A stretch of 64,000 bases of DNA from Nodosilinea nodulosa PCC 7104. GTDB taxonomy: Bacteria > Cyanobacteriota > Cyanobacteriia > Phormidesmidales > Phormidesmidaceae. Below the pieces are notes generated by a model. It ran no database searches, had not been told where the DNA came from, and saw nothing but the letters and a program-made list of their open reading frames with translations. The stretch spans positions 4,265,984-4,329,983 of the forward strand of contig NZ_JH976537.1 of assembly GCF_000309385.1 (NCBI RefSeq), given 5' to 3'. How positions within the stretch are numbered: position 1 is the first letter of the stretch; every line of letters begins with the position of its first letter. The position numbers and the translations under genes were made by a program. This document shows, piece by piece, positions 1-64,000 of the stretch.

Positions 1-271
1 GGAACAGGTCGCCGTCCGGTCGAGTGATAAAGGCCACCTTCTGGTCGGCGCTGTAGGTTACCTCGTCCCCCTTCACCCGCCACAGCATCTGGCCCTGATC
101 GTCGGGCTGCTCAAGGGTAACGTCGTGCAGGGTGAGGCCGGGCTGCGGATCGTTGGCCGACTCATCGGCGCCATTGTTGGGGTCGAAGCCTGGGCCAACT
201 ACGCTGTATAGCCCGATCGCCACCATCGCGATCGCAGCCCCGCCAACCGTTAACTGCCGCCATCGTGCCAT
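1..271 (-). CDS. LptC-like protein, 3' end cut by window edge
   Basis: The gene starts with ATG at 271 and runs off the left edge, leaving 90 codons. The N-terminus MARWRQLTVGGAAIAMVAIG is a short basic start followed by one hydrophobic segment, as in a signal anchor. After it come Pro/Asp-rich residues and a strand-rich stretch (LHDVTLEQPDDQGQMLWRVK) typical of LptC/DUF1239, the periplasmic part of the LPS-export bridge. It lies 33 bp downstream of the LabA-like gene on the same strand, so the two are probably cotranscribed. The family call rests on this N-terminal part only. Confidence 0.6.
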   Translation of the reverse strand, partial: MARWRQLTVGGAAIAMVAIGLYSVVGPGFDPNNGADESANDPQPGLTLHDVTLEQPDDQGQMLWRVKGDEVTYSADQKVAFITRPDGDLF

Positions 272-304
272 TGCTGTTATGCCTCTAGTTGCGCCTCTAA
301 GGGC

Positions 305-955
305 CTACTCGCCCACCACCAGGCCGTCTTCGGTCGAGTCTGCGGCGGTTAGATTGGGCAGCGGGCGATAGGTGTAGTTCTGGCTGGCAGAACTGCGGGG
401 CAGCTTTCTGATGTCGTCTTTGACCCCTTCCAGGTCGATGTAGCGGTCGGCCACATTAATTAAGCTGTCGCTGGTCATCGATCGCAGGCTCACCACCTCA
501 ACCCGCGCCCCCCGATAGCTGGCGGCATCGGCGGCATAGGCCAGGTCGCCATCGCCGCTGACCAGCACGGCGGTGTCGTAGTAATTGACCAGAGCGACCA
601 GGTCTACGGCGATCTCCACATCCAGGTTAGCTTTCTTAGAGCCGTCGGGCAGCTGCACCAAATCCTTGGCAATCACCCGGTAGCCGTTGCGCCGCATCCA
701 CAACAGAAAGCCCTGCTGCTTTTCGTTGGTGCGATCTACCCCGGTGTAGAAAAATGACCGAAACAGCCGCGACCCGGCGGTAAGCTTGCACAGCAGCTTG
801 GTGTAGTCAATCTCGATGCCTAGCTGTAGCGCTGCGTAGAACAGGTTAGAGCCGTCGATAAAAATGGCCACCCGACCCCGGTTGTCGAGCACCTGCTCGG
901 GGGTAAATATGGCATCGTCGCTCAAAAGGGAGTGGTTATGGTGAGTGTCTAACAT
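305..955 (-). CDS. LabA-like NYN domain protein
   Basis: This 216-residue protein matches the NYN/DUF88 (LabA) family. The PIN-like acidic residues are visible: D34 in FIDGSNLFY, D112 and D118 in LDVEIAVDL, and D135/D137 in VSGDGDLAY. Family members have a metal-dependent nuclease fold. In Synechococcus elongatus LabA acts in negative feedback of clock-controlled expression; whether this copy does so cannot be read from sequence. The C-terminal ~30 residues are low-complexity. It starts at ATG 955, 69 bp downstream of metG on the same strand, and precedes the LptC-like gene. Confidence 0.85.
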   Translation of the reverse strand: MLDTHHNHSLLSDDAIFTPEQVLDNRGRVAIFIDGSNLFYAALQLGIEIDYTKLLCKLTAGSRLFRSFFYTGVDRTNEKQQGFLLWMRRNGYRVIAKDLVQLPDGSKKANLDVEIAVDLVALVNYYDTAVLVSGDGDLAYAADAASYRGARVEVVSLRSMTSDSLINVADRYIDLEGVKDDIRKLPRSSASQNYTYRPLPNLTAADSTEDGLVVGE

Positions 956-1024
956 AATTTTGATATGGGGTTGCGTAGGGTTTTAAAGGGGTTTGAAACG
1001 AAGGTAGCAAGAGCGCTTGGGGGC

Positions 1025-2632
1025 CTAGGGGCTGGCCTCAGGTTCGGGCAGTTCCAGCCGCTGAAATACGGGCGCGGCCTCCCCGAGGGGCTGGGTGGGG
1101 GGCAGATGGCCCCAGGCGGCGTGGTCGGCGTAGCTGAGCGTCTGCCCCAGGGTCTTGTCGTTAAAATCGACCCCAAAGCCCAGCTGGGCGTAAATCTGAT
1201 TGCTAATGCCGGGAATCACAGGCGCCAGCAGGTAAGCGGCCTGACGCACCGACTCTAGCACGGCGTACAAAACGGCCTCGGTCTCGGCCTGCTTGCCCTG
1301 TTTGTAGAGACTCCAGGGAGCCTGATCGTCCAGGAACTTGTTGCTGGCCTGCACCAGGGCCAGGGTGGCGGTGCAGGCCTGGCTAAAGGCCAGGCGGCTG
1401 TAAGCCTCAGTGACGGTCTCGGGCAGCGCCGCCCCGATCGCCCGCAGGGGATGATCTGCCGCGATCGCCTGGGGATCGATATCGGGCACTCTGCCGTCGC
1501 AGTAGCGAGCCGCCATCTTCAGGGTGCGGTTGAGCAGGTTGCCCAGATCGTTGGCCAAATCGGCGTTGAGCACGTTGATAAAGCGGGTTTCGTTGAAGTC
1601 GCCGTCTTTGCCAAACTCAATTTCGCGCAAAAAATAGTAGCGCACCGCATCGGCGCCGTAGGTTTCGACCAGGGCTACCGGGTCTAAGGTGTTGCCCTGG
1701 CTCTTGCCCATTTTTTGGCCGTCCTTAGTCAAAAAGCCGTGGCCGTACACCCGCCTGGGCAGCGGCAGCTCCGCCGACATCAGCATGGCGGGCCAGTACA
1801 CCGCATGAAAGCGCAGAATATCCTTGCCAATCAGGTGGGTGTGAATGGGCCACCAGTGGGCGATCGCTTTTTCCAGACTGGGGGGATCGTCGGGGTCTTG
1901 CAGGGCGGTGATATAGCCCAAAAGGGCGTCAAACCATACGTAGAGGGTGTGCCCCGGATCGGTGGGCACCGCAAACCCCCAGTCGAGGTTGATGCGTGAG
2001 ATGGAGAAATCTTGCAGCCCCCGATTGACAAAGCTCAGCACCTCGTTGCGGCGAGCCTCGGGCTGAATAAAGTCTGGGTGCTCGGTATAAAACTGCTCTA
2101 GCTGCTCCTGATAGCTGGACAGCTTAAAAAAGTAGTTGGACTCGTCGCGCCACTCGACGGGTTTGTTGGTGTGAATGGGGCAGTGCCGGTTGGGCAGCAG
2201 ATCGCGCTCTTCTTTAAATTCTTCGCAGGAGACGCAGTACCAGCCCTGCTGCTGACCCTTGTAGATATCGCCCCGGTCCCACACGCGCTGAAAAAATTCG
2301 TTGACGATGACGTTGTGGCGAGGGGCAGTGGTGCGAATGAAGCGATCAAAGTCGATATTCAGCAATTTCCACAGGCGCTCAAACCCCGCCGCAAATTCGT
2401 CGCAGTGGGCCTGGGGGGACACACCTCGATCTTCGGCGGTGCGCTGAATTTTTTGGCCGTGCTCATCGGTGCCGGTAATCATCAGCACCGGATGGCCCAT
2501 GAGCCGATAAAACCGGGCCACTACGTCAGCGGCGATGGTGGTATAGGCACTGCCTATGTGGGGTAATCCATTGACGTAGTACAGCGGCGTGGTGATGGCA
2601 AAGGGCGATTTATCAGCGGGGGTAAAAGTCAT
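1025..2632 (-). CDS. metG: Methionyl-tRNA synthetase
   Basis: MetRS charges tRNA-Met with methionine in the cytoplasm. The 535-residue protein has the class I signature HIGS at residues 25-28 and a KMGKS version of the KMSKS loop at 307-311. A single zinc-type knuckle lies at C133/C136 with a CPIH pair at 151-154, so the last ligand is His rather than Cys. The anticodon-binding helical domain fills the C-terminal third. There is no C-terminal Arc1p/EMAP-like tRNA-binding extension, so this is the short form. The ATG at 2632 gives the normal N-terminus (FAITTPLYYVNGLPHIGSAY). Confidence 0.96.
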   Translation of the reverse strand: MTFTPADKSPFAITTPLYYVNGLPHIGSAYTTIAADVVARFYRLMGHPVLMITGTDEHGQKIQRTAEDRGVSPQAHCDEFAAGFERLWKLLNIDFDRFIRTTAPRHNVIVNEFFQRVWDRGDIYKGQQQGWYCVSCEEFKEERDLLPNRHCPIHTNKPVEWRDESNYFFKLSSYQEQLEQFYTEHPDFIQPEARRNEVLSFVNRGLQDFSISRINLDWGFAVPTDPGHTLYVWFDALLGYITALQDPDDPPSLEKAIAHWWPIHTHLIGKDILRFHAVYWPAMLMSAELPLPRRVYGHGFLTKDGQKMGKSQGNTLDPVALVETYGADAVRYYFLREIEFGKDGDFNETRFINVLNADLANDLGNLLNRTLKMAARYCDGRVPDIDPQAIAADHPLRAIGAALPETVTEAYSRLAFSQACTATLALVQASNKFLDDQAPWSLYKQGKQAETEAVLYAVLESVRQAAYLLAPVIPGISNQIYAQLGFGVDFNDKTLGQTLSYADHAAWGHLPPTQPLGEAAPVFQRLELPEPEASP

Positions 2633-3048
2633 ACAGGCAACGGGAACACTCGCCTCTAAGAGGCTAGATCAACAACAACGGTAGCCATCGGAGTCAGCCC
2701 TACTAGACCTAGAATTCAGGGCAAAACTCGCCAAATAACTAGGATAGCAGCGTCAGCAAAAAGCTGTCTTTTAGCTGCTTTATAAACAAGGCAACAGTCT
2801 ATAACTTAGTCTGCTCTGTTAACGTTCCCTGAATAAACCCCAGAAGATTTAAGCATCTGCTGGAGTAAAACAATTGCTATTAATTGGCGATCGCAGAGAT
2901 AGGCGATCGCCTGATTGACCGACAACAATTCTGAAGCAGGTTGATGCTGCGCGAAGCAAAACCCAACACCAGTAACGGTTTTGTTGAGTTGCGCTAGCGC
3001 CAACCCAATCTCCGGCAGCATAAGGATTTCAAGGACTTTGTCAGTCAA
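2633..3048. other. Intergenic region upstream of metG
   Basis: The gap between lepB (ends 3168) and metG (starts 2632) is 535 bp. The lepB-proximal part holds a decayed copy of the dispersed ~105-bp element. The remainder has a small palindrome near 2651-2663 (CGCCTCTAAGAGGC) and AT-rich DNA around 2700-2810 that could carry the metG promoter. A 132-codon open frame on the minus strand spans it, but it overlaps lepB, runs through the repeat and looks like no known family, so it is not called. Confidence 0.5.
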
Positions 3049-3149
3049 CCAGTACTCAAAGGCTGGACTGTGCCCTCTCCCCAACTCCCCAACTCCCCAA
3101 CTCCCCCGCGATCGCCAATAGTCGTCACCCTTGTGCCCCAGTCTGCTAA
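3049..3149 (-). repeat. Dispersed ~105-bp element, copy 1 (decayed)
   Basis: The ends AGTACTCAAAGGCTGGACT and CTTGTGCCCCAGTCTGCTAA match the ends of the copies at 6805, 23705 and 41971. The centre has been replaced by about three units of CTCCCCAA. It lies in the same orientation as the 6805 copy. No flanking direct repeat is visible, which fits an old copy. Confidence 0.7.
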
Positions 3150-3167
3150 GGCGATCGCAGAAATGGA

Positions 3168-3776
3168 TTAATGGTTGAGCAGGCCGACGCGATCGGGCGG
3201 CCAAAACCGCACCACGGCTTTGCCAATGATGTTTTCCTGGGGCACAAATCCCCAGATGTGGCCGTCATAGCTGCTGTTGCGGTTGTCGCCCAGCACCAGG
3301 TAGGAGGCCTCGGGGACGGTCTCTGGCCCCCACTCGTAGTCGGGAGCCGCCTTGATATAGGGCTCGTTTAGCACCTCGCCATTGCGAATGACGTGGCCGT
3401 CGCGGACTTGTACCACATCCCCCGGCAGCCCAATGATGCGCTTAATAAAAGCATCCCGATGCTGGCCGGGAGGGGTGAGGCTGGCGGGCGGCCAAAACAC
3501 AATAATATCCCCATGCTCAGGGGGGTTGAGGTGGTAGCTAATTTTCTCGATCACCAGGCGATCGTTAATTTGCAGGGTGGGTTCCATCGAGCCAGAGGGA
3601 ATGTAGCGCGCCTCTGCGACAAAGTGCCGAATCCCCAGCGCCAGCACCACGCTCAGCCCAATGGTTTGCAACCCTTCGATCCAGGGGTTGGGCTGCGACG
3701 CCCGCCTGGTTTGGGCTGAACCTGGCTCCACAGCGGGCTCGGGCGGCAGCGAAGATTTGTCAGACTGATCGGTCAC
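3168..3776 (-). CDS. lepB: Signal peptidase I
   Basis: Signal peptidase I cleaves signal peptides from exported proteins at the outer face of the cytoplasmic and thylakoid membranes. The 202-residue protein has a Pro/Ser-rich cytosolic tail and one transmembrane helix around residues 36-50. The catalytic Ser63 is in PSGSMEPT and the general-base Lys112 in FIKRIIGLPGD, followed by the family box GDNRNSSYDGHIWG near residue 160. Length and a single membrane anchor are normal for cyanobacterial LepB. It stands alone, upstream of metG on the same strand. Confidence 0.95.
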   Translation of the reverse strand: MTDQSDKSSLPPEPAVEPGSAQTRRASQPNPWIEGLQTIGLSVVLALGIRHFVAEARYIPSGSMEPTLQINDRLVIEKISYHLNPPEHGDIIVFWPPASLTPPGQHRDAFIKRIIGLPGDVVQVRDGHVIRNGEVLNEPYIKAAPDYEWGPETVPEASYLVLGDNRNSSYDGHIWGFVPQENIIGKAVVRFWPPDRVGLLNH

Positions 3777-4005
3777 AGGTATGTCCCCGAAAATTAAAAA
3801 GCAGGCGGCGCTCAGATAGACCCCAGGGCTGACTGGCCCCTCGGCTTAGCCCCTTTTCGCCCCTTTGACTGTCCCAGTGTAGTCGATCCGATTTGCAACC
3901 ACAGGGGCCGATGGACAGTTGGCTACGGCCCTTGCCGCGGGCGGCGCGATCGCTGGCCCAGGCGATTTGCACAGCGCCCTGGCAGCGCGTGAGAGCGAGT
4001 ATTCC

Positions 4006-5022
4006 CTAGAAGCTTGCGGGGGCCAGATCCTCAGACCACAGGCCCTTGGCCTCCAGCCAGGGGCGACTGTAAATGCGCGACTGGTAGCGCGAGCCGCCAT
4101 CGCACAGCACCGTAACAATTTTGTGGCCAGGGCCAAGCTGCTGGGCCAGCTTCACCGCCGCCGCCACGTTGATGCCCACCGAGCCGCCCATAAACAGCCC
4201 GTCCCTGTAGAGCAACTGGTAGAGAATGCGCAGCGCTTCGGGGTCCTCGATTTGAATGGCGTCGTCGACGGGAACGTCTTCCATATTGGCGGTGATGCGG
4301 CTGTTGCCAATGCCCTCGGTAATCGAGTTGCCCGTCATGGTGACTTCGCCGGTTTTGATATAGCTGTAGAGTCCGCTGCCCATGGGATCGGCCACGACGC
4401 AGCGAATTTGAGGGTTCTTCTCTTTTAGGAACATGGCCGTGCCCGCGTAGGTGCCGCCCGTGCCCGTGGCCGCCACCCAGCCGTCCACGGTGCCCTCGGT
4501 CTGCGTCCAGATCTCGGGGCCGGTGGTTTCGTAGTGGGCCAGGCGGTTGGCCAGGTTGTCGAACTGGTTGGCCCAGATGGCGTTGTCGAGCTCGTCGGCG
4601 AGGCGGCCTGACACCTTGACGTAGTTGTTGGGGTCGCGGTACGGCACGGCGGGAACGGTGCGCACCTCGGCCCCCAGGGTGCGCAGCAGGTCAATTTTTT
4701 CCTGGGACTGAGTGTCTGGGATGACGATGAGGCAGCGGTAGCCCTTGGCATTGCAGATGTGGGCCAGGCCAATGCCGGTGTTGCCTGCGGTGCCTTCGAC
4801 CACGGTGCCGCCGGGCTTGAGCAGGCCTTTGGCTTCGGCGTCTTGAATAATATAGAGCGCGGCGCGGTCTTTGACCGACCCGCCGGGGTTGAGAAACTCT
4901 GCCTTGCCCAGAATGTCGCAGCCGGTGGCCTCGCTGACGCTGGGAAGGCGAATTAGGGGCGTGTTCCCCACCGTGGCGACAAAACCGTTTTTGATATCCA
5001 TATGCTTCGTAACGTTTGACAA
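4006..5022 (-). CDS. Cysteine synthase family protein (O-acetylserine sulfhydrylase)
   Basis: This PLP enzyme of the CysK/CysM fold makes cysteine from O-acetylserine and sulfide, or a close variant reaction. The 338-residue protein shows the PLP lysine K51 in NPGGSVKDR, the loop EGTAGNTGIGLA that binds substrate, and a phosphate-binding glycine loop (ATGTGGTYAGTA). It is slightly longer than CysK of enteric bacteria and resembles the second cyanobacterial type whose N-terminus reads DIKNGFVATVGNTPLIRLP. The start may be ATG 5022 or ATG 5001 (MDIKNGF); no strong ribosome site decides. The gene is divergent from the HAD gene at 5207. Confidence 0.9.
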   Translation of the reverse strand: MSNVTKHMDIKNGFVATVGNTPLIRLPSVSEATGCDILGKAEFLNPGGSVKDRAALYIIQDAEAKGLLKPGGTVVEGTAGNTGIGLAHICNAKGYRCLIVIPDTQSQEKIDLLRTLGAEVRTVPAVPYRDPNNYVKVSGRLADELDNAIWANQFDNLANRLAHYETTGPEIWTQTEGTVDGWVAATGTGGTYAGTAMFLKEKNPQIRCVVADPMGSGLYSYIKTGEVTMTGNSITEGIGNSRITANMEDVPVDDAIQIEDPEALRILYQLLYRDGLFMGGSVGINVAAAVKLAQQLGPGHKIVTVLCDGGSRYQSRIYSRPWLEAKGLWSEDLAPASF

Positions 5023-5206
5023 CAGCCCGCGGCGCCGGGACCGACGCTGGCCAACGATCTGGCGCAGGTCGCCTCTTCATCCTACGGTGAAACGGCGGGC
5101 TTCTCGGCTAGAATCGTTGTGCTTTCTCGGTTCTAGCGGGCAATTTCCCCCTGCCGACAGGGCACCGTCGCCGCACCCAAAACCCAACTGCTTACTTCCT
5201 CTGTCC

Positions 5207-5968
5207 ATGAAAACCCTTGAGGCGCTCATTTTTGATGTCGATGGCACCCTGGCCGAAACCGAGCGCGATGGCCACCGGGTTGCGTTTAATCAAGCGTTTG
5301 AAGAGTTTGGCCTGCGCTGGCACTGGCCCGTGGGCCTCTACGGCCAGCTATTGCGGGTGGCGGGTGGCAAAGAGCGCATTCGCCACTACGTGGATCGCTA
5401 CCAGCCGAAATTTGTGCCCGAGGGCGACTTTGATGCGCTGGTGACCGCTCTGCACCAGGCCAAAGCCCGCCATTTTCAGGCTCTGGTGCAGAGCGACGTG
5501 ATTCCTCTGCGGCCTGGGGTGAAGCGGCTGCTGGCGGAAGCCCGTCGTCAGGGGGTGCGGCTGGCGATCGCCACCACCAGCGCCAAAGCCAGCGTAGTCC
5601 CTTTACTGGAGCGACTGCTGGGGCCAGACTCTTTGGGCTGGTTTGAGATAATCGCCGCCGGAGACATGGTGCTCGCCAAAAAGCCCGCCCCCGATATCTA
5701 CAACCTGGTGATTGAGACGATGAATCTCAACCCCGCCACCTGCCTGGTGATTGAAGATAGCCGCCAGGGTTTAGAAGCGGCGATCGCCGCCGGACTTACC
5801 ACCGTAGTCACCGTCAATGATTACACCCGCAGCTATGCGCTGCCCCACGCTAGCCTCGTGATCAGCCATCTGGGCGAACCCAGCCTCCCGTTTGAAGTGC
5901 TTTGGGGCGAGGCCTACAATGCCTACTATTTCTCCCTAGATTTGGCCCAGGCGCTCCTGCCGTCCTGA
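5207..5968 (+). CDS. HAD-superfamily hydrolase, CbbY-like
   Basis: The 253-residue protein is a HAD phosphatase with a cap domain of the CbbY/beta-phosphoglucomutase type. Motif I is FDVDGTLAETE (nucleophile D10, acid D12), the motif II region is AIATTSAKASV, and motif III/IV is KKPAPDIYNL...CLVIEDSRQGLEAA. Members act on sugar phosphates such as xylulose-1,5-bisphosphate in photosynthetic organisms; the substrate here is not determined. The reading frame is open far upstream, but family alignment fixes the start at ATG 5207, where MKTLEALIFDVDGT begins. Confidence 0.9.
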   Translation: MKTLEALIFDVDGTLAETERDGHRVAFNQAFEEFGLRWHWPVGLYGQLLRVAGGKERIRHYVDRYQPKFVPEGDFDALVTALHQAKARHFQALVQSDVIPLRPGVKRLLAEARRQGVRLAIATTSAKASVVPLLERLLGPDSLGWFEIIAAGDMVLAKKPAPDIYNLVIETMNLNPATCLVIEDSRQGLEAAIAAGLTTVVTVNDYTRSYALPHASLVISHLGEPSLPFEVLWGEAYNAYYFSLDLAQALLPS

Positions 5969-6019
5969 ACGCAACATGATTTTTGCAGGCAATGTGTGGT
6001 GTTCTATTGCCTAGTCTAA

Positions 6020-6038
6020 GGGCGTACGCCGTACGCCC
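6020..6038. repeat. Near-palindrome GGGCGTACG/CGTACGCCC
   Basis: A 19-nt near-palindrome between the HAD gene and tenA. It can form a short hairpin and resembles a small dispersed repeat common in cyanobacterial intergenic DNA. No T-run follows, so a terminator role is weak. Confidence 0.5.
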
Positions 6039-6044
6039 CTATAG

Positions 6045-6087
6045 GGTTACCCTCTATCTCCCCATCCCCTCATCTCCCTATCCCCTC
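6045..6087 (+). repeat. C-rich tract directly before the TenA start
   Basis: Units such as TCTCCCCATCCCC and TCATCTCCCTATCCCC run up to the ATG at 6088. Similar pyrimidine-rich tracts sit directly before the starts at 25481, 27448, 43944 and 47130 (the last on the minus strand). They displace any ordinary Shine-Dalgarno sequence. Confidence 0.6.
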
Positions 6088-6714
6088 ATGCCCCTCTCCC
6101 AAACCCTCTGGCACGCCAACCACGACCTCGCCACCGCCTGCCTGAACCACCCCTTTGTGCAAGGTCTCGGCAACGGCAGCCTGCCCGTGGAAAAATTCGC
6201 CTACTACGTCGGCCAGGATGCCTTTTTTCTCGAAGCCTTTGCCCGCGCCTACAGCATTGCCGCCGCCAAAGCGCCGACCTGGGAGGCATTTCAGGTGTTC
6301 CACCAGCTGGCCGATGGGGTGCTGGATGAGCTGAACCTGCACGGCAGCTATGCCCAGGAGTGGGGCGTAGATCTGGCTACCGCAGTCCCCGGTGCCGCCA
6401 CCCGCCGCTATACCGATTTTTTGCTCAGCACCGCCTGGGGGCGATCGCCTGGGGCGACGGCGGTGGCAATGGCCCCCTGCATGCGGCTTTACGCCTTTTT
6501 GGGACAGTCCTTAGCACAACTCAAGCATCCCACTCACCGCTACAGCGCCTGGATTGACACCTACAGCAGCGACCAGTTTGAACCCCTGGCGGCGCAGCTC
6601 GAAGCGCTGGTTGATGCCCAGGCCGCGGACGCCCCCAGCAACCAGGCCGCCTACCGCTACGGCATGGACTGCGAACTGGCGTTTTTTGAAGCCGCCTGGC
6701 AGGTGGCCACCTAG
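6088..6714 (+). CDS. TenA family protein (thiaminase II / aminopyrimidine aminohydrolase)
   Basis: TenA salvages thiamine by hydrolysing aminopyrimidine breakdown products to HMP. The 208-residue all-helical protein keeps the nucleophilic cysteine C131 in AMAPCMRLY, at the place of Cys135 in Bacillus subtilis TenA. The C-terminal acidic motif RYGMDCELAFFEAAW holds the catalytic Glu. It therefore belongs to the Cys-containing type. The upstream part of the open frame is C-rich repeat DNA, so ATG 6088 is chosen. No THI-box riboswitch is visible upstream and no other thiamine gene is adjacent. Confidence 0.88.
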   Translation: MPLSQTLWHANHDLATACLNHPFVQGLGNGSLPVEKFAYYVGQDAFFLEAFARAYSIAAAKAPTWEAFQVFHQLADGVLDELNLHGSYAQEWGVDLATAVPGAATRRYTDFLLSTAWGRSPGATAVAMAPCMRLYAFLGQSLAQLKHPTHRYSAWIDTYSSDQFEPLAAQLEALVDAQAADAPSNQAAYRYGMDCELAFFEAAWQVAT

Positions 6715-6796
6715 CGCGTGCTCGGTCGGGTCTTGTCGAGAGCAACCGGGTTTCTGGGCTGCGGCAGAGGCTACGGGCAAAGCGCAGAGGAAACCC

Positions 6797-6916
6797 GGTT
6801 TCTGGTCTAGTACTCGAAGGCTGAACTATGCCGACTATTCCATCTCGCTTGGCTCCCTAGCTCCCCAGCGATTGACAATAGTCGTCACACTTGTGCCGCA
6901 GCCTACTAGGTTTCTG
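6797..6916 (-). repeat. Dispersed ~105-bp element, copy 2, with 8-bp direct repeats
   Basis: The element body is 6805-6908 (104 bp). Its reverse complement begins TAGTAGGCTGCGGCACAAG and ends GCCTTCGAGTACTAGAC, closely matching the copies at 23705 and 41971. The 8-mer GGTTTCTG occurs directly at both borders (6797-6804 and 6909-6916), as a target-site duplication would. Caution: the same 8-mer also occurs near 6750. The TAG at 6906-6908 (minus strand) is the stop codon of the phosphoribosyltransferase. Confidence 0.75.
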
Positions 6917-7580
6917 TGAACCCTGGAGACACTGCCAGCAGTTGGCGAACCTCTTCGTCAGTGGTCTGAGAAAAGTCTTCGTACCAGTAGCCGATCGCGC
7001 TGAGCCTGACAGGCATCGTTACGCACACCACCTCATCCACCAGTCGGCTCAGCTCATCGCAGATGGGCGGCGCGGCGACGGGGGTTGCCACCACCAGCCG
7101 GGCGGGCCGCTGGGGGGTAATCACGGAAATAGCGGCTCGCATGGTCGCCCCAGTGGCGATGCCATCATCGACCAAAATGACGGTGCGATCGCGGATCTCT
7201 GGCGGTGGCCGATCGCCCCGGTAGGCGCGATCGCGGCGCTGTAGCTCTTGCAGTTCTCGGGCCGCAATGGCATCGATGGTTGAGGCAGAAATGGCTAAAC
7301 CTTCAATCACATCTGGGTTGAGCACCCGCACTCCCCCCGAGGCGATCGCGCCCAGGGCCAGCTCTCTGTGGTCTGGCACTCCCAGCTTGCGCACCAGGCA
7401 CAGGTCGAGGGGGGCATGGAGGGCACGGGCCACCTCGTAGGCGACGGGCACCCCGCCGCGCGGCAGCCCCAGCACCAGCCCATCGGGGCGGTGGGCGTAG
7501 GGCTGAAGCAGGGCCGCCAGCTGTTTTCCGGCGTCGGCCCGGTCTCGAAACGGGGCGGCGTGGTCAGCGGTGTCGAGCAT
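6906..7580 (-). CDS. Phosphoribosyltransferase domain protein
   Basis: The 224-residue protein is a type I phosphoribosyltransferase (PF00156). The PRPP-binding loop VILVDDGIATGATM is at residues 134-147, and GLPRGGVPVAYEVA near residue 38 is the conserved N-terminal loop of stand-alone bacterial members. The substrate base is unknown; many such proteins are annotated only as predicted phosphoribosyltransferases. The last three nucleotides, the TAG stop, belong to the end of the repeat element at 6805-6908, so the original C-terminus may have been different. It is divergent from the HAD gene at 7804. Confidence 0.85.
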   Translation of the reverse strand: MLDTADHAAPFRDRADAGKQLAALLQPYAHRPDGLVLGLPRGGVPVAYEVARALHAPLDLCLVRKLGVPDHRELALGAIASGGVRVLNPDVIEGLAISASTIDAIAARELQELQRRDRAYRGDRPPPEIRDRTVILVDDGIATGATMRAAISVITPQRPARLVVATPVAAPPICDELSRLVDEVVCVTMPVRLSAIGYWYEDFSQTTDEEVRQLLAVSPGFTET

Positions 7581-7803
7581 GGTCTACCTCTTTTTCCGGC
7601 CTGCTGTAGAGAGGGGTGGCTACCGGTGCCACCTCTGGTCTATGCCCACAATGGTCTAACAGATCCGGTCTATCGGCTATCGACGTTGACCCGGGCCGAC
7701 GCATCGCCCACTTCCTGTCTGTCGCCGCCCTGCCCGCTGGCGTTGCACAAGAATGTTCTTTTGCCAGAGATAATAAACGCGGAAACACTTACAGGCTCAC
7801 CCC

Positions 7804-8637
7804 ATGACTGCCGACATTCGCCTACTCGTGCTCGACATCGACGGCACCCTGGCCGGAGCGTCTAACCAGATCAATGCCCCCGTACTGGAGGCGATCGCCC
7901 AGGTGCAGCAGCGGGGGATTGCCGTCGCGATCGCCACCGGGCGCATGTATCAGTCGGCCCTGCGCTTTCACCAGAGCGTTGGCTCAGTGCTGCCGCTGAT
8001 GGCCTACCAGGGAGCCTTCATTAAAGATCCCAAAACCCAAAAACTGCACCGCCACACCCCGCTGCCCCGCAATTTAGCCCTGGAGATTTTGGCCTACCTG
8101 GCCCCCATGGAGGCCAGCAACGACCTGTCGATTCACCTCTATATTGACGACCAGCTGCACGTGCGGGCGATCATCGACGATACCAAAGCCTACGCTGAGC
8201 GATCGGGCATTGAGCCCGTGGCAGCGGGGGACTTGGCCACGCTGCTGACGGGCAACAGCGCGATCGAAACCACCAAACTGCTGACCCTGAGCGAAAACGT
8301 GGATTTGCTCACCGACATTCTGGCTCAGCTGAGCCAGCGCTACCCCACCGACGACCTGTACCTGACGCGATCGGTAGAGCAGTTTGTGGAGGCCACCCAC
8401 CCCAAGGCCAACAAAGGCGAGGCCGTAAAGTACGTAGCCGAAGACCTGCTGGGCCTGACGCCCGACCAGGTAATGACCATCGGCGACAACTACAACGACC
8501 TGGAAATGCTGCGCTACGCGGGGATTGGGGTGGCCATGGGCGATGCCCCCGAGCCGGTCAAGCAGGGGGCTGACTGGGTGGCGCCGGGGGTTGAGGCGGA
8601 TGGGGTGGCGGCGGCGCTGCGGCAGTTTCTGCTGTAG
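7804..8637 (+). CDS. Cof-type HAD-IIB phosphatase
   Basis: The 277-residue protein is a Cof/YbiV-type HAD hydrolase. Motif I is VLDIDGTLAG (D11, D13), motif II lies in VAIATGRMYQSA, and motif IV is MTIGDNYNDLEML followed by GVAMGDAPEPVKQGADWV, the class IIB signature. Members dephosphorylate sugar phosphates or cofactors such as pyridoxal phosphate; the substrate here is unknown. The start ATG 7804 is firm. The 3' 80 bp are antisense to the end of the deacetylase gene. Confidence 0.92.
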   Translation: MTADIRLLVLDIDGTLAGASNQINAPVLEAIAQVQQRGIAVAIATGRMYQSALRFHQSVGSVLPLMAYQGAFIKDPKTQKLHRHTPLPRNLALEILAYLAPMEASNDLSIHLYIDDQLHVRAIIDDTKAYAERSGIEPVAAGDLATLLTGNSAIETTKLLTLSENVDLLTDILAQLSQRYPTDDLYLTRSVEQFVEATHPKANKGEAVKYVAEDLLGLTPDQVMTIGDNYNDLEMLRYAGIGVAMGDAPEPVKQGADWVAPGVEADGVAAALRQFLL

Positions 8638-9364
8638 CGGCCTGGGCCTGGGGCGGGACGGGCAGGCTGTCGTAAAGCTCCGAGAGGGTAACGACCCGGT
8701 AGCCCTGGCGATCGATCAGGTTCAGCAGCACCGGCAGCGCCTGGGCCGTTTGCACACAGCGCTCCATGGAGCCGCCGTGCATGACAAAAATTGCGCCCGG
8801 AAAAATAAAGCGAGCCAGGTACCAGGTGTTGAGGTTGGGGGTGCTGAGGGGCTTGAGCGTGTCGAAGGGAATCATCGAGGCCAGGGCCAGCAGTGACTCG
8901 TAGCCAGGGGTGAGCCGGATGTGGTCGACCATGGCCCGATTGTAGAAGCCGCGCCCGGGGCGATACCAGCGAATGGGCTGCTGGGTTAGCTCGGTGATGC
9001 GATCGTGGGCCTCCTGAAAATGGCGGGCAAACTGGGCGGGCTGCAAAACGGCGGGGGTGAGGTCGGTGGTGCCGTGGTTGGCGATTTCGTGGCCGCTGGC
9101 CAGAATGTCTTGCAGAATGGTGCTGCCTGGGTTCAGATGGTCGGTAATGATAAAGAAGGTGGCTCGCACCGGCTGCTTAGCGGTGCGGTTGTAGCGATCG
9201 AGCGCATCCAGAATGAGGCGGGTAGAGGCATCGCCGCGATCGCCCGGCGTCGGGGCATCGTCAATGGTCAGGGCCACCATCGGAGCCTGGGTGGGTGCGT
9301 AGAACAGCGCATCCGGAAACATCCGGGCGACCTGGGTGAGAATCTGCTGCTGGGGAAGAGCCAT
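8558..9364 (-). CDS. Polysaccharide deacetylase (NodB fold) with proline-rich tail
   Basis: The 268-residue protein has the NodB-type metal site: TIDDAPTP (D35/D36) and the HxxxxH pair H92/H97 in SGHEIANHGTTD, then RPGRGFYN near residue 135. Such enzymes deacetylate chitin-like or peptidoglycan sugars; no clear signal peptide is seen. The last ~30 residues are Ala/Pro-rich (AAAPPPPHPPQPPAPPSQPP) and are encoded opposite the end of the Cof-type HAD gene, an 80-bp convergent overlap. It begins 5 bp after dppC and is probably the last gene of that minus-strand operon. Confidence 0.85.
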   Translation of the reverse strand: MALPQQQILTQVARMFPDALFYAPTQAPMVALTIDDAPTPGDRGDASTRLILDALDRYNRTAKQPVRATFFIITDHLNPGSTILQDILASGHEIANHGTTDLTPAVLQPAQFARHFQEAHDRITELTQQPIRWYRPGRGFYNRAMVDHIRLTPGYESLLALASMIPFDTLKPLSTPNLNTWYLARFIFPGAIFVMHGGSMERCVQTAQALPVLLNLIDRQGYRVVTLSELYDSLPVPPQAQAATAETAAAPPPPHPPQPPAPPSQPPA

Positions 9365-9369
9365 GGGGG

Positions 9370-10281
9370 TTAGCGGCTGGTTGGATCTAGACTATCGCGC
9401 AGGCGATCGCCCAGGGTATTGATGCACAGCACCGTCATAAAAATGGCCAGACCAGGGGCCAGCACCAGATAGGGAGCGCTCTCGATGTAGTTTTGGGCGT
9501 CGTAGAGCATGCGGCCCCAGGTGGGCACATCGGGCGGAAAGCCCACCCCCAAAAAGCTCAGGGTAGACTCCGCCAGCAGGGCGTTGCCCACCCCCAGAGT
9601 AGCGGCCACAATCACCGGACCCAGAATATTCGGCAGCAGGTGGGTTTTGACGACGCCCCAGGGACTGGCCCCCAGGGCAACCGCCGCCTGGACAAAGGTG
9701 CGCTGCTTCAGGCTCAAAAAGCCCGCCCGCACCAGCCGGGCCACCGCCATCCAGCTGAGGCCGCCAATCACCAGCACCACCAGCAAAAAAATACCCCGCT
9801 CTGGCCCCAGACGGCGGCGCACCGGGTCGCCAAACAGGTAGATCACCAGCAGCACCAGGGGCAGCTGGGGCAGGGCCAAAAACAGGTCGGTAACGCGCAT
9901 CAAACCGACATCTAGCCAGCCGCCGTAGAATCCGGCTACCGCACCTACGCTAACCCCCAGGCCAATGCCCACCAGGGTGGCCGCCAGGCCCACCGCCAGG
10001 GAAATGCGGCCCCCGATCAGCAGCCGGGCCAGCTGATCTTGGCCCAGGTCGTTGGTGCCCAGAAGGTGGGCGTGGCCTGGGGGCTGCAAGGCCGCGCTAA
10101 AGTCGATGCTGCTGGGCGATACCGAATACAGGGCGGGGCCAAGGGCGATCGCCAGGATTAAAAGTCCCAGCACAACGAGGGCTGATTGGGCGGTGCGATC
10201 GCCCCACAGCCGTTCCCAAACCCGATTTTTGCTGGGACCGGGGGCGACTAGCCCCGGCGCTAATTCGACATCAGTGGCCAT
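9370..10281 (-). CDS. Peptide/nickel-type ABC transporter permease, DppC-like
   Basis: This 303-residue membrane protein is the second permease of an Opp/Dpp-type importer. It has about six transmembrane helices and the EAA-type loop ALGASPWGVVKTHLLPNIL, which docks the ATPase. Near the N-terminus it carries the DppC-family sequence HLLGTNDLGQDQLARLLIGG. ATG 10281 is chosen because it begins the normal N-terminus (MATDVELAPG) and overlaps the upstream dppB-like gene by 11 bp, implying coupling. No binding protein or ATPase for it is present in the window. Confidence 0.92.
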   Translation of the reverse strand: MATDVELAPGLVAPGPSKNRVWERLWGDRTAQSALVVLGLLILAIALGPALYSVSPSSIDFSAALQPPGHAHLLGTNDLGQDQLARLLIGGRISLAVGLAATLVGIGLGVSVGAVAGFYGGWLDVGLMRVTDLFLALPQLPLVLLVIYLFGDPVRRRLGPERGIFLLVVLVIGGLSWMAVARLVRAGFLSLKQRTFVQAAVALGASPWGVVKTHLLPNILGPVIVAATLGVGNALLAESTLSFLGVGFPPDVPTWGRMLYDAQNYIESAPYLVLAPGLAIFMTVLCINTLGDRLRDSLDPTSR

Positions 10282-11233
10282 AGCGCACCCTGGGGTCAAT
10301 AACGCCGTAGAGCAGATCGGCCACCAGGTTAAAGACCACCACCAGCACGGCGTAGATAAAGGCAATTCCCATCACCACGGGCGTGTCGCCCCGGTAGATG
10401 GCCTCAATCAGCAGCGCCCCAATGCCGGGCACCCGAAACACCTGCTCCGTCACCAGCGCCCCGGTAAAAATGGTTGGAATATCCAGCGCCACCAGAGTCA
10501 CCACCGGAATCAGCGCGTTGCGCAGCATGTGCAGCGTCACAATCCGCCAGCGGCCCAGCCCCTTGGCCCGCGCCGTTGTCACATAGTTCTGCGGAATTTC
10601 TTCCAGCATCGCCGCCCGCACAAACCGCAGCAGCACCGCCGTCTGAAACAGCACCAGGGTCGCGATCGGCATAATCGACTGCCGCAGCCACTGGCCCAGA
10701 CTGGCCAAATCGCTTACCACCAGCGTGTTGTCGTAGATAAAGGGCAGCCAGCCCAGCCGCACGCTCAGCACAATAATCAGCACCAGCCCGGTAAAAAAAG
10801 GCGGCGTCGAAAAGCCCATAAACGCCAGCGTGGTAATCGCCCGGTCAACCCAGGTGTTGTGCCGCAGGGCCGCCGCAATTCCCAACGGCAGGGCCAGGCC
10901 CACGCTCAGCAGGTAGGCCATGCCAATCACGCAAAGGGTGACGGGCAGCCGCTGGGCAATCAAATCTGCGACGGGCAGGCGGCTGGTAAACGAGTAGCCC
11001 AGGTTGCCGCTAAACAGCGCGATCGTCCACTTCAGATAGCGCAGGGCAATGGGCTGGTCGAGGCCGAGCGATCGCCGGATATTCTCCCGCACCTCTGGCG
11101 TAATCGCCGGATTCGTCGCCAGATCGCCCAGGGGGTTGCTGGGCGACAGCGCCAGGATAACGAAAATTATCGCGCTAATCGCCAGCAGGGTGGGAACCGC
11201 AATCAGCAAGCGCTTGAGCAAATAGCCGAGCAT
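10271..11233 (-). CDS. Peptide/nickel-type ABC transporter permease, DppB-like
   Basis: This 320-residue protein is the first permease of an Opp/Dpp importer. The N-terminus MLGYLLKRLLIAVPTLLAIS is the classic DppB start, and ARAKGLGRWRIVTLHMLRNAL is the ATPase-docking loop. The C-terminus ends VIDPRVRYGH, where family members read DPRIRY. It is cotranscribed with the dppC-like gene (11-bp overlap). The solute may be an oligopeptide, a metal chelate or a glycoconjugate; the deacetylase next door hints at envelope-sugar turnover, which is inference. Confidence 0.92.
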   Translation of the reverse strand: MLGYLLKRLLIAVPTLLAISAIIFVILALSPSNPLGDLATNPAITPEVRENIRRSLGLDQPIALRYLKWTIALFSGNLGYSFTSRLPVADLIAQRLPVTLCVIGMAYLLSVGLALPLGIAAALRHNTWVDRAITTLAFMGFSTPPFFTGLVLIIVLSVRLGWLPFIYDNTLVVSDLASLGQWLRQSIMPIATLVLFQTAVLLRFVRAAMLEEIPQNYVTTARAKGLGRWRIVTLHMLRNALIPVVTLVALDIPTIFTGALVTEQVFRVPGIGALLIEAIYRGDTPVVMGIAFIYAVLVVVFNLVADLLYGVIDPRVRYGH

Positions 11234-11284
11234 GGCAGTAAAGGTAGGGCAGAGAAATAGTTGCGGGAAACCGTTGCCGCAGAT

Positions 11285-12673
11285 TTATTTTGAAACCGCC
11301 TCAGATTCTAGGACAGGTTGAAGCGTCGCTGGCACCGTTGGGGCAGCGGCCATCTCTTCCACCCGCAAGGTCAGGGGTACCGCAATCAAAAAGCAAACTC
11401 CGCCCAGCACCACCGCTAGCAGTCGATTGTTGTCGAGCAGATTGGCCATGACCCAGCCCAGGCCCAGCGAGACGATGATCTCGGGCAGCACAATGAACAT
11501 ATTAAAAATGCCCATATAGATGCCCCCTTTGCGGGCCGGCAGCGCCCCCGCCAGCATGGCGTAGGGCAGCGACAAAATACTGGACCAGGCCACCCCCAAG
11601 CCAACCATGGGCAGCAGCGCCCAGCCCGGCGACGGCACAAACCAGAGCGAAATTAACCCCACCCCGCCGCAGGTGAGGCACAGCGCATGGGTCATTGGGC
11701 GACCCGCCGCCGCCGCCAGACGGGGCAGCAGAAACGAGGTGCCAAAGCAAACCGCGTTGTAAGCCGCCATGCAGAGGCCCGCCCACTCAATCCCCTGGCT
11801 GTAGAGCACCGATGACTCCTCCCTGGCCCCGAACAGGTTGTGAGCGATCGCCGGAGGAAAGTACAAAAACACGCAGTACATGCCCAGCCAGCTAAACGCC
11901 TGCACCCAGGCCAGCTGGCGCATGGTGGCAGGCATTTGCCGAAAAGCCGTAAAAATTTCTCGGGCCGTAGCGCCGATGCCCAAACGCCTTTCCTGCTGCT
12001 CTCGAAACGCCTCCATGTCGCGGGGGGGGCGCTCTTCGGTCGTGCACACGGTCCACATCACGGTGCCCAGAAAAAAAGCAGCGCCGATATAAAAGGAAAG
12101 CTTGACCACCAAAGGCACGCCATTGGTGGCAGCGTCCTGGAGACCAAATACATGGGCCAGTAGCCAGGGCATGGCGGAGGCCAGCACCGCCCCCAGGCCA
12201 ATGAATAAGCTCTGCATAGAAAACCCTTTGGTGCGCTGCCTGGGCGGCAGCAGATCGCTGACAAAGGCCCGAAAAGGCTCCATGCTGACATTGGCTGCCG
12301 TATCCAAAATCCAGAGTAGGCCGACCGCTGTCCACAGGTTGCCAGCATTGGGCATCCACAGCAGCGCCACAGAACCAAAGATGGCTCCCACTAGAAAGTA
12401 GGGGCGGCGGCGACCCAGCCGCCCCCAGGTGTTATCGCTGAGGTTGCCAATAATGGGTTGTACGATCAGCCCGGTGAGCGGAGCCGCCAGCCACAGAATA
12501 GGAATTTGATCCGCATCGGCCCCTAGGCGCTCGAAAATGGCGCTGGTATTGGCCATCTGCAACCCCCAGCCAAACTGAATGCCAAAGAAGCCAATACTCA
12601 TGTTCCAGAGCTGCCAAAAGGTCAACTCTGGCTTTACCTGCGGTGAAGTCAAACGATTTCTCCAAATTACCAT
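11285..12673 (-). CDS. MFS transporter, GPH/SLC45-like sugar carrier
   Basis: The 462-residue protein has twelve hydrophobic segments. The loop [19 protein letters not shown] between helices 2 and 3 is the major-facilitator signature. The N-terminal [28 protein letters not shown]-type segment is typical of the glycoside/SLC45 group that carries sucrose or maltose with H+ or Na+. The substrate is not determined. The stop lies 51 bp before the dppB-like start, so it may head that transport operon. The start ATG 12673 is the first in frame. Confidence 0.85.
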
Positions 12674-13082
12674 CGGGGGGCAACAGCGGTTAGCAATCTA
12701 GGCGCTGGCGACTTCGCTGGTGGGCAAATCTTTGCCACAGCTGGCAGGTCTTCAACTCTTGCTGGGGGCTTGCGACGTCCCACTGTGGTGCAAGGGCGGG
12801 TTTTCTGCCCTCGATATGGCTCAAGATGCCGCACCGCCTTAGGCAGGCGCTGCTAAATAGACCACAGAAGTTTCCTAGGCAAACTTGGGAGGCAGCTTTT
12901 AGGGCGTCTGTGCACCAGCTAAAATCTGCAACCCAAACGCTTTAAACGCTAGCGCGTTTAGCTAGATGGCCGTTCCGTCACGATACAAATCGTACCGCCA
13001 TCTTCCATTGTGGTGACTTTTGGGTTGCAGCACATGGCCCTGAAGATAGATTGATCCCCTGGTGGATATCGGTTGCTGGCCT
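12674..13082. other. Intergenic region with nested inverted repeats
   Basis: This 409-bp gap lies between hisG and the MFS gene. The outer arms CTGCAACCCAAA (12926-12937) and TTTGGGTTGCAG (13019-13030) are perfect 12-bp inverted repeats. Inside them GATGGC pairs with GCCATC, and ACGAT-ACAA-ATCGT forms a small hairpin; AAACGCTAGCGCGTTT is nearly palindromic. The whole 105-bp unit could fold into one branched structure, as in a transposon-end remnant or a structured RNA. The rest of the gap shows nothing I recognise. Confidence 0.6.
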
Positions 13083-13730
13083 CTACCGGGCAGCGGCCAC
13101 TGCTCCGTCCCGCAGGCGATCGATCAGCTCCTTCAGGCCGTAGGGGTTAACCCGGTAGCTCAGCGGGTGAGCGATCAGGCGGGCGGTGCTGTGGTACAGC
13201 ACTTCGAGTTCTGTCAGGTTGTTTTCCTTCAGGGTTTTGCCGGTGGAAACCAGGTCTACGATCGCCTCCGACATGCCCGTAATCGGCCCTAGCTCCACCG
13301 AGCCGTAGAGGGGCACAATCTCCACCGGCAGATCCAGGCTTTGGAAATAGTCGCGGGCGCAGCTGACGTACTTAGAGGCCACCCGGCTGTGGGCGGGCAG
13401 ATCGAGCGCCGAGCGGTAGGGGCTGCTGGTTTTGACCGCCACCGAGAGGCGACAGCCGCCAAACCCCAGATCGGCCAGGTGGGCCACCGCAGGCTTTTTC
13501 TCGCGCAGCACATCGTAGCCCACCATGCCTAACTGCGCCTGACCATATTCCACGTACACCGGTACATCCTGGGCGCGCACCAGCAGCCCCCTAGCTCGAC
13601 CCGTGGGATCTGTGATTTGCAGCTGCCGATTGGCGCTATCTAGAAATAGGCTGAAGTCGAGGCCCACGGCTTTGAGTAACGCAATGCTGTCGTTGAGCAT
13701 GCCGCCTTTGGGCAGCGCGATGGTAAGCAT
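13083..13730 (-). CDS. hisG: ATP phosphoribosyltransferase, short form
   Basis: HisG catalyses the first step of histidine synthesis, ATP plus PRPP to phosphoribosyl-ATP. The 215-residue protein is the short form (HisG_S), which needs the HisZ regulatory subunit, absent from the window. It opens [20 protein letters not shown], includes the [20 protein letters not shown] segment, and has [18 protein letters not shown] as the PRPP loop. It follows dapL by 9 bp on the same strand, so the two amino-acid genes are likely cotranscribed. Confidence 0.94.
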
Positions 13731-13739
13731 GGCGGTCTC

Positions 13740-14975
13740 CTACACCCGAAACTTTTCGGTGACGCGGCGCATGGCCTCGTTGACGTTATCGCGGCTGTTG
13801 AAGGCCGAAATGCGAAAGTAGCCTTCGCCTGCGGCCCCAAAGCCCGAGCCGGGGGTACCGACCACGTGGCAGCTGTGCAGCAGCTTGTCAAAAAAGTCCC
13901 AGCTAGACAGGTCGTTGGGGGTTTTGACCCACACGTAGGGGGCGTTGACGCCGCCGTAGACGGCGATGCCCGCGCTGGTGAGCTGCTCGCGAATAATCCT
14001 GGCGTTCTCCATATAAAAGTCGATCAGCGCTTTGGTTTGGGCCTGGCCTTCGGGAGAATACACGGCCTCGGCCCCGCGCTGGACGATGTAGGAGACGCCG
14101 TTGAACTTGGTGGACTGGCGCCGGTTCCACAGGCTGTGGAGGGCTACGTCGCTGCCGTCGGCGGCTTTGCCCATCAGGGTTTTGGGGACGACGGTGAGGG
14201 CGCAGCGGGTGCCGGTAAAGCCTGCGTTCTTAGAAAAGGAGCGAAATTCGATCGCGCAGTCCCGCGCTCCCTCAATTTCATAAATAGAGTGGGGAATGGC
14301 CGGGTCGGTGATGAAGGCCTCGTAGGCGGCATCGAACAAAATGATCGAGCCGTGGGCGCGGGCGTAGTGGACCCAGGCCTGCAGGTGCTCTTTGCTGGCC
14401 ACTGCCCCGGTGGGGTTGTTGGGAAAGCAGAGGTAGATGAGGTCTACTTTTTCGCTGGGAATGCTGGCGGTAAAGGCGTTCTCGGCGCTGATCGGCAGGT
14501 AGGTGAGGCCGCCGTACTCGCCGTTTTCGTTAGCGGGGCCGGTGTGGCCTGCCATTACGTTGGTGTCAACGTAGACGGGGTAGACCGGGTCGGTGACGGC
14601 GATGGAGTTGTTGCTGCCGAAGATATCGAGAATGTTGCCGCAGTCGCACTTGGAGCCGTCGGAGATGAAGATCTCGCTGGCGTCGATGTCGCAGCCCCGG
14701 CTTTGAAAGTCGTGCTGGGCCACTTTTTCGCGCAGCCACAGGTAGCCCTGCTCGGGACCGTAGCCTTTGAAACTATCGCGATCGCCCATGTCCTCCACCG
14801 CTCTCACCATGGCGGTGCGGCAGGCCTCGGGCAGCGGCTCGGTCACATCGCCAATGCCCAGCTTGATAATCGGCGCGTCGGGGTTGGCCTCGGCAAAAGC
14901 CGCGACCCGGCGGCCAATTTCAGGGAACAGGTAGCCCGCTTTGAGCTTGAGATAGTTGTCGTTGATGGTGGCCAT
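13740..14975 (-). CDS. dapL: LL-diaminopimelate aminotransferase
   Basis: DapL converts tetrahydrodipicolinate directly to LL-diaminopimelate, the lysine and peptidoglycan route used by cyanobacteria and plants. The 411-residue fold-type I aminotransferase has the PLP lysine K249 in [13 protein letters not shown], the N-terminal [15 protein letters not shown] and the [11 protein letters not shown] motif. Length and motifs fit DapL rather than generic aspartate aminotransferase. The start ATG 14975 gives [17 protein letters not shown], the family start. It lies upstream of hisG and is divergent from purC. Confidence 0.95.
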
Positions 14976-15131
14976 GGGGCGTTGCGCGATGGTTACGGTT
15001 ACTTAATTAGGGTACAGCGCGACGGGGAACCATTGGGTGCTCTGGGGCGCAAAGCGACCATCCCCAATGCCCCCATCCACAACGTAGCTGGGGGCGCTAG
15101 TATGGGATGTCCACGCTACCGCCCCAGAACT

Positions 15132-15890
15132 ATGGCTGCTGACCCCTCCAGCGAAACCCCTTCCGGCGAAAAACTCTACGAAGGCAAGGCCAAAATCATC
15201 TACGCCACCGACGACCCGGCGGTGCTGCTCACCTACTTTAAAGACGATGCCACCGCCTTTAACGCCCAAAAGCGCGGCCAAATTGTCGGCAAGGGGCAGA
15301 TCAACTGCGCCATTTCGACCCATTTGTTTCAGCGGCTTGGGGCGGCGGGCGTGGCCACCCACTGGCTTGAGACCACGGGCGATCGCACCATGCTGGTCAA
15401 AGCCCTCCAGATCATCCCCCTCGAAGTGGTGGTGCGCAACCTGACGGCGGGCAGTCTTTGCAAGCAGACGGGGCTGCCCCTGGGCCAGCGCCTGGAGCCA
15501 TCGCTGGTGGAGTTCTACTACAAAAACGACGACCTGGGCGACCCGCTGCTGACGGGCGATCGCATCCGCGCCATGGGTCTGGCCAGCGAGGAACAGATCG
15601 GCACCCTGCGCCGTCTTGCCCTCAACATCAACCAGCTGCTGACGGACTTCTTTATGGACTGCGGTATTACCCTGGTCGATTTCAAGCTGGAGTTTGGCCT
15701 CGACGCCCAGCACCAGATTCTCCTGGGCGATGAGATCAGCCCCGACACCTGCCGCCTGTGGGATCAGTCCACCGACGACGAAGCTCAGCGGGTGATGGAT
15801 AAAGATCGCTTTCGGCAAGATCTGGGCCAGGTCGAAGCGGCCTACCAGCGTGTGCTAGAGCGCGTGCTGGCACAATCGCCCAAGAATTAG
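15132..15890 (+). CDS. purC: SAICAR synthetase
   Basis: PurC joins CAIR and aspartate in purine synthesis. The 252-residue protein shows KLYEGKAKIIYATDDP at the N-terminus, the AFNAQKRGQIVGKGQINCAI ATP loop, and the signature LVDFKLEFG followed by LGDEISPDTCRLWD. The frame is open across the antisense of dapL, but homology fixes the start near ATG 15132; an in-frame ATG at 15102 is possible. Adjacency to the Omp85 gene is a conserved cyanobacterial arrangement. Confidence 0.96.
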   Translation: MAADPSSETPSGEKLYEGKAKIIYATDDPAVLLTYFKDDATAFNAQKRGQIVGKGQINCAISTHLFQRLGAAGVATHWLETTGDRTMLVKALQIIPLEVVVRNLTAGSLCKQTGLPLGQRLEPSLVEFYYKNDDLGDPLLTGDRIRAMGLASEEQIGTLRRLALNINQLLTDFFMDCGITLVDFKLEFGLDAQHQILLGDEISPDTCRLWDQSTDDEAQRVMDKDRFRQDLGQVEAAYQRVLERVLAQSPKN

Positions 15891-15939
15891 CGCCATCAAT
15901 GCGGTAGAATTTGTCCGATTGCGGGGGCATCGGCCCGCC

Positions 15940-15958
15940 CCAGGGCTATTTTCCCTGG
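15940..15958 (+). terminator. Weak hairpin after purC
   Basis: CCAGGG (15940-15945) pairs with CCCTGG (15953-15958) around a CTATTTT loop and is followed by CTTTAAG. A second small stem, GCCC/GGGC, follows. It may attenuate read-through from purC into the Omp85 gene. Confidence 0.35.
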
Positions 15959-16020
15959 CTTTAAGCCCGGGAGATGGGCCTTTCATTGGTGTGTGGACGT
16001 GTTTAGCAGGTATGTTTTAG

Positions 16021-18537
16021 ATGCGGGTATCTCCTAAATTTTTAGCGGTTTTGGCCACCTCCGGGCTGATTGGGCTAGTGGCAGCCCCTGCCCAGGCCAA
16101 CCCAGTGACGCCGGTAAAGCCTTCCTCTGATTCCGGTTCAGTGCAGGCAGGCAGTTCCGATTACAACCTCAACGCCGCATCGCTAGTCGCGTCAGATTCA
16201 TCCGATTTATCTAATCCCACTGGCGCCAGTGAGACCGGCGTCAGTGAGACAGTGACGAGTCCCGCCGCTGGATCTACCACCCTCGACTTTGGGGAAATCC
16301 AGCCCGAGCCAGACTCCAGCGCTGTGACTGAAAACCTCCAGGGCGCGATCGACGGCTACCGATCCGTTGTCTCTACCGAAGAAGAGACACCAACCACTCC
16401 AGAGACAACGGCGGCATCCCCGGCAGCAGGGACAGCATCGTTAGAGGTAGGGACGGCATCTCCAGAGGGAACGATCCCATCTCTAGAGGCAAAGCCTGCG
16501 TCGTCAACCGCCCTCTGGCCAGCCCTTAGCCCAGCGGCCCAGCCCGCCCAGAGCATTCAGCTCAGTCAGACCCCCAGCACCCAGCGCGAAATCACCCCCG
16601 AAGAGGCCCAGCGCATTCTTGACGGGGCGGTACAGCGCCGCCAGCAGCAGGCTAACCCCAACCAGCAGGAGCAGGCCAGCCCTGAGACCCCCGGTGAGGC
16701 AGCCCCCTCAGATGCGGCCCCAGACGGTTCGGCTGGGGAAAGCACCGAGACTCCAGCGCCGGAAGAACCCCGGGTGCTGGTGGCCGAAGTTCGGGTCGAG
16801 GCCAGCAATGGCGACCTCGACCCCACTCTCGAAAACCTGGTCTACAGCTCTATCGATACCCAGGCCGGGCGCACGACCACCCGCACTCAGCTGCAGCAAG
16901 ACATCAACAGCATTTTTGCCACGGGCTATTTTGCCGATGTTGATGCCCGCCCTGAGGACACTGATCTGGGGGTGCGGGTGACGTTTGTGGTGCAGCCCAA
17001 CCCGGTGCTGACCGATGTCCAGGTGCAGGGCAATGATGTTCTGCCTCAAACCGTAGTCGACAATATCTTCGCCGATCAAAAAGGCAAAATCATCAACCTG
17101 ATTGATTTTCAAGACGGCATCCTACAGCTGAACCAGTGGTATCAGGATCAGGGCTACGTGCTGGCGCAGGTGGTAGCAGCGCCCCAGGTATCTCCCGATG
17201 GGGTGGTCACGCTGGAGGTGGCTGAAGGGGTCATTGAAAGCATCGAGGTGCGCTACACCAATGACCTCGGCCAGACCGTTGACGATGACGGCAACCCGGT
17301 CCGGGGGCACACTCGGCCTTTTATCATCACCCGCGAGTTTGAAACCGAGCCCGGTGAGGTGTTTCAGCAGGCTCGCATTGAGCAGGACTTTCAGCGAGTG
17401 TTTGGGCTGGGAATTTTTGACGATGTGGTGCCGGGGTTAGAGCCCGCCGAAGATGACCCCCGCAAAGTGAAATTGATTGTCAACGTAACTGAGCGCAACA
17501 CTGGCTCGGTTGCGGCGGGCTTGGGCTTCAACTTTACCGGCGACCTGTTTGGTACGGTCAGCTACCGCCAGGACAACTTTGGCGGCAACAACCAGAAGTT
17601 AAGCGCCGAGGCGCAGCTCAGCACCCGAGACATTCTCTTCGACATATCGTTCACCGACCCCTGGATTGCGGGCGATCCCTTCCGCACCTCCTATACCGCC
17701 AATCTCTTTGCCCGTTCGGCCAACAACCTCAACTTTGACGGTGGCCCCAACCCCATCAACCTCTCCAACGGCGATCGGGTGCGTATTCGCCGCCTGGGCA
17801 CCGGCATTACCTTTAGCCGCCCGCTCAACAACGGTTGGGTAGTGTCCGTGGGTACGTTGATTCAAAACGTGTCGGCCCGGGATGGCGGCGGGCGGGTCAA
17901 CTCTACCGATGCGGCTGGTAATCCGCTCACCGCCAGCAGCGGCGGGGTGGATGATCTCTGGACCTTCCCCATTACCGCTACCCTCGATCGCCGCAACGAC
18001 GCCTTTAACCCCACCAGCGGCAGTATTCTGCGCCTCAACACCGAGCAGTCGGTGCCCCTGGGACGGGGCAGCATCTTTATGAACCGGCTGCGGGGCAGCT
18101 ACAGCTACTACATTCCCCTCAGCCTGCTGCATTTCTCCGACGGCCCTCAGACTCTGGCTTTCAATGCCCAAGTCGGCACGATTGTCGGCGATGTGCCCCC
18201 CTACGAAGCCTTCTCCCTGGGGGGCACCAACTCCATTCGCGGCTACGACGAAGGGGAGGTCGGCAGCGGACGCAGCTACGCCCAGTTCACCGCCGAGTAC
18301 CGATTTCCGCTGTTTTCCTTCCTGGGTGGGGCGCTGTTTTTGGATATGGGTACCGACCTGGGCAGCGGCAATGCTGTGCCAGGGGCACCGGGGCCTTCCC
18401 GAGGCAAACCCGGCAGCGGCGTTGGCTACGGGCTGGGCGTGCGGGTGTCTACCCCACTGGGCCCCCTGCGGATTGACTACGGCTTGAGCAGTGACGGTCA
18501 GGGGCGTATTCACTTCGGTTTTGGAGAGCGTTTCTAA
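16021..18537 (+). CDS. Omp85/BamA outer-membrane assembly protein
   Basis: This 838-residue protein inserts beta-barrel proteins into the outer membrane and is the relative of chloroplast Toc75/Oep80. A signal peptide (residues 1-26, cut after APAQA) is followed by about 220 residues of low-complexity Ser/Thr/Pro/Glu-rich linker. Roughly three POTRA domains lie at about 250-490, starting [13 protein letters not shown]. The C-terminal barrel (Bac_surface_Ag, PF01103) has the conserved VRGY-like box [12 protein letters not shown] and ends in Phe838. The gene heads an envelope operon with lpxC, fabZ, lpxA and lpxB. ATG 16021 is the start. Confidence 0.95.
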
Positions 18538-19466
18538 TGGCTCAGACCAGCACGGCCCACAGCCTCCAAGGGACGGCGGGATTGCCTCAGCTGTGGGAAG
18601 AAACACCGGTCCAAACCACCCTTGCCGGGGCCGTAGAGCGCCAGGGTGTGGGGCTGCACTCTGGCGTGAGCACCACTGTCACGCTCCGTCCGGCCAAGCC
18701 GGGCCAGGGCCGATACTTTGTGCGCACTGACCTACCGGGCCACCCCACGGTGCCTGTAGCCCTGGCGGTGGTAACCCCCACAATGCTCTCCACCGAACTG
18801 CGCCAGGGGGATGCGGCGGTGCGCACCGTCGAGCACCTGCTGGCGGCTTTGGTGGGGCTTGGCATTGACAACATTCGCATTGAGATTACTGGCCCAGAGG
18901 TGCCGCTGCTCGACGGATCGGCGCTGGGCTGGGTCGAGGCCATTTGCCAGGCCGGGCGAGCAGTGCAGTCAGAACCCCGCCCCGTAGCTCGCCTCAGCCA
19001 GCCCGTCACGGTATACCACGGGGATGCCTTTGTAGCGGCCTTTCCAGCCCCTGCACCTCGGTTGACCTACGGCATTGACTTTGACGTATCTGCAATTGGC
19101 AACCAGTGGTTTAGCTGGAACTGCCGGACCAACCCCTTCGATGCCGAGGGCTTTGCCGTAGCGGTGGCCCCCGCCCGCACCTTTGGTCTGGCCCACCAGA
19201 TTGATCAGCTGCGGGCCAGCGGCCTGATTCAAGGGGGTAGCTTAGACAATGCCCTGGTCTGTGGAGATGAGGGCTGGCTCAACCCGCCGCTGCGGTTTGA
19301 CAATGAGCCCGCCCGCCATAAAATGCTGGATCTAATCGGTGATTTAAGCCTGCTGGGCGGTTTGCCCATGGCCCACATTGTGGCCTACAAAGCTAGCCAT
19401 CGCCTCCACGGCGAGCTGGCGGCAGCCCTGGTGCCGACCCTGGTCTATGGTGAGGGTACCCTCTAG
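18537..19466 (+). CDS. lpxC: UDP-3-O-acyl-GlcNAc deacetylase
   Basis: LpxC is the committed zinc deacetylase of lipid A synthesis. The 309-residue protein has [11 protein letters not shown] at the N-terminus, the zinc motif [26 protein letters not shown], and the second zinc motif [15 protein letters not shown] followed by the catalytic-His region [11 protein letters not shown]. The start ATG 18537 overlaps the Omp85 stop by one base (TAATG), so translation is probably coupled. About 25 N-terminal residues precede the conserved fold. Confidence 0.95.
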
Positions 19467-19527
19467 TGGCAAAATCAGTCTAGGCAAATCGCCTATTGCG
19501 CCCACCTAATGTTCTAACCCACCCACT

Positions 19528-20073
19528 GTGATTGACGTAACTGCATCGAGCCCTGTGACCACTGCCCTAGATCCGATTGAAACCGCCCCCGCCGAGAACA
19601 CCTCGGCGGCTCCCGTTAAGACCTGCTACAGTGCCGAAGAAATTTACGCTCTGCTGCCCCACCGCTACCCTTTTGCCCTGGTCGATCGCATTGTCGACTA
19701 CGTTCCGGGTAAGCGCGCCGTTGGCATCAAAAATGTGAGCCTCAATGAGCCGCATTTCCAGGGCCATTTTCCGGGTCGCCCAATTATGCCGGGGGTGCTG
19801 ATTGTCGAAGCCATGGCCCAGGTCGGGGGGATTGTGCTGACTCAGATTCCGGGCGTGGAAGGGCTGTGCGTGTTTGCCGGTATCGACAAGGTGCGGTTTC
19901 GGAGGCCTGTGGTGCCGGGCGATCAGCTGGTGATGACCGTGGATCTGTTGGCGATGAAACGACAGCGGTTCGGCAAAATGTATGGCCGGGCTGAGGTCGA
20001 CGGGCAGCTGGCCTGCGAGGGCGAGCTCATGTTTTCGGTAATAGAGTTTGCAGCCGATTCCCAGGGGAAATAG
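19528..20073 (+). CDS. fabZ: (3R)-hydroxyacyl-ACP dehydratase
   Basis: FabZ dehydrates 3-hydroxyacyl-ACP and competes with LpxA for the same acyl chains. The 181-residue hot-dog protein has [11 protein letters not shown] at 44-54, the active-site H80 in [11 protein letters not shown] and E94 in VEAMAQ. The start appears to be GTG 19528, giving a 30-residue Thr/Ala/Pro-rich N-terminal extension not found in enteric FabZ; no in-frame ATG occurs before the catalytic region. It lies between lpxC and lpxA, the usual arrangement. Confidence 0.94.
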
Positions 20074-20088
20074 GTAAATAATGTGTCT

Positions 20089-20946
20089 ATGTTGCAATCC
20101 CTGGGTTCTGGAGGCAGGCCGTTGACTACCCTGATTCATCCCACGGCAGTGGTGCATGCCGGTGCCCAGCTACACCCCACGGTTAAGATAGGTGCCTACG
20201 CGGTGATCGGCGAGCAGGTGACCATCGGCCCCGGCACCGAAATTGGCGCCCATGTCGTGATCGATGGCGACACCACGATTGGGGCGCAGAACCGCATTTT
20301 TCCCGGCGCCTGTATTGGCCTAGAGTCCCAGGACCTGAAGTACGATGGCTCGATGAGCCAGGTTGTGATTGGCGACAGCAACCTCATCCGCGAGTACGTC
20401 ACCATTAACCGCGCCACCGATGCTGGGGCAGCTACTCTGCTGGGCAGCCACAATTTGCTGATGGCCTACTCCCATGTGGCCCACAACTGCGTGGTAGAAG
20501 ACCACGTGATTATTGCCAACTCGGTGGCCCTGGCGGGACATGTGCATGTGGAGTCGGGGGCGCGCATTAGCGGGCTGGTGGGGGTGCACCAGTTTGTGCA
20601 CATTGGCCGTCTGGCGATGATTGGCGGGCTCAGCCGGATCGATCGCGACGTGCCGCCCTTTACCCTGATCAACGGCAACCCGGCCCAGGTGCGGGGCCTC
20701 AACCAGGTGGGCCTACAGCGGGCGGGCCTCACCGCCGATCCGCAGACCTACCGGGAGCTAAAGCAGGCCTACCGCCTGGTCTATCGCTCGGGGGAGTCGC
20801 TGCGCGATGCGGTCGAAAAGCTGGCCCACAGCGACGGCAATGCCCTGGTGAGTCACTTCAGCCAGTTTTTGCGGGCGGCCCTCCAGCCCGATCGCCGTGG
20901 TCTGACCCCCGGACGGCGCATTAGCAGGCACAGCGATGACGATTAG
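20089..20946 (+). CDS. lpxA: UDP-GlcNAc O-acyltransferase
   Basis: LpxA transfers a 3-hydroxyacyl chain from ACP to UDP-GlcNAc, the first step of lipid A. The ~285-residue protein has the left-handed beta-helix hexapeptide pattern (LIHPTAVVHAGAQLHPTVKI onward) and the family motifs VTINRATDAG, NNL-type HNLLMAYSHVAHNCVV, and GLVGVHQFVHIG. The C-terminal helical domain starts near residue 200. ATG 20089 is preferred; GTG 20083 or a TTG near 20122, which would start just before the fold, are possible. The gene sits 15 bp after fabZ. Confidence 0.94.
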   Translation: MLQSLGSGGRPLTTLIHPTAVVHAGAQLHPTVKIGAYAVIGEQVTIGPGTEIGAHVVIDGDTTIGAQNRIFPGACIGLESQDLKYDGSMSQVVIGDSNLIREYVTINRATDAGAATLLGSHNLLMAYSHVAHNCVVEDHVIIANSVALAGHVHVESGARISGLVGVHQFVHIGRLAMIGGLSRIDRDVPPFTLINGNPAQVRGLNQVGLQRAGLTADPQTYRELKQAYRLVYRSGESLRDAVEKLAHSDGNALVSHFSQFLRAALQPDRRGLTPGRRISRHSDDD

Positions 20947-20964
20947 TCTGGGAGCGGAGTAAGG

Positions 20965-22164
20965 GTGGAGCATCCCAGCGGGCGGCGGATTTTTATCAGC
21001 ACGGGCGATGTGTCGGGCGATTTGCAGGGGGCGCTGCTGATTGAGGCGCTGCGCGATCGCGCCTGCGATCGCGGCATTGCCCTCGACATTACCGCCCTAG
21101 GCGGGCCGCGCATGGCCGAGGCCGGAGCCACCCTGGTGGGCGAAACCACGACCGTGGGCTCCGTGGGCATTTTTGAGGCCCTGCCCTACATGCTGCCCAC
21201 CCTGAGGCTACAGCGCCGCGCCAAGCAGACCCTGGCCCACAGCCCCCCCGACCTGGTGATCATGATTGACAACATGGTGCCTAACCTGGCCCTGGGCAAA
21301 TACCTCAAGCGGGCCTATCCCCAGGTGCCGGTGGTGTACTATATCGCGCCCCAGCAGTGGGTGTGGGCCTTCTCCACGGCGGACACTGAGCAGCTGGTGG
21401 CCCAGAGCGATCGCATGGCCTCTATCTTTAAAGCCGAGGCCGAATACTATCAGCGCTTTGGGGCCGATGTCACCTGGGTAGGCCATCCCTTGGTCGATCG
21501 CTACCCCGCCCCCGCCGACCAGGCCGCCGCCCGGCAGCAGCTAGGCCTGCCCCCCGACGCCCCGGTGGTGACGCTGCTGCCCGCCTCCCGCCGCCAGGAG
21601 GTCAAGTACCTGCTGCCGCTGCTGCTCCAGGCGGCGCAGATTCTCCAGGCCCGGCACCCAGGGGTGAGGTTTTTGCTGCCGGTGTCGAGTCCGTCGCTGC
21701 GGGCCAGCTTTGAGCAGGGGCTGGCCCAGTACGGGCTGTCTGGGCGGGTGGTGAGCGACCAGGGCCAGGCCGCGATCGCCGCCGCCGATGTGGCCATTAC
21801 CAAGTCGGGCACCGCCAACCTTGAGATTGCCCTGATGGATGTGCCCCAGGTGGTGGCCTACCGCATCAACCCGCTCAGCGCCCGGATTGCCCACCACCTG
21901 CTCAAATTTGACGTGCCCTACGTGTCGCCGGTCAACCTGGTGGTCAACCAGCCCGTGGTGCCTGAGTTTTTGCAGTGGGAGGCGACCCCAGCGGCGATCG
22001 CCGCCGCCGCCAGCACGCTGCTGCAAGACGAAGCCGCCCGCCAGCGCATGCGGGCGGGCTACGCCAAAATGCGCCAGGAGCTAGGGCCACCTGGGGCCTG
22101 CCAGCGCACGGCCGATCTGGTTCTAGATACCCTGGCGCAGCCCCAGCCAAGAGAATTGGCCTGA
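20965..22164 (+). CDS. lpxB: Lipid A disaccharide synthase
   Basis: LpxB condenses UDP-diacylglucosamine and lipid X. The 399-residue GT19 protein begins with GTG 20965; the early motif ISTGDVSGDLQGALLIEAL includes GDVSGD at residues 14-19. YYIAPQQWVWAF and LLPASRRQEVKYLLPLLLQA are family motifs, and the donor-site motif KSGTANLEIALMDVPQVVAY is in the C-terminal half. It completes lpxC-fabZ-lpxA-lpxB, the early steps of lipid A synthesis. The terminal tail LAQPQPRELA is variable. Confidence 0.95.
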   Translation: MEHPSGRRIFISTGDVSGDLQGALLIEALRDRACDRGIALDITALGGPRMAEAGATLVGETTTVGSVGIFEALPYMLPTLRLQRRAKQTLAHSPPDLVIMIDNMVPNLALGKYLKRAYPQVPVVYYIAPQQWVWAFSTADTEQLVAQSDRMASIFKAEAEYYQRFGADVTWVGHPLVDRYPAPADQAAARQQLGLPPDAPVVTLLPASRRQEVKYLLPLLLQAAQILQARHPGVRFLLPVSSPSLRASFEQGLAQYGLSGRVVSDQGQAAIAAADVAITKSGTANLEIALMDVPQVVAYRINPLSARIAHHLLKFDVPYVSPVNLVVNQPVVPEFLQWEATPAAIAAAASTLLQDEAARQRMRAGYAKMRQELGPPGACQRTADLVLDTLAQPQPRELA

Positions 22165-22169
22165 ACCTG

Positions 22170-22196
22170 TTGAAGCGGTCCTAAAGTCACTACAAT
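22170..22196 (+). promoter_or_regulatory. Possible sigma-70-type promoter before exbB
   Basis: TTGAAG (22170) and TACAAT (22191) are separated by 15 bp, shorter than the ideal 17. A strong ribosome site, AGGAGG (22258-22263), follows 6 bp before the GTG start of exbB. Confidence 0.3.
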
Positions 22197-22268
22197 TGTT
22201 ATGCTTTGCCGGAGAGAGACCGGGCTGTCGGCTGCGACAATCGGCCCGGTGGTGATAGGAGGATTCTC

Positions 22269-23018
22269 GTGAATATACCTGAGCTATTTGCCCGTGGCGG
22301 TATTGCCATGGGGCCGCTGCTCTTACTGTCGATTTTGGCCGTAGGCACCATTCTGGAGCGCATCTGGTTTTGGTCGCGCATTTTGACCCGCGAGCGCGAG
22401 GTCTCGGGCCGAGTGCTGGAGGCCGCCCGCCGGGAATGGCCCGCCGCCGCCGAAATTGCCCAGCGCTCTAGCCTGCTGCCCATGGGGCGTTTCCTATCGG
22501 CCCCCCTAAAGCTGCAATCGCCCGACCCGGAGGTGTTTCGTCTGGCCCTAGAAACCGCCGCCAACGAAGAACTCACCACCATGGGGCGGGGCGAAAAAAT
22601 TCTAGAAGCTGTGATTGCCCTGGCCCCGCTGCTGGGCCTGCTGGGTACAGTGCTGGGCCTGATCAACTCCCTGGGGTCGATTCAGCTCAGCGACCTGGGC
22701 AGCGGCGACGCCACGGCGGGTACCTCGCTGGGCATTAGCGAAGCGCTGATTAGCACCGCCGCTGGTCTGATTATTGCCATTACCGCCCTGGCCTTTTATC
22801 GGCTGTTTCAGGGGTTTATCTTTGGCCAGGCCAAAATGTTTCGTCAGGCGGGCAGCGAGCTAGAGCTGCTCTACCGCCAGAGCTGGGCCCAGCGCCACGG
22901 CATTTCGCCGATGGCTGAACCCGTAGCCCCGGTGGTGCCTGGGTCCTCCATGGCCGCCGCCGAGCCCAATTCGTCTACTCCCGATGCTTCAACCTCAGTG
23001 GAGGTACCCTCGCCATGA
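22269..23018 (+). CDS. ExbB/TolQ/MotA family proton channel
   Basis: ExbB-type proteins form the inner-membrane proton channel that energises TonB-dependent receptors or outer-membrane integrity. This 249-residue protein has three membrane helices: one at about 15-30 and two at about 115-135 and 155-180. The core motif LAPLLGLLGTVLGLINSL is followed by GISEALISTAAGLIIAI. The AGGAGG at 22258-22263 fixes the start at GTG 22269. The C-terminus is Pro/Ser/Ala-rich. Its stop overlaps the ExbD start. Confidence 0.93.
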   Translation: MNIPELFARGGIAMGPLLLLSILAVGTILERIWFWSRILTREREVSGRVLEAARREWPAAAEIAQRSSLLPMGRFLSAPLKLQSPDPEVFRLALETAANEELTTMGRGEKILEAVIALAPLLGLLGTVLGLINSLGSIQLSDLGSGDATAGTSLGISEALISTAAGLIIAITALAFYRLFQGFIFGQAKMFRQAGSELELLYRQSWAQRHGISPMAEPVAPVVPGSSMAAAEPNSSTPDASTSVEVPSP

Positions 23019-23692
23019 AAGTAGACCTGCTCGATATTCCCTCCCAGGACGTCCGCCTGGAAATTATCCCCCTGATCGACGTCATCTTCTGTATTCTGAC
23101 CTTTTTCATTTTGGCGGCGGTGGGGCTAACCCGTCAGCAGGCCATTTCCTTAGATTTGCCCAAGGCCCAAACCGGGCAGCCGCTGCCTGGACAGGTCAGT
23201 CAGGGGGCCGATCGCCTCTACGTCAGCGTCGATGGGTTGGGCCAGGCCTATCTCGACCAGCAGCCCGTTACGCTAGATCTGCTTCACGATGTGCTGGTGC
23301 AGTTTAACCAGGTCAACCCCGGCGGGCTGATGGTGCTCTATGCTGCCCGCGATGCCCGCTACGAAGATGTGGTGGCGGTGCTAGATTTGCTGCGATCGGT
23401 GGGGGGCGATCGCGTGGCGTTGGCCACCCTGCCCAGCGACACCAATCTGAGCCCAGGGCAGACTGCCCCCGGCGCAGCGGCAGATCCCAACGCTTTACCC
23501 AATGGGTTTCCTCAAAATACGCCCGGCTCCCAGAACGCGCCCGGTTCCCAGAACGCGCCCGATGGACAGGGGCTGCCCCCCGGCTTTGATCAGCCCGGCA
23601 GCGATCCCTTTGCTCCCCAATCGCCGCTGTTCCCCGACCAGCCGACCTCGCCGCTTCAGCCCTCCCCAACTCCAGCGCAGCCCAAGAACTAG
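23015..23692 (+). CDS. ExbD/TolR family protein with repetitive Pro/Asn tail
   Basis: ExbD partners ExbB in proton-driven energy transfer across the envelope. The 225-residue protein has the single helix with the proton-carrying Asp in IPLIDVIFCILTFFI and a periplasmic ExbD domain to about residue 145. The last ~75 residues are an Asn/Gln/Pro-rich tail with tandem PGSQNAPGSQNAPDG, absent from E. coli ExbD. It overlaps exbB by 4 bp (ATGA). No TonB gene is seen nearby. Confidence 0.92.
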   Translation: MKVDLLDIPSQDVRLEIIPLIDVIFCILTFFILAAVGLTRQQAISLDLPKAQTGQPLPGQVSQGADRLYVSVDGLGQAYLDQQPVTLDLLHDVLVQFNQVNPGGLMVLYAARDARYEDVVAVLDLLRSVGGDRVALATLPSDTNLSPGQTAPGAAADPNALPNGFPQNTPGSQNAPGSQNAPDGQGLPPGFDQPGSDPFAPQSPLFPDQPTSPLQPSPTPAQPKN

Positions 23693-23704
23693 CTCGGCTC
23701 AGGG

Positions 23705-23809
23705 CTAGTAGACTGCGGCAGTGTGGCGACTGTTGTCAATCGCGAGGGGGCAGGGGAGCCAGGGAGCCAAGCGAGCTGGAATAGTTGGCATATTTCAACC
23801 TTCGAGTAC
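23705..23809 (+). repeat. Dispersed ~105-bp element, copy 3
   Basis: This copy starts TAGTAGACTGCGGCAGTGTG (one base after 23705) and ends AACCTTCGAGTAC. The middle carries GGGGGCAGGGGAGCCAGGGAGCC, a run of heptamer-like GGGGAGC units. Flanks CAGGGC and CAGGGGCC are similar but not identical, so a target duplication is uncertain. The following ~60 bp contain two CCCAAAGT-type short repeats. Confidence 0.7.
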
Positions 23810-23987
23810 AGGGGCCAGCGTCATTTCCCAGAGCTGTTCTCCAGGGTTTATCTCCCAAAGTGATTCCCCAAAGTCATCCCTAAGGTAGAGGTCAGCGCCC
23901 AGGCTTTCCAGTTTTATGGGAAGGCCTGGGTTGGCCGGTGCTGGGTCGTCAGACTCAGATTTTGCATAGATTGCATGATTCGCACAG

Positions 23988-25358
23988 ATGCATGGGTTGT
24001 GCGGCGAGCCTGGGAGCGTTAGATTTCCAGGCTTTGTTTTGCGTGATAGATCCTTGCGTTTTAGGCTACTTTCGAGATTTTTGCCCCTGCGCTGGAGGCG
24101 GCTAATCTGGGTAAGTTTGGCGCTGCTGATAACGACGGCAACGCTCCTGTTTGGTAGCTATGTTCGCGCTCAGCAGCCCGTCACCATCTCTTTTCTGCTG
24201 CGGGCCGTAGAAGCGGACCAGATGCAGGGGTTAGCCGAGCAGTTCATGGCCGAAAACCCCGACATCCGCATTGAAATGGTGCGCGGCCCCAACGCTGCCG
24301 ATGCCGTTGAAAACCTCTACACCACCTCATTTTTGCTGGGCGACTCCCCCTACGACATTCTGTTTTCAGATGTGGTGTGGATTCCCAAGTTTGCCGCTGC
24401 CGGATGGCTGCAAGACCTGTCCGATCGCGTCAGCGAAGCCGATCTGGCTGACTTTCTAGAGGCCGATGTGGCCGCTGGCCAGTACAAAGATGGCTTCTAC
24501 CGCATGCCCTTTCGCTCCGACATGGGTATGCTCTACTACCGCACCGACCTGCTCGATCAAGTCGGCATAGCCCCGCCCCAAACCTTCAGCGAGCTGATTA
24601 GCGCCTCGGAGGCCATTCAGGATCAGACCGATGTGGACTGGGGGTTTGTCTGGCAGGGTTTGCAGTACGAAGGGCTCGTCACCAACTTTGTTGAAATTGT
24701 GGCGGGCTACGGCGGCTTTTGGATTGACCCAGACACCCTGGAAGTGGGCCTGGACCAGCCCGCCGCCATCCAGGCCACCGAGTTTATGAAAGGCGCGATC
24801 GCCCAGGGTATCTCCCCTCCCGGAGTGACCAACTACGTTGAGGAAGACTCCCTGCGCCAGTTTGAGAACGGCAATGCGGCCTTCTTGCGCAACTGGCCCT
24901 ACGCCTGGGCCGAGGCCAACGGTGACGACTCCCCCGTGGCCGGCAACATCGCCCTCAAACCCATGGTGCATGCCGAGGGAGAGCAGCCCGCCGCCTGCCT
25001 GGGGGGCTGGGGGTTCGGCATTTCGGCCAACACCGCCCATCCCGAGGAAGCCTGGCGCGTGGTGGAGTTTTTCACCAGCCCCGGCCCCATGAAGGATTTC
25101 GTCACCGAATTTGCCTACGTGCCCAGCCGTCGCGCCCTGTTCACCGACCCCGAGGTGCTGGCCAAGTTTCCCCACTACAAACAGCTCTTGGAAGTGGCAG
25201 ACACCGCCGTTCCCCGCCCTCCCGTGGGGCAGTACGCCCAGGTGTCAGATATTTTGCAGCGCTACCTGAGCGCCGCCATTACCGACCAAATGACCCCCGA
25301 AGCCGCCATGCAGGCCGCCGCTGGCGAAAGCCGCCGCGTACTGGGCGTAGAGAGCTAG
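23988..25358 (+). CDS. ABC transporter sugar-binding protein
   Basis: This family 1 solute-binding protein (MalE-like, PF01547/PF13416) is the periplasmic receptor of a sugar importer. As read it has 456 residues; a basic N-terminus and a hydrophobic segment (LIWVSLALLITTATLLFG, residues ~38-55) form a signal peptide or anchor ending near YVRAQQ. The mature part shows NPDIRIEMVRGPN, DILFSDVVWIPKFAAAGWL and GGWGFGISANT. There is no lipobox. The N-terminus is uncertain: TTG at about 24053 would give a normal signal peptide. Together with the next three genes it forms a full importer resembling the Ggt (glucosylglycerol) or trehalose systems; the substrate is inferred only. Confidence 0.88.
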   Translation: MHGLCGEPGSVRFPGFVLRDRSLRFRLLSRFLPLRWRRLIWVSLALLITTATLLFGSYVRAQQPVTISFLLRAVEADQMQGLAEQFMAENPDIRIEMVRGPNAADAVENLYTTSFLLGDSPYDILFSDVVWIPKFAAAGWLQDLSDRVSEADLADFLEADVAAGQYKDGFYRMPFRSDMGMLYYRTDLLDQVGIAPPQTFSELISASEAIQDQTDVDWGFVWQGLQYEGLVTNFVEIVAGYGGFWIDPDTLEVGLDQPAAIQATEFMKGAIAQGISPPGVTNYVEEDSLRQFENGNAAFLRNWPYAWAEANGDDSPVAGNIALKPMVHAEGEQPAACLGGWGFGISANTAHPEEAWRVVEFFTSPGPMKDFVTEFAYVPSRRALFTDPEVLAKFPHYKQLLEVADTAVPRPPVGQYAQVSDILQRYLSAAITDQMTPEAAMQAAAGESRRVLGVES

Positions 25359-25434
25359 AGCATTTTGGATTTTAGATTGGGGATTTTGGATTTTTGAGCA
25401 AAATGCCCCAAACAACACCCAAGTTTTCTCCCTC

Positions 25435-25480
25435 CCACTCAACGCACCCACGCCCCCACGCCCCCACACCACCACCCACC
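25435..25480 (+). repeat. C-rich heptamer tract before a permease start
   Basis: Repeats of CACGCCCC and CACCACCC fill the 46 bp directly before ATG 25481. The type matches the tracts at 6045, 27340, 43850 and 47131. Confidence 0.6.
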
Positions 25481-26380
25481 ATGACCAGGGACTACATTCG
25501 AGAACGACAACAGCGTACCGGCTGGCTGCTGGTGACTCCGGCGCTGCTGCTGCTGCTGCTGGTCTATGCCTTCCCGATTTTGCGGGCCTTTTGGCTGAGC
25601 TTTTTTACCGAAAACCTCAGCACCAGCCTGGAGCCCGTGTTTAGCGGCCTGGACAACTACGGGCGCATGGCGCAGGATGGCCGCTTTTGGCAAAGCATGC
25701 GAAATACGGCTGTGTTCACCGTTTTTACGCTGATATTTGAGCTGCTGCTGGGGCTGATTATCGCGCTGTCCCTCGATCAGGCCTTTCGGGGCCGGGGCTG
25801 GGTGCGAACGATCGCCATTTTGCCCTGGGCCTTGCCCACCGCCCTGATTGCCCTGGCCTGGCGCTGGATTTTTAACACCGAATTTGGCGTCTGGAACGAT
25901 CTGCTGCTGCGGCTGCAAATCATTAGCAACCCGGTGAACTGGCTGGGCACCCCCGACTGGGCTATGGTGGCGGTGATTGGGGCCGACGTGTGGAAGACAA
26001 CCTCCTTTGTGGCGATTTTGCTACTGGCCGGATTGCAGTCAATTTCCCAGGATCTCTACGAGGCCCACGCCATCGATGGGGCCAGCCCCTGGCAAAGCTT
26101 TCGACAAATTACGCTGCCGCTGATTGCGCCGCAGATTGTAATTGCCATGCTGTTTCGCTTTGCCCAGGCCTTTGGCATTTTCGACCTGATTCAGGTGATG
26201 ACCGGCGGCGGCCCCGGCGGTGCCACGGAAATGGTGTCGATCTATATCTATGCCGCCGTGATGCGTTACCTGGACTTTGGCTACGGCGCCGCCCTGGTCA
26301 CGGTGACGTTTTTAGTGCTAATTGCGGTGGTAGGGATAACCTGGCTCTATCTCTCTCGCCTGCGCGCCAAAACCGAATAA
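25481..26380 (+). CDS. Sugar ABC transporter permease, MalF-like
   Basis: This 299-residue protein is the first permease of the importer, with about six transmembrane helices. The EAA loop YEAHAIDGASPWQSFRQITL docks the ATPase, and MTGGGPGGATEMVSIYIY is the typical MalF-family C-terminal motif. The preceding C-rich tract stays open in frame, but the permease begins at ATG 25481 (MTRDYIRERQQRTGWLL). The gene lies between the binding protein and the second permease. Confidence 0.93.
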   Translation: MTRDYIRERQQRTGWLLVTPALLLLLLVYAFPILRAFWLSFFTENLSTSLEPVFSGLDNYGRMAQDGRFWQSMRNTAVFTVFTLIFELLLGLIIALSLDQAFRGRGWVRTIAILPWALPTALIALAWRWIFNTEFGVWNDLLLRLQIISNPVNWLGTPDWAMVAVIGADVWKTTSFVAILLLAGLQSISQDLYEAHAIDGASPWQSFRQITLPLIAPQIVIAMLFRFAQAFGIFDLIQVMTGGGPGGATEMVSIYIYAAVMRYLDFGYGAALVTVTFLVLIAVVGITWLYLSRLRAKTE

Positions 26381-26433
26381 TTTTGGATTTTGGCACACCA
26401 ATCTCCTAATCCCAAATTCCCTCACCATCCCCC

Positions 26434-27318
26434 ATGACCACCGCTCCCCAAACTACGGCCCCGCCCCAAACCAGCGATCGCGGCATCCCCTGGATGCGGG
26501 TGCTGCTGTGGGCTGCGATCGCATTCACGGTGATCTTTAGCCTTGCCCCGGTGCTGTGGCAGGTGCTGACCTCGGTTAAAACCAACGACGCCATCACCGC
26601 CGATGCGGTGGTGTATTTCCCCGGCCTTGACCAGCTCACCGCTGACCACTACCTGGACCTGTTCCGGCGCAACCGGTTTTACATCTATATGTTCAACAGC
26701 GCTCTGGTGTCCATCGTTTCCACGGTGCTGTGCCTGGCGTTGGGGTCGCCCGCAGCCTACGCCCTGGCCCGCCTGCGCATTCCGGGAGAGCAGGTGATCT
26801 TGGCGATCGTGCTGGTGGTCACGCTGTTTCCCTACATTTTGCTGTTTTTGGGCCTGCTGGAAGTGGTGCGCGCCTTCGGGCTGGCCAACAACTACCTGGC
26901 GCTGATTATTCCCTACACGGCCATCAACCTGCCGCTGACGATTTTGGTGATGCGCAGTTTCTTCCAGCAGCTGCCCAAGGATCTCGAAGACTCGGCCCGA
27001 GTCGATGGCTACAACACAGTCCAGATGCTCTGGCGCATCGTGCTGCCCATGACCCTGCCCGCCCTGGTCACCACCGGCATTCTGGCCTTTATTTTCGCCT
27101 GGAATGAGTACCTGTTTGCCCTCACCTTCATGACCCGCGAAGAGATGAAAACCATCCCCGTCGCCGCCGCCCAGCTCGGCGGCACCACCCTGTTTGAGGT
27201 GCCCTACGGCCCCCTGGCGGCGGCGACTGTCGTCGGCACCCTGCCCCTGGTGCTGCTGGTGCTGTTCTTCCAGCGGCGGATCGTGCAGGGCCTGACCTCG
27301 GGGTCGGTGAAAGGGTGA
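26434..27318 (+). CDS. Sugar ABC transporter permease, MalG-like
   Basis: This 294-residue protein is the second permease, with six helices. The EAA motif is LEDSARVDGYNTVQMLWRIV and the C-terminus ends in RRIVQGLTSGSVKG, the usual MalG-family ending. The N-terminal 20 residues (Thr/Pro/Gln-rich) precede the first helix. ATG 26434 is used; it follows a short C-rich stretch. Its partner is the permease at 25481. Confidence 0.93.
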   Translation: MTTAPQTTAPPQTSDRGIPWMRVLLWAAIAFTVIFSLAPVLWQVLTSVKTNDAITADAVVYFPGLDQLTADHYLDLFRRNRFYIYMFNSALVSIVSTVLCLALGSPAAYALARLRIPGEQVILAIVLVVTLFPYILLFLGLLEVVRAFGLANNYLALIIPYTAINLPLTILVMRSFFQQLPKDLEDSARVDGYNTVQMLWRIVLPMTLPALVTTGILAFIFAWNEYLFALTFMTREEMKTIPVAAAQLGGTTLFEVPYGPLAAATVVGTLPLVLLVLFFQRRIVQGLTSGSVKG

Positions 27319-27334
27319 TGGCGTAATCGCGCAA

Positions 27335-27447
27335 TCGATTTATCCCCCCCACCCCACGCCCCCCACCCCACGCCCCCACGCCCCCACGCCCCCACACCCC
27401 CACGCCCCCACGCTCCCACTCCCCCACCTCCCTACTCCCCCAAGACC
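27335..27447 (+). repeat. Long C-rich CACGCCCC tandem tract
   Basis: About 110 bp of imperfect 7-8 bp units (CCCACGCCCCCACGC and CTCCCACTCC types) separate the second permease from the ATPase gene and end just before ATG 27448. It is the longest of the C-rich tracts here. Confidence 0.75.
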
Positions 27448-28515
27448 ATGTCTAAACTCGAACTACAAAACCTAACCAAAGCCTACAGCCGCGACATTGT
27501 GCCGGTGAAAAAGCTCAGCCTGGCGGTGGAAGACAACGAGTTCTTGACCCTGGTGGGGCCATCGGGCTGCGGTAAATCGACGATTTTGCGGCTGATTGCG
27601 GGGCTGGATCAGCCCACGGAAGGGCGGGTGATCATTGGCGATCGCGATGTTAGTCCGCTGCCGCCGGGCGATCGCAACATTGCCATGGTGTTTCAGAGCT
27701 ATGCCCTGTATCCCCACATGACGGTGCGCGACAACATTGCCTCGGGGCTCAAAATGCGCAACCTGCCCGCGGGCGACATTCAAAAGCGGGTGCAGGAGGC
27801 CTCTGGAGTGCTGGGTCTCGACCCCCTGCTAGATCGCAAACCGGCCAAGCTTTCGGGCGGGCAGCGCCAGCGGGTAGCCCTGGCCCGCGCCCTGGTGCGC
27901 AACCCCGACGTGTTTTTGCTTGACGAACCGCTCAGCAACCTGGATGCCCTGCTGCGCGAGCAGGTGCGGGCCGATCTGAAGCAAATTTTTGCCGACCAAA
28001 AATCGCCCATTGTCTACGTCACCCACGACCAGACCGAGGCCATGACCCTCTCGACTAAGGTGGCGGTGCTCAGCAACGGCCACCTGCAGCAGCTGGGCCA
28101 CCCCAACGAGATCTACAAAACCCCGGCCAACCGCTTTGTGGCCAGCTTTATCGGCAGCCCTCAGATGAACCTGATTCCCCTTAGCCGGGTCGGCAATGAT
28201 GTGGCCCTGGGCGATTTTCGGGTGCCCCTACCCAGCGGTTCGACGGCGAAATCGGTGATTCTTGGCATTCGGCCAGAGCATCTGCGGCTGCCCCGCGAGG
28301 GCGATGCCTGCACCGTCAGCGGTGACGTATTTTTGGTGGAAAACTTGGGCATGAGCGACCTGGTCAGCCTGCGGGTGCAGGGCGACCCCAGCCTGACTCT
28401 GCGGGCGCTGCTGCCCGCCGATGCCACCTGGAGTAAGGAGAATTTGCGGCTGGCCCTGCCGCCAGAACTCATCCACTGGTTTGACGGCGATACCGAGCAG
28501 CGGCTTAACGCTTAG
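27448..28515 (+). CDS. Sugar ABC transporter ATPase, MalK/UgpC-like
   Basis: This 355-residue protein is the ATPase of the importer. Walker A GPSGCGKST is at about 38-46, the signature LSGGQRQRVALARALV near 135, Walker B VFLLDEPLSNLDALL near 155, and the switch His in YVTHDQTEAM. The C-terminal TOBE domain (RPEHLRLPREGDACTVSG) is typical of MalK-type regulatory subunits. With the three preceding genes it completes a binding protein-permease-permease-ATPase operon. Confidence 0.95.
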   Translation: MSKLELQNLTKAYSRDIVPVKKLSLAVEDNEFLTLVGPSGCGKSTILRLIAGLDQPTEGRVIIGDRDVSPLPPGDRNIAMVFQSYALYPHMTVRDNIASGLKMRNLPAGDIQKRVQEASGVLGLDPLLDRKPAKLSGGQRQRVALARALVRNPDVFLLDEPLSNLDALLREQVRADLKQIFADQKSPIVYVTHDQTEAMTLSTKVAVLSNGHLQQLGHPNEIYKTPANRFVASFIGSPQMNLIPLSRVGNDVALGDFRVPLPSGSTAKSVILGIRPEHLRLPREGDACTVSGDVFLVENLGMSDLVSLRVQGDPSLTLRALLPADATWSKENLRLALPPELIHWFDGDTEQRLNA

Positions 28516-28565
28516 TATCCGGGGGTGAGGCACTTGGTCGAGTAGGTTCAGTTCGGGATAACATC

Positions 28566-28692
28566 TTCCCCTCCTGGGAGGGGTGCCCGGAGGGCGGGGT
28601 GGGTCAAAACGATGACTCCAAAGCAGCTATAGTCTACCGACGAGCTGTTCAACGGTTGAGACCAACCCACCCCCAGCCCCTCCCAGGAGGGG
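28566..28692. repeat. Inverted-repeat element with CCCCTCCTGGGAGGGG arms
   Basis: CCCCTCCTGGGAGGGG (28568-28583) and its exact reverse complement (28677-28692) bound 93 bp. The similarity extends inward: GGGGTGGGT on the left against ACCCACCCCC on the right. Each arm is itself nearly palindromic. It resembles a short non-autonomous element. It lies just after the sugar importer and before the tandem array. Confidence 0.65.
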
Positions 28693-28738
28693 CTGGCGAG
28701 TCTGTTTCCCAAAGGGCGAAGCTTAAACCGAATCCAGG

Positions 28739-28999
28739 TTGAGTAGGTTCGGAGACTACTCGACTAGGTTCGGAGACTACTCGACTAGGTTCGGAGACTA
28801 CTCGACTAGGTTCGGAGACTACTCGACTAGGTTCGGAGACTACTCGACTAGGCTCAGAGACTACTCGACTAGGCTCAGAGACTACTCGTCTAGGTTCGGA
28901 GACTACTCGGCTAACTTTAAAGACTACTCAGCTAGGTTCAGAGATTACTCGTCTAAGCTCGGAGACTACTCAGCTAGGTTCGGAAACTGCTCAGCCTGA
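28739..28999 (+). repeat. Minisatellite, 12 units of 21 bp
   Basis: About twelve tandem units of GGTTCGGAGACTACTCGACTA are present. The first five are identical and later ones diverge, but the 21-bp phase is kept. One plus-strand frame is open through the whole array (from TTG 28739) and would read heptapeptides RFGDYST; a second plus-strand frame is also open in the consensus. There is no clear ribosome site, so coding is unproven. A partial unit lies upstream near 28534. There are no spacers, so this is not a CRISPR array. Confidence 0.85.
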
Positions 29000-29133
29000 T
29001 GAGGGAATCCCCCGGTTGCTCGTGGTCTTAGTGCCATTCGTTACCCCCTTGAAAAGGGGAAAGTTTTTTGTTGCTGAGCTAGAGATTAAGGTGGGGTTGC
29101 CTTGGGTGCATCCTAACTTTTGCAAGTGCCTAC

Positions 29134-29207
29134 GTCATTCCCACGAAAGTGGGAATCTATGCGAGAGTAAGTCGTCCGACGTGGATTCCCGTCTACACGG
29201 GAATGAC
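29134..29207. repeat. ATTCCC-type inverted-repeat element
   Basis: GTCATTCCCACGAAAGTGGG and GATTCCCGTCTACACGGGAA (followed by TGAC) face each other over about 74 bp, with small hairpins at both ends. The layout is that of the widespread dRS3-like intergenic repeats. The surrounding bases (29000-29130 and 29210-29600) show no gene I can support. Confidence 0.65.
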
Positions 29208-29617
29208 AGACCAGCTAGCCGTCAAAATGACAAACTCTAAAAGTGGGATACACCAGTTACCTTTGCTCCCATTTTTAGGGGGGATCAAGGGGGGATCGTT
29301 GCGAGTATCTCTGCCCGAGCGCAATTTGCCGCCCTTGAGTCTGATGCTCAAGTTGTAACAAATTTAACTTGTCTGTGTGGACCGAATGAGATATCTTACT
29401 GAGCTATGGCTGTATGCGTGCAGCTTATCTTCCCAAAAATTTGGTCAAGCGCCGCTGGAAGGTGCGCCAACACCAACCAGCAGCTAACCCCTTCGACAGA
29501 GCAAGCTGTCTCGGAGGCTAGGGCTATTATTGCCCAGGCCGCCCTGAACTGCACCAGTCTGGGGCGGCCAAGTTTTTGGGTTTCTTACCCGTCGTTACAT
29601 TCGGAAGGAACCCGATT

Positions 29618-29911
29618 ATGTTGTGTTTGCCATTTTTGGCGTCGTCGGCCCGTGGTGGTGCGGCGACCCGTCCGCCGCTGCTGCTTGCGAACCCTGAGGC
29701 CCAACCGGGGCGCGAGCGATTGCGCCATCTGGTGATTGGCTCGCCGGAAGGGGTGCAGGGGGCGATCAACCATCTGCATCTGCTGCAATACGTCGAGCGG
29801 CTAGAGTGGAGCCGCCAGTTTACGATACCGGAGTCGGGGATATTGATTACCCCGGAGCAGGGGGAGGTGTTTAGCTTGCTGCTGCGCGATCGTCAAAGAC
29901 CGGACTCTTAG
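29618..29911 (+). CDS. Small orphan protein
   Basis: This 97-residue protein is unnamed. The central stretch ERLRHLVIGSPEGVQGAINH, then LHLLQYVERLEWSRQF, looks like a small orphan family I recall from filamentous cyanobacteria (recognition from memory, unverified). The last third ends GEVFSLLLRDRQRPDS. ATG 29618 is chosen because GGAAGGAA lies at 29602-29609; an upstream in-frame TTG (29576) has no such site. A hairpin with T-run follows at 29959. No function is proposed. Confidence 0.6.
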   Translation: MLCLPFLASSARGGAATRPPLLLANPEAQPGRERLRHLVIGSPEGVQGAINHLHLLQYVERLEWSRQFTIPESGILITPEQGEVFSLLLRDRQRPDS

Positions 29912-29958
29912 GGCCATCGCCAGTTGGGTTGATTCTCCTCAATCGTTAAAAACTCAAG

Positions 29959-29998
29959 CAGGATGGGCAAAGACTTGAATCTTTGTCTATCCTGTTTT
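29959..29998 (+). terminator. Rho-independent terminator
   Basis: CAGGATGGGCAAAGA (29959-29973) pairs with TCTTTGTCTATCCTG (29980-29994), all pairs being Watson-Crick or G-U, with a 6-nt loop. TTTTC follows. It ends the transcript of the small gene at 29618. Confidence 0.75.
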
Positions 29999-30018
29999 CA
30001 CTTACCTAAACCCCAATT

Positions 30019-30471
30019 ATGTCTACCAAATCCACCATTGCCTATGGGCCAACGTTTCACTTTTATCATGAAGCCCTTGACGACAGCTATGTTTACCTGG
30101 AACTGGAGCAGGTACAGTTTGAAGCCTCCTACAACCGTGTCATGGTGCCGATTCCTGTTCATATTTGGGAAGTGATTCGGCAGTATCCAGGCGTCGATTT
30201 TTCCTGGGCTGACAAGACAGACCAGGACATTCTGGACTATGTGACCCAGAGTGTAGACGACCGCATTCGCAAATATGAGGAAGCTGAAGCAGACCGAAGA
30301 GGGTTCGTTTCATTTTTCGGATGCCTGGCCTTCGGGACAGCAGATGAACCCAGGGATGAGCAGATTGAGAAGGGCGTCACCTTTTACCGAGATCTGCGGA
30401 CCCGTCAGCAACAGGTTAAGACGGCGATCGAAGAGCTACAACACGCTCAACGCATATCTCCCCAGGCTTGA
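30019..30471 (+). CDS. Uncharacterised 150-residue protein
   Basis: I do not recognise this family. The protein is acidic, with a strand-rich first half (FHFYHEALDDSYVYLELEQV, then RVMVPIPVHIWEVIRQYPGV) and a helical second half rich in Glu/Arg/Gln ending in TRQQQVKTAIEELQHAQRIS, a possible coiled coil. It begins with ATG 30019, about 20 bp after the terminator. A second small gene starts 10 bp after its stop. It lies at the head of the accessory region. Confidence 0.55.
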   Translation: MSTKSTIAYGPTFHFYHEALDDSYVYLELEQVQFEASYNRVMVPIPVHIWEVIRQYPGVDFSWADKTDQDILDYVTQSVDDRIRKYEEAEADRRGFVSFFGCLAFGTADEPRDEQIEKGVTFYRDLRTRQQQVKTAIEELQHAQRISPQA

Positions 30472-30481
30472 GGTAGCCGCC

Positions 30482-30994
30482 ATGCTCGATGCCCAACGAG
30501 TGCAACACCTTGCAGAGACCTATAGGCCTCAAGAGTTCTTCGCTGCCCTGGTCTGGCAGCGGCGGTTCAACCTGTTCGATGGACCAGAGGTGATTACCGA
30601 CCTAGCGAACCATCCCGACCTATGGGAAAGCTTTGTGTTCACCAAACCCGTTTTTGCGCCGGACAAGAATTGATTGAGCTTCAACGGTGTCGTAGATACG
30701 CTGCTGGCGATGGCCAACTATCGCCCCATGCCGGAAGAGAGCATCATCCACTTTGTGCAATACCCAGCCGATACGCTCTACATTTTGACCGAGAACTGCG
30801 ACACCACCGTGGCTCAACTGATGGAGTTGGGCAAAAAGTGGAGAGCCGATGAGGTCTCAGCCTTCGATGGCTCTCTGGAGGAAGACGACTGGAAGTTTAG
30901 GAACTACCTGTTGCTGCGGCTGAAGGATGCACTGTGGGGCAAGCAGCCTGACGAAGACCGGGATGCGATCGTCGTGTCCTATTGGTGGGATTAG
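30482..30994 (+). pseudogene. Uncharacterised gene interrupted by an in-frame TGA
   Basis: The frame from ATG 30482 reads 63 residues (MLDAQRVQHLAETYRPQEFF onward) to TGA at 30671-30673. It then continues in the same frame for 106 more residues to 30994, ending DRDAIVVSYWWD. Both halves look protein-like (for example PEESIIHFVQYPADTLYILT in the second), so a nonsense mutation in one 170-residue gene is the simplest reading. Two separate genes, the second from TTG 30674, are possible. I see no evidence for selenocysteine insertion. The family is unknown. Confidence 0.5.
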
Positions 30995-31138
30995 CCGTCA
31001 AGTTGCGGGAGTAGAAGCCAGAACTAACCCAGTCAAGGGACTGTGCAACTATAGGAATTCTTGCCAAGGCTTACTGAGAAAAGATCTCTGCTGCATAATT
31101 GGTACATACCAGCCGTTAACCCTGTGCAGCCATCACCC

Positions 31139-32443
31139 ATGACTAACCCCCAGGACATGGAAGAGTTACTCGATGAGATGTACAACGCTTTTACCCCAAC
31201 ACCGTTGCAGCCAGGGGATCCAGCGTATGTAGATTGTCGAGCAGTACGGGGGGATGAAGACGTATTGGAAGACTTGGGGCGTACGGTAAGGCGATCTAAC
31301 GATTTAACCTACCAGCTGTACTCGGGCTATCGAGGCTCAGGAAAAACAACCGAACTGCTGCGATTGAAGAAAGATTTGGAAGATCGTGGTCATGTGGTAG
31401 TTTACTTTGCTGCTGACGAAGCCGATCTTAGCGTCCAGGATGCTCAGTACACAGACATCCTCCTAGCTTGTACACGCCATTTATTGAGAGGGTTAAAGCA
31501 GGCAAATCCGGCACCTATCCTCAACTGGTTAAAGGCTCGACTGCAAGATTTAAACGCAATCATGCTTACAGAGATTAACGTAGACGACGTTAATCTAGAG
31601 GTAGGTTTAAAGGAATTTGCAAAAATAACGGCAGCTGTACGGGCAGAGCCTGGCCAGCGTCAGAAAATTAGAGAGCAGCTAGAGCCACATACGGAAACAC
31701 TGATTCAGGCGCTGAATGCTTTTATTGTGGATGGTAAAAGCCATTTGCCCGAAAAAACTAAGCTGCTCGTAATTGCAGATAACTTAGATCGCATTGTGCC
31801 AATTTTCAGAGACAACGGGCGCAGCAACCATGAAGAGATTTTCTTAGACCGCCACGAACAGCTAAAAGCACTGGATTGTCACATCATTTATACAGTGCCT
31901 ATTTCAATGATTTATTCTCGCTGGGCAACAGAGTTAAAAGATAACTATGGCATCCCGCAAGTGTTGCCGTCCATTATGGTGCGCCAAGAAAATGGAGACA
32001 CTTATCAACCTGGGCTGGAGATTCTGATAACCATTATTCAGCTGCGTGTACCAGAGCGCTTGCAAGATGCGCTTGTACCAAAAGTATTCGAGTCAGAAGT
32101 AGTACTTAATGAGCTTTGCTTGGTCAGCGGAGGGTATGCGCGGGATCTAGTGCAGCTAATGCAGGAAGCCATCAATAAAACTGATACATTACCTATTCGC
32201 GAGAGAGCTGTACGACGGGCTGCTGACGCTTTGCGGGATGTGTATCGCCGTGCAGTAGAAGAAAACCAATGGGCAGTTTTAAAGGAGGTAAGAGACACAA
32301 AGGAAATTGACAACGACGAAGTGCAACGCAGCCTACTTTTCAGCCGTTGTGTGTTGGAGTATCGCTATTTTGACAAAGAGGGTGCTAAGCAAACCTGGTA
32401 CGATGCCCATCCAGTACTTTGGAGGGAGTTAGATGACAGATAG
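31139..32443 (+). CDS. P-loop ATPase, AAA/STAND-like, accessory operon
   Basis: The 434-residue protein has Walker A GYRGSGKTTELLRL (K69) and a Walker B-like strand KLLVIADNLDRIVP (D214, D217). The rest includes HIIYTVPISMIYSRW, which fits a sensor-1 strand, and a helical C-terminal part. It looks like a stand-alone NTPase of the AAA/STAND kind found with sensor proteins in cyanobacteria; its action is unknown. ATG 31139 is used (ATG 31157 also possible). The base composition is more AT-rich than the flanks. It overlaps the TPR gene by 11 bp and its tail holds that gene's ribosome site GGAGGGAG (32421-32428). Confidence 0.75.
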   Translation: MTNPQDMEELLDEMYNAFTPTPLQPGDPAYVDCRAVRGDEDVLEDLGRTVRRSNDLTYQLYSGYRGSGKTTELLRLKKDLEDRGHVVVYFAADEADLSVQDAQYTDILLACTRHLLRGLKQANPAPILNWLKARLQDLNAIMLTEINVDDVNLEVGLKEFAKITAAVRAEPGQRQKIREQLEPHTETLIQALNAFIVDGKSHLPEKTKLLVIADNLDRIVPIFRDNGRSNHEEIFLDRHEQLKALDCHIIYTVPISMIYSRWATELKDNYGIPQVLPSIMVRQENGDTYQPGLEILITIIQLRVPERLQDALVPKVFESEVVLNELCLVSGGYARDLVQLMQEAINKTDTLPIRERAVRRAADALRDVYRRAVEENQWAVLKEVRDTKEIDNDEVQRSLLFSRCVLEYRYFDKEGAKQTWYDAHPVLWRELDDR

Positions 32444-34655
32444 GTCAGCAGCAGCTGAAGTTAATCAGTTAATGAAACCGGAATCCTTAACATTCGATGA
32501 TGTAGGTGAATGGAGTCCTAAGAATGTAGAAGCGCTGAATGATTTATTACGTGCATTAAGGCGTAAGAAGAATTTCGGCCTGTTCTTTGTTCAGTGTAAT
32601 CCAGCCCAAAGCCAACGTATTATTGGAGAAATACAAGAAAATCTATCTCGGAAGCGCTTAGTGAAGTTTGAACTTAATAGGGATAGTGAGACACTGTATG
32701 ATGAATTGATACAATCTTATGATAATCAATCATTTGAGATAGCTTGCATAACGGGTGTAGAGCAAGCCATGTACAGGTACGAGGATACTCAGCGCTTAGC
32801 TGGGTGGACCTCTGAAGAAATCTATAACTATAGCTGGAAAGGTTTGCCACCTCTATTAAGCCATTTAAACAGGCAAAGAGAAGCTTTTGAGGAGCACTTA
32901 CCTATTTCGCTTGTTTTTTTAGTGCCAAGCTTCGTAATCGATTATTTTGTGCAACGGGCACCAGATTTCTTTGATTGGCGTTCAGGCTTCTTTAAACTCG
33001 AAGACACCTTCGAGGATGAGCAAAAATCTTTAAATAAATTAATGAATAAAGATTATGATGAGTATATTTCTCTGACGCCCGAAGAGCGAGTGGAGCGGGT
33101 CTTAGATATTAAAGATAAAATTCTTCAAAACAAAATTATCGACTGTGAAAAAAGGTCTGATTTATTGCGGGAACAAGGGCGGCTATTCGAAAGCGGTGGG
33201 GATATCGTTAGAGCATTAGACTGTTATGAAAGAGCTCTATTTGAAAGTTCTAATAATTATAAGGCATGGCATAACAAAGGGAAGTTACTTCACGATTCGG
33301 AAAGGTTCGAAGAAGCAATAGAATGTTATGAAAATATTCTAGAACTAAAGCCAGACTTCCATTTTGCATGGGCAGCACGAGGCGTTGCATATCTCAATCT
33401 AAAAAAATACGAGTTGGCATCTCATGATTTCGAAAGATTTCTAGAGCTGCAACCGCAGTTTGGTAGTTTTTGGATCATTCAAGGTGCTCTGCTATTTAAG
33501 CTTAAAAAGTACGTTGATGCAATCGAAAAAATTGATTATGGTTTATTTAAAAGTGCTTCTGAGCTGCAGTTCGATAATTGTTATGCATGGACAACGCGGG
33601 GAGACGCATTCCTAGAGTTAGAACGTTTTAAAGAAGCGATTGGCAGCTATGATCAAGCGATAAAAATTCAGCCTGAGTATTATGCAGCTTGGCGTGGGCG
33701 AGGTGATGCGCTTAAAAATCTAGAATTTCAAAAGGAAGCAATTGAAAGCTATGATCGCGCCTTAGAAATCAAGCCCGAATTGCACTATTTATGGGCCAAA
33801 AAAGGCAGTTTGCACTTAGTGCTAGGTGAGTACAATGAAGTGTTGAGGAGTTGCAACAAAGCTTTAGAAATCAAGCCTGATTTATATGATTGCCTCGGGC
33901 TCTTAGGTGCAGCACATAATGAGTTAGGTCAACACGAGGAAGCAATAAAATGTTTTGATGATGCTTTAACTATAAGGCCTGATTTTTTTGCAGGTATAAG
34001 AGGTAAGGGAATCGCTCTTTATTCTCTTGGTAATCATCAAGCTGCTCTCAATTGCTTTAAGGAGTTAGTCCAAATTTGTCCAGAAGACAAACACGATTTA
34101 AACAATCTAGGGTTTTTGACATTGTCGCGATATTCATATGGCTTGAAAGCTGTGCTTGGAAAGCCTCTACTCATTCGTATTCCTTTGGGATTTTCTATTC
34201 TCCAGTTTCCTGCTTCTAGTAAAATTGATCAGATAAACTGTCAAGATGCTTTAGAATTTTTTGATGCGGCATTGAAGATTGACCCTAAGCTTACTTTAGC
34301 TTGGGCAAATATTAGCTTTCCTGCTTACTATTTGGGCCGACATCAAGATGCTCTGAAATATTGTGATAGAGCCCTTGAACTTGATTCTAAAAATAAGGAA
34401 GCAATGAATGATGTTATTTACAGTAATCAAGGCTCCATTCTTCTTCAGCTTCACAATCCTGTATACTCTCTCAACGCCTTTGATACTGCCCTTACGCTTA
34501 ATCACCGACTTGATGAAGCATGGATAGGCAAGGGCACTGCCCTGTCTCAACTTAAGCGCTACGACGAAGCGATTCATAGCTTTACTCAAGCGCTCCATCT
34601 AAATCACCCCCTTGCCCAAGCCAATCTTGATTCTCTTCAAGATTGCATCTATTAA
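32433..34655 (+). CDS. Large TPR protein with NTPase-like N-terminus lacking Walker A
   Basis: The 740-residue protein has two parts. Residues 1-~215 show the strand pattern of a P-loop domain (FGLFFVQCNPAQSQRII, RLVKFEL, FEIACITGVEQ, ISLVFLVPSFVIDYFVQ) but no GKT/S, so it may be an inactive partner of the upstream ATPase. From about 240 to 735 there are about twelve tetratricopeptide units, for example AWHNKGKLLHDSERFEEAIE. TPRs usually bind partner proteins. Translation is coupled to the ATPase gene by the 11-bp overlap. The gene is the most AT-rich of the window. Confidence 0.75.
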   Translation: MTDRSAAAEVNQLMKPESLTFDDVGEWSPKNVEALNDLLRALRRKKNFGLFFVQCNPAQSQRIIGEIQENLSRKRLVKFELNRDSETLYDELIQSYDNQSFEIACITGVEQAMYRYEDTQRLAGWTSEEIYNYSWKGLPPLLSHLNRQREAFEEHLPISLVFLVPSFVIDYFVQRAPDFFDWRSGFFKLEDTFEDEQKSLNKLMNKDYDEYISLTPEERVERVLDIKDKILQNKIIDCEKRSDLLREQGRLFESGGDIVRALDCYERALFESSNNYKAWHNKGKLLHDSERFEEAIECYENILELKPDFHFAWAARGVAYLNLKKYELASHDFERFLELQPQFGSFWIIQGALLFKLKKYVDAIEKIDYGLFKSASELQFDNCYAWTTRGDAFLELERFKEAIGSYDQAIKIQPEYYAAWRGRGDALKNLEFQKEAIESYDRALEIKPELHYLWAKKGSLHLVLGEYNEVLRSCNKALEIKPDLYDCLGLLGAAHNELGQHEEAIKCFDDALTIRPDFFAGIRGKGIALYSLGNHQAALNCFKELVQICPEDKHDLNNLGFLTLSRYSYGLKAVLGKPLLIRIPLGFSILQFPASSKIDQINCQDALEFFDAALKIDPKLTLAWANISFPAYYLGRHQDALKYCDRALELDSKNKEAMNDVIYSNQGSILLQLHNPVYSLNAFDTALTLNHRLDEAWIGKGTALSQLKRYDEAIHSFTQALHLNHPLAQANLDSLQDCIY

Positions 34656-34679
34656 TGTCTCTTTTGCTAAAGCGAATTT

Positions 34680-35375
34680 ATGGAACAGCCAACTGATTAC
34701 CGCCAGATGGTCTTAGACACCATTACCCATGCTCTCACCAGTGACCCCAACCCAGAGGTGCGGGCCAAAGCTGCAGAATCTCTAGGCAAACTGGGCGAGG
34801 CAGCAGTAACACCACTGCTGCTAGATGCTTTGCCAGACCCTAACCAAACGGTCCAGTGCAACATCATCCAGGCATTAGGGCAGCTCGGCGACGAATCAGC
34901 AATACCCAAATTGCTTGAAGTGCTTGAGACAGGCACTGCAGCTACCCGCCAAACAGCAGCAGCAGCATTGGGGCATATTGGCACAAGGGCTACAATTCCA
35001 GGCTTGCTCAAAGCCCTTGAAGACGAAGCCCCCGCCGTTCGGGGCACAGCAGCCAGTGTTCTAGGAGCAATCGGTGCCGAAAGCGCCATTCCAGCATTGC
35101 TCAATTTACTTACAGACTCAGACCCAACCGTCGAAGCTCATGCCGTCGAAGCGATTGGTGCCATTGGCTCACAACTGGCCACAGACACCCTGGTCAAACT
35201 GATTACCGACCCAAATCCTCATCTGCGGCAGAATGCTGCGATCGCCCTCAGCAAACTGGGACAAAAAGATACCATCCCTCTGTTAGTCCGTCTCTTACAA
35301 GACCCAGATGCTACCGTTCGAGAAACAGCTGTAGAAGCTTTGGGCACCGCTGCTCAAGACTATTCCGTAGCTTGA
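34680..35375 (+). CDS. HEAT-repeat protein
   Basis: The 231-residue protein is built of about seven HEAT/PBS-lyase-like repeats of ~31 residues, each of the form PxVRxxAAxALGxIGxxxAIPxLLxxL. It starts at ATG 34680, 24 bp after the TPR gene. HEAT scaffolds bind proteins or, in the phycobilin-lyase branch, chromophores; no phycobiliprotein gene is near, so a scaffold role is more likely. The next gene continues the HEAT theme 4 bp after the stop. Confidence 0.8.
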   Translation: MEQPTDYRQMVLDTITHALTSDPNPEVRAKAAESLGKLGEAAVTPLLLDALPDPNQTVQCNIIQALGQLGDESAIPKLLEVLETGTAATRQTAAAALGHIGTRATIPGLLKALEDEAPAVRGTAASVLGAIGAESAIPALLNLLTDSDPTVEAHAVEAIGAIGSQLATDTLVKLITDPNPHLRQNAAIALSKLGQKDTIPLLVRLLQDPDATVRETAVEALGTAAQDYSVA

Positions 35376-35379
35376 GGGC

Positions 35380-36036
35380 TTGCGAGTGTCCATTACTCCA
35401 GACCAGCAAGCAGAAATCGTCAACATTCTCTGCCAGCTTTTGCTGGAATCTGACAATTACCGAATTAGGGCAAGGGCTGCAAAATCTCTAGGTCGGTTGG
35501 GCCTTCCGGAGGCGATTCCAGCGTTGTGTCAGGCCGTATCAACTGACACCCAAGTTCAAGTACGCTTGAATGCAATGGATGCCCTGGTCTTAATCGCAAA
35601 ACCTCAAATGGCTGAATCACCCAAAAACCAACCCACCTTTAACATTGGTAATGTCGGCAACCTCAATACCGGAGATGTCACCATTCAGGGCGACCAAGTT
35701 GGCTTTCAATACAACTACACCACCAGCCCTGAACTTCAGACAGCAATTTCAGACCTGAAAGCTGTCCTCAATGACCTACAAGCTCAAAATCCATCAGTCG
35801 CTACGGAATCTCAAGCCTTAACCATTATCGATGCAGAGTTTACCGAAATTCAGCCAAGCGGAGGGTCCAAGCTGACTACCTTACGACAACAGCTCCTGAA
35901 CCCAGAACGGCACTTTCAGGCTAGCAAAGCAACCCTTGTGGAAGTGTTGAAACACTTCTTAGAAGAAAGCGTTTGGGCGAAAGCGTTCGTTACCTACATC
36001 GATACGATGAGTTCAACTCCAGAGGAAGGTGTCTAA
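35380..36036 (+). CDS. HEAT-repeat protein with Gly/Asn-rich linker and helical tail
   Basis: The 218-residue protein starts at TTG 35380 or GTG 35386. Residues ~1-75 are two HEAT units. A strand-rich segment FNIGNVGNLNTGDVTIQGDQ follows, then a helical tail (about 110-218). Similar GN-rich segments before a helical domain occur in cyanobacterial effector-associated or signalling proteins, which is a loose resemblance recalled from memory. It closes the ATPase-TPR-HEAT-HEAT operon. Confidence 0.65.
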   Translation: MRVSITPDQQAEIVNILCQLLLESDNYRIRARAAKSLGRLGLPEAIPALCQAVSTDTQVQVRLNAMDALVLIAKPQMAESPKNQPTFNIGNVGNLNTGDVTIQGDQVGFQYNYTTSPELQTAISDLKAVLNDLQAQNPSVATESQALTIIDAEFTEIQPSGGSKLTTLRQQLLNPERHFQASKATLVEVLKHFLEESVWAKAFVTYIDTMSSTPEEGV

Positions 36037-36167
36037 TAGTCATCCATGTCATGTGATATCTCCGATCGCCCGCCGGGAATATTTAGCCCTATGACCGAGC
36101 AGCCATTCAAACGTTCTGCCCGCTCAGGCACCCACTACCCGCATCTATAAAAAGGAGTCATCAGGGT

Positions 36168-36647
36168 ATGCCCTACGAAAACATCAGCGCCACCGTTTCA
36201 GACCAGGCCATGGGCGAGATCAAAGGCGCGATCGCCCTCATTCAAGACCACCTCCCCTTCCTCATCACCCTCACCCCCGACGAACGCCGCAAGCGCTTCA
36301 AAATGGGCGACAAAAGCCTCGCCTTTGTCCGCAACAGCGTCACCGCCACCCAAAACAACCCCGACATCGTCCCCAGCACCTTCGACATCGCCGAGTTTAA
36401 CCGCGACTACCACCTCACCGTCGCCCTCAGCGAAGTACTGGGTCTGCTAGAGCAGCTCACCGAAACCGTCGACGACACCCTGCTCGCCGTCGGCAGCGAA
36501 TCGATGGCGAGCAGCCTGCTCGTCTACGACTACGCCAAAACCGCCGCCCGCCACTCCCCCGGCCTCAAAAGCGTGGCCGACCAGCTGGGCGAACGCTTCA
36601 AAGCCCTGGGCAAGCGCCGCAGCAAAGCCAGCGACGCAGCCGCATAA
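36168..36647 (+). CDS. Uncharacterised helical protein
   Basis: The 159-residue protein appears all-helical and charged, with KGAIALIQDHLPFLITLTPD and HLTVALSEVLGLLEQLTETV as likely helices. Its basic C-terminus is KALGKRRSKASDAAA. I do not assign a family. AAGGAG at about 36151-36156 precedes ATG 36168. GC content returns to the genome norm here, so it marks the end of the AT-rich island. A perfect hairpin follows its stop. Confidence 0.6.
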   Translation: MPYENISATVSDQAMGEIKGAIALIQDHLPFLITLTPDERRKRFKMGDKSLAFVRNSVTATQNNPDIVPSTFDIAEFNRDYHLTVALSEVLGLLEQLTETVDDTLLAVGSESMASSLLVYDYAKTAARHSPGLKSVADQLGERFKALGKRRSKASDAAA

Positions 36648-36668
36648 ACCAATTCAGCCGCATAAATA

Positions 36669-36708
36669 CAGTCGAGGGGGATGGCTAGCGGGCCATCCCC
36701 CTCGACTG
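36669..36708 (+). terminator. Perfect 17-bp hairpin
   Basis: CAGTCGAGGGGGATGGC (36669-36685) and GCCATCCCCCTCGACTG (36692-36708) are exact complements with a 6-nt loop. There is little T-run after it, so it may be a stabilising 3' structure or a factor-assisted terminator for the gene at 36168. Confidence 0.6.
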
Positions 36709-36848
36709 CGTTTCAGGACAGTATTGACCAGAAAGACAAAGGAAACGCCGAGCGTAACCAAGGGTTCGCGATCGCCCCACGGCAACTATGCGACTATGGG
36801 TTTGGCCCCTTGTTGCCAGGGCCAGTTCGTTTCTGCCAGATCTACCCG

Positions 36849-37508
36849 ATGCTGCCCACCTTCCAAGCCGCCTATCAGTACGCGATCGACAACAGCGATC
36901 GCCTCCTCACCGCCCTACAACAGCACCTGCTGCTGGTGGCGGTGCCCCTGGCGATCGGGCTGGTGGTGGGGTTGCCCCTGGGGCTGTGGAGCGCGCGATC
37001 GCGCCTGATCTCCACCGTCATGCTCAACAGCTTCAACGCGCTGCGGGTCATCCCCAGCCTGGCGGTGCTGTTTTTGGCCGTTCCGGTGCTGGGGCTGAGC
37101 TTCTGGTCGGCGGTGCTGGCCCTCACGCTGCTGGTGATGCCGCCGATTCTCATCAGCACCGACGTGGCCTTTCGCAACATCAGCCCCGCCATTCGCGAGG
37201 CGGCCACGGGCATGGGCATGCCCCCGGTTGACATTCTCAAAACCGTCGAAATTCCCCTGGCGCTGCCGGTGATCATTGCGGGCATCAAAACCGCCACGGT
37301 GGAGGTGATCGCCAGCGCTACCCTGGCTGCCTTTGTGGGCGCAGGCGGGCTGGGAGCCTTTATCGTGCTGGGCTTTGCCGCCTACGACCCGGCAATTTTG
37401 CTGGTGGGGGCGGTGCCCGTGGCGCTGCTGGCGCTGCTGGCGGAGGTGGGGCTGAGCGCGGTGCAGCGAGCCGCGCAGGCTCCGGGGGTGCGATCGGCGC
37501 AGGGTTGA
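36849..37508 (+). CDS. ABC transporter permease, glycine betaine/choline type
   Basis: This 219-residue permease belongs to the OpuC/ProW-like group. It has five or six helices, starting NSDRLLTALQQHLLLVAVPL, and the docking loop REAATGMGMPPVDILKTVEI. GAGGLGAFIVLGFAAYDPAI is the conserved C-terminal loop of osmoprotectant permeases. The open frame extends upstream, but ATG 36849 (MLPTFQAAYQYAI) gives the normal start. No ATPase or binding protein is adjacent, so its partners lie outside the window. Confidence 0.85.
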   Translation: MLPTFQAAYQYAIDNSDRLLTALQQHLLLVAVPLAIGLVVGLPLGLWSARSRLISTVMLNSFNALRVIPSLAVLFLAVPVLGLSFWSAVLALTLLVMPPILISTDVAFRNISPAIREAATGMGMPPVDILKTVEIPLALPVIIAGIKTATVEVIASATLAAFVGAGGLGAFIVLGFAAYDPAILLVGAVPVALLALLAEVGLSAVQRAAQAPGVRSAQG

Positions 37509-37584
37509 CTCGGCGTTATGGATTTAGTCTGTCAATCAGGCGTATCTCGTCATCAGTCCGTTTGCGCTGGAGCTGTTGGGTTTC

Positions 37585-37616
37585 GCTTCGCTCAACACCA
37601 ACCTACGGCGGCATAA
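37585..37616. repeat. Short dispersed repeat, TTGGGTTTCGCTTCGCTCAA type
   Basis: GTTGGGTTTCGCTTCGCTCA and the adjoining ACACCAACCTACGG form a sequence that recurs across cyanobacterial intergenic DNA (recalled, not searched). It can form a small stem (GTTGGGTT with AACACCAAC). Only one copy is seen in this window. Confidence 0.4.
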
Positions 37617-37652
37617 GGGGTTTAAGGGTTCTGTCAGGTAACCAGATCGGTG

Positions 37653-37672
37653 CCTTGGGCGATCGCCCAAGG
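37653..37672. promoter_or_regulatory. 20-bp perfect palindrome centred on HIP1
   Basis: CCTTGGGCGATCGCCCAAGG is a perfect 20-bp palindrome with GCGATCGC at its centre. It lies 9 bp beyond the uvrB stop and could be a simple hairpin or a protein site. HIP1 itself is very common in the window, so the extended symmetry may be chance. Confidence 0.4.
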
Positions 37673-37680
37673 ATAATGCC

Positions 37681-39684
37681 CTACGATCGCTTGCCCAAAA
37701 GCTGGTCGCGCAGAGATTTGATGCGATCGCGAAATTTAGCCGCCTCCTCAAAGTCGAGGTTTTTGGCGGCCTCTTTCATCTGCTTTTCAAACTGGCCAAT
37801 CAGCTCGGGAATTTCCTCCAGGGGCAGCTCTTCTTTGTGCTCGTAGACCTCCTCTAGCTCGTGGGCATTGAGGCGGCGCGAGACCTCTAGGAACGACAAA
37901 ATCGAGTTGCTGTTGCGGCGAATGATGGAGGTCGGCGTAATGCCGTGGGCCTCGTTGTAGGCGGTTTGGATGGCGCGGCGGCGCTCGGTTTCGCTGATCG
38001 CCTTGGCCATGCTGTCGGTCAAATTGTCGCCGTAGAGAATGGCCTGGCCGCGAATATGGCGGGCGGCGCGGCCAATGGTTTGAATTAGCGAGCGTTCTGC
38101 CCGCAAGAATCCTTCCTTATCGGCATCCAAAATCGCCACCAAAGAAACCTCCGGCAGGTCTAGCCCCTCCCGCAGCAGGTTGACCCCCACCAGCACGTCG
38201 TACAGCCCTTCGCGCAAATCCTGAATAATCTCAATCCGCTCAATGGAGTGAATCTCGGAGTGCAGGTAGCGCACCCGTACGCCGTGCTCCTCAAAGTACT
38301 CGGTCAAATCTTCGGCCATGCGCTTGGTCAGGGTGGTAATCAGCACCCGCTCCTGCTTGGCGGCTCGCTCTCGCACTTCCCCCAGCAGGTCGTCGATTTG
38401 CCCTTCGGTGGGGCGCACAAAGATTTCGGGGTCGAGCACCCCGGTGGGGCGAATGATCTGCTCGACCACCTTGCTGCCGGAGATCTCCATCTCCCAGCTG
38501 CCGGGGGTGGCCGAGACAAAGATGCACTGGTTCACCTTTTCCCAAAATTCTTCGGCCTTCAGCGGGCGGTTGTCGGCGGCGCTGGGCAGGCGAAAGCCGT
38601 GGTCGATCAGCACCATCTTACGGCTGCGATCGCCGTTGTACATGGCGTGAATCTGCGGAATGGTGACGTGGGACTCGTCGATGACTAGCAGCCAGTCTTT
38701 GGGAAAGTAATCTAGCAGGCACTCCGGCGGCGACCCGGCCTGGCGTCCGGCCAGATGGCGGGCGTAGTTTTCCACGCCGTTGCAGTAGCCCACCTCGCGG
38801 ATCATCTCCAGGTCGTAGCGGGTGCGCTGCTCCAGCCTTTGGGCCTCCAGCAGTTTGCCCTCTTTCTCTAGCTCGGCTAAACGCTCTTGCAGTTCGTCTT
38901 TAATCGCCTGACAGGCCTCTTCGATGCGATCGTCGGGGGTGACAAAGTGCTTGGCCGGGTAAATGCTCACCCCATCCATGCTTTGCAGCGTGGCCCCGGT
39001 GATCGGGTCTACGTAGCGCACGGCGTCGATTTCGTCGCCAAAAAACTCAATGCGAATGATCCGATCTTCGTAGGCGGGGCCGATCTCCAGCACGTCGCCC
39101 TTGACCCGAAACTTGCCCCGGCCCAGATCCAGGTCATTGCGCGCGTACTGAATCGAGGCCAAATCTCGCAGCACCTGGCGCTGGTTCACCTCCATGCCCA
39201 CCTTCAGCGGAATCGAGGCCTTCAGGTACTCCGACGGAATGCCCAGACCGTAGATGCAGCTGATCGAGGCGACCACAATTACATCCTTGCGCTCGAACAG
39301 GGAGCGGGTGGCCGAGTGCCGCAGCATGTCGATCTCGTCGTTGATCGAGGCGGTTTTGGCGATGTAGGTGTCGGTGGTGGGAATGTAGGCCTCGGGCTGG
39401 TAGTAGTCGTAGTAGCTAATGAAATATTCCACCGCGTTGTCGGGGAAAAACTCGCGCAGCTCGTTGCACAGCTGCGCCGCCAGGGTTTTGTTGTGGGCCA
39501 GCACCAGGGTGGGCTTGCCAATGTTGTCGATCACGCGGGCGATAGTGTGGGTTTTGCCCGTGCCCGTGGCCCCCAGCAGGGTTTGGTACTTGGTGTTGTC
39601 TTGCAGAAATTGGGTTAGGCCTGCGATCGCCTTGGGTTGGTCGCCCGTGGGTTCGAAGGGAGCCTGGATATCGAAGTCGCCCAT
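37681..39684 (-). CDS. uvrB: Excinuclease ABC subunit B
   Basis: UvrB is the damage-verifying helicase of nucleotide excision repair. The 667-residue protein has Walker A GATGTGKT at 38-45, SCIYGLG and DESHVTIPQ motifs, helicase motif VSATPGSWE, and motif VI (QTIGRAARH). The C-terminal UVR motif [20 protein letters not shown] binds UvrC. It starts at ATG 39684 ([20 protein letters not shown]), the family start. It is a stand-alone gene. Confidence 0.96.
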
Positions 39685-39841
39685 AGGTCAACGGTACAAA
39701 GACACTATATACGTTTCTTCATGATGACTGATTTTGCCCCCGATGGTGGTTATGTCGGTAACCTAAGCTGCGCCGAAAAAACTGGGGAGCGCTGCCCCCA
39801 ACGCCGCGGCAGCGTCTCAACCCTGAGCGGCTGGCGTCGAT

Positions 39842-41845
39842 TTATTTCGGTGCTTGACTCAGCAGCGAGGCAAAGGCGCTGTGAGCCTCGGGACTGCCGA
39901 CTACCAGCAGGCGATCGCCCCCTGCCATCGCCATCTCTCCGGTGGGGTGGCGGTGCAGGTGCTTTTGCCGCTCGATCGCCATCACCGTCGCGCCGCTCCG
40001 GCGGCGAATATCGGTTTCGGCCAGGGTGGCCCCCGCCAGCGGTGAGTCGGGCGGCAGCTCATACCAGCGGCGCAGCAGCCCCTCGATCGCCGCTTCGAGA
40101 TCGATCGCCCCCCAGTACTCAGAGCGCTCGGGCAAAATGTCGCGGTAGCGGCGGGTGCGGTAGCGGTTCACCACCTGCTGCACCTCAAAGGTCGAGTCGC
40201 CCAGGTTCAGCAGCAGGTGCGCCCCCATTTCCAGCGAGGCCTCAAACTCGGGCTGCACCACCTCCTGGGCCCCGAGCTGGTAGAGGGTATCGATTTCGGC
40301 GTCGTTGTGGGCGCGCACGGTGATATCCAGCTCTGGGGCCAGGCTCAGCGCCCGGTTTAGCGTCAGGCGGGTGGCCATTGGGTCGGGCAGGGCGATCGCC
40401 ATGGCCTTGGCCTGGGGCAGCCGCGCTTTTTCCAGCAGCAGGGGGCTGGCGGCATCGCCAAACAGGTAGGGAATGTTGCGATCGCGCAGGGATTGCAGCA
40501 CCGCCTCGTTGTTGTCGATCACCAGAATTTTGTAGCCCTGAAAGTACAGCATCCGCATCAGGGTGTGCCCCACCCGGCCGCAGCCCACCACCACCACGTG
40601 GCCCACCAGGTCTTCCTCTGGCCCCACCAGGCGGGGCGACTGGCTCAGCTGCAAGAACTGGTTCACCCAGGGCATGCGCTCCAGCGCCGCCAGCAGGTGG
40701 GGCGTCGCCCGCAGCAAAAACGGCGTCAGCAGCAGCGTGGCCGCCGTGGTGCCCACCGTCAGCCCGTAGAGGCGGGGCGAAAACAGCCCCGCCTGCTGGG
40801 CCACCCCCGCCAGCACAAAGGAAAACTCGCCAATCTGGTTAATGCCCAGGCCCACGGCCAGCGCCGTTTTGAGCGAGTAGCCAAACAGCGTCACCACTCC
40901 GGTGGCAATCACCGCCTTGCCCACCATGGCCACAGCCACCAGCCCCAGCAAAATCCAGCCGTTGGCCAGCAAAAAGGCCGGGTCGATCAAAATGCCAATG
41001 GAGGCAAAAAACAGCGTTGCAAACACGTCGCGCATGGGCAGCATGCGATCGAGGGCGTGGTCGGCATACTCCACGTTGGAAATCATTAGCCCCGCCACAA
41101 ATGCGCCCATCTCAATGCCCAGGCCCAGCGCCGAGGTGAGCAGGGCAATGCCCAGACACAGCACCAAAATGCCCAGCAAAAACAGCTCCTGGGAGCCGCT
41201 GCGGGCCAGCAGCCGCACCACTGGGGGCACCAGCCACTTGCCCGCCAAAATGGCGCAACCCAAAAACAGCAGGGCCTTGAGCACCGCCGCCGCCAGGGCT
41301 AACCCAATCACGTTGGTGGGTTCGGTGAGGGCGGGCAAAATCGCCAGCATGAGGCCTACCCCCAGGTCTTGCACCACCAGAATGGCCAGCATGATCTGGC
41401 CGTGGTTGGTCTGCATCTCGTTGCGTTCGATCAGGCTTTTGAGCACCACCGCCGTGGACGACAGCGACAGCACCGCGCCCAAAAACACCGCCGTCGGAAT
41501 CGTCTCGACCCAGCCGGTCAGGTAGGCGAGGCTGCCCCCCAGCGCAATGGTCAGGATCATCTGTAGGGAACCGCCGCCCAGGGCGATCGCGCGCATGCGC
41601 AGCAGGTCTTTGAGCGAAAACTCAATGCCCAGGGCAAACAGCAGCAGCGCCACGCCAATGTTGGCCAGCACCTCAATGTCGCCTTCCAGGGTGATGAAGC
41701 CCAACCCTGCCGGGCCAATCAGCATGCCGCCCAGCAAATACCCCAGCAGCACCGGCTGCTTCAGGCGGCTGGCCAGATACCCACCCACCGTGGCGGCCCC
41801 CAGCACCGTCACCATTTCGACAATTAGCGTCAACTCTTCAGCCAT
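39842..41845 (-). CDS. KefB-type cation:proton antiporter with TrkA domains
   Basis: The ~667-residue protein is a monovalent cation:proton antiporter-2 protein. About 12 helices (residues ~5-400) include LLGYLLGGMLIGPAGLGF and LLLFALGIEFSL. A TrkA-N nucleotide-binding domain follows (HVVVVGCGRVGHTLMRMLYF), and a TrkA-C domain lies at the end. It probably moves K+ or Na+ out in exchange for H+ under regulation by NAD(H) or ligand binding. The start is ATG 41845 (MAEELTLIVEMVTVLGAATV); an upstream in-frame ATG at 41932 is less likely. No glutathione-regulatory KefG partner is seen. Confidence 0.93.
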   Translation of the reverse strand: MAEELTLIVEMVTVLGAATVGGYLASRLKQPVLLGYLLGGMLIGPAGLGFITLEGDIEVLANIGVALLLFALGIEFSLKDLLRMRAIALGGGSLQMILTIALGGSLAYLTGWVETIPTAVFLGAVLSLSSTAVVLKSLIERNEMQTNHGQIMLAILVVQDLGVGLMLAILPALTEPTNVIGLALAAAVLKALLFLGCAILAGKWLVPPVVRLLARSGSQELFLLGILVLCLGIALLTSALGLGIEMGAFVAGLMISNVEYADHALDRMLPMRDVFATLFFASIGILIDPAFLLANGWILLGLVAVAMVGKAVIATGVVTLFGYSLKTALAVGLGINQIGEFSFVLAGVAQQAGLFSPRLYGLTVGTTAATLLLTPFLLRATPHLLAALERMPWVNQFLQLSQSPRLVGPEEDLVGHVVVVGCGRVGHTLMRMLYFQGYKILVIDNNEAVLQSLRDRNIPYLFGDAASPLLLEKARLPQAKAMAIALPDPMATRLTLNRALSLAPELDITVRAHNDAEIDTLYQLGAQEVVQPEFEASLEMGAHLLLNLGDSTFEVQQVVNRYRTRRYRDILPERSEYWGAIDLEAAIEGLLRRWYELPPDSPLAGATLAETDIRRRSGATVMAIERQKHLHRHPTGEMAMAGGDRLLVVGSPEAHSAFASLLSQAPK

Positions 41846-41962
41846 TGGGGTTGTCTGCCAGAGGGGGAATAGGGCGTTTGGGATAGGCTGCGATCGCTTT
41901 GCTGCCACTATTTTGACCCAACCCTCAGCCAAAGCCAGGCTTTAGAGCAGAATGCTTTGAGC

Positions 41963-42089
41963 GACCAAGCCAGTAGACTGCGGCACAAGTGTGACGACGA
42001 CTGTCAATCGCGAGGGAGCAGGGGAGCTAGGGAGCCAAGTGAGCTGGAATAGTCGGCCTATTTCGGCCTTCGAGCACTATTGACCAAGC
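41963..42089 (+). repeat. Dispersed ~105-bp element, copy 4, with 8-bp direct repeats
   Basis: The element body is 41971-42081 (111 bp): CAGTAGACTGCGGCACAAGT at the start and CCTTCGAGCACTATT at the end. It has two GGGGAGC-like heptamers in the middle. GACCAAGC occurs at both borders (41963-41970 and 42082-42089), the clearest target-site duplication of the four copies. The element has no open frame. Confidence 0.8.
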
Positions 42090-42192
42090 TAGCGACCCAG
42101 TAAAGCGGCTGCTTGATCGAAGGGGCGATCGCGGGGGATGCCCGGATGCCGCCAGCGATCGCCCCTGGATCTCAGGCTATGATCGTCTCGCT

Positions 42193-42582
42193 ATGGCTCA
42201 AGAGGCGTTCATGATTCTCGACCACGTGGGCTTCTATGTCAGCGACTTTGACGCTAGCAAAGCGTTCTATCTACAGGCCCTTCAGCCGCTGGGTATTGGC
42301 GTCATTGCCGAAGGCGAAGGCTGGGCGATGATCGGCAAAGATGGCAAAGGTCAGTTTTGGTTTGGCTCCTTTGGCAGCAGCCCCGGCCCTATTCACCTGG
42401 CCTTTGCCGCCGAAAATCGCGATCAGGTGCGGCAGTTTTACGACGCTGCGATCGCCGCAGGCGGCCAAGATAACGGCGCCCCCGGCATTCGAGAGCAGTA
42501 CCACCCCAACTACTACGGCGCCTTTGTGATCGGGCCAGATGGCCACAACATCGAGGCCGTCTGCCATCGGGCCTCGGCCTAG
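42193..42582 (+). CDS. VOC/glyoxalase-fold protein
   Basis: The 129-residue protein has the vicinal-oxygen-chelate fold (PF00903). MILDHVGFYVSDFDASKAFY opens the first beta-alpha-beta-beta module, and IHLAFAAENRDQVRQFYDAA with YYGAFVIGPDGHNIEAVCH forms the second. Its members include lactoylglutathione lyases and dioxygenases; the activity is unknown. It starts at ATG 42193, or 42211 for the family-typical MILDHV. It lies convergent with the trans-sulfuration gene. Confidence 0.88.
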   Translation: MAQEAFMILDHVGFYVSDFDASKAFYLQALQPLGIGVIAEGEGWAMIGKDGKGQFWFGSFGSSPGPIHLAFAAENRDQVRQFYDAAIAAGGQDNGAPGIREQYHPNYYGAFVIGPDGHNIEAVCHRASA

Positions 42583-42606
42583 AGCCTGTGTCTACCCGAT
42601 CAGCAT

Positions 42607-43746
42607 TTAACCCTTGAGGGCCTGGTCGAGGTCGGCCATCAAATCGTCCACCTGCTCCAGGCCAATCGAGAGGCGCAGCAGGTTGGGGGCGGTTGTGGTT
42701 CCTTTTTCAATCGAGGCGCGGTGCTCTACGGTGCTGTGGGGGCTGCCAAAGCTGGTGGCGCGGGCAATCAGGCGGGTTTTGGCGGCGACCCCCATGGCGG
42801 TGTCTTGGTCGCCCTTGACCAAAAACGAGAGCAGACCGCCATAGCCCATCATCTGCTGCTGGGCAATGGCATGTCCGGGGTGATCGGGCAGGCCGGGGTA
42901 GAGCACCCGCTCGATCGCGGGGTGCTGGGCCAGCCAGGTGGCGATCGCCTGGGCCGCCTGGGCCTGGGCGCGCACCCGCAGGGGCAGGGTTTGCAATCCG
43001 CGCAGGGTGAGCCAGCAGTCGAAGGGGGAGGGCACCACCCCGCCGATGGTTTGAATCGTTCTCAGCTGCTCAAACAGCGGGTTTAGCTCGCGGGTGACTA
43101 CCGCGCCGCCAATCACATCGCCGTGGCCCGCCAGATACTTGGTGGTGGCGTGGATGACGAAATCGGCCCCCAGATCGAGCGGGGTTTGCAGGATTGGAGA
43201 TGCGATCGTGTTGTCGCAGGCCAGGTAGGCGTTGGCCTGGTGGGCCAGATCGGCCACGGCTTGAATATCGGTCACCGCCAGCTGCGGGTTCGACGGCGTT
43301 TCAATCAGCACCAGGCGGGTGTTGGGGCGCAGCACCTTGGCCATCGCCGCCAGATCGGTGGTATCCACTAGGGTGTAGCTCAGCCCCCAGGGGGCAAAAA
43401 TGTTGCTCAGCATCTGCTGCACGCCAAAGTAAACGCTCTGGGGTGCAATCACGTGGTCCTCGGGGCCGAGGGCTTGCAGCAGGCTAAAGGTGGCGGCAGA
43501 CCCGGAGCCAAAGGTGGCGGTTTCTGTGCCTTGCTCCAGGGCCGTCAGGGCGGTTTCGAGGGCGTCGCGGTTGGGGTTGCCGCTGCGGCCATAGACGTAG
43601 CCCTTGGGATAGCTGCCGTCGCCGTCGCGCTCAAAGGTGGTCGAGAGATGAATCGGTGGGGTAAGCGCTCCAGTGCTGGGGTCAATGGCCCTGCCGCTGT
43701 GGACAGCCTGGGTATCGGCGGAGAAAGGCATGGCTTCGGGAGACAT
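42607..43746 (-). CDS. Trans-sulfuration enzyme (cystathionine gamma-synthase/lyase family)
   Basis: This Cys/Met-metabolism PLP enzyme (PF01053) of about 379 residues has GSGSAATFSLLQAL, LIETPSNPQLAVTDI, and the PLP lysine K203 in HATTKYLAGHGDVIGG. The substrate-specific residues cannot be judged by eye; MetB, MetC and gamma-lyase are all possible. The start may be ATG 43746 (MSPEAMPFSADTQ) or 43731 (MPFSADTQAVHSG); the frame remains open to 43860, where it lies divergent with the pilD region. Confidence 0.88.
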   Translation of the reverse strand: MSPEAMPFSADTQAVHSGRAIDPSTGALTPPIHLSTTFERDGDGSYPKGYVYGRSGNPNRDALETALTALEQGTETATFGSGSAATFSLLQALGPEDHVIAPQSVYFGVQQMLSNIFAPWGLSYTLVDTTDLAAMAKVLRPNTRLVLIETPSNPQLAVTDIQAVADLAHQANAYLACDNTIASPILQTPLDLGADFVIHATTKYLAGHGDVIGGAVVTRELNPLFEQLRTIQTIGGVVPSPFDCWLTLRGLQTLPLRVRAQAQAAQAIATWLAQHPAIERVLYPGLPDHPGHAIAQQQMMGYGGLLSFLVKGDQDTAMGVAAKTRLIARATSFGSPHSTVEHRASIEKGTTTAPNLLRLSIGLEQVDDLMADLDQALKG

Positions 43747-43849
43747 AAAATGGTGGGGAATGACGTTCTCCTGATTGTAGGAGCGATTTTTCAAAGGCAT
43801 TGTCCCAGGCGATTCTCGCTCAGGAAGGCTTCGCCAACGCACCCAACCC

Positions 43850-43943
43850 CGCTCCCCCATCTGGGCACCCTAACCCTATCCCCCCCTCCACCCACCTACT
43901 CATCCACTCCCTCACCCCTCCACCCCCCACCCCTCACCCCCCC
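43850..43943 (+). repeat. C-rich tract before pilD
   Basis: CTCCCCCATC, CCTATCCCCCCCTCCAC and CACCCCTCCACCCC-type units run directly up to the ATG at 43944. As at 25435 and 27335, it is open in the gene's frame, so longer proteins could be mis-called. Confidence 0.6.
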
Positions 43944-44756
43944 ATGGACGCCCTCATCACCTCCGCCCTTGTCTTCCTCTTCGGCTCTGCTGTGGGCAGC
44001 TTTCTCAACGTGGTGATCTACCGGGTTCCGGCGGGGCTGTCGCTGCTGCACCCCCCCTCGCGCTGCCCTACCTGCCACACGCAGCTTAAACCCCACGACA
44101 ACGTGCCGGTGCTGGGCTGGCTGTGGCTCAAGGGGCGCTGCCGCTACTGCCGTACCCCGATCTCGCCCCGCTATCCGCTGATTGAGGCCTTTACCGGGGC
44201 GCTATTTTTGGCGACGTTTTGGCTGTTTGGGCCGAGCTGGCCAACGGTGGGCTACTGGCTTTTGCTGAGCTGGCTGGTGGCCCTCACCTTTATCGACATC
44301 GATACGCTGACTCTGCCCAACGTGCTCACCGGGTCGGGGCTGCTGCTGGGGCTGGCGGTTAAGGCCGCTCTGCCGCTGTTGCAGGGAGACCCCTGGCCCA
44401 GTCCGATTCAGGGACTGGTGGGCGGCATTCTCGGCGCGGTTTTGGGCATCTGGCTGTTTGATTTAATTACGCTGTTTGCCTCGGCGGCCCTGGGGCAGAC
44501 GGCCATGGGCGGCGGCGATGCCAAACTGGCGGCCCTGCTGGGGGCCTGGCTGGGCTGGCAGGGGGTATTGCTGAGCGGTTTTTTGGCCTGCGTGGTGGGG
44601 GCGGTGGTGGGTGGCGGCGCGATCGCCCTGAAACTGATCAGCCGCCGTCAGCCCATGCCGTTCGGGCCATTTTTGGCGATCGGTGCCCTGATCACGGTGT
44701 TCTGGGGCGAGGCAATTATTGGAGCCTACCGGGCCTTGTTTTTCCCGACCCTATAA
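43944..44756 (+). CDS. pilD: Prepilin peptidase
   Basis: PilD cleaves and N-methylates type IV prepilins at the inner membrane; cyanobacteria use these pili for motility and DNA uptake. The 270-residue protein has the Cys4 zinc motif C41/C44 and C66/C69 (CPTC, CRYC). The catalytic acids sit in FIDIDTLTLPN (D118/D120) and GGGDAKLAALLG (D192). About seven helices follow. The ATG at 43944 (MDALITSALVFLFGSAVGSF) is chosen over the C-rich upstream frame. No pilin genes are nearby. Confidence 0.94.
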   Translation: MDALITSALVFLFGSAVGSFLNVVIYRVPAGLSLLHPPSRCPTCHTQLKPHDNVPVLGWLWLKGRCRYCRTPISPRYPLIEAFTGALFLATFWLFGPSWPTVGYWLLLSWLVALTFIDIDTLTLPNVLTGSGLLLGLAVKAALPLLQGDPWPSPIQGLVGGILGAVLGIWLFDLITLFASAALGQTAMGGGDAKLAALLGAWLGWQGVLLSGFLACVVGAVVGGGAIALKLISRRQPMPFGPFLAIGALITVFWGEAIIGAYRALFFPTL

Positions 44757-44807
44757 TCGCCTCAGAGTATGTTCAGGGCCTCTCTCATAGAATGGGGTAA
44801 AGAAACG

Positions 44808-44885
44808 ATGTCAGCTGCTATTACAGAGGCAATTACAACGCTGGCAGAGGCAGAGCAACGCTATCCCTTGGCAACGGCGATTGCT
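44808..44885 (+). pseudogene. Possible gene remnant, restriction-subunit-like N-terminus
   Basis: The 26-codon stretch MSAAITEAITTLAEAEQRYP matches, from memory, the N-terminus of a cyanobacterial type I restriction R-subunit-like family (SAAITEAITTLxEAExRF). It then runs into DNA that is antisense to the monooxygenase gene, so the rest is gone. This is weak evidence from one short match. Confidence 0.35.
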
Positions 44886-45182
44886 TCACATCACCAGGTT
44901 GTACCACTGGATGTCTGGGGGATGATCGACCAGTTCAGGAATTTCGCGCATGAACTCGTCCATGTAGCCCGAACGGTAGTGAGTCTGAAAGGCGGCCTCG
45001 TCTTGCCACTGGCCGATGGTGACAAACTCGCCAGGATTGGAGTGCCCCTGCAACAGCTCGTATTGCAGGCAGCCGGGGTTTTCGCGGGCGAGTTCGGCAA
45101 CTTCCATCAGCAGTGCTTTCAGCGCGGCTTCCTGCCCAGCTCTGGCTATAACTTTGGCAATGGTGCGAATGCTACCGTTCAC
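44886..45182 (-). CDS. Antibiotic biosynthesis monooxygenase-domain protein
   Basis: The 98-residue ABM-fold protein (PF03992) resembles YgiN/LsrG. The N-terminus NGSIRTIAKVIARAGQEAAL is the first strand and helix; ENPGCLQYELLQG and FVTIGQWQDEAAFQTHY are the family landmarks. Members act on quinones or small metabolites, or only bind them. GTG 45182 is chosen because AGGAG lies about 9 bp upstream. The upstream in-frame ATG would add 43 residues unrelated to the fold. Confidence 0.85.
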   Translation of the reverse strand: MNGSIRTIAKVIARAGQEAALKALLMEVAELARENPGCLQYELLQGHSNPGEFVTIGQWQDEAAFQTHYRSGYMDEFMREIPELVDHPPDIQWYNLVM

Positions 45183-45343
45183 GGCTGGTCTCCTGATAGC
45201 TCTGGCCTTCCCGCTGTCTTGACCAGACGCACGGGGGTGACCCATGATCTGTGGGAGCGGCCCTAGGCAAGGGCGAACTCCTTTTGGAGAGACTCCGCCA
45301 TTACCGCCCAACCTGAGCCAACCATACGTCTAGATCGCTCATC

Positions 45344-45808
45344 GTGAACCAATTCCCGCAATGTTTTAAGCTTAGTCCCTGGGCGCTGAGTGCAGGCTGG
45401 CGACGGCGTAGCCTGGCCGCTGGCCGATCGCGCCTGATTGCCCTGTCCACCGTTCTGTTGGGGCTTCTGGTCTGGGCCATTTCTCCCGCCTGCGCCCTGG
45501 CCACCACCTGGTACCCGGTCGCCGCCGCCAGCCAGGGTGAGCAGCAGCAGTTTGTCGATCTCGACTCTGTGAAAGCGCTGAGTCCGGGTCGTGTTCGGGT
45601 GGGCAGCTACTACATCGACAGCCGCACCGGGCCGCCCCAGCGCACCGACTATGTCACCGAGTACGACTGCGATCGCCGCCGCTTTCGCGATGTAGAGTTC
45701 AATGGCCCCGTCGGCAGCCGCGGCTGGATGCCCGTTGATCCCGATCCGCTGAATTCGGCAGCAATGGAGTATGTGTGCGCAATCGCAGGGTCTGAGCAGC
45801 AGCAATGA
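45344..45808 (+). CDS. Exported small protein, surface-adhesin-E-like
   Basis: The 154-residue protein has a basic N-terminus, a hydrophobic helix (SRLIALSTVLLGLLVWAISP, about 29-48) and a likely signal-peptidase site after SPACALA. The mature part starts TTWYPVAAASQGEQQQFVDL and has VTEYDCDRRRFRDV and AMEYVCAI with two Cys, which may form a disulfide. This looks like the small cyanobacterial 'surface-adhesin protein E-like' family. The start is GTG 45344. It lies divergent from the monooxygenase. Confidence 0.7.
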   Translation: MNQFPQCFKLSPWALSAGWRRRSLAAGRSRLIALSTVLLGLLVWAISPACALATTWYPVAAASQGEQQQFVDLDSVKALSPGRVRVGSYYIDSRTGPPQRTDYVTEYDCDRRRFRDVEFNGPVGSRGWMPVDPDPLNSAAMEYVCAIAGSEQQQ

Positions 45809-45897
45809 TGAAAAGGAAGGGATAGCTCAGGGTAGGGATGCAGGCCCTGCGCCCTTGAGAGAGCACAATTTTCGAATATTTTCGTAGCCAAAGGCCT

Positions 45898-47130
45898 TTA
45901 GCCGACAGACATAACCTGGACAGGCTCGCCCGCAGCAATGAGCGTCGTGCCCACAGGCACGATCGCCAGGGCGTTGGTGCCCGCCAGATTGATCAAATTG
46001 CCTGAGTTGTGGCCGCCGCTGGCCAGTTCAAACTCGTAGCCGGATGGCGTTGTGCTGAGCCTGCCCCACAGGTAGGTTTCGCGCTGGCCCCCGGCTTTCA
46101 GCGCGTGGCGAGTCGTGGCAGGTAGAAACGTGGGTGCCCATCCGCCATCCAGCCCCGATCGCTTGCGTAGGGCAGGCACCACAAATCGCCAAAACGTCAC
46201 CAGCGCCGATACCGGATTCCCTGGCAGACCAAAGTAGATCGGTTCGACTCCCCGCTGTGCTGGAATGGTCGCTACGGTCAGGGGCTTGCCGGGCTTGACC
46301 GCTACCGAGCGAATATGCAACGTCGCCCCCAGCTCCGCCAAAATCTTGTCTACATAGTCGTAGTCGCCGACCGACACGCCCCCCGACGACACAATTACAT
46401 TCGCCCGGGCCAGGGCCGACTGAATCGCCGCCCGTAACGCCTCGGGCTGGTCGGCCACAATTCCCAGCGGGACTGGAATCGCCCCCGCCTGGCGCACCAG
46501 AGCCGCCAGCGCGTACTGGTTAGAATCGACAATTTGCCCTGGCCGAAGGGCTGTTTCGGGCGTCACCAGCTCATCGCCGGTAGACAGAATCGCCACCCGA
46601 GGCTGCGGAAACACCGGCACCTCGACGCACTGGGCCGAGGCCAGTACCGCCAGCTCTGGCCCGCCAATCCGAAGCCCTGAACCCATCAGGGAATCGCCCG
46701 CCCGGCAAAAGCTGCCCTGGTGGCGCACAAACTGTTTGGGCGTGGGCGCTTCCAGCACCAAAACGCGATTGCCCTCGCGCTGGGTCACCTCTTGAATAAC
46801 GATGGTATCGGCACCGTCGGGCAGCATGGAGCCAGTGAGAATGCGGGCGGCCTGGCCGGGGCCGACGGGTCGGGTGGGCGATCGCCCCGCCGGAATGGTT
46901 TCCGTCAGCGCCAGCGCTACCGGAGCTTCGGCCCTGGCCCCCTGCACATCGGCGTAGCGCACGGCATAGCCATCCATCGCAGAATTGTCCCAATGGGGAA
47001 AGTCGAGCGGGCTGGAGATTGCCTGGGCCAGAATGCGCCCCAGGGCATCGCCTAGGGGGACTTGTTCAGCTTCGGTAGGCGATGAAACGAGGGCAAGAAT
47101 TTTGGCTTCGGCCTCAGCGGCAGGGAGCAT
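45898..47130 (-). CDS. moeA: Molybdopterin molybdenumtransferase
   Basis: MoeA inserts molybdate into adenylated molybdopterin, completing the Mo cofactor used by nitrate reductase. The 410-residue protein shows PHWDNSAMDGYAVRYADV, ILTGSMLPDGADTIVIQE, the central ILSTGDELVTP and SSGGVSVGDYDYV, and GLPGNPVSALVTFWRFV. All are family landmarks, and the C-terminal domain IV is present. No other mo- gene is adjacent. ATG 47130 is the start; the DNA upstream of it is the reverse of a C-rich tract. Confidence 0.95.
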   Translation of the reverse strand: MLPAAEAEAKILALVSSPTEAEQVPLGDALGRILAQAISSPLDFPHWDNSAMDGYAVRYADVQGARAEAPVALALTETIPAGRSPTRPVGPGQAARILTGSMLPDGADTIVIQEVTQREGNRVLVLEAPTPKQFVRHQGSFCRAGDSLMGSGLRIGGPELAVLASAQCVEVPVFPQPRVAILSTGDELVTPETALRPGQIVDSNQYALAALVRQAGAIPVPLGIVADQPEALRAAIQSALARANVIVSSGGVSVGDYDYVDKILAELGATLHIRSVAVKPGKPLTVATIPAQRGVEPIYFGLPGNPVSALVTFWRFVVPALRKRSGLDGGWAPTFLPATTRHALKAGGQRETYLWGRLSTTPSGYEFELASGGHNSGNLINLAGTNALAIVPVGTTLIAAGEPVQVMSVG

Positions 47131-47170
47131 GGGGTGGAGACGGTGGGGGGATGGGGAAGGTGAGGGGATG
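47131..47170 (-). repeat. C-rich tract before moeA (minus strand)
   Basis: Read on the minus strand, units such as CATCCCCTCACCTTCCCC end directly at the moeA ATG at 47130. It matches the tracts at 6045, 25435, 27335 and 43850. Confidence 0.55.
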
Positions 47171-47172
47171 GG

Positions 47173-47391
47173 CTAAAAATCGGGACGGGTGAGCAGACAG
47201 CTCAGACCCAGGGTGACAGACCCGGCCAAAGTAGCTGCGGTTGAGGCATCGGCACCCAAAAACATCAGCACACTGTAGAGCACTACACCGGCGGTGGCTA
47301 CCATGCCCAAAGGTGTAGTGACAACATCCAGAAACTCCAGCAGTCCTTCAAGAAACCGCAAAAACTGAAGCCAGCGGGTCAGAAATGCCAT
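47173..47391 (-). CDS. Small membrane protein
   Basis: This 72-residue protein has a charged, amphipathic start (MAFLTRWLQFLRFLEGLLEF) and two hydrophobic stretches (about 28-45 and 50-66). I do not recognise a family. It lies 42 bp upstream of moeA on the same strand. Its membrane character, ATG start and open frame make it likely to be real, but no function can be given. Confidence 0.5.
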   Translation of the reverse strand: MAFLTRWLQFLRFLEGLLEFLDVVTTPLGMVATAGVVLYSVLMFLGADASTAATLAGSVTLGLSCLLTRPDF

Positions 47392-47525
47392 AGGTTTACC
47401 GTTTAGGTAGCGTTGGCTAAAATGCTTGGGAGTTAGCTTAGGGAACTGTCTCTAGAATAACTGTTGCGCCCTTAACCAAAATTGCCCAACTCGAAATCCG
47501 TCGGCCTTTCCTAAGTAAAAGTTGC

Positions 47526-48344
47526 TCAGTAGAGGGCCTGCATCAGCCGTTTGCGGTAGGTGATGGTGAGTGGGTCGTCGCTGCCCAATAGCTTGAATAC
47601 CGCCAGCATGGCCTTACGGGCGCCGTCGTTGCGGTAGGCGCGATCGCGCTCCACCACCCCCAAAAATCCCTCCAGGGCGGTAGCAAAGTCTCCCTTTAGG
47701 GCATCCTGGCCCGCCGCCCCAAAGGCTTCGTCTAGCGGTGTATCGCCCAGATCCGTCAGGGACTGGCGCAGGGCAAGGAGCCCTTTTAGCCCGTCGGCCA
47801 TGTCGGCGGCGGCGCGATCGCTGGGGTCAATCAGCTCCAAATACTGGTTCGCCAGGGCATCGTTTCCCTGAATGACGTAGACCTGAGCCGCCTTCAGCAA
47901 AATCTGGCTGTTGTTGGGGTAGCGGGTCAGCAGGGTGGTCAACGCCGATAAAATCTCCGCCGGATTGCCCCCAGCCAGGGCTGCGTCAAACGCCGCTAGA
48001 TCTTGCTCTAGGGTCGATTTCAGGCCCAGTTTGGCCAGCAGCTCGCGCAGCTGGGGCTCGGGCAGCACCCCCACAAACCCCTCTTCCACCTGCCCCTGGG
48101 TGACAATGCGCACATCAGGCACCCCTTCCACCCCAAAGGCCTTGGCCAACTCGGGGTTGGCATCAATATCCACCTTGGCCAGAGTAAAGTCATACTCCTG
48201 GGCTAGCTTTTCAAGCATGGGCTTGAGCAGCTGGCAGGGTCCACACCAGGTAGCAAAAAAATCGACCAGCACCGGCTGCTCAAACGAGGGTTGCAGCACC
48301 TGCTGCTCAAACTCAGCCTGATTCACAACAATAGATTGTCCCAT
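47526..48344 (-). CDS. Thioredoxin-domain protein with TPR tail (CnoX/YbbN-like)
   Basis: The 272-residue protein has an N-terminal thioredoxin domain with WCGPC (C34, C37) and a helical TPR-like C-terminal domain (about 115-272), as in E. coli CnoX (YbbN), a chaperone that works with GroEL under oxidative stress. Unlike E. coli CnoX, both active-site cysteines are present, so oxidoreductase activity is possible. ATG 48344 (MGQSIVVNQAEFEQQVLQPS) is preferred to 48368. It follows the RMD1-family gene by 7 bp. Confidence 0.9.
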   Translation of the reverse strand: MGQSIVVNQAEFEQQVLQPSFEQPVLVDFFATWCGPCQLLKPMLEKLAQEYDFTLAKVDIDANPELAKAFGVEGVPDVRIVTQGQVEEGFVGVLPEPQLRELLAKLGLKSTLEQDLAAFDAALAGGNPAEILSALTTLLTRYPNNSQILLKAAQVYVIQGNDALANQYLELIDPSDRAAADMADGLKGLLALRQSLTDLGDTPLDEAFGAAGQDALKGDFATALEGFLGVVERDRAYRNDGARKAMLAVFKLLGSDDPLTITYRKRLMQALY

Positions 48345-48351
48345 CGATACC

Positions 48352-49182
48352 TCAGCGGGGGCGAACAAACAGGTCGTACAGCGACAGCAGCACTTCTACC
48401 ACAATCAGCAGTACCACATACCACTCTAGACGCAGGCCGGTTTGCTGCCGCTGGAGGTCGAGCACCGTTTCAGCGGTACGGCTGACCAGATCGAGCTTGC
48501 GCTCTAGGGCCGAGTGGCGATCGCGAATCTCGTACTCGTCCTCCAGACGGTGATACAGCAGGTCCAGCTCGGGGTATTCCCACAAAAGCTCGGGTTTATC
48601 GACAATTTCGACCCGGCCCACAATCTTGTGCTGAATGGTCAGGGTCTGCCCAATCTGCTTCAGCAGCTGGTCGCCCTGCACCCGCACCCTGCGCCGCTGT
48701 AGCTCAGCGGCGTAGGGCTCAATGCGGTCAAAGACGGCGGCGGCCCCAATTTCGTAGTGGGCCAGCACCACGCTTTTCGCCATTACATCGGCCACCAGCT
48801 GGAGCCGCAGCGCATCTAGCGACGAGAGAAAGATCAGGCCATCCTGCACTTTGCCGCTGCTGTTGGCGCTCAGGCGGATGGTGGCGGCCTCGGTTTCGGG
48901 CCGATCAAAGGGGGCATTGATGTGGGGCGTGACTGTGGCAATAAACCCCTGTTCTGCCGCCTCCGAGAGGCCAAACAAGACCACCGCCCCATAGCTAAAC
49001 AGCACCCCCTGGCCCCGGTCGCCGATGGCTATCATCAGCAGAGTGGGTAGCGGGGCCGAGATCTCCATAGCCTGGGCGATCGCCCTGAGATCGATACTCT
49101 GGCCCAAAAAGTAGGCCCGCACAGCAATATCGCTATCGGCAGCTGGGGCTTCCAGAGCCGTTACTGGGTTTACGGTAGTCAT
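48352..49182 (-). CDS. RMD1/DUF155 family membrane protein
   Basis: The 276-residue protein matches the RMD1/YagE family (PF02582), known from mitochondria (Rmd1, Sif2/Sif3) and bacteria. Residues 20-180 form the cytosolic domain (VLFSYGAVVLFGLSEAAEQG), the core WEYPELDLLYHRLEDEYEI follows, and a C-terminal helix (WYVVLLIVVEVLLSLYDLFV) anchors it in the membrane. The molecular function is unknown. It is transcribed with the CnoX-like gene just downstream. Confidence 0.88.
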   Translation of the reverse strand: MTTVNPVTALEAPAADSDIAVRAYFLGQSIDLRAIAQAMEISAPLPTLLMIAIGDRGQGVLFSYGAVVLFGLSEAAEQGFIATVTPHINAPFDRPETEAATIRLSANSSGKVQDGLIFLSSLDALRLQLVADVMAKSVVLAHYEIGAAAVFDRIEPYAAELQRRRVRVQGDQLLKQIGQTLTIQHKIVGRVEIVDKPELLWEYPELDLLYHRLEDEYEIRDRHSALERKLDLVSRTAETVLDLQRQQTGLRLEWYVVLLIVVEVLLSLYDLFVRPR

Positions 49183-49466
49183 GGGTTTTCAAAAGATAAA
49201 GAAAAAGCCACCACCAGAGTTGCCCCAGACCTTAACTTTCAATCGTTTCATCTGTGTTTAGAACTGTTGCAGAACACCGCAGCGGTGGCAACGTTCCGTA
49301 CATCCCATCGTAGGGTATGTTAGAAAACTGGCATGATCTTATAAGGTAGCTATGCGGCAGTGTTCCAGCGCTCCAGGTTGGCCCCCCTGCCCCCGTGGCC
49401 TCGTGCTAAGTTTTATCCCCAGCCTTGATCAGGACGGGCGAGCCATTGTGGAGTAGGGCCGCAGAC

Positions 49467-50042
49467 ATGAAGCGCGTGGTATTCATTCTTGGGGTTTTAG
49501 AAGACGATGACGTCGATTGGCTAATTGAGGCCGGGCAGCGGCAAGAACTCCAGCCTGGGCAAGTGCTGATTCACGAGGGTGAACCCTGTGAACACATTTA
49601 TTTGATTTTAGATGGTGCCTTGGAGGTTTCGGTGGCGGCCCTCAGCTCCCAGCCCATTGCCCAGCTGGCAACCGGCGAGGTGGTGGGCGAAATGTCGTTT
49701 GTCGATGGGCAACCGCCGTCTGCGACAGTAGTTGCCCTAGAGTCCAGCATTGTGTTGGCCATTTCCTGCCATCAGCTGCGCCACAAGCTCCAGCAGGATA
49801 TCTGGTTCGCCTCTCGCTTTTATCGGGCGCTGGCCATTCTGCTCTCCAGCCGACTGCGCAGCACCGTTAAGCATTTACAGGGAGAACACTGGCGACCGGT
49901 GGCCACCCTCAACGATGCTGGGCTAGACGAAATGAACGACATGCTCTCCATGGGCGGCATTCGCTTTGACTGGATGCTCAAGCGCCTGCGAGACGTCAAC
50001 TCCAACCCGTGGGAAGAATTGGAGGTGGACTCCAACGACTAA
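49467..50042 (+). CDS. Cyclic-nucleotide-binding-domain protein
   Basis: This 191-residue protein has a CRP-type cNMP-binding domain at about 10-130: LQPGQVLIHEGEPCEHIYLI and TGEVVGEMSFVDGQPPSATV. The phosphate-cassette pattern is only partly kept, so ligand binding is uncertain. No DNA-binding helix-turn-helix follows; the C-terminus (about 150-191) is acidic and without a known domain. It may sense cAMP and act through a partner. ATG 49467 (MKRVVFILGVLEDDDVDWLI) is the start. Confidence 0.85.
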   Translation: MKRVVFILGVLEDDDVDWLIEAGQRQELQPGQVLIHEGEPCEHIYLILDGALEVSVAALSSQPIAQLATGEVVGEMSFVDGQPPSATVVALESSIVLAISCHQLRHKLQQDIWFASRFYRALAILLSSRLRSTVKHLQGEHWRPVATLNDAGLDEMNDMLSMGGIRFDWMLKRLRDVNSNPWEELEVDSND

Positions 50043-50375
50043 GAATAAATACCCGCGAACCAATCGGCCACCCATTGAGGATTCTGCTACCATTCAGGCA
50101 ATGGCAACGAGGGGTAGACTAAAGGGCAACCATTAGTTTGAGCTTGGGGCTCTGTCTTTGCGGTGGCAATAGGCCCGTAAAAGCGCAAGTTGAGGTTACA
50201 GGGCACAACGGTCATCACGGGGCATAATGGTCACGGGCCAGCCGGAATAATATCATTGCGGCAGAAGAAGATTCGCCAAATGCAGCTAGGGTGATACGCG
50301 GTATACTGTGCTGCCAACTGGGTTTGTTTCCCCTGCCAAGTCGAGTCTGGGTTTCGTTTTTGCTAATGTCAGAGC
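50043..50375. other. Intergenic region before the FHA gene
   Basis: This 333-bp gap holds an imperfect direct repeat near 50190-50225 (GGGCACAACGGTCATCAC and GGGCATAATGGTCACGG) and a possible -10 box TATACT at 50302-50307, 74 bp before the FHA start. No tRNA or small-RNA signature is evident. Confidence 0.4.
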
Positions 50376-50831
50376 ATGCCACTCCATACCAAACTTAGTA
50401 ACATCCTGATTGTCGAAGACAGCAAAGGCCGTCGAGAAATCGTCCTGGATGGATCCGTTTATTCCATTGGCCGCGATCCAAAGTGCGATATTCGGCTGTC
50501 GTCACAGTTCGTGTCGCGGCACCATGCCACCCTGGTGCAGCTGCCTAAGGACGACGATACCTTTTACTACCGCATTGTGGACGGCAACCTGAAGGGCAAA
50601 CCCAGCGCCAACGGCATGCTGATTAACGGGCGCAAGCTCCAGGCCCACGACCTTAAAAACGAAGACGAAATCGTCTTCGGTCCCCAGGCTCGGGCTATCT
50701 ACTATCAACTCAAGCGGGATAGCCAATCTACCCTGCCCCCCGATGAGTTCGATATCACCCTCATTAGCCCAAACATGGTAGAAGAGGGCGAAGAGGACTC
50801 AGAAGATCTAGACGACGATACCGATCTCTAG
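50376..50831 (+). CDS. FHA-domain protein
   Basis: The 151-residue protein is essentially one forkhead-associated domain, which binds phosphothreonine peptides. The core is YSIGRDPKCDIRLSSQFVSR followed by HHATL, with the phosphate-binding Arg, Ser and His; NGMLINGRKLQ is the second conserved loop. The C-terminal 25 residues are very acidic (EEGEEDSEDLDDDTDL). It likely links Ser/Thr kinase signals to a partner. The ATG at 50376 is the start. Confidence 0.92.
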   Translation: MPLHTKLSNILIVEDSKGRREIVLDGSVYSIGRDPKCDIRLSSQFVSRHHATLVQLPKDDDTFYYRIVDGNLKGKPSANGMLINGRKLQAHDLKNEDEIVFGPQARAIYYQLKRDSQSTLPPDEFDITLISPNMVEEGEEDSEDLDDDTDL

Positions 50832-50914
50832 GCTTTGCCCAAGGTAATCTGCCATCTGCGAACCGTCGGAGCCAAGAGAGCGCCCAAAGGCTTCCAGGAG
50901 AATGGTTTAAGACG

Positions 50915-51232
50915 TTAAACTAGCGACACAAGGGCCTCGTTGACGGCGCTGAAAACTTGTTCGCAGTGGTTGTTGCGTTTCAGCGGCAGCTCTTCGTTTT
51001 TAACGACGAGATCCACGCAGCCAGAACCGGCGGCTACGGTTGGGGGGTTGATTAAAACTTCAATCGTGGTGAGCTGAGATAGCGACACCTGTCCGGGCTG
51101 TTCTTTAGCAACTAAGTAGTCGCCGTTTTCGTAGACCATATTGAGCCCAAAGGCTTGTAGTGAGCTAACAATAGAGTCTCGTAGCCGAGAGGTGGCCTCG
51201 GGAACGGGAAGTGAGTTGGTATAACGAGCCAT
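50915..51232 (-). CDS. Conserved cyanobacterial small protein
   Basis: The 105-residue protein (MARYTNSLPVPEATSRLRDS onward) has a predicted beta-rich middle (GDYLVAKEQPGQVSLSQLTT, IEVLINPP) and LPLKRNNHCEQVFSAVNEAL at the end. I recall similar sequences in several cyanobacteria, but no function. It is convergent with the FHA gene and divergent from tmk. Confidence 0.65.
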   Translation of the reverse strand: MARYTNSLPVPEATSRLRDSIVSSLQAFGLNMVYENGDYLVAKEQPGQVSLSQLTTIEVLINPPTVAAGSGCVDLVVKNEELPLKRNNHCEQVFSAVNEALVSLV

Positions 51233-51453
51233 AGGCGTCCTTTGCTGAGACCATAACAGCTACTGCTCAGTGCCAGGTCGGTGGTGACTCCAGTTTAGTT
51301 CCCCAACAGACCTATCAACCCACGGTAAGGCGACCCTGGGTTTGTATCTTAATGTATAGCATAGTTTTTGTGGGCGTCGGGCTTGCCGCCTGGGGGGTGA
51401 GGGGACTGGGCTTGCCTGTAAGCTTGAGGGGGCAACCACTGGAGTGATGAGCG

Positions 51454-52137
51454 ATGCCGGGGAAGCTGCTGGTCTTTGAGGGGGTGGAGGGCTGTGGAAA
51501 ATCCACTCAGCTGACGCTGTTGCAGGGGATGCTGCTGCAAAATAGTAGTCTTCAACAGCTTCAGCGGCGGGGCCTGATTCCCCACGTTCTGGCCACGCGC
51601 GAGCCGGGGGGGACCGAGCTAGGCTTGGGCCTGCGCGAGCTGTTGCTGGGCTATCGGGGGGAGGCCGCCATGGCCAGCCGGGCCGAGCTGCTGCTCTATG
51701 CCGCCGATCGCGCCCAGCACGTGGAAGCGTTGATTAAACCCGCCTTGGCTGAGGGCTGCTGGGTACTGTGCGATCGCTTTATCGACTCCACCGTGGCCTA
51801 TCAGGGTTATGGTCGCGGCCTCGACCTGGGGCTGATCGACCAGCTAAATCAGGTGGCAACCGGCGGACTGGTGCCTGACCTCACCCTCTGGCTGAAGCTG
51901 GATGCCTCCGTAGGTCTGGCCCGCACCCACCAGCGGGGCGCTGCCGATCGCATGGAGCAGGCCGATTTGGCCTTTCACCAGCGGGTGCAGGGGGGCTTTG
52001 AGGCGCTGGCCCGGCAGCACCCCCAGCGAATTGTGGCCATCGACGCTGCCCAGTCTGTGGCGGCGGTGGCCGCCGAAATCTATGCCGTTGTAGACAGGTA
52101 TTTGCAGCAGTGGTACGCTCCCAGTTTGACGGCCTAG
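51454..52137 (+). CDS. tmk: Thymidylate kinase
   Basis: Tmk phosphorylates dTMP to dTDP. The 227-residue protein has the P-loop FEGVEGCGKSTQL at 8-20, the catalytic TREPGGTELG, the DR(Y/F) motif CDRFIDSTVAYQGYGRGLD, and the LID region after LKLDASVGLARTHQR. The ATG at 51454 gives MPGKLLVFEGVEG. Its last 28 bp overlap holB, a common pairing for replication genes. Confidence 0.95.
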   Translation: MPGKLLVFEGVEGCGKSTQLTLLQGMLLQNSSLQQLQRRGLIPHVLATREPGGTELGLGLRELLLGYRGEAAMASRAELLLYAADRAQHVEALIKPALAEGCWVLCDRFIDSTVAYQGYGRGLDLGLIDQLNQVATGGLVPDLTLWLKLDASVGLARTHQRGAADRMEQADLAFHQRVQGGFEALARQHPQRIVAIDAAQSVAAVAAEIYAVVDRYLQQWYAPSLTA

Positions 52138-53066
52138 TGGGCCAGGACACCGCTGTGGCTCTGCTCTGCCGGGCGATCGCGCAGCGGCGGCTGGCTCCCG
52201 CCTATCTGTTTGCCGGCCCCCACGGGGTGGGGCGGCGACGGGCGGCGGCCCATTTTGCCGAAATTTTGTTTGCCCCCGAATCTGGGGAGCCGCCTGCGGC
52301 CCTGGGGCGGCGCATTGCCCAGCGCAACCACCCCGATCTGCTGTGGGTGGAGCCGACCTACCTGCACCAGGGCAAGCTCATCGGGGCCTCGGTGGCCGCC
52401 GAGGTCGGGGTTAGCCGCAAAAGCCCGCCCCAAACTCGCCTGGAGCAGGTGCGGCAGATTGCCCAGTTTTTGGGTCGTCCGCCCCTGGAAGCGCCCCGCG
52501 CCGTGGTGGTGATCGAAGCGGCGGAAACAATGGCTGAGGGAGCGGCCAACGGCCTGCTAAAAACCCTGGAAGAACCGGGACAGGCGACGATTATTTTGCT
52601 GGCCCCCGACCCGCAGTCGCTGCTGCCGACGCTGGTGTCTCGCTGCCAGACGATTCCCTTTCAGCGGCTCAACGCAGCGGATATGGCGACGGTGCTTCAG
52701 CGAGTGGGACACCCTGAGGTGCTAGAACAACCGCAGATTTTGGCGATGGCTCAGGGTAGCCCTGGGGGTGCGATCGCTGCCTACCAGCAGCTTCAAACCA
52801 TCCCCGCCGACCTGCTCACCGCCCTGCACCAGCCCCCCGGCAGCCTGCGCCAAGCCCTAGAACAGGCCCGCCAGGTGGCTAAAACCCTCGACACCGAATC
52901 GCAGCTCTGGCTGCTCGACTACCTGCTGAACTGGTACTGGCAGAGCTACCCCGCCGAGAGCCCTCGATGGTTGCCCAAGCTCGAAGCCGCCAAGAGCTAC
53001 TTGCGCCGCTTCGTCCAGCCCCGCCTGGTGTGGGAGGTAATGCTGATGGAATTAGTCCAACCGTGA
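52110..53066 (+). CDS. holB: DNA polymerase III subunit delta prime
   Basis: HolB is part of the clamp-loader complex of the replisome. The 318-residue protein has the AAA+ fold with LVGQDTAVALLCRAIAQ at the start and the P-loop-like AGPHGVGRRRAAAHF, in which the usual GKT is replaced by GRR, as expected for a non-ATP-binding delta prime. VVIEAAETMAEGAANGLLKT and LEEPGQATIILLAPDPQSLL are the B and sensor regions, and LVSRCQTIPFQRL follows. The start is GTG 52110, overlapping tmk by 28 bp. Confidence 0.93.
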   Translation: MVRSQFDGLVGQDTAVALLCRAIAQRRLAPAYLFAGPHGVGRRRAAAHFAEILFAPESGEPPAALGRRIAQRNHPDLLWVEPTYLHQGKLIGASVAAEVGVSRKSPPQTRLEQVRQIAQFLGRPPLEAPRAVVVIEAAETMAEGAANGLLKTLEEPGQATIILLAPDPQSLLPTLVSRCQTIPFQRLNAADMATVLQRVGHPEVLEQPQILAMAQGSPGGAIAAYQQLQTIPADLLTALHQPPGSLRQALEQARQVAKTLDTESQLWLLDYLLNWYWQSYPAESPRWLPKLEAAKSYLRRFVQPRLVWEVMLMELVQP

Positions 53067-53199
53067 GCAAGCTAAAGGGGCTGCTCTCCTGCCTGCAAAT
53101 ATTACAATTAGCAGAGATACGCCATGATCTTCTCAATATAATCTTCTCAATGGGCGGATTGTGCTCAGCTAACCACCTTCGGAGTCAAGAAGAACCCCC

Positions 53200-53439
53200 A
53201 TGGAACAGATTGCTAAGCTCCACATTGAAAAACTGCCTGAAGGAGTTTACTTGGCTACCTCTGATGATATTCCAGGCTTAGTCGTTCAGGGGTGTACCGT
53301 TGCCGAAACGATCGAGATTGCTCGCGACGTGGCCCAAAAGCTCCTAGCGGCTCAATCAGAGCGTCAAGCCCGCCAAACAATGGTGAGCCTTACTAACATT
53401 GAAGATACCTTTGATTACCCTCTGGTTTTGGGTATCTGA
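53200..53439 (+). CDS. HicB-type antitoxin
   Basis: The 79-residue protein is a HicB/UPF0150-like antitoxin: IEKLPEGVYLATSDDIPGLV followed by VQGCTVAETIEIARDVAQKL is the family pattern of a partial RNase H-like fold. It neutralises the HicA toxin. It lacks the C-terminal DNA-binding extension seen in longer HicB proteins. The stop overlaps the next start (TGATG). Confidence 0.85.
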   Translation: MEQIAKLHIEKLPEGVYLATSDDIPGLVVQGCTVAETIEIARDVAQKLLAAQSERQARQTMVSLTNIEDTFDYPLVLGI

Positions 53440-53666
53440 TGGGCCGTCTATCTGGGTTTAAATATCGCCAAGTTGTTAAATGTCTCAAACAACTGGGCTT
53501 TGAACTCGATCGCCAAGCTGCGGGTAGCCATGAAATTTGGTACAACCCCACAACTAATCGTTACACCACTATTCCTAATCATCCAGGTGATGTGCCTGAA
53601 GGTACGCTCAGAGCAATTTTGAAGCAAGCAGGCATTGCTCCAGAGGACTTTTTGAGACTGAAGTAA
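53439..53666 (+). CDS. HicA-type toxin
   Basis: The 75-residue protein is a HicA mRNA-interferase with a dsRBD-like fold. The catalytic His31 is in AAGSHEIWYN, and the family box VVKCLKQLGFELDRQ is kept. The C-terminus PEGTLRAILKQAGIAPEDFL is standard. The ATG at 53439 overlaps the antitoxin stop by one base. Order antitoxin-then-toxin is one of the two known orders. Confidence 0.87.
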   Translation: MGRLSGFKYRQVVKCLKQLGFELDRQAAGSHEIWYNPTTNRYTTIPNHPGDVPEGTLRAILKQAGIAPEDFLRLK

Positions 53667-53744
53667 GGAGATCGGCTGGATTGAACGTAGGATGGGGCTA
53701 CACTGCGCTAAGCCATCCTGGCCAAAGGTTTTGAGCTTTGCAAA

Positions 53745-53780
53745 GGGAGAGCGAAATCCTCCAAGCAATGGCGCTCTCCC
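53745..53780 (+). terminator. Hairpin after hicA
   Basis: GGGAGAGCG (53745-53753) pairs with CGCTCTCCC (53772-53780) over an 18-nt loop. It lies between the convergent hicA and the protein at 53802, so it may end both transcripts. No T-run follows on the plus strand. Confidence 0.45.
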
Positions 53781-53801
53781 ACGTAACCTGAGTGGTTCAG
53801 A

Positions 53802-54848
53802 CTAATCTTCTTCGACCATCAGTCGCCAGCGGATAGTTTGGGCGGTGACGCTGTCGATTTCGCCCAGGCGCACCTGCACCGTTTCGCTGGTGACGGGGCC
53901 GAGGGCGGTAAGCAGGGCGCGCAGGTTGGGAGTGCTCTCGCCGCTGTCCACAAATACCCGTTCGGCTAGCTGGTTCAGCCGTTTCCAGGCGGTGAAGAGC
54001 TTGACGGCGGTCTGCTCGATCTGGGCGGCCTGGGCCACCATGTCGGCGGCGGAGTTGAGGCAGCCCACCCGCAGGGCCTCTTCGAGGGCCAGCTCCAGGT
54101 CGACGCCGCTGGCTTCGAGCAGCTGCACCTGGTTGGCGGAGGCCAGGTATTTGGAGAGGTAGCGGGCTTCAGCGGTGACCTGCTTGAGGGTATCGAGATC
54201 GGGATTGAGTTCGACTTCGGTTTTGAGGGTGCTCTGGTGGGTGGGGGGCAGCTTTTCCATCTCTTTGACCAGGGGCGCGATGTAGCGGGTGGGGATGGTG
54301 TTGTTGGCGGCTTTTTCCCGCAGGGTTTCGGGAATTAAATCGGAGGTCATGGCGGCCCATTCGTTGGCTACCTGGCGCACTTCGCGGCGGGTGATGTGGT
54401 CGCCCTTGCGGGCCGAGTCGCTGACCAGCTGCTGCACTTCGGGGGCGGCTTTGGCGGTTTCCACAAAGGCGCGCTTGCTGAACTGGTTCACCTCTTTGGG
54501 GGTGAGCATACCGGCGTCGAGCAGCTGGTCGGCGCTTTCGGCCAGTTCGATCAGGTTGTAGGCGTGGCTTTTGGTAATTTCGCGGTCCTTGAGCCAGTTG
54601 AGAAAGCCGGTGCCGCGCCCGTCGCCGCCGCGCTTTTCGCGATCGCGCACCGTCCGCAAAATTCTGCCGCGCCAGATGTCGGTTTGCAGATCGAAGCGAT
54701 CGCACACCTGCCAGGCGGCCTCCATCTGCTGATTAAACTCGTAGTCAGAGATGGCTTCATCGCTAGGGTCCGGCAGGGCTAAGGTCAGCTCTCCCGCCTG
54801 CATTGCTGACTCGATCGCCTCAGAAGAATAGGGCATTGTCGCCGTCAC
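53802..54848 (-). CDS. Conserved hypothetical protein with HTH-like segment
   Basis: The 348-residue protein is helical and charged. The segment FLNWLKDREITKSHAYNLIE with LAESADQLL (about 82-112) resembles the helix-turn-helix of DUF3102/KfrA-like plasmid and phage proteins. The rest, including WKRLNQLAERVFVDS, shows no known domain. It is probably a conserved cyanobacterial protein; a DNA-binding role is inference. It starts at ATG 54848 or 54836 (MPYSSEAIESAM). Confidence 0.65.
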   Translation of the reverse strand: MTATMPYSSEAIESAMQAGELTLALPDPSDEAISDYEFNQQMEAAWQVCDRFDLQTDIWRGRILRTVRDREKRGGDGRGTGFLNWLKDREITKSHAYNLIELAESADQLLDAGMLTPKEVNQFSKRAFVETAKAAPEVQQLVSDSARKGDHITRREVRQVANEWAAMTSDLIPETLREKAANNTIPTRYIAPLVKEMEKLPPTHQSTLKTEVELNPDLDTLKQVTAEARYLSKYLASANQVQLLEASGVDLELALEEALRVGCLNSAADMVAQAAQIEQTAVKLFTAWKRLNQLAERVFVDSGESTPNLRALLTALGPVTSETVQVRLGEIDSVTAQTIRWRLMVEED

Positions 54849-54899
54849 ACCGTCGATACCACACGCACAGGCTGTTCATTCTCCCACGTCTGCGCATGG

Positions 54900-54926
54900 A
54901 AAAGCCCCCGCTGGGCAGGGGCTTTT
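54900..54926 (-). terminator. Bidirectional terminator hairpin
   Basis: AAAAGCCCCC (54900-54909) and GGGGCTTTT (54918-54926) form a stem with A- and T-runs at the ends, so it could work on both strands. It lies just beyond the stop of the DUF4168 gene and ends that transcript. Confidence 0.75.
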
Positions 54927-54947
54927 AGGAAGAGGCGGCGATCGCAA

Positions 54948-55457
54948 CTACTTGACCAATCGTTCGGCAATGGCCTGTTGCAGATCGGTGTCCTGCTGAG
55001 CCTGGGCCAGAATTTGCTCAAACTCATCGACCGTTAGAGAATGGGCCTCGATGGCCGCCTGCATTTCCTGGCGCGCGCCTGCGCGCAGGGTGGCGACCTG
55101 TTCGGCGGCGGCGGCAAACTGTTCGGCCTGCTCCGGGGATACATCGGTGGCCGTTTCGGGGGTCTGCTGCGATGCCGCGATCGCATTGTAGGTGTCTACC
55201 GTAAGCCCTTGAGCTTCCACGGCGTTGACCAGGTCGGCCTGCACAGCTTGCTGAATGGTTTGAATAGCCTGGTAGGCATTGGCAAAACTATCGATTTGCT
55301 CCTCAGATACCTCCATGGGCTCAGGGGTTGGCTCGGGCGCGGCCTGGGCAGGCTGATCGGGGGCAGGAGCGCCCTGGGTTTGGGCCATCACCGCCGCTGG
55401 GGTGCCCAGCAAAACGGTGGAGGCCAGCAGACTCTTGAGCAGGGTTGATGGTTTCAT
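54948..55457 (-). CDS. DUF4168 exported protein
   Basis: The 169-residue protein has a signal peptide (MKPSTLLKSLLASTVLLGTP, cut near AVMAQ) and then a Pro/Ala/Gln-rich linker. Two helical DUF4168-type units follow: VSEEQIDSFANAYQAIQTIQ at about 50-70 and a second one (VSPEQAEQFAAAAEQVATLR) at about 106-126. It probably sits in the periplasm. The function is unknown. A terminator lies just after it. Confidence 0.85.
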   Translation of the reverse strand: MKPSTLLKSLLASTVLLGTPAAVMAQTQGAPAPDQPAQAAPEPTPEPMEVSEEQIDSFANAYQAIQTIQQAVQADLVNAVEAQGLTVDTYNAIAASQQTPETATDVSPEQAEQFAAAAEQVATLRAGARQEMQAAIEAHSLTVDEFEQILAQAQQDTDLQQAIAERLVK

Positions 55458-55784
55458 CGCGATTGTCCTCGCATATCATCAGCCGCGAACGACCCTGGGG
55501 AGGTTCGCAGCGGAGCACCGGAAAACCGATGCCCTTGGGGTGTCACCCTAGGGGGTGATCGTGGCTGTGAGATGACGACCGTGTTGCAGCAGCGTGGCAT
55601 CCCTGTGTCGATGGTGTGACGGCAGGTCGATATCGCCGATCAGCTCGACCTGGAATGGCCGGAATAGCCCAGATGGCAGTTAGACGCCGCGAAAGGTCAA
55701 ACTCGCTCCCAAAATACTGGCAACCATAGGCCAGTTCAGCACATTGCCTTAAACTGTAGGGGCAGATCAAAAGCATTGATTACC
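55458..55784. other. Intergenic region before ndhS
   Basis: This 327-bp gap separates the divergent DUF4168 and ndhS genes, so both promoters should lie here. An imperfect palindrome (GGGTGTCACCCTAGGGGGTGA) is near 55537-55557. Otherwise no gene or RNA signal is visible. Confidence 0.35.
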
Positions 55785-55973
55785 ATGATTTTTCCTGGGG
55801 CTCCAGTTACGGTTATCAACGTCAACGATACCTACTACGGTTTTCAGGGGCTGGTGCAGCGCATCACCGATGGCAAGGTGGCCGTCCTGTTCGAGGGCGG
55901 CAACTGGGATAAGCTCGTCACCTTTAATATGTCTGAGCTGGAGCCGGTTAGCTCTTCCGGCAAGCGGCGCTAG
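55785..55973 (+). CDS. ndhS: NAD(P)H dehydrogenase (NDH-1) subunit S
   Basis: NdhS is the ferredoxin-binding subunit of the photosynthetic NDH-1 complex in cyanobacteria and chloroplasts. The 62-residue protein has the SH3-like core [20 protein letters not shown] and [20 protein letters not shown], which match NdhS from memory. It ends with a basic tail (SSGKRR). ATG 55785 ([11 protein letters not shown]) is preferred to the upstream TTG. The next gene starts 2 bp after the stop, so they form one operon. Confidence 0.85.
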
Positions 55974-55975
55974 CT

Positions 55976-56632
55976 ATGCGCTTACCCCTGCCTCAGGGCG
56001 CGGCCCAGGCGCGGCAGCCCGACCACATTGCCGAGGTGATTGAAACGGCGACCACCGAGTTTTTGGCCCAGTGCCTGGAGCCAGAGGCGCTTGCTTTCTC
56101 GCCGATGCCTCCCTTTGGCAGCTGGGTTACCGCCGTGGATGAAGAGTCGGCCAATATGGTCTATGGCATTGTCTACCATGCCACCACCAGCCCGATTGAC
56201 TCGGTTCATCGAGCCAGGGCGCTGGGGCTGTCGCTCGAAGATCTGCGTCAGCAGCAGCCGCAAATTTTTGCCATGCTCAAAACCGAATTTAAAGCAGCGA
56301 TCGTGGGGTTTCGCGCTCCCGACCTGGCGGGTCAGCCCCTGGGGCCGCTGTTTCAGCACCTGCCGCCGCGTCCGCCCCAGGTGCATCAGGCCGTCTACCG
56401 CTGCACCCCAGAAGCGGTGATTGAGTTTACTGAGCAGCTCGATTTTTTGAGAACGCTGCTGGCGATGGGCAGTGCTCCGGTCGATAGCCTGGTGGCGGCG
56501 GTGCTGCGCCAGGGCTACCAGCTGCGCAAGCTCGATCGCCCCTGGCTGGTGCAGGCAGGCCGTAACCTGAGCATATTTCTGAAGGACGACTACGATCGCC
56601 TGCGCACTATTCTCGGCCAGGTCTACGCCTAG
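55976..56632 (+). CDS. Conserved cyanobacterial protein, possible HAS-barrel
   Basis: The 218-residue protein has a strand-rich N-terminal part (residues ~15-75, VIETATTEFLAQCLEPEALA then GSWVTAVDEESANMVYGIVY) that may be a HAS-like barrel, and a helical remainder (EAVIEFTEQLDFLRTLLAMG). The exact function is unknown. Its start lies 2 bp after ndhS and its end 2 bp before the next gene, so it probably works with NDH-1 or with the oxidoreductase; this is inference. Confidence 0.7.
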   Translation: MRLPLPQGAAQARQPDHIAEVIETATTEFLAQCLEPEALAFSPMPPFGSWVTAVDEESANMVYGIVYHATTSPIDSVHRARALGLSLEDLRQQQPQIFAMLKTEFKAAIVGFRAPDLAGQPLGPLFQHLPPRPPQVHQAVYRCTPEAVIEFTEQLDFLRTLLAMGSAPVDSLVAAVLRQGYQLRKLDRPWLVQAGRNLSIFLKDDYDRLRTILGQVYA

Positions 56633-56634
56633 TC

Positions 56635-57816
56635 ATGCAAACCTTTGACTGGATTGTGGTTGGCAATGGTTTGGTGGGTGCTGCCGTCAGCTACGAGCTG
56701 GCCCGGTGCGGTCTCTCGGTGCTGCTGCTCGATTCCGCTCTGGAACCCGGCAGCGCCACCCGCTACAGCTACGGCGGCATTCCCTACTGGTCGGGCAGTA
56801 CTGAGCTGACCCGGCAGCTCTGCCGCGAAGGCATTGCCAAGCATCGCCAGCTCGGCGACGAGCTAGACGGCGATACTCAATTTCGTGACTTAGATCTGCT
56901 GCTGACCCTGGCGGCTGACGGCGATCCCATGGCGGCCGCGGCCCCCTATGCCCAGTGCATGACGCCGCCCCAGTTTGTCTCCGCCGCCGTGGCCCAGGAG
57001 CTGGAGCCGCTGCTGAATCGGGATGCGATCGCAGGCGCATTTACCGTGCGCCACGGGCATGTTTCTCCCGCTGCCCTGGTCGGCGCCTATAACCATGCCT
57101 TTAAGCGGTTGGGCGGCACCCAAATGATTGCTTCTGCAATCGATCTGGTCCGCATCAAGGATCGAGTGACGGGCCTTCTCACCGCCGAGCAGGCTTACCC
57201 CGCCAAGCAGGTTCTAGTGGCCGCCGGGGCCTTTAGCCGGGCGCTGCTGCACCGGGCAAAGCTATCGGTTCCGCTCTACTACACCCACGCCGAGCTGATT
57301 GAAACACCGCCGCTGGATCTCACCCTGCGCGCCCTGATCATGCCGGCTCAGACCCAGCGGTTTGCCCTGGAGGCCAAGGCCAGTCAGCCAGCTACGGATG
57401 CCCAGTGGGATGAACCAGGCCACGAGGTCACGCCCTCCATTCTCGACAGCGGCGCCATTCAGTTTTTGGACGGACACCTGTGCCTCGGCCAGATTAGCCA
57501 CACCCTGACGGACCTGGAGGCAGAGCTAGATTGGGCAGAGAGCGATCGCCGCCTGCGCGCCGCCATCGCCTCCCAGATTCCGGCCCTGGCCGAGGTGCCC
57601 GGCACCTGGCGGCGCTGCCGGGTCAGCTTTAGCCGCGACGGGCTGCCCCTGGTGGGCCGTATCCCCGGGGTTGAGGGGCTGCATCTTATGGCCGGGTTTA
57701 GCGCCCCCTTTGTGTACCTGCCGCCCGTGGCTCAGCGGTTTGCCCAGAGCGCAGTAGGCGCGCCCGATCCGGTCATCGATGCCATGGCCGTCGGTCGTTT
57801 CGCCCAGCCCGACTAA
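56635..57816 (+). CDS. FAD-dependent oxidoreductase (DAO family)
   Basis: The 393-residue protein has an N-terminal FAD fold, WIVVGNGLVGAAVSYELARC followed by LLLDSALEPG, and the DAO-type C-terminal motif RVSFSRDGLPLVGRIPGVEG. Members oxidise amines such as glycine, sarcosine or D-amino acids. The substrate is not determined. It is tightly packed after the gene at 55976 (2 bp), making an ndhS-X-oxidoreductase operon. Confidence 0.88.
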   Translation: MQTFDWIVVGNGLVGAAVSYELARCGLSVLLLDSALEPGSATRYSYGGIPYWSGSTELTRQLCREGIAKHRQLGDELDGDTQFRDLDLLLTLAADGDPMAAAAPYAQCMTPPQFVSAAVAQELEPLLNRDAIAGAFTVRHGHVSPAALVGAYNHAFKRLGGTQMIASAIDLVRIKDRVTGLLTAEQAYPAKQVLVAAGAFSRALLHRAKLSVPLYYTHAELIETPPLDLTLRALIMPAQTQRFALEAKASQPATDAQWDEPGHEVTPSILDSGAIQFLDGHLCLGQISHTLTDLEAELDWAESDRRLRAAIASQIPALAEVPGTWRRCRVSFSRDGLPLVGRIPGVEGLHLMAGFSAPFVYLPPVAQRFAQSAVGAPDPVIDAMAVGRFAQPD

Positions 57817-57827
57817 AGCCTCCCAGG

Positions 57828-58766
57828 CTAAAGACTGGGGAACTCACCCATGAACTTGACCTCCGGCTGTAGCCGTACGGCCCAGCGCTCCTCCACCTGA
57901 TTCTGCACGTGGTGAATCAGGCGTTGAATATCCGTCGCGGTGGCACTGCCCAGGTTGACAATAAAGTTAGCGTGGCGCTCAGACACCTGGGCATTGCCGA
58001 TGCGATAGCCCTTGAGCCCAGCTTTTTCAATGAGAACCCCGGCCATATAGGGGTAGGGGTTGCGAAAGACGCTGCCGCAGTTGGGCCTGTCGTAGGGCTG
58101 GGTCGCCCGGCGCTGGTTGAGGCCGGCCAGGGTATCGGCCACCACCACCGCTGGGTCGTGGCCTGGTTCCAGCTGGAACGTTGCCTCTAGCACCACTTTT
58201 CGCCCCCCTTGCAGGGTTGAGGTGCGGTAGCGAAAGTCTAGGTCAGCGCGGGTAAGCTGCCCTAGGCTGGGCTCGGCTCCAAGGTCCGGGTCGAGCACGG
58301 TGGCCGAGATGAGACTGTCGGCCGCGCAGCCGCCGTGGGCACCGGCATTCATCACCACAGCTCCCCCCACGGTGCCCGGAATGCCCACGGCCCACTCCAG
58401 GCCGCGACAGCCGCGTTTGGCGGCCTTCCAGGCCAGAGTCGGCAGGGGTTCCCCAGCCGCTGCGGTGACCCGCCCGCTATCGTCAAATTGGGTGCTGCGC
58501 CAGCGCCGGGTGCAGAGCACCAGCCCTGCAATGCCGCGATCGCTGATCAGCAGGTTCGATCCGGCCCCCAGGGGAGTAATGGGAATACCCGCCGCGATCG
58601 CCCAGGCTAAGACCTGCTCAAACTCGCCCTGGTGGCGCGGCATAGCCAGCCACTCCGCCGCCCCCCCGACGCGGAAAGTGGTCAACGGCAGCAGCGATAC
58701 CTGTGGTTTCAGGCAGGCAAGGTGGGGTGCAACCCCGAGGGTTTGGTTCATGGCCCCAGCGCTCAA
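57828..58766 (-). CDS. murB: UDP-N-acetylmuramate dehydrogenase
   Basis: MurB reduces UDP-GlcNAc-enolpyruvate with NADPH and FAD in peptidoglycan synthesis. The 312-residue protein has TTFRVGGAAEWLAMPR, the FAD loop PLGAGSNLLISDRGIAGLVL, GIPGTVGGAVVMNAGAHGG, and the catalytic Ser in CGSVFRNPYPYMAG. The C-terminal HANFIVNLGSATATDIQ is normal. The start is ATG 58766 or 58751 (MNQTLGV). It follows murC on the same strand. Confidence 0.95.
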   Translation of the reverse strand: MSAGAMNQTLGVAPHLACLKPQVSLLPLTTFRVGGAAEWLAMPRHQGEFEQVLAWAIAAGIPITPLGAGSNLLISDRGIAGLVLCTRRWRSTQFDDSGRVTAAAGEPLPTLAWKAAKRGCRGLEWAVGIPGTVGGAVVMNAGAHGGCAADSLISATVLDPDLGAEPSLGQLTRADLDFRYRTSTLQGGRKVVLEATFQLEPGHDPAVVVADTLAGLNQRRATQPYDRPNCGSVFRNPYPYMAGVLIEKAGLKGYRIGNAQVSERHANFIVNLGSATATDIQRLIHHVQNQVEERWAVRLQPEVKFMGEFPSL

Positions 58767-58808
58767 CGGTCGTTCCCCATGCTAGCCAAATTACCAGGGG
58801 GCCGCTGC

Positions 58809-60362
58809 TCAGCAGGCCTCCTGAAGGGAGGGCACCTCTACCTCGGCGTAGTAGGCCATCACCTGGGGAATAATCTGGTTCAAATTGCCTGCTCCCATAA
58901 ACAGCACCAGGTCGCCGGGGCGCAGACTGTGGGCCAGGGCGGCCTGAATGTCGTCTAGGGTGTGGCCGTAGATAACGCGGGGATGGGATCGGGCGACCGC
59001 ATCCGCCAATTGGCGACCCGAAACCCCAAAGGTGTTGCTTTCGCCAGCGCTGTAAATGTCGGCCATAATCACCTGGTCGGCATCGCTAAAGGCATCGGTG
59101 AAGTCGTTGAGCAACGCTGCTGTACGGCTGAAGCGATGGGGCTGAAACACCGCTACTACGCGGCGGCCCTCGTGGCCGTGGCGGCTGTCGACCAGCGCTG
59201 CCAGCGATTGATCGGCCTTGATCCGGGCCGCCGCTAAGGTTGCCCGAATTTCGCTGGGGTGGTGGGCATAGTCGTCAAAAAACTGAATACCGTTGTAGCT
59301 GCCCCGGTGCTCAAAGCGGCGGCGGGCGCCGCAGAACTGCTCTAGGCTATCGGCAATATCGCCAAAGGCAACGCCCAGATGACGCCCCACGGCAACAGCG
59401 GCCAGCGCGTTGCTGAGATTGTGGCACCCCAGCACCCGTAGGTGTAGCATCCCCATCGGCTGGCCCTGCTCCCACACCAGGGCAGAGGTGCCATCGGCCC
59501 CAAATTGAACATCGGTGACGTAGTAGGTGGCGCTGGTAGCGGGGTCTAAACTGTAGGTTATATCCGGGCTGAGGCTGGTGCGTACTACATCGCAGTCGGC
59601 ACTGGCCACCAGCAGCCCGCACTGGCGCTGAAAGGTTTGGAAGGTGGTGACCACCTGCTCTAGATCGTGGTAGTGGTCGGTGTGGTCGAGCTCAATGTTG
59701 GTGACAACGCCGATACTGGCAGACAGCTTAGCCAGGGTGCCGTCGGACTCATCGGCCTCCGCCACCAGGTAGGGACCTTGGCCGAGGCGGGCATTGCCGC
59801 CCCAGCTTGAGACTTCACCGCCGACCACAATGGTGGGGTCCAGATTAGCGTTTAGGAGGAGATGGCCAATCATGCTGCTGGTAGTGGTTTTGCCGTGGGT
59901 ACCGGCTACAGCGATGCTGTTGTACTCCCGAATCAGTGCTGCCAGCAGGTCAGAACGGTGCAAAATGGGGCAGCCCAGCTCCAGGGCCGCCTGGTACTCT
60001 GGGTTGTGGGCGTCGATCGCGGTGGAGCAAACCACCTGAGGCGTTGCGTCTGTCGCCTCTGAGGCAAAGGGAGTCAGCCTGGGCTCGGAGGCCAGACCTG
60101 GTAATGGGCTGACCCACTCAGCAGCAGTTGCCAGCAAAGGCTGGTTGGCGTGCAGAAAATAGCTCAGGTTGGCGGCCTCTTGCTGCCAGAATATATGCGC
60201 CCCGGCCTCTTGCAGCCGACGGGTAATGTGGGTTAAGCGCAGGTCAGACCCGGATACGGGCAGGTTGCGCTTGGTCAGAATGTAGGCCAGTGCCGACATG
60301 CCAATGCCGCCTATCCCAATAAAATGAAAGGGCCTGCCGGTAAAATCTACGGAAATTGGCAT
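58809..60362 (-). CDS. murC: UDP-N-acetylmuramate--L-alanine ligase
   Basis: MurC adds L-alanine to UDP-MurNAc. The 517-residue protein starts at ATG 60362 (MPISVDFTGRPFHFIGIGGI, then GMSALAYIL) and has the ATP loop GTHGKTTTS at 154-162, AEADESDGTLAKL, and DDYAHHPSEIRATL near the middle. Between residues ~74 and ~109 it has an extra loop (LATAAEWVSPLPGLASEPRL and beyond) not found in most MurC. The gene pairs with murB and lies divergent from gap2. Confidence 0.95.
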   Translation of the reverse strand: MPISVDFTGRPFHFIGIGGIGMSALAYILTKRNLPVSGSDLRLTHITRRLQEAGAHIFWQQEAANLSYFLHANQPLLATAAEWVSPLPGLASEPRLTPFASEATDATPQVVCSTAIDAHNPEYQAALELGCPILHRSDLLAALIREYNSIAVAGTHGKTTTSSMIGHLLLNANLDPTIVVGGEVSSWGGNARLGQGPYLVAEADESDGTLAKLSASIGVVTNIELDHTDHYHDLEQVVTTFQTFQRQCGLLVASADCDVVRTSLSPDITYSLDPATSATYYVTDVQFGADGTSALVWEQGQPMGMLHLRVLGCHNLSNALAAVAVGRHLGVAFGDIADSLEQFCGARRRFEHRGSYNGIQFFDDYAHHPSEIRATLAAARIKADQSLAALVDSRHGHEGRRVVAVFQPHRFSRTAALLNDFTDAFSDADQVIMADIYSAGESNTFGVSGRQLADAVARSHPRVIYGHTLDDIQAALAHSLRPGDLVLFMGAGNLNQIIPQVMAYYAEVEVPSLQEAC

Positions 60363-60901
60363 CGTTACACTCCTTAGAACACCACACCACACCAAGTGTC
60401 AGGCGTAATCATAGCAAGAATTGCCGAATTGGCCTAAACATCGGCATTAGCCTGCCCAAGCCGCCCTGGCGCACGGCTGGGGGCCAGCGCCAGACTCTAC
60501 AGGACGGGCAATCGCTTCTACCTGTAAAGCCTCTGATACTGGCTGGCCTTAGGTTTAGCCTACCCCCGAGCGGAGCTGCCATCTCTGCTTTTGGGTCTAT
60601 ATCTTGCATTACAGCCAGCGGCTAAAAATCTAGCTATATATATAGACTGGATAAGCGGCATATCAATTTTCTATGAAAGCTAAATGAACAGAGTAGGAAT
60701 GCTTATGCCGCTCATTCAGCTTGATCCCTGAGGACGGCTGCCGTCCCGGGAAAAATGCAGCCATAGAATCGTCGGGCTATTGTTGGTGACTAAATAGATT
60801 CAGATCAATGGGTAGCCCCTATAAAGTGGATCATGCTTTGCGATATTATGGTGTCGTCTAAGAATAGATACCTAGTCGACTACAACAGAGGGTTAAACGC
60901 A
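60363..60901. promoter_or_regulatory. Divergent murC-gap2 intergenic region
   Basis: This 539-bp region carries the promoters of two divergent genes. A possible -10 box for gap2 is TATAAA at 60820-60825. GGACGGCTGCCGTCC near 60732-60746 could form a hairpin in a long leader. ATATATATA near 60635 is AT-rich. No small ORF or tRNA is seen. Confidence 0.4.
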
Positions 60902-61915
60902 GTGGTTAGAGTAGCAATTAATGGTTTTGGCCGCATTGGTCGTAATTTTCTGCGCTGCTGGTTGACGCGCGAAAACAGCCAGCTTGAGGTGGTAGCTATC
61001 AATGATACGTCTGATCCTAAGACTAACTCCCACCTGCTGAAGTATGACTCTATGCTGGGTCGCCTTGATGCTGATGTCAGCGCTGGGGAGGACACGCTGA
61101 TTGTCAACGGTAAGACCATCAAGTGCTACTCCGATCGCAACCCCAACAACCTGCCCTGGGACGCCTGGGACATTGACCTGGTGATTGAGTCTACCGGCGT
61201 GTTTGTCAGTGAAGAGGGCGCGTCTCGCCACATCGAGGCCGGGGCCAAGAAAGTACTCATCACCGCGCCCGGCAAGGGCGGCGGCATTGGCACCTACGTC
61301 ATGGGGGTCAACGATAAAGACTACACCCACGACAAGCACAACGTCGTGAGCAACGCCAGCTGCACCACCAACTGTCTGGCTCCGGTGGTGAAGGTGCTGA
61401 ACGATAACTTCGGCATCATCAAAGGCACCATGACCACCACCCACAGCTACACCGGCGACCAGCGCCTGCTGGATGCCAGCCACCGCGACCTGCGCCGGGC
61501 GCGGGCGGCGGCACTCAATATTGTGCCCACTACCACCGGAGCCGCTAAGGCTGTGGCCCTGGTGATTCCTGAAATGGCGGGTAAGCTCAACGGCATCGCC
61601 CTGCGGGTGCCCACCCCCAACGTATCGGTGGTGGACCTGGTGGTGCAGGTGGAGACCCCTGCGATCGCCGAGCAGGTCAACGAAGTGCTGAAAGCCGCCG
61701 CCGAAGGCTCGATGAAGGGCATTCTGGCCTACAGTGACCTGCCGCTGGTATCGATTGACTACCGCAAGACCGACGAGTCCTCTATCGTTGACTCTAGCCT
61801 GACCATGGTGATGGGCGGCGACATGGTGAAAGTGGTGGCCTGGTACGACAACGAGTGGGGCTATAGCCAGCGGGTAGTTGACCTGGCCGAAATGGTGGCC
61901 GCTAACTGGAAGTAG
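60902..61915 (+). CDS. gap2: Glyceraldehyde-3-phosphate dehydrogenase, Gap2 (NADP-type)
   Basis: Gap2 is the Calvin-cycle enzyme that reduces 1,3-bisphosphoglycerate with NADPH or NADH. It reads 337 residues from GTG 60902 ([20 protein letters not shown]), the known length of cyanobacterial Gap2. The catalytic Cys154 is in [12 protein letters not shown]. The loop [16 protein letters not shown] (residues ~35-50) is of the type that lets NADP bind. The frame is open upstream to 60833, but homology fixes the start at GTG 60902. Confidence 0.95.
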
Positions 61916-61970
61916 GCCAAGCTAGCCTGGCCTAAGTCACCTGAGCCTGTGCATTAATAGCCGTGCATTC

Positions 61971-62008
61971 ACAAAAGAGGGGACAGCGGACGCTATCCCC
62001 TCTTTTGT
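61971..62008 (+). terminator. Terminator hairpin between gap2 and the TPR gene
   Basis: ACAAAAGAGGGGACAGCG (61971-61988) pairs with CGCTATCCCCTCTTTTGT (61991-62008) with one mismatch, and A- and T-runs occur at both ends. It lies between convergent genes and should serve both. Confidence 0.8.
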
Positions 62009-62078
62009 CTTAACTGGATCTATTTTGACCCGCTTTGCCTGGTCAGAGAAAATGGTCTAGAGAGGACGGCCTAGATTC

Positions 62079-63083
62079 CTACATTGAGGGCAGCTCTGGG
62101 TGCAGAGCCGCTACCCGCGCCTCGCTCAGCGCTTCGTAGCCCCGCTTGAGATCGTCGAGGAGGACCGCTGCACCCTTGGTATCGCCCAGGGCGCAGGCTA
62201 TAGACAGGTGGTGCTGGAGATGCACAATGGCTCGGTTGTGATCGCCCATGGCAATGCTGGCATGGGTGAGCTGGACAAGAATTCGGCGGGTGGTGCGGCT
62301 GTCAGCGGGGGTGTTGCCGTCAGCGCTGACGGCGATAAATCTCTCGTAGCAGTCAACCGCCTGGGGATACTCCCGCAGGGTGAGGTAGGTGTTGCCCAGG
62401 TTTTGCAAGATCTGGAGCCTGGTGTTGCGAGTCGCACCGTGGTCGGAACCCGACTGGGAGCGATTAGCCGCTCCGGAATCGCCCAGGGTGGTCGCTATCA
62501 TCAGGCTGGCTTCGTAGAGGGTGGCGGCCTGGCGGGTGAGCCCCTTAGCGCGGTAAACCATGGCCAGGTTGTTGAGCGATCGCATTTCGCCGGGGCGATC
62601 GCCAATTTTTTTGGCCAAGGTCAAGCTCTGGCCCATGTATTCTAAGGCCCGCTGCAGGTTGCCCAGGTGGCGATAGCTGTTGCCCAGGTGGTCTAGGGTC
62701 TGCTGCATCAGTGCGTCATCCCCTAGCTCACGGGCCACGCGCAGGCACTGCCGCCCGTAGTCTGCCGCCCACAGGTAATCTGCCACCCGGTAATACAGGC
62801 TGGCCAGGGTCAGCAGCACCTTGGCCTGGCGCTGCTTGTCGCCCAGGTTGCGGTAGCTCTGCAGCGCCTGCTGCAGCAGGGCCAGGGCTGGCGTGTACTG
62901 TCCCTTGCGAAGATGCGCCAGCCCCTGCTTTAGCCACTGGGACGCCTCTGCTTCCTGGCACTGATGGTAACCCTGGGCAATCCGCTCGGCCTGAGCTAAA
63001 AGTGACGGATCGCGTGGAATACGTACGGTGGTCTCGTCGGCGAGAATGTAAGTGGGGCGTAGAGGAGAATTTGAGGAGGTCAT
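62079..63083 (-). CDS. TPR protein
   Basis: The ~334-residue protein carries about five to six tetratricopeptide repeats (residues ~50-320), such as RKGQYTPALALLQQALQSYR, with RQCLRVARELGDDALMQQTL and LEYMGQSLTLAKKIGDRPGE. They are of the Gly/Leu-type seen in Rap-like or NB-ARC-linked arrays. No enzyme domain is present, so it is probably a scaffold. ATG 63083 (MTSSNSPLRP) or 63104 may be the start. Confidence 0.8.
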   Translation of the reverse strand: MTSSNSPLRPTYILADETTVRIPRDPSLLAQAERIAQGYHQCQEAEASQWLKQGLAHLRKGQYTPALALLQQALQSYRNLGDKQRQAKVLLTLASLYYRVADYLWAADYGRQCLRVARELGDDALMQQTLDHLGNSYRHLGNLQRALEYMGQSLTLAKKIGDRPGEMRSLNNLAMVYRAKGLTRQAATLYEASLMIATTLGDSGAANRSQSGSDHGATRNTRLQILQNLGNTYLTLREYPQAVDCYERFIAVSADGNTPADSRTTRRILVQLTHASIAMGDHNRAIVHLQHHLSIACALGDTKGAAVLLDDLKRGYEALSEARVAALHPELPSM

Positions 63084-63104
63084 AGGCCGAAGCCGCAGAG
63101 TCAC

Positions 63105-63468
63105 TGCGGGTGCATCTAAAGGGTTGTTATCACGGTGTGGTAGCAGGGTAGATCGCGTTGTCTTAATCGTAGATTTATAGTCTCTGGGTCAACACCGTGC
63201 TTTTACGACACATTATCTGGGGAAGTCCTCACTCCCTGCGCAAATCAACTGATATTCTCCGGGTTTGTGTGAGCAAAGGTGTCGCCCCAGCCAACGCTTT
63301 GCCGATCTGAGCAAAATCTGGGCCAAATCTGGGCCAAACTGACCCCCGGCATTTTATGAAGCTGACTGGTCTACTCCGTAGTTCCTCAGACCGCAGGTTT
63401 TTTGTGGCAAAGCCAGCGGCCTGGGTTAAGGTTGCTTCCACTGATTACACTGGAGAGGCTTCATCCGT
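63105..63468. other. Intergenic region before the radical SAM gene
   Basis: This gap separates the divergent TPR and radical SAM genes. It includes a direct repeat (AAATCTGGGCC twice near 63317-63340). A 64-codon open frame (63356-63550) overlaps the radical SAM start and is not supported. No RNA gene is seen. Confidence 0.35.
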
Positions 63469-64000
63469 TTGGCGCTGCCTGTGGCTCCCCTCCCGCTTCG
63501 CGACGAAACTCTGCTGTTTGAACCCGCCATCGCCGGAGATGACGCGCTGACGGTGGTGTTCGCCTTCCCCAACAGCTACAGCGTAGGCATTACCAGTCTG
63601 GGCTACCAGGTGGTGTGGGCCACCCTGGCCGGCCGGGCCGACCTCAGCGTCAGTCGGCTATTTACCGATGGCCACGAGCCGCTGCCTGCGGCCCCTGCTG
63701 TGCTGGGTTTCTCCATCTCCTGGGAGCTAGACTACGGCAATCTGCTCGCTCTGCTGGAGCAGCTGGATATTCCCTTAATGGCGCGCGATCGCACCGATGA
63801 CCATCCCCTGGTCTTTGGCGGTGGCCCGGTGCTGACCGCCAACCCCGAACCCTTTGCCGACTTCTTTGATGTGGTGCTACTGGGGGATGGGGAGACCTTA
63901 TTAAACGACTTTTTTGATGCCCTGGTGGAGCTAAAAACCGCCAGCCGGGCCGAAACCCTGCGCCACCTGGCGGCGGTGCCGGGAATCTACGTTCCTTCGC
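63469..64000 (+). CDS. B12-binding-domain radical SAM protein, 3' end cut by window edge
   Basis: The first 177 residues are present. They include VVFAFPNSYSVGITSLGYQV, VLGFSISWELDYGNLLALLE and GGPVLTANPEPFADFFDVVL followed by LGDGE, which match the N-terminal B12-binding domain of the TIGR03960-type radical SAM family. The cluster-binding CxxxCxxC lies beyond the window. The start is TTG 63469, since GGAGAGG is at 63452-63458. The function of this family is not known. Confidence 0.8.
   Translation, partial: MALPVAPLPLRDETLLFEPAIAGDDALTVVFAFPNSYSVGITSLGYQVVWATLAGRADLSVSRLFTDGHEPLPAAPAVLGFSISWELDYGNLLALLEQLDIPLMARDRTDDHPLVFGGGPVLTANPEPFADFFDVVLLGDGETLLNDFFDALVELKTASRAETLRHLAAVPGIYVPS

Follow-up and report, generated by a model that had tools for sequence, protein, structure and literature searches.

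The window analyzed here, a stretch of 64,000 nucleotides from Nodosilinea nodulosa PCC 7104 (contig NZ_JH976537.1), contains two overlapping forward-strand genes that belong to a conserved two-gene unit. The first encodes an AAA+ ATPase with an intact active site, and the second a tetratricopeptide-repeat (TPR) protein headed by a predicted AAA+ domain from which the nucleotide-binding loop has been lost. On balance, we favor the view that the two products are subunits of one AAA+ machine, in which a pseudo-AAA+ adaptor would be combined with a catalytic ATPase.

Organization of the gene pair and its products

Gene 2 is an ORF on the plus strand (32433..34655) whose product of 740 amino acids consists of the pseudo-AAA+ domain fused to TPRs. 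Upstream of it, gene 1 (31139..32443, +) encodes a STAND/ORC/TnsC-like AAA+ ATPase of 434 amino acids, as judged by the starts of homologues, Pfam and a predicted model. Because close homologues begin there, the start of gene 1 was placed at the ATG at 31139, which is most likely the real one, rather than at the TTG listed at 31061. The two genes share 11 nt (32433..32443, +; ATGACAGATAG), and a Shine–Dalgarno-like GGAGG is found 7 nt ahead of the gene 2 ATG (32421..32425, +). From the overlap, the two genes may be translationally coupled. An earlier sequence-only reading of this DNA had drawn on the ORF at 32433–34655, the segment VQCNPAQSQRII at residues 53–64 and the GSGKTT of the neighboring gene, all of which are present in the sequence. 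Two genes for HEAT-repeat proteins follow gene 2 (window 34680–36036), the gaps being no more than 25 and 5 nt; the latter of the two contains a NIGNVGNLNTGDVTIQGDQVG stretch. These genes were considered as a third component and rejected, since a search of loci with related pairs gave no homologues of them.

Alignment of the gene 1 product located an intact Walker A motif, GYRGSGKT, at residues 63–70 (31325..31348, +) and a Walker B motif, DNLD, at residues 214–217 (31778..31789, +). Gly63, Gly66, Gly68 and Lys69 of the former and Asp214 and Asp217 of the latter are invariant across 50 homologues. The predicted model (pLDDT 93.0) has a STAND/ORC/TnsC-type fold and was matched by structures of TnsC, ORC/Cdc6, archaeal Walker-type ATPases, CED-4 and plant NLR resistosomes. 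In Pfam, KAP_NTPase was matched at 22.6 bits (cut-off 20), and AAA_16 scored higher, at 29.3 bits, which is below its own cut-off of 32.6. PADLOC gave weak matches for the 50 ATPase members, to PDC-S20 in 31 (best 6.5e-8) and to mad8 in 15, which may reflect only a shared ATPase core.

The TPR arm of the gene 2 product extends over residues 260–740 (33210..34652, +) according to Pfam TPR matches; the proposed fusion to TPRs is borne out by TPR_1, which was matched in nine stretches of the protein with an E-value of 1e-72. Close relatives are 59–68% identical to the window protein in the N-domain; the TPR part diverges faster, with 31–50% identity in its longer alignments. In one relative (L033) the N-domain is near that of L031 (79%), yet the TPR part is nearer to L037 (51%) than to L031 (38%). 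These comparisons suggest that sensor arms have been exchanged on a constant core, repeat regions being hard to compare. A TPR/NTPase/WD40 architecture is present in three long relatives, and in several of the long N-domain–NTPase–WD40 relatives the ATPase gene is still adjacent. At L085:979-5802 and L086:196-5193, the protein begins with the pseudo-AAA+ domain and also contains WD40 repeats and a further NTPase that carries a P-loop; in L086 this further NTPase is nSTAND1.

Pairing and distribution of the two genes

Ninety-two distinct relative genes had enough upstream sequence for adjacency to be tested, and in 82 of them an ATPase gene lies immediately upstream on the same strand. At three further loci (L119, L121 and L126) the ATPase gene is instead the next gene downstream of the N-domain gene, and in one copy from the same genome as the window the adjacent ATPase had been hidden by the choice of ORF start, which brings the total with adjacency to 86. 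The genes of a pair overlap in 49 of the 76 pairs measured, 17 of them by 4 nt. Genome sampling was almost entirely cyanobacterial, and among 386 cyanobacterial genomes the N-domain was present in 88 (E up to 0.001), the ATPase in 84 (E up to 1e-20) and both in 82, so that six genomes carry the N-domain without the ATPase and two the ATPase without the N-domain. When distances within one family were set against those within the other, the correlation was 0.94, whereas 2000 permutations reached no more than 0.22; linked inheritance contributes in part to this correlation. Strong support for a functional pairing comes from co-occurrence and correlated divergence as well as from the order and overlap of the genes. 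The two proteins may form the hetero-oligomer of a catalytic and a regulatory subunit that the sequence-only reading had suggested.

N-domain genes without a neighboring ATPase gene were found at L053, L073–L075, L084 and L130. At L073 (4603-9909), L074 and L075, the gene that comes after the N-domain gene encodes a sensor-like protein of ∼1,200 amino acids. At L053:5167-5805, a lone N-domain ORF of 212 amino acids, possibly a remnant, lies 3′ of an rbcL-like gene and is itself followed at some distance by transposase-like ORFs. In five genomes (G159, G206, G348, G438 and G493) the order is a gene for an N-domain-repeat protein, the ATPase gene and a short third gene, the product of which (∼180–220 amino acids) comprises little beyond a pseudo-AAA+ domain.

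The N-domain could instead act independently as a receptor for nucleic acid or some other ligand and signal to the ATPase, a downstream switch with which it would share no ring. A nucleic-acid receptor role has been proposed for inactive STAND domains by Kaur et al. (PMC8195603), and the orphan N-domain genes at L073–L075 adjoin a gene for another large protein. At the great majority of loci, however, the N-domain goes together with an ATPase gene, and it is the repeat arm, not the N-domain, that varies and resembles a sensor; we therefore regard an independent receptor as improbable, at about one chance in five.

The N-domain often occurs in several copies among the 88 genomes that carry it, and several paralogues can be found within one genome. 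A plasmid search with the window N-domain gave no match, and the corresponding search with the ATPase as the query found plasmid-borne pairs. One of these is carried on a conjugative plasmid of Acaryochloris (L141:1-12096), where adjoining genes are annotated as NB-ARC, TIR and TPR. Another, more diverged and with its genes overlapping by 4 nt, is located near CHAT and TPR genes on a plasmid from Acidobacteriota (L140:6214-8924); there the ATPase ORF as annotated aligns to the ATPase model from position 140 onward only, the P-loop part falling outside the ORF. In the genome of the window itself (C1:1664500-1672500; L136:1287-5934), the ATPase gene of a paralogous pair is split by an insertion that places a transposase-like ORF of 573 amino acids between positions 226 and 234 of the ATPase model.

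TPR cofactors are common among AAA+ chaperones, and the pair could be a housekeeping chaperone or assembly factor in which the TPR protein serves as the client-binding cofactor and no conflict is involved. That the nearest relatives of the pair have no neighboring genes in common counts in its favor, but presence in only 88 of 386 genomes, the several paralogues in one genome, carriage on plasmids, the insertion of a transposase-like ORF into one ATPase copy and the STAND-like nature of the ATPase all speak against it, and we consider a housekeeping role unlikely, somewhat more so than an independent receptor. The patchy distribution, the paralogues, plasmid carriage and the one plasmid copy near NB-ARC and TIR genes are hints of an accessory system; the genomic context is weak evidence for a role in defense.

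Predicted fold of the N-terminal domain

An alignment of 67 relatives was used as the AlphaFold2 input for the N-domain, some 210 residues long, of the gene 2 product. The resulting model had a mean pLDDT of 86.9 and a pTM of 0.82 and was confident for residues ∼24–235; this model, the AAA+ matches and the 67-member alignment define the pseudo-AAA+ domain (32502..33137, +). It begins with a helix, strand 49–54, helix 57–70, strand 76–80, a helix and strand 103–107, and continues with helices, strand 159–164, further helices, strand 185–188 and three final helices. This is the element order of AAA+ proteins, predicted here as a five-stranded α-β-α core with a helical lid. The best Foldseek matches of the model were AAA+ proteins (Hda and ORC), with TM-scores of ∼0.4. 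All 50 of the VIA-align matches listed were likewise AAA+ proteins (Z 10.7–12.0 over 136–176 residues); TnsC was the top match among those listed (Z 12.0, 162 residues, 3.6 Å), and NSF, p97 and ORC were also among them. The sequence-only reading had proposed a pseudo-NTPase domain and had named fold prediction as its own test, and the predicted structure is indeed a P-loop (AAA+) fold. The limits first given, residues 1–215, are too narrow for this domain: the AAA+ match covers residues ∼23–235 and includes the small helical lid.

Neither Pfam, NCBIfam nor PADLOC gave a convincing family match for the N-domain, alone or via the 67 relatives, and the PADLOC matches seen were isolated and weak. 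Searching solved structures with an N-domain profile likewise gave no meaningful match by sequence. That the domain is some other α/β Rossmann-like fold, AAA+-like in AlphaFold2 and structure comparison without common descent, is allowed for by the missing sequence link to any P-loop family by fold comparison alone being no proof of descent and by TM-scores of only ∼0.4, but with AAA+ proteins in all 50 listed VIA-align matches and the same order of elements, lid included, it is the least probable of the explanations weighed here.

Loss of the nucleotide-binding site

The site of the lost Walker A motif lies at VQCNPAQSQRII (residues 53–64; 32589..32624, +), where strand 1 (residues 49–54) ends and helix 1 (from residue 57) begins. 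Only two residues separate strand 1 from helix 1 in the N-domain model, compared with five in the model of the partner ATPase (strand end and helix start at 54 and 57 versus 63 and 69), from which it follows that the P-loop has been deleted. The Walker A motif is thus missing, as had been claimed, but by deletion and not merely by substitution. GK[ST] was found at this site in none of the 67 aligned N-domain members, nor was a P-loop found in the first 300 residues of any of 134 relative ORFs. With GxxxxGK[ST] absent from the family, the N-domain is therefore not an active AAA+ ATPase. The alignment places an eroded Walker B motif, IACITGVE, at residues 103–110 (32739..32762, +), in strand 3 and the following turn. 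Position 107 is variable and the first acidic residue is not conserved; Gly108 and Glu110 are kept in 64 and 56 of the 67 members.

Other residues are conserved across the family. The motif NRQR precedes strand 4 (Asn146 to Arg149; 32868..32879, +), with the asparagine present in 64/67 and the arginine in 65/67 members. A family signature, DFFDWRSG (residues 178–185; 32964..32987, +), was located by alignment at the junction of helix 4 and strand 5; within it, Asp178 is conserved in 64/67, Phe179 in 65/67 and Trp182 in 64/67. Candidate arginine fingers are Arg149 (65/67) and Arg183 (41/67). Arg149 stands 16 residues ahead of a conserved proline that follows strand 4, and the window ATPase has an arginine placed likewise; Arg183, near strand 5, is not invariant.

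Comparison of the N-domain with the ATPase by hhalign, both whole and cropped, gave no significant match at the level of sequence. A column-profile test ranked the structurally expected offsets around strand 4 first (1/408 and 1/420) and the expected offset around Walker B second to fourth, and placed the diagonal joining helix 1 and strand 2 in the top 12 of 85,680. Two of the offsets had been picked by eye beforehand, and this agreement is suggestive only. Because hhalign gives no sequence homology, a common origin of the two domains would rest on the predicted fold together with weak agreement of motifs.

Comparison with known systems and proposed mechanism

Pairs of active and inactive STAND proteins have already been described. 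Kaur et al. (2021) reported nSTAND2, an operon in which one gene encodes an active STAND protein and the other an eroded one, and proposed a mixed ring for it (PMC8195603). By its published description, this system resembles the pair here in having adjacent active and eroded NTPases, the inactive member with a variable C-terminal part. That part mostly carries GT4 or HEPN effectors in nSTAND2, although not universally, whereas TPRs or a TPR–NTPase–WD40 arrangement are found here; the arginine finger is kept in both nSTAND2 proteins, whereas the N-domain has only candidate arginines. The inactive STAND domains iSTAND and iSTAND2 were described by Kaur and colleagues (2020, 2021; PMC8195603, PMC7159879). 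They belong to MoxR–vWA ternary systems that are common in cyanobacteria and share with the present pair an inactive STAND-type domain. Those systems have MoxR and vWA genes alongside, whereas this is a two-gene unit with a STAND/ORC-like ATPase as the partner; no MoxR or vWA gene was found at this locus, where the neighboring ORFs are the HEAT-repeat genes and unrelated genes.

In ORC, too, active and inactive ATPase subunits are combined in one AAA+ assembly (as cited in PMC8195603), and ORC/Cdc6 structures match both models obtained here. ORC proteins are, however, DNA-binding replication initiators without a TPR sensor arm, and in the present pair the P-loop itself is deleted. STAND switches of the NLR/Apaf type combine an NTPase switch with a repeat sensor, as here, and CED-4 and NLR structures match the partner ATPase; in the unit described here, switch and sensor are instead on separate proteins, which a dead AAA+ domain would join. 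In the literature searched, this exact pair was not described; on paper it follows the same principle as nSTAND2 and iSTAND with different arms on the inactive member.

In the mechanism that we propose, a split switch and the most economical reading of the pair, gene 1 would provide the catalytic STAND/ORC/TnsC-like subunit, and the AAA+ domain of gene 2, having lost its nucleotide-binding loop, would serve as a non-catalytic adaptor. The pseudo-AAA+ domain would pack on the ATPase, probably as part of a mixed ring or dimer, and so tie the enzyme to the TPR arm, to which a trigger molecule or partner protein would bind. Binding of the trigger would move the pseudo-subunit and allow the ATPase to assemble in an ATP-driven manner, as in STAND switches. 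Contact between the two products, control of hydrolysis, sensing through the TPR arm and participation, probably as an accessory switch, in a conflict or stress response are our inferences. Neither protein showed an effector or output domain. A wider generalization, that the dead AAA+ domain is a universal plug joining exchangeable repeat sensors (TPR or TPR–nSTAND1–WD40) to a shared ORC/TnsC-like ATPase, and that the pair is thus a modular two-protein immune switch of cyanobacteria with sensing and ATP hydrolysis in separate subunits, is offered as a speculative possibility, the odds of which we put at rather less than even.

The N-domain has no convincing match among Pfam, NCBIfam or PADLOC families, yet it is present in 88 of the 386 cyanobacterial genomes sampled. 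If the pairing is physical, the arrangement of active and inactive AAA+ subunits, familiar in ORC and put forward for nSTAND2, would be extended to a dead subunit that holds the sensor, and the pair would offer a compact two-protein model for the control of partners by a pseudo-ATPase.
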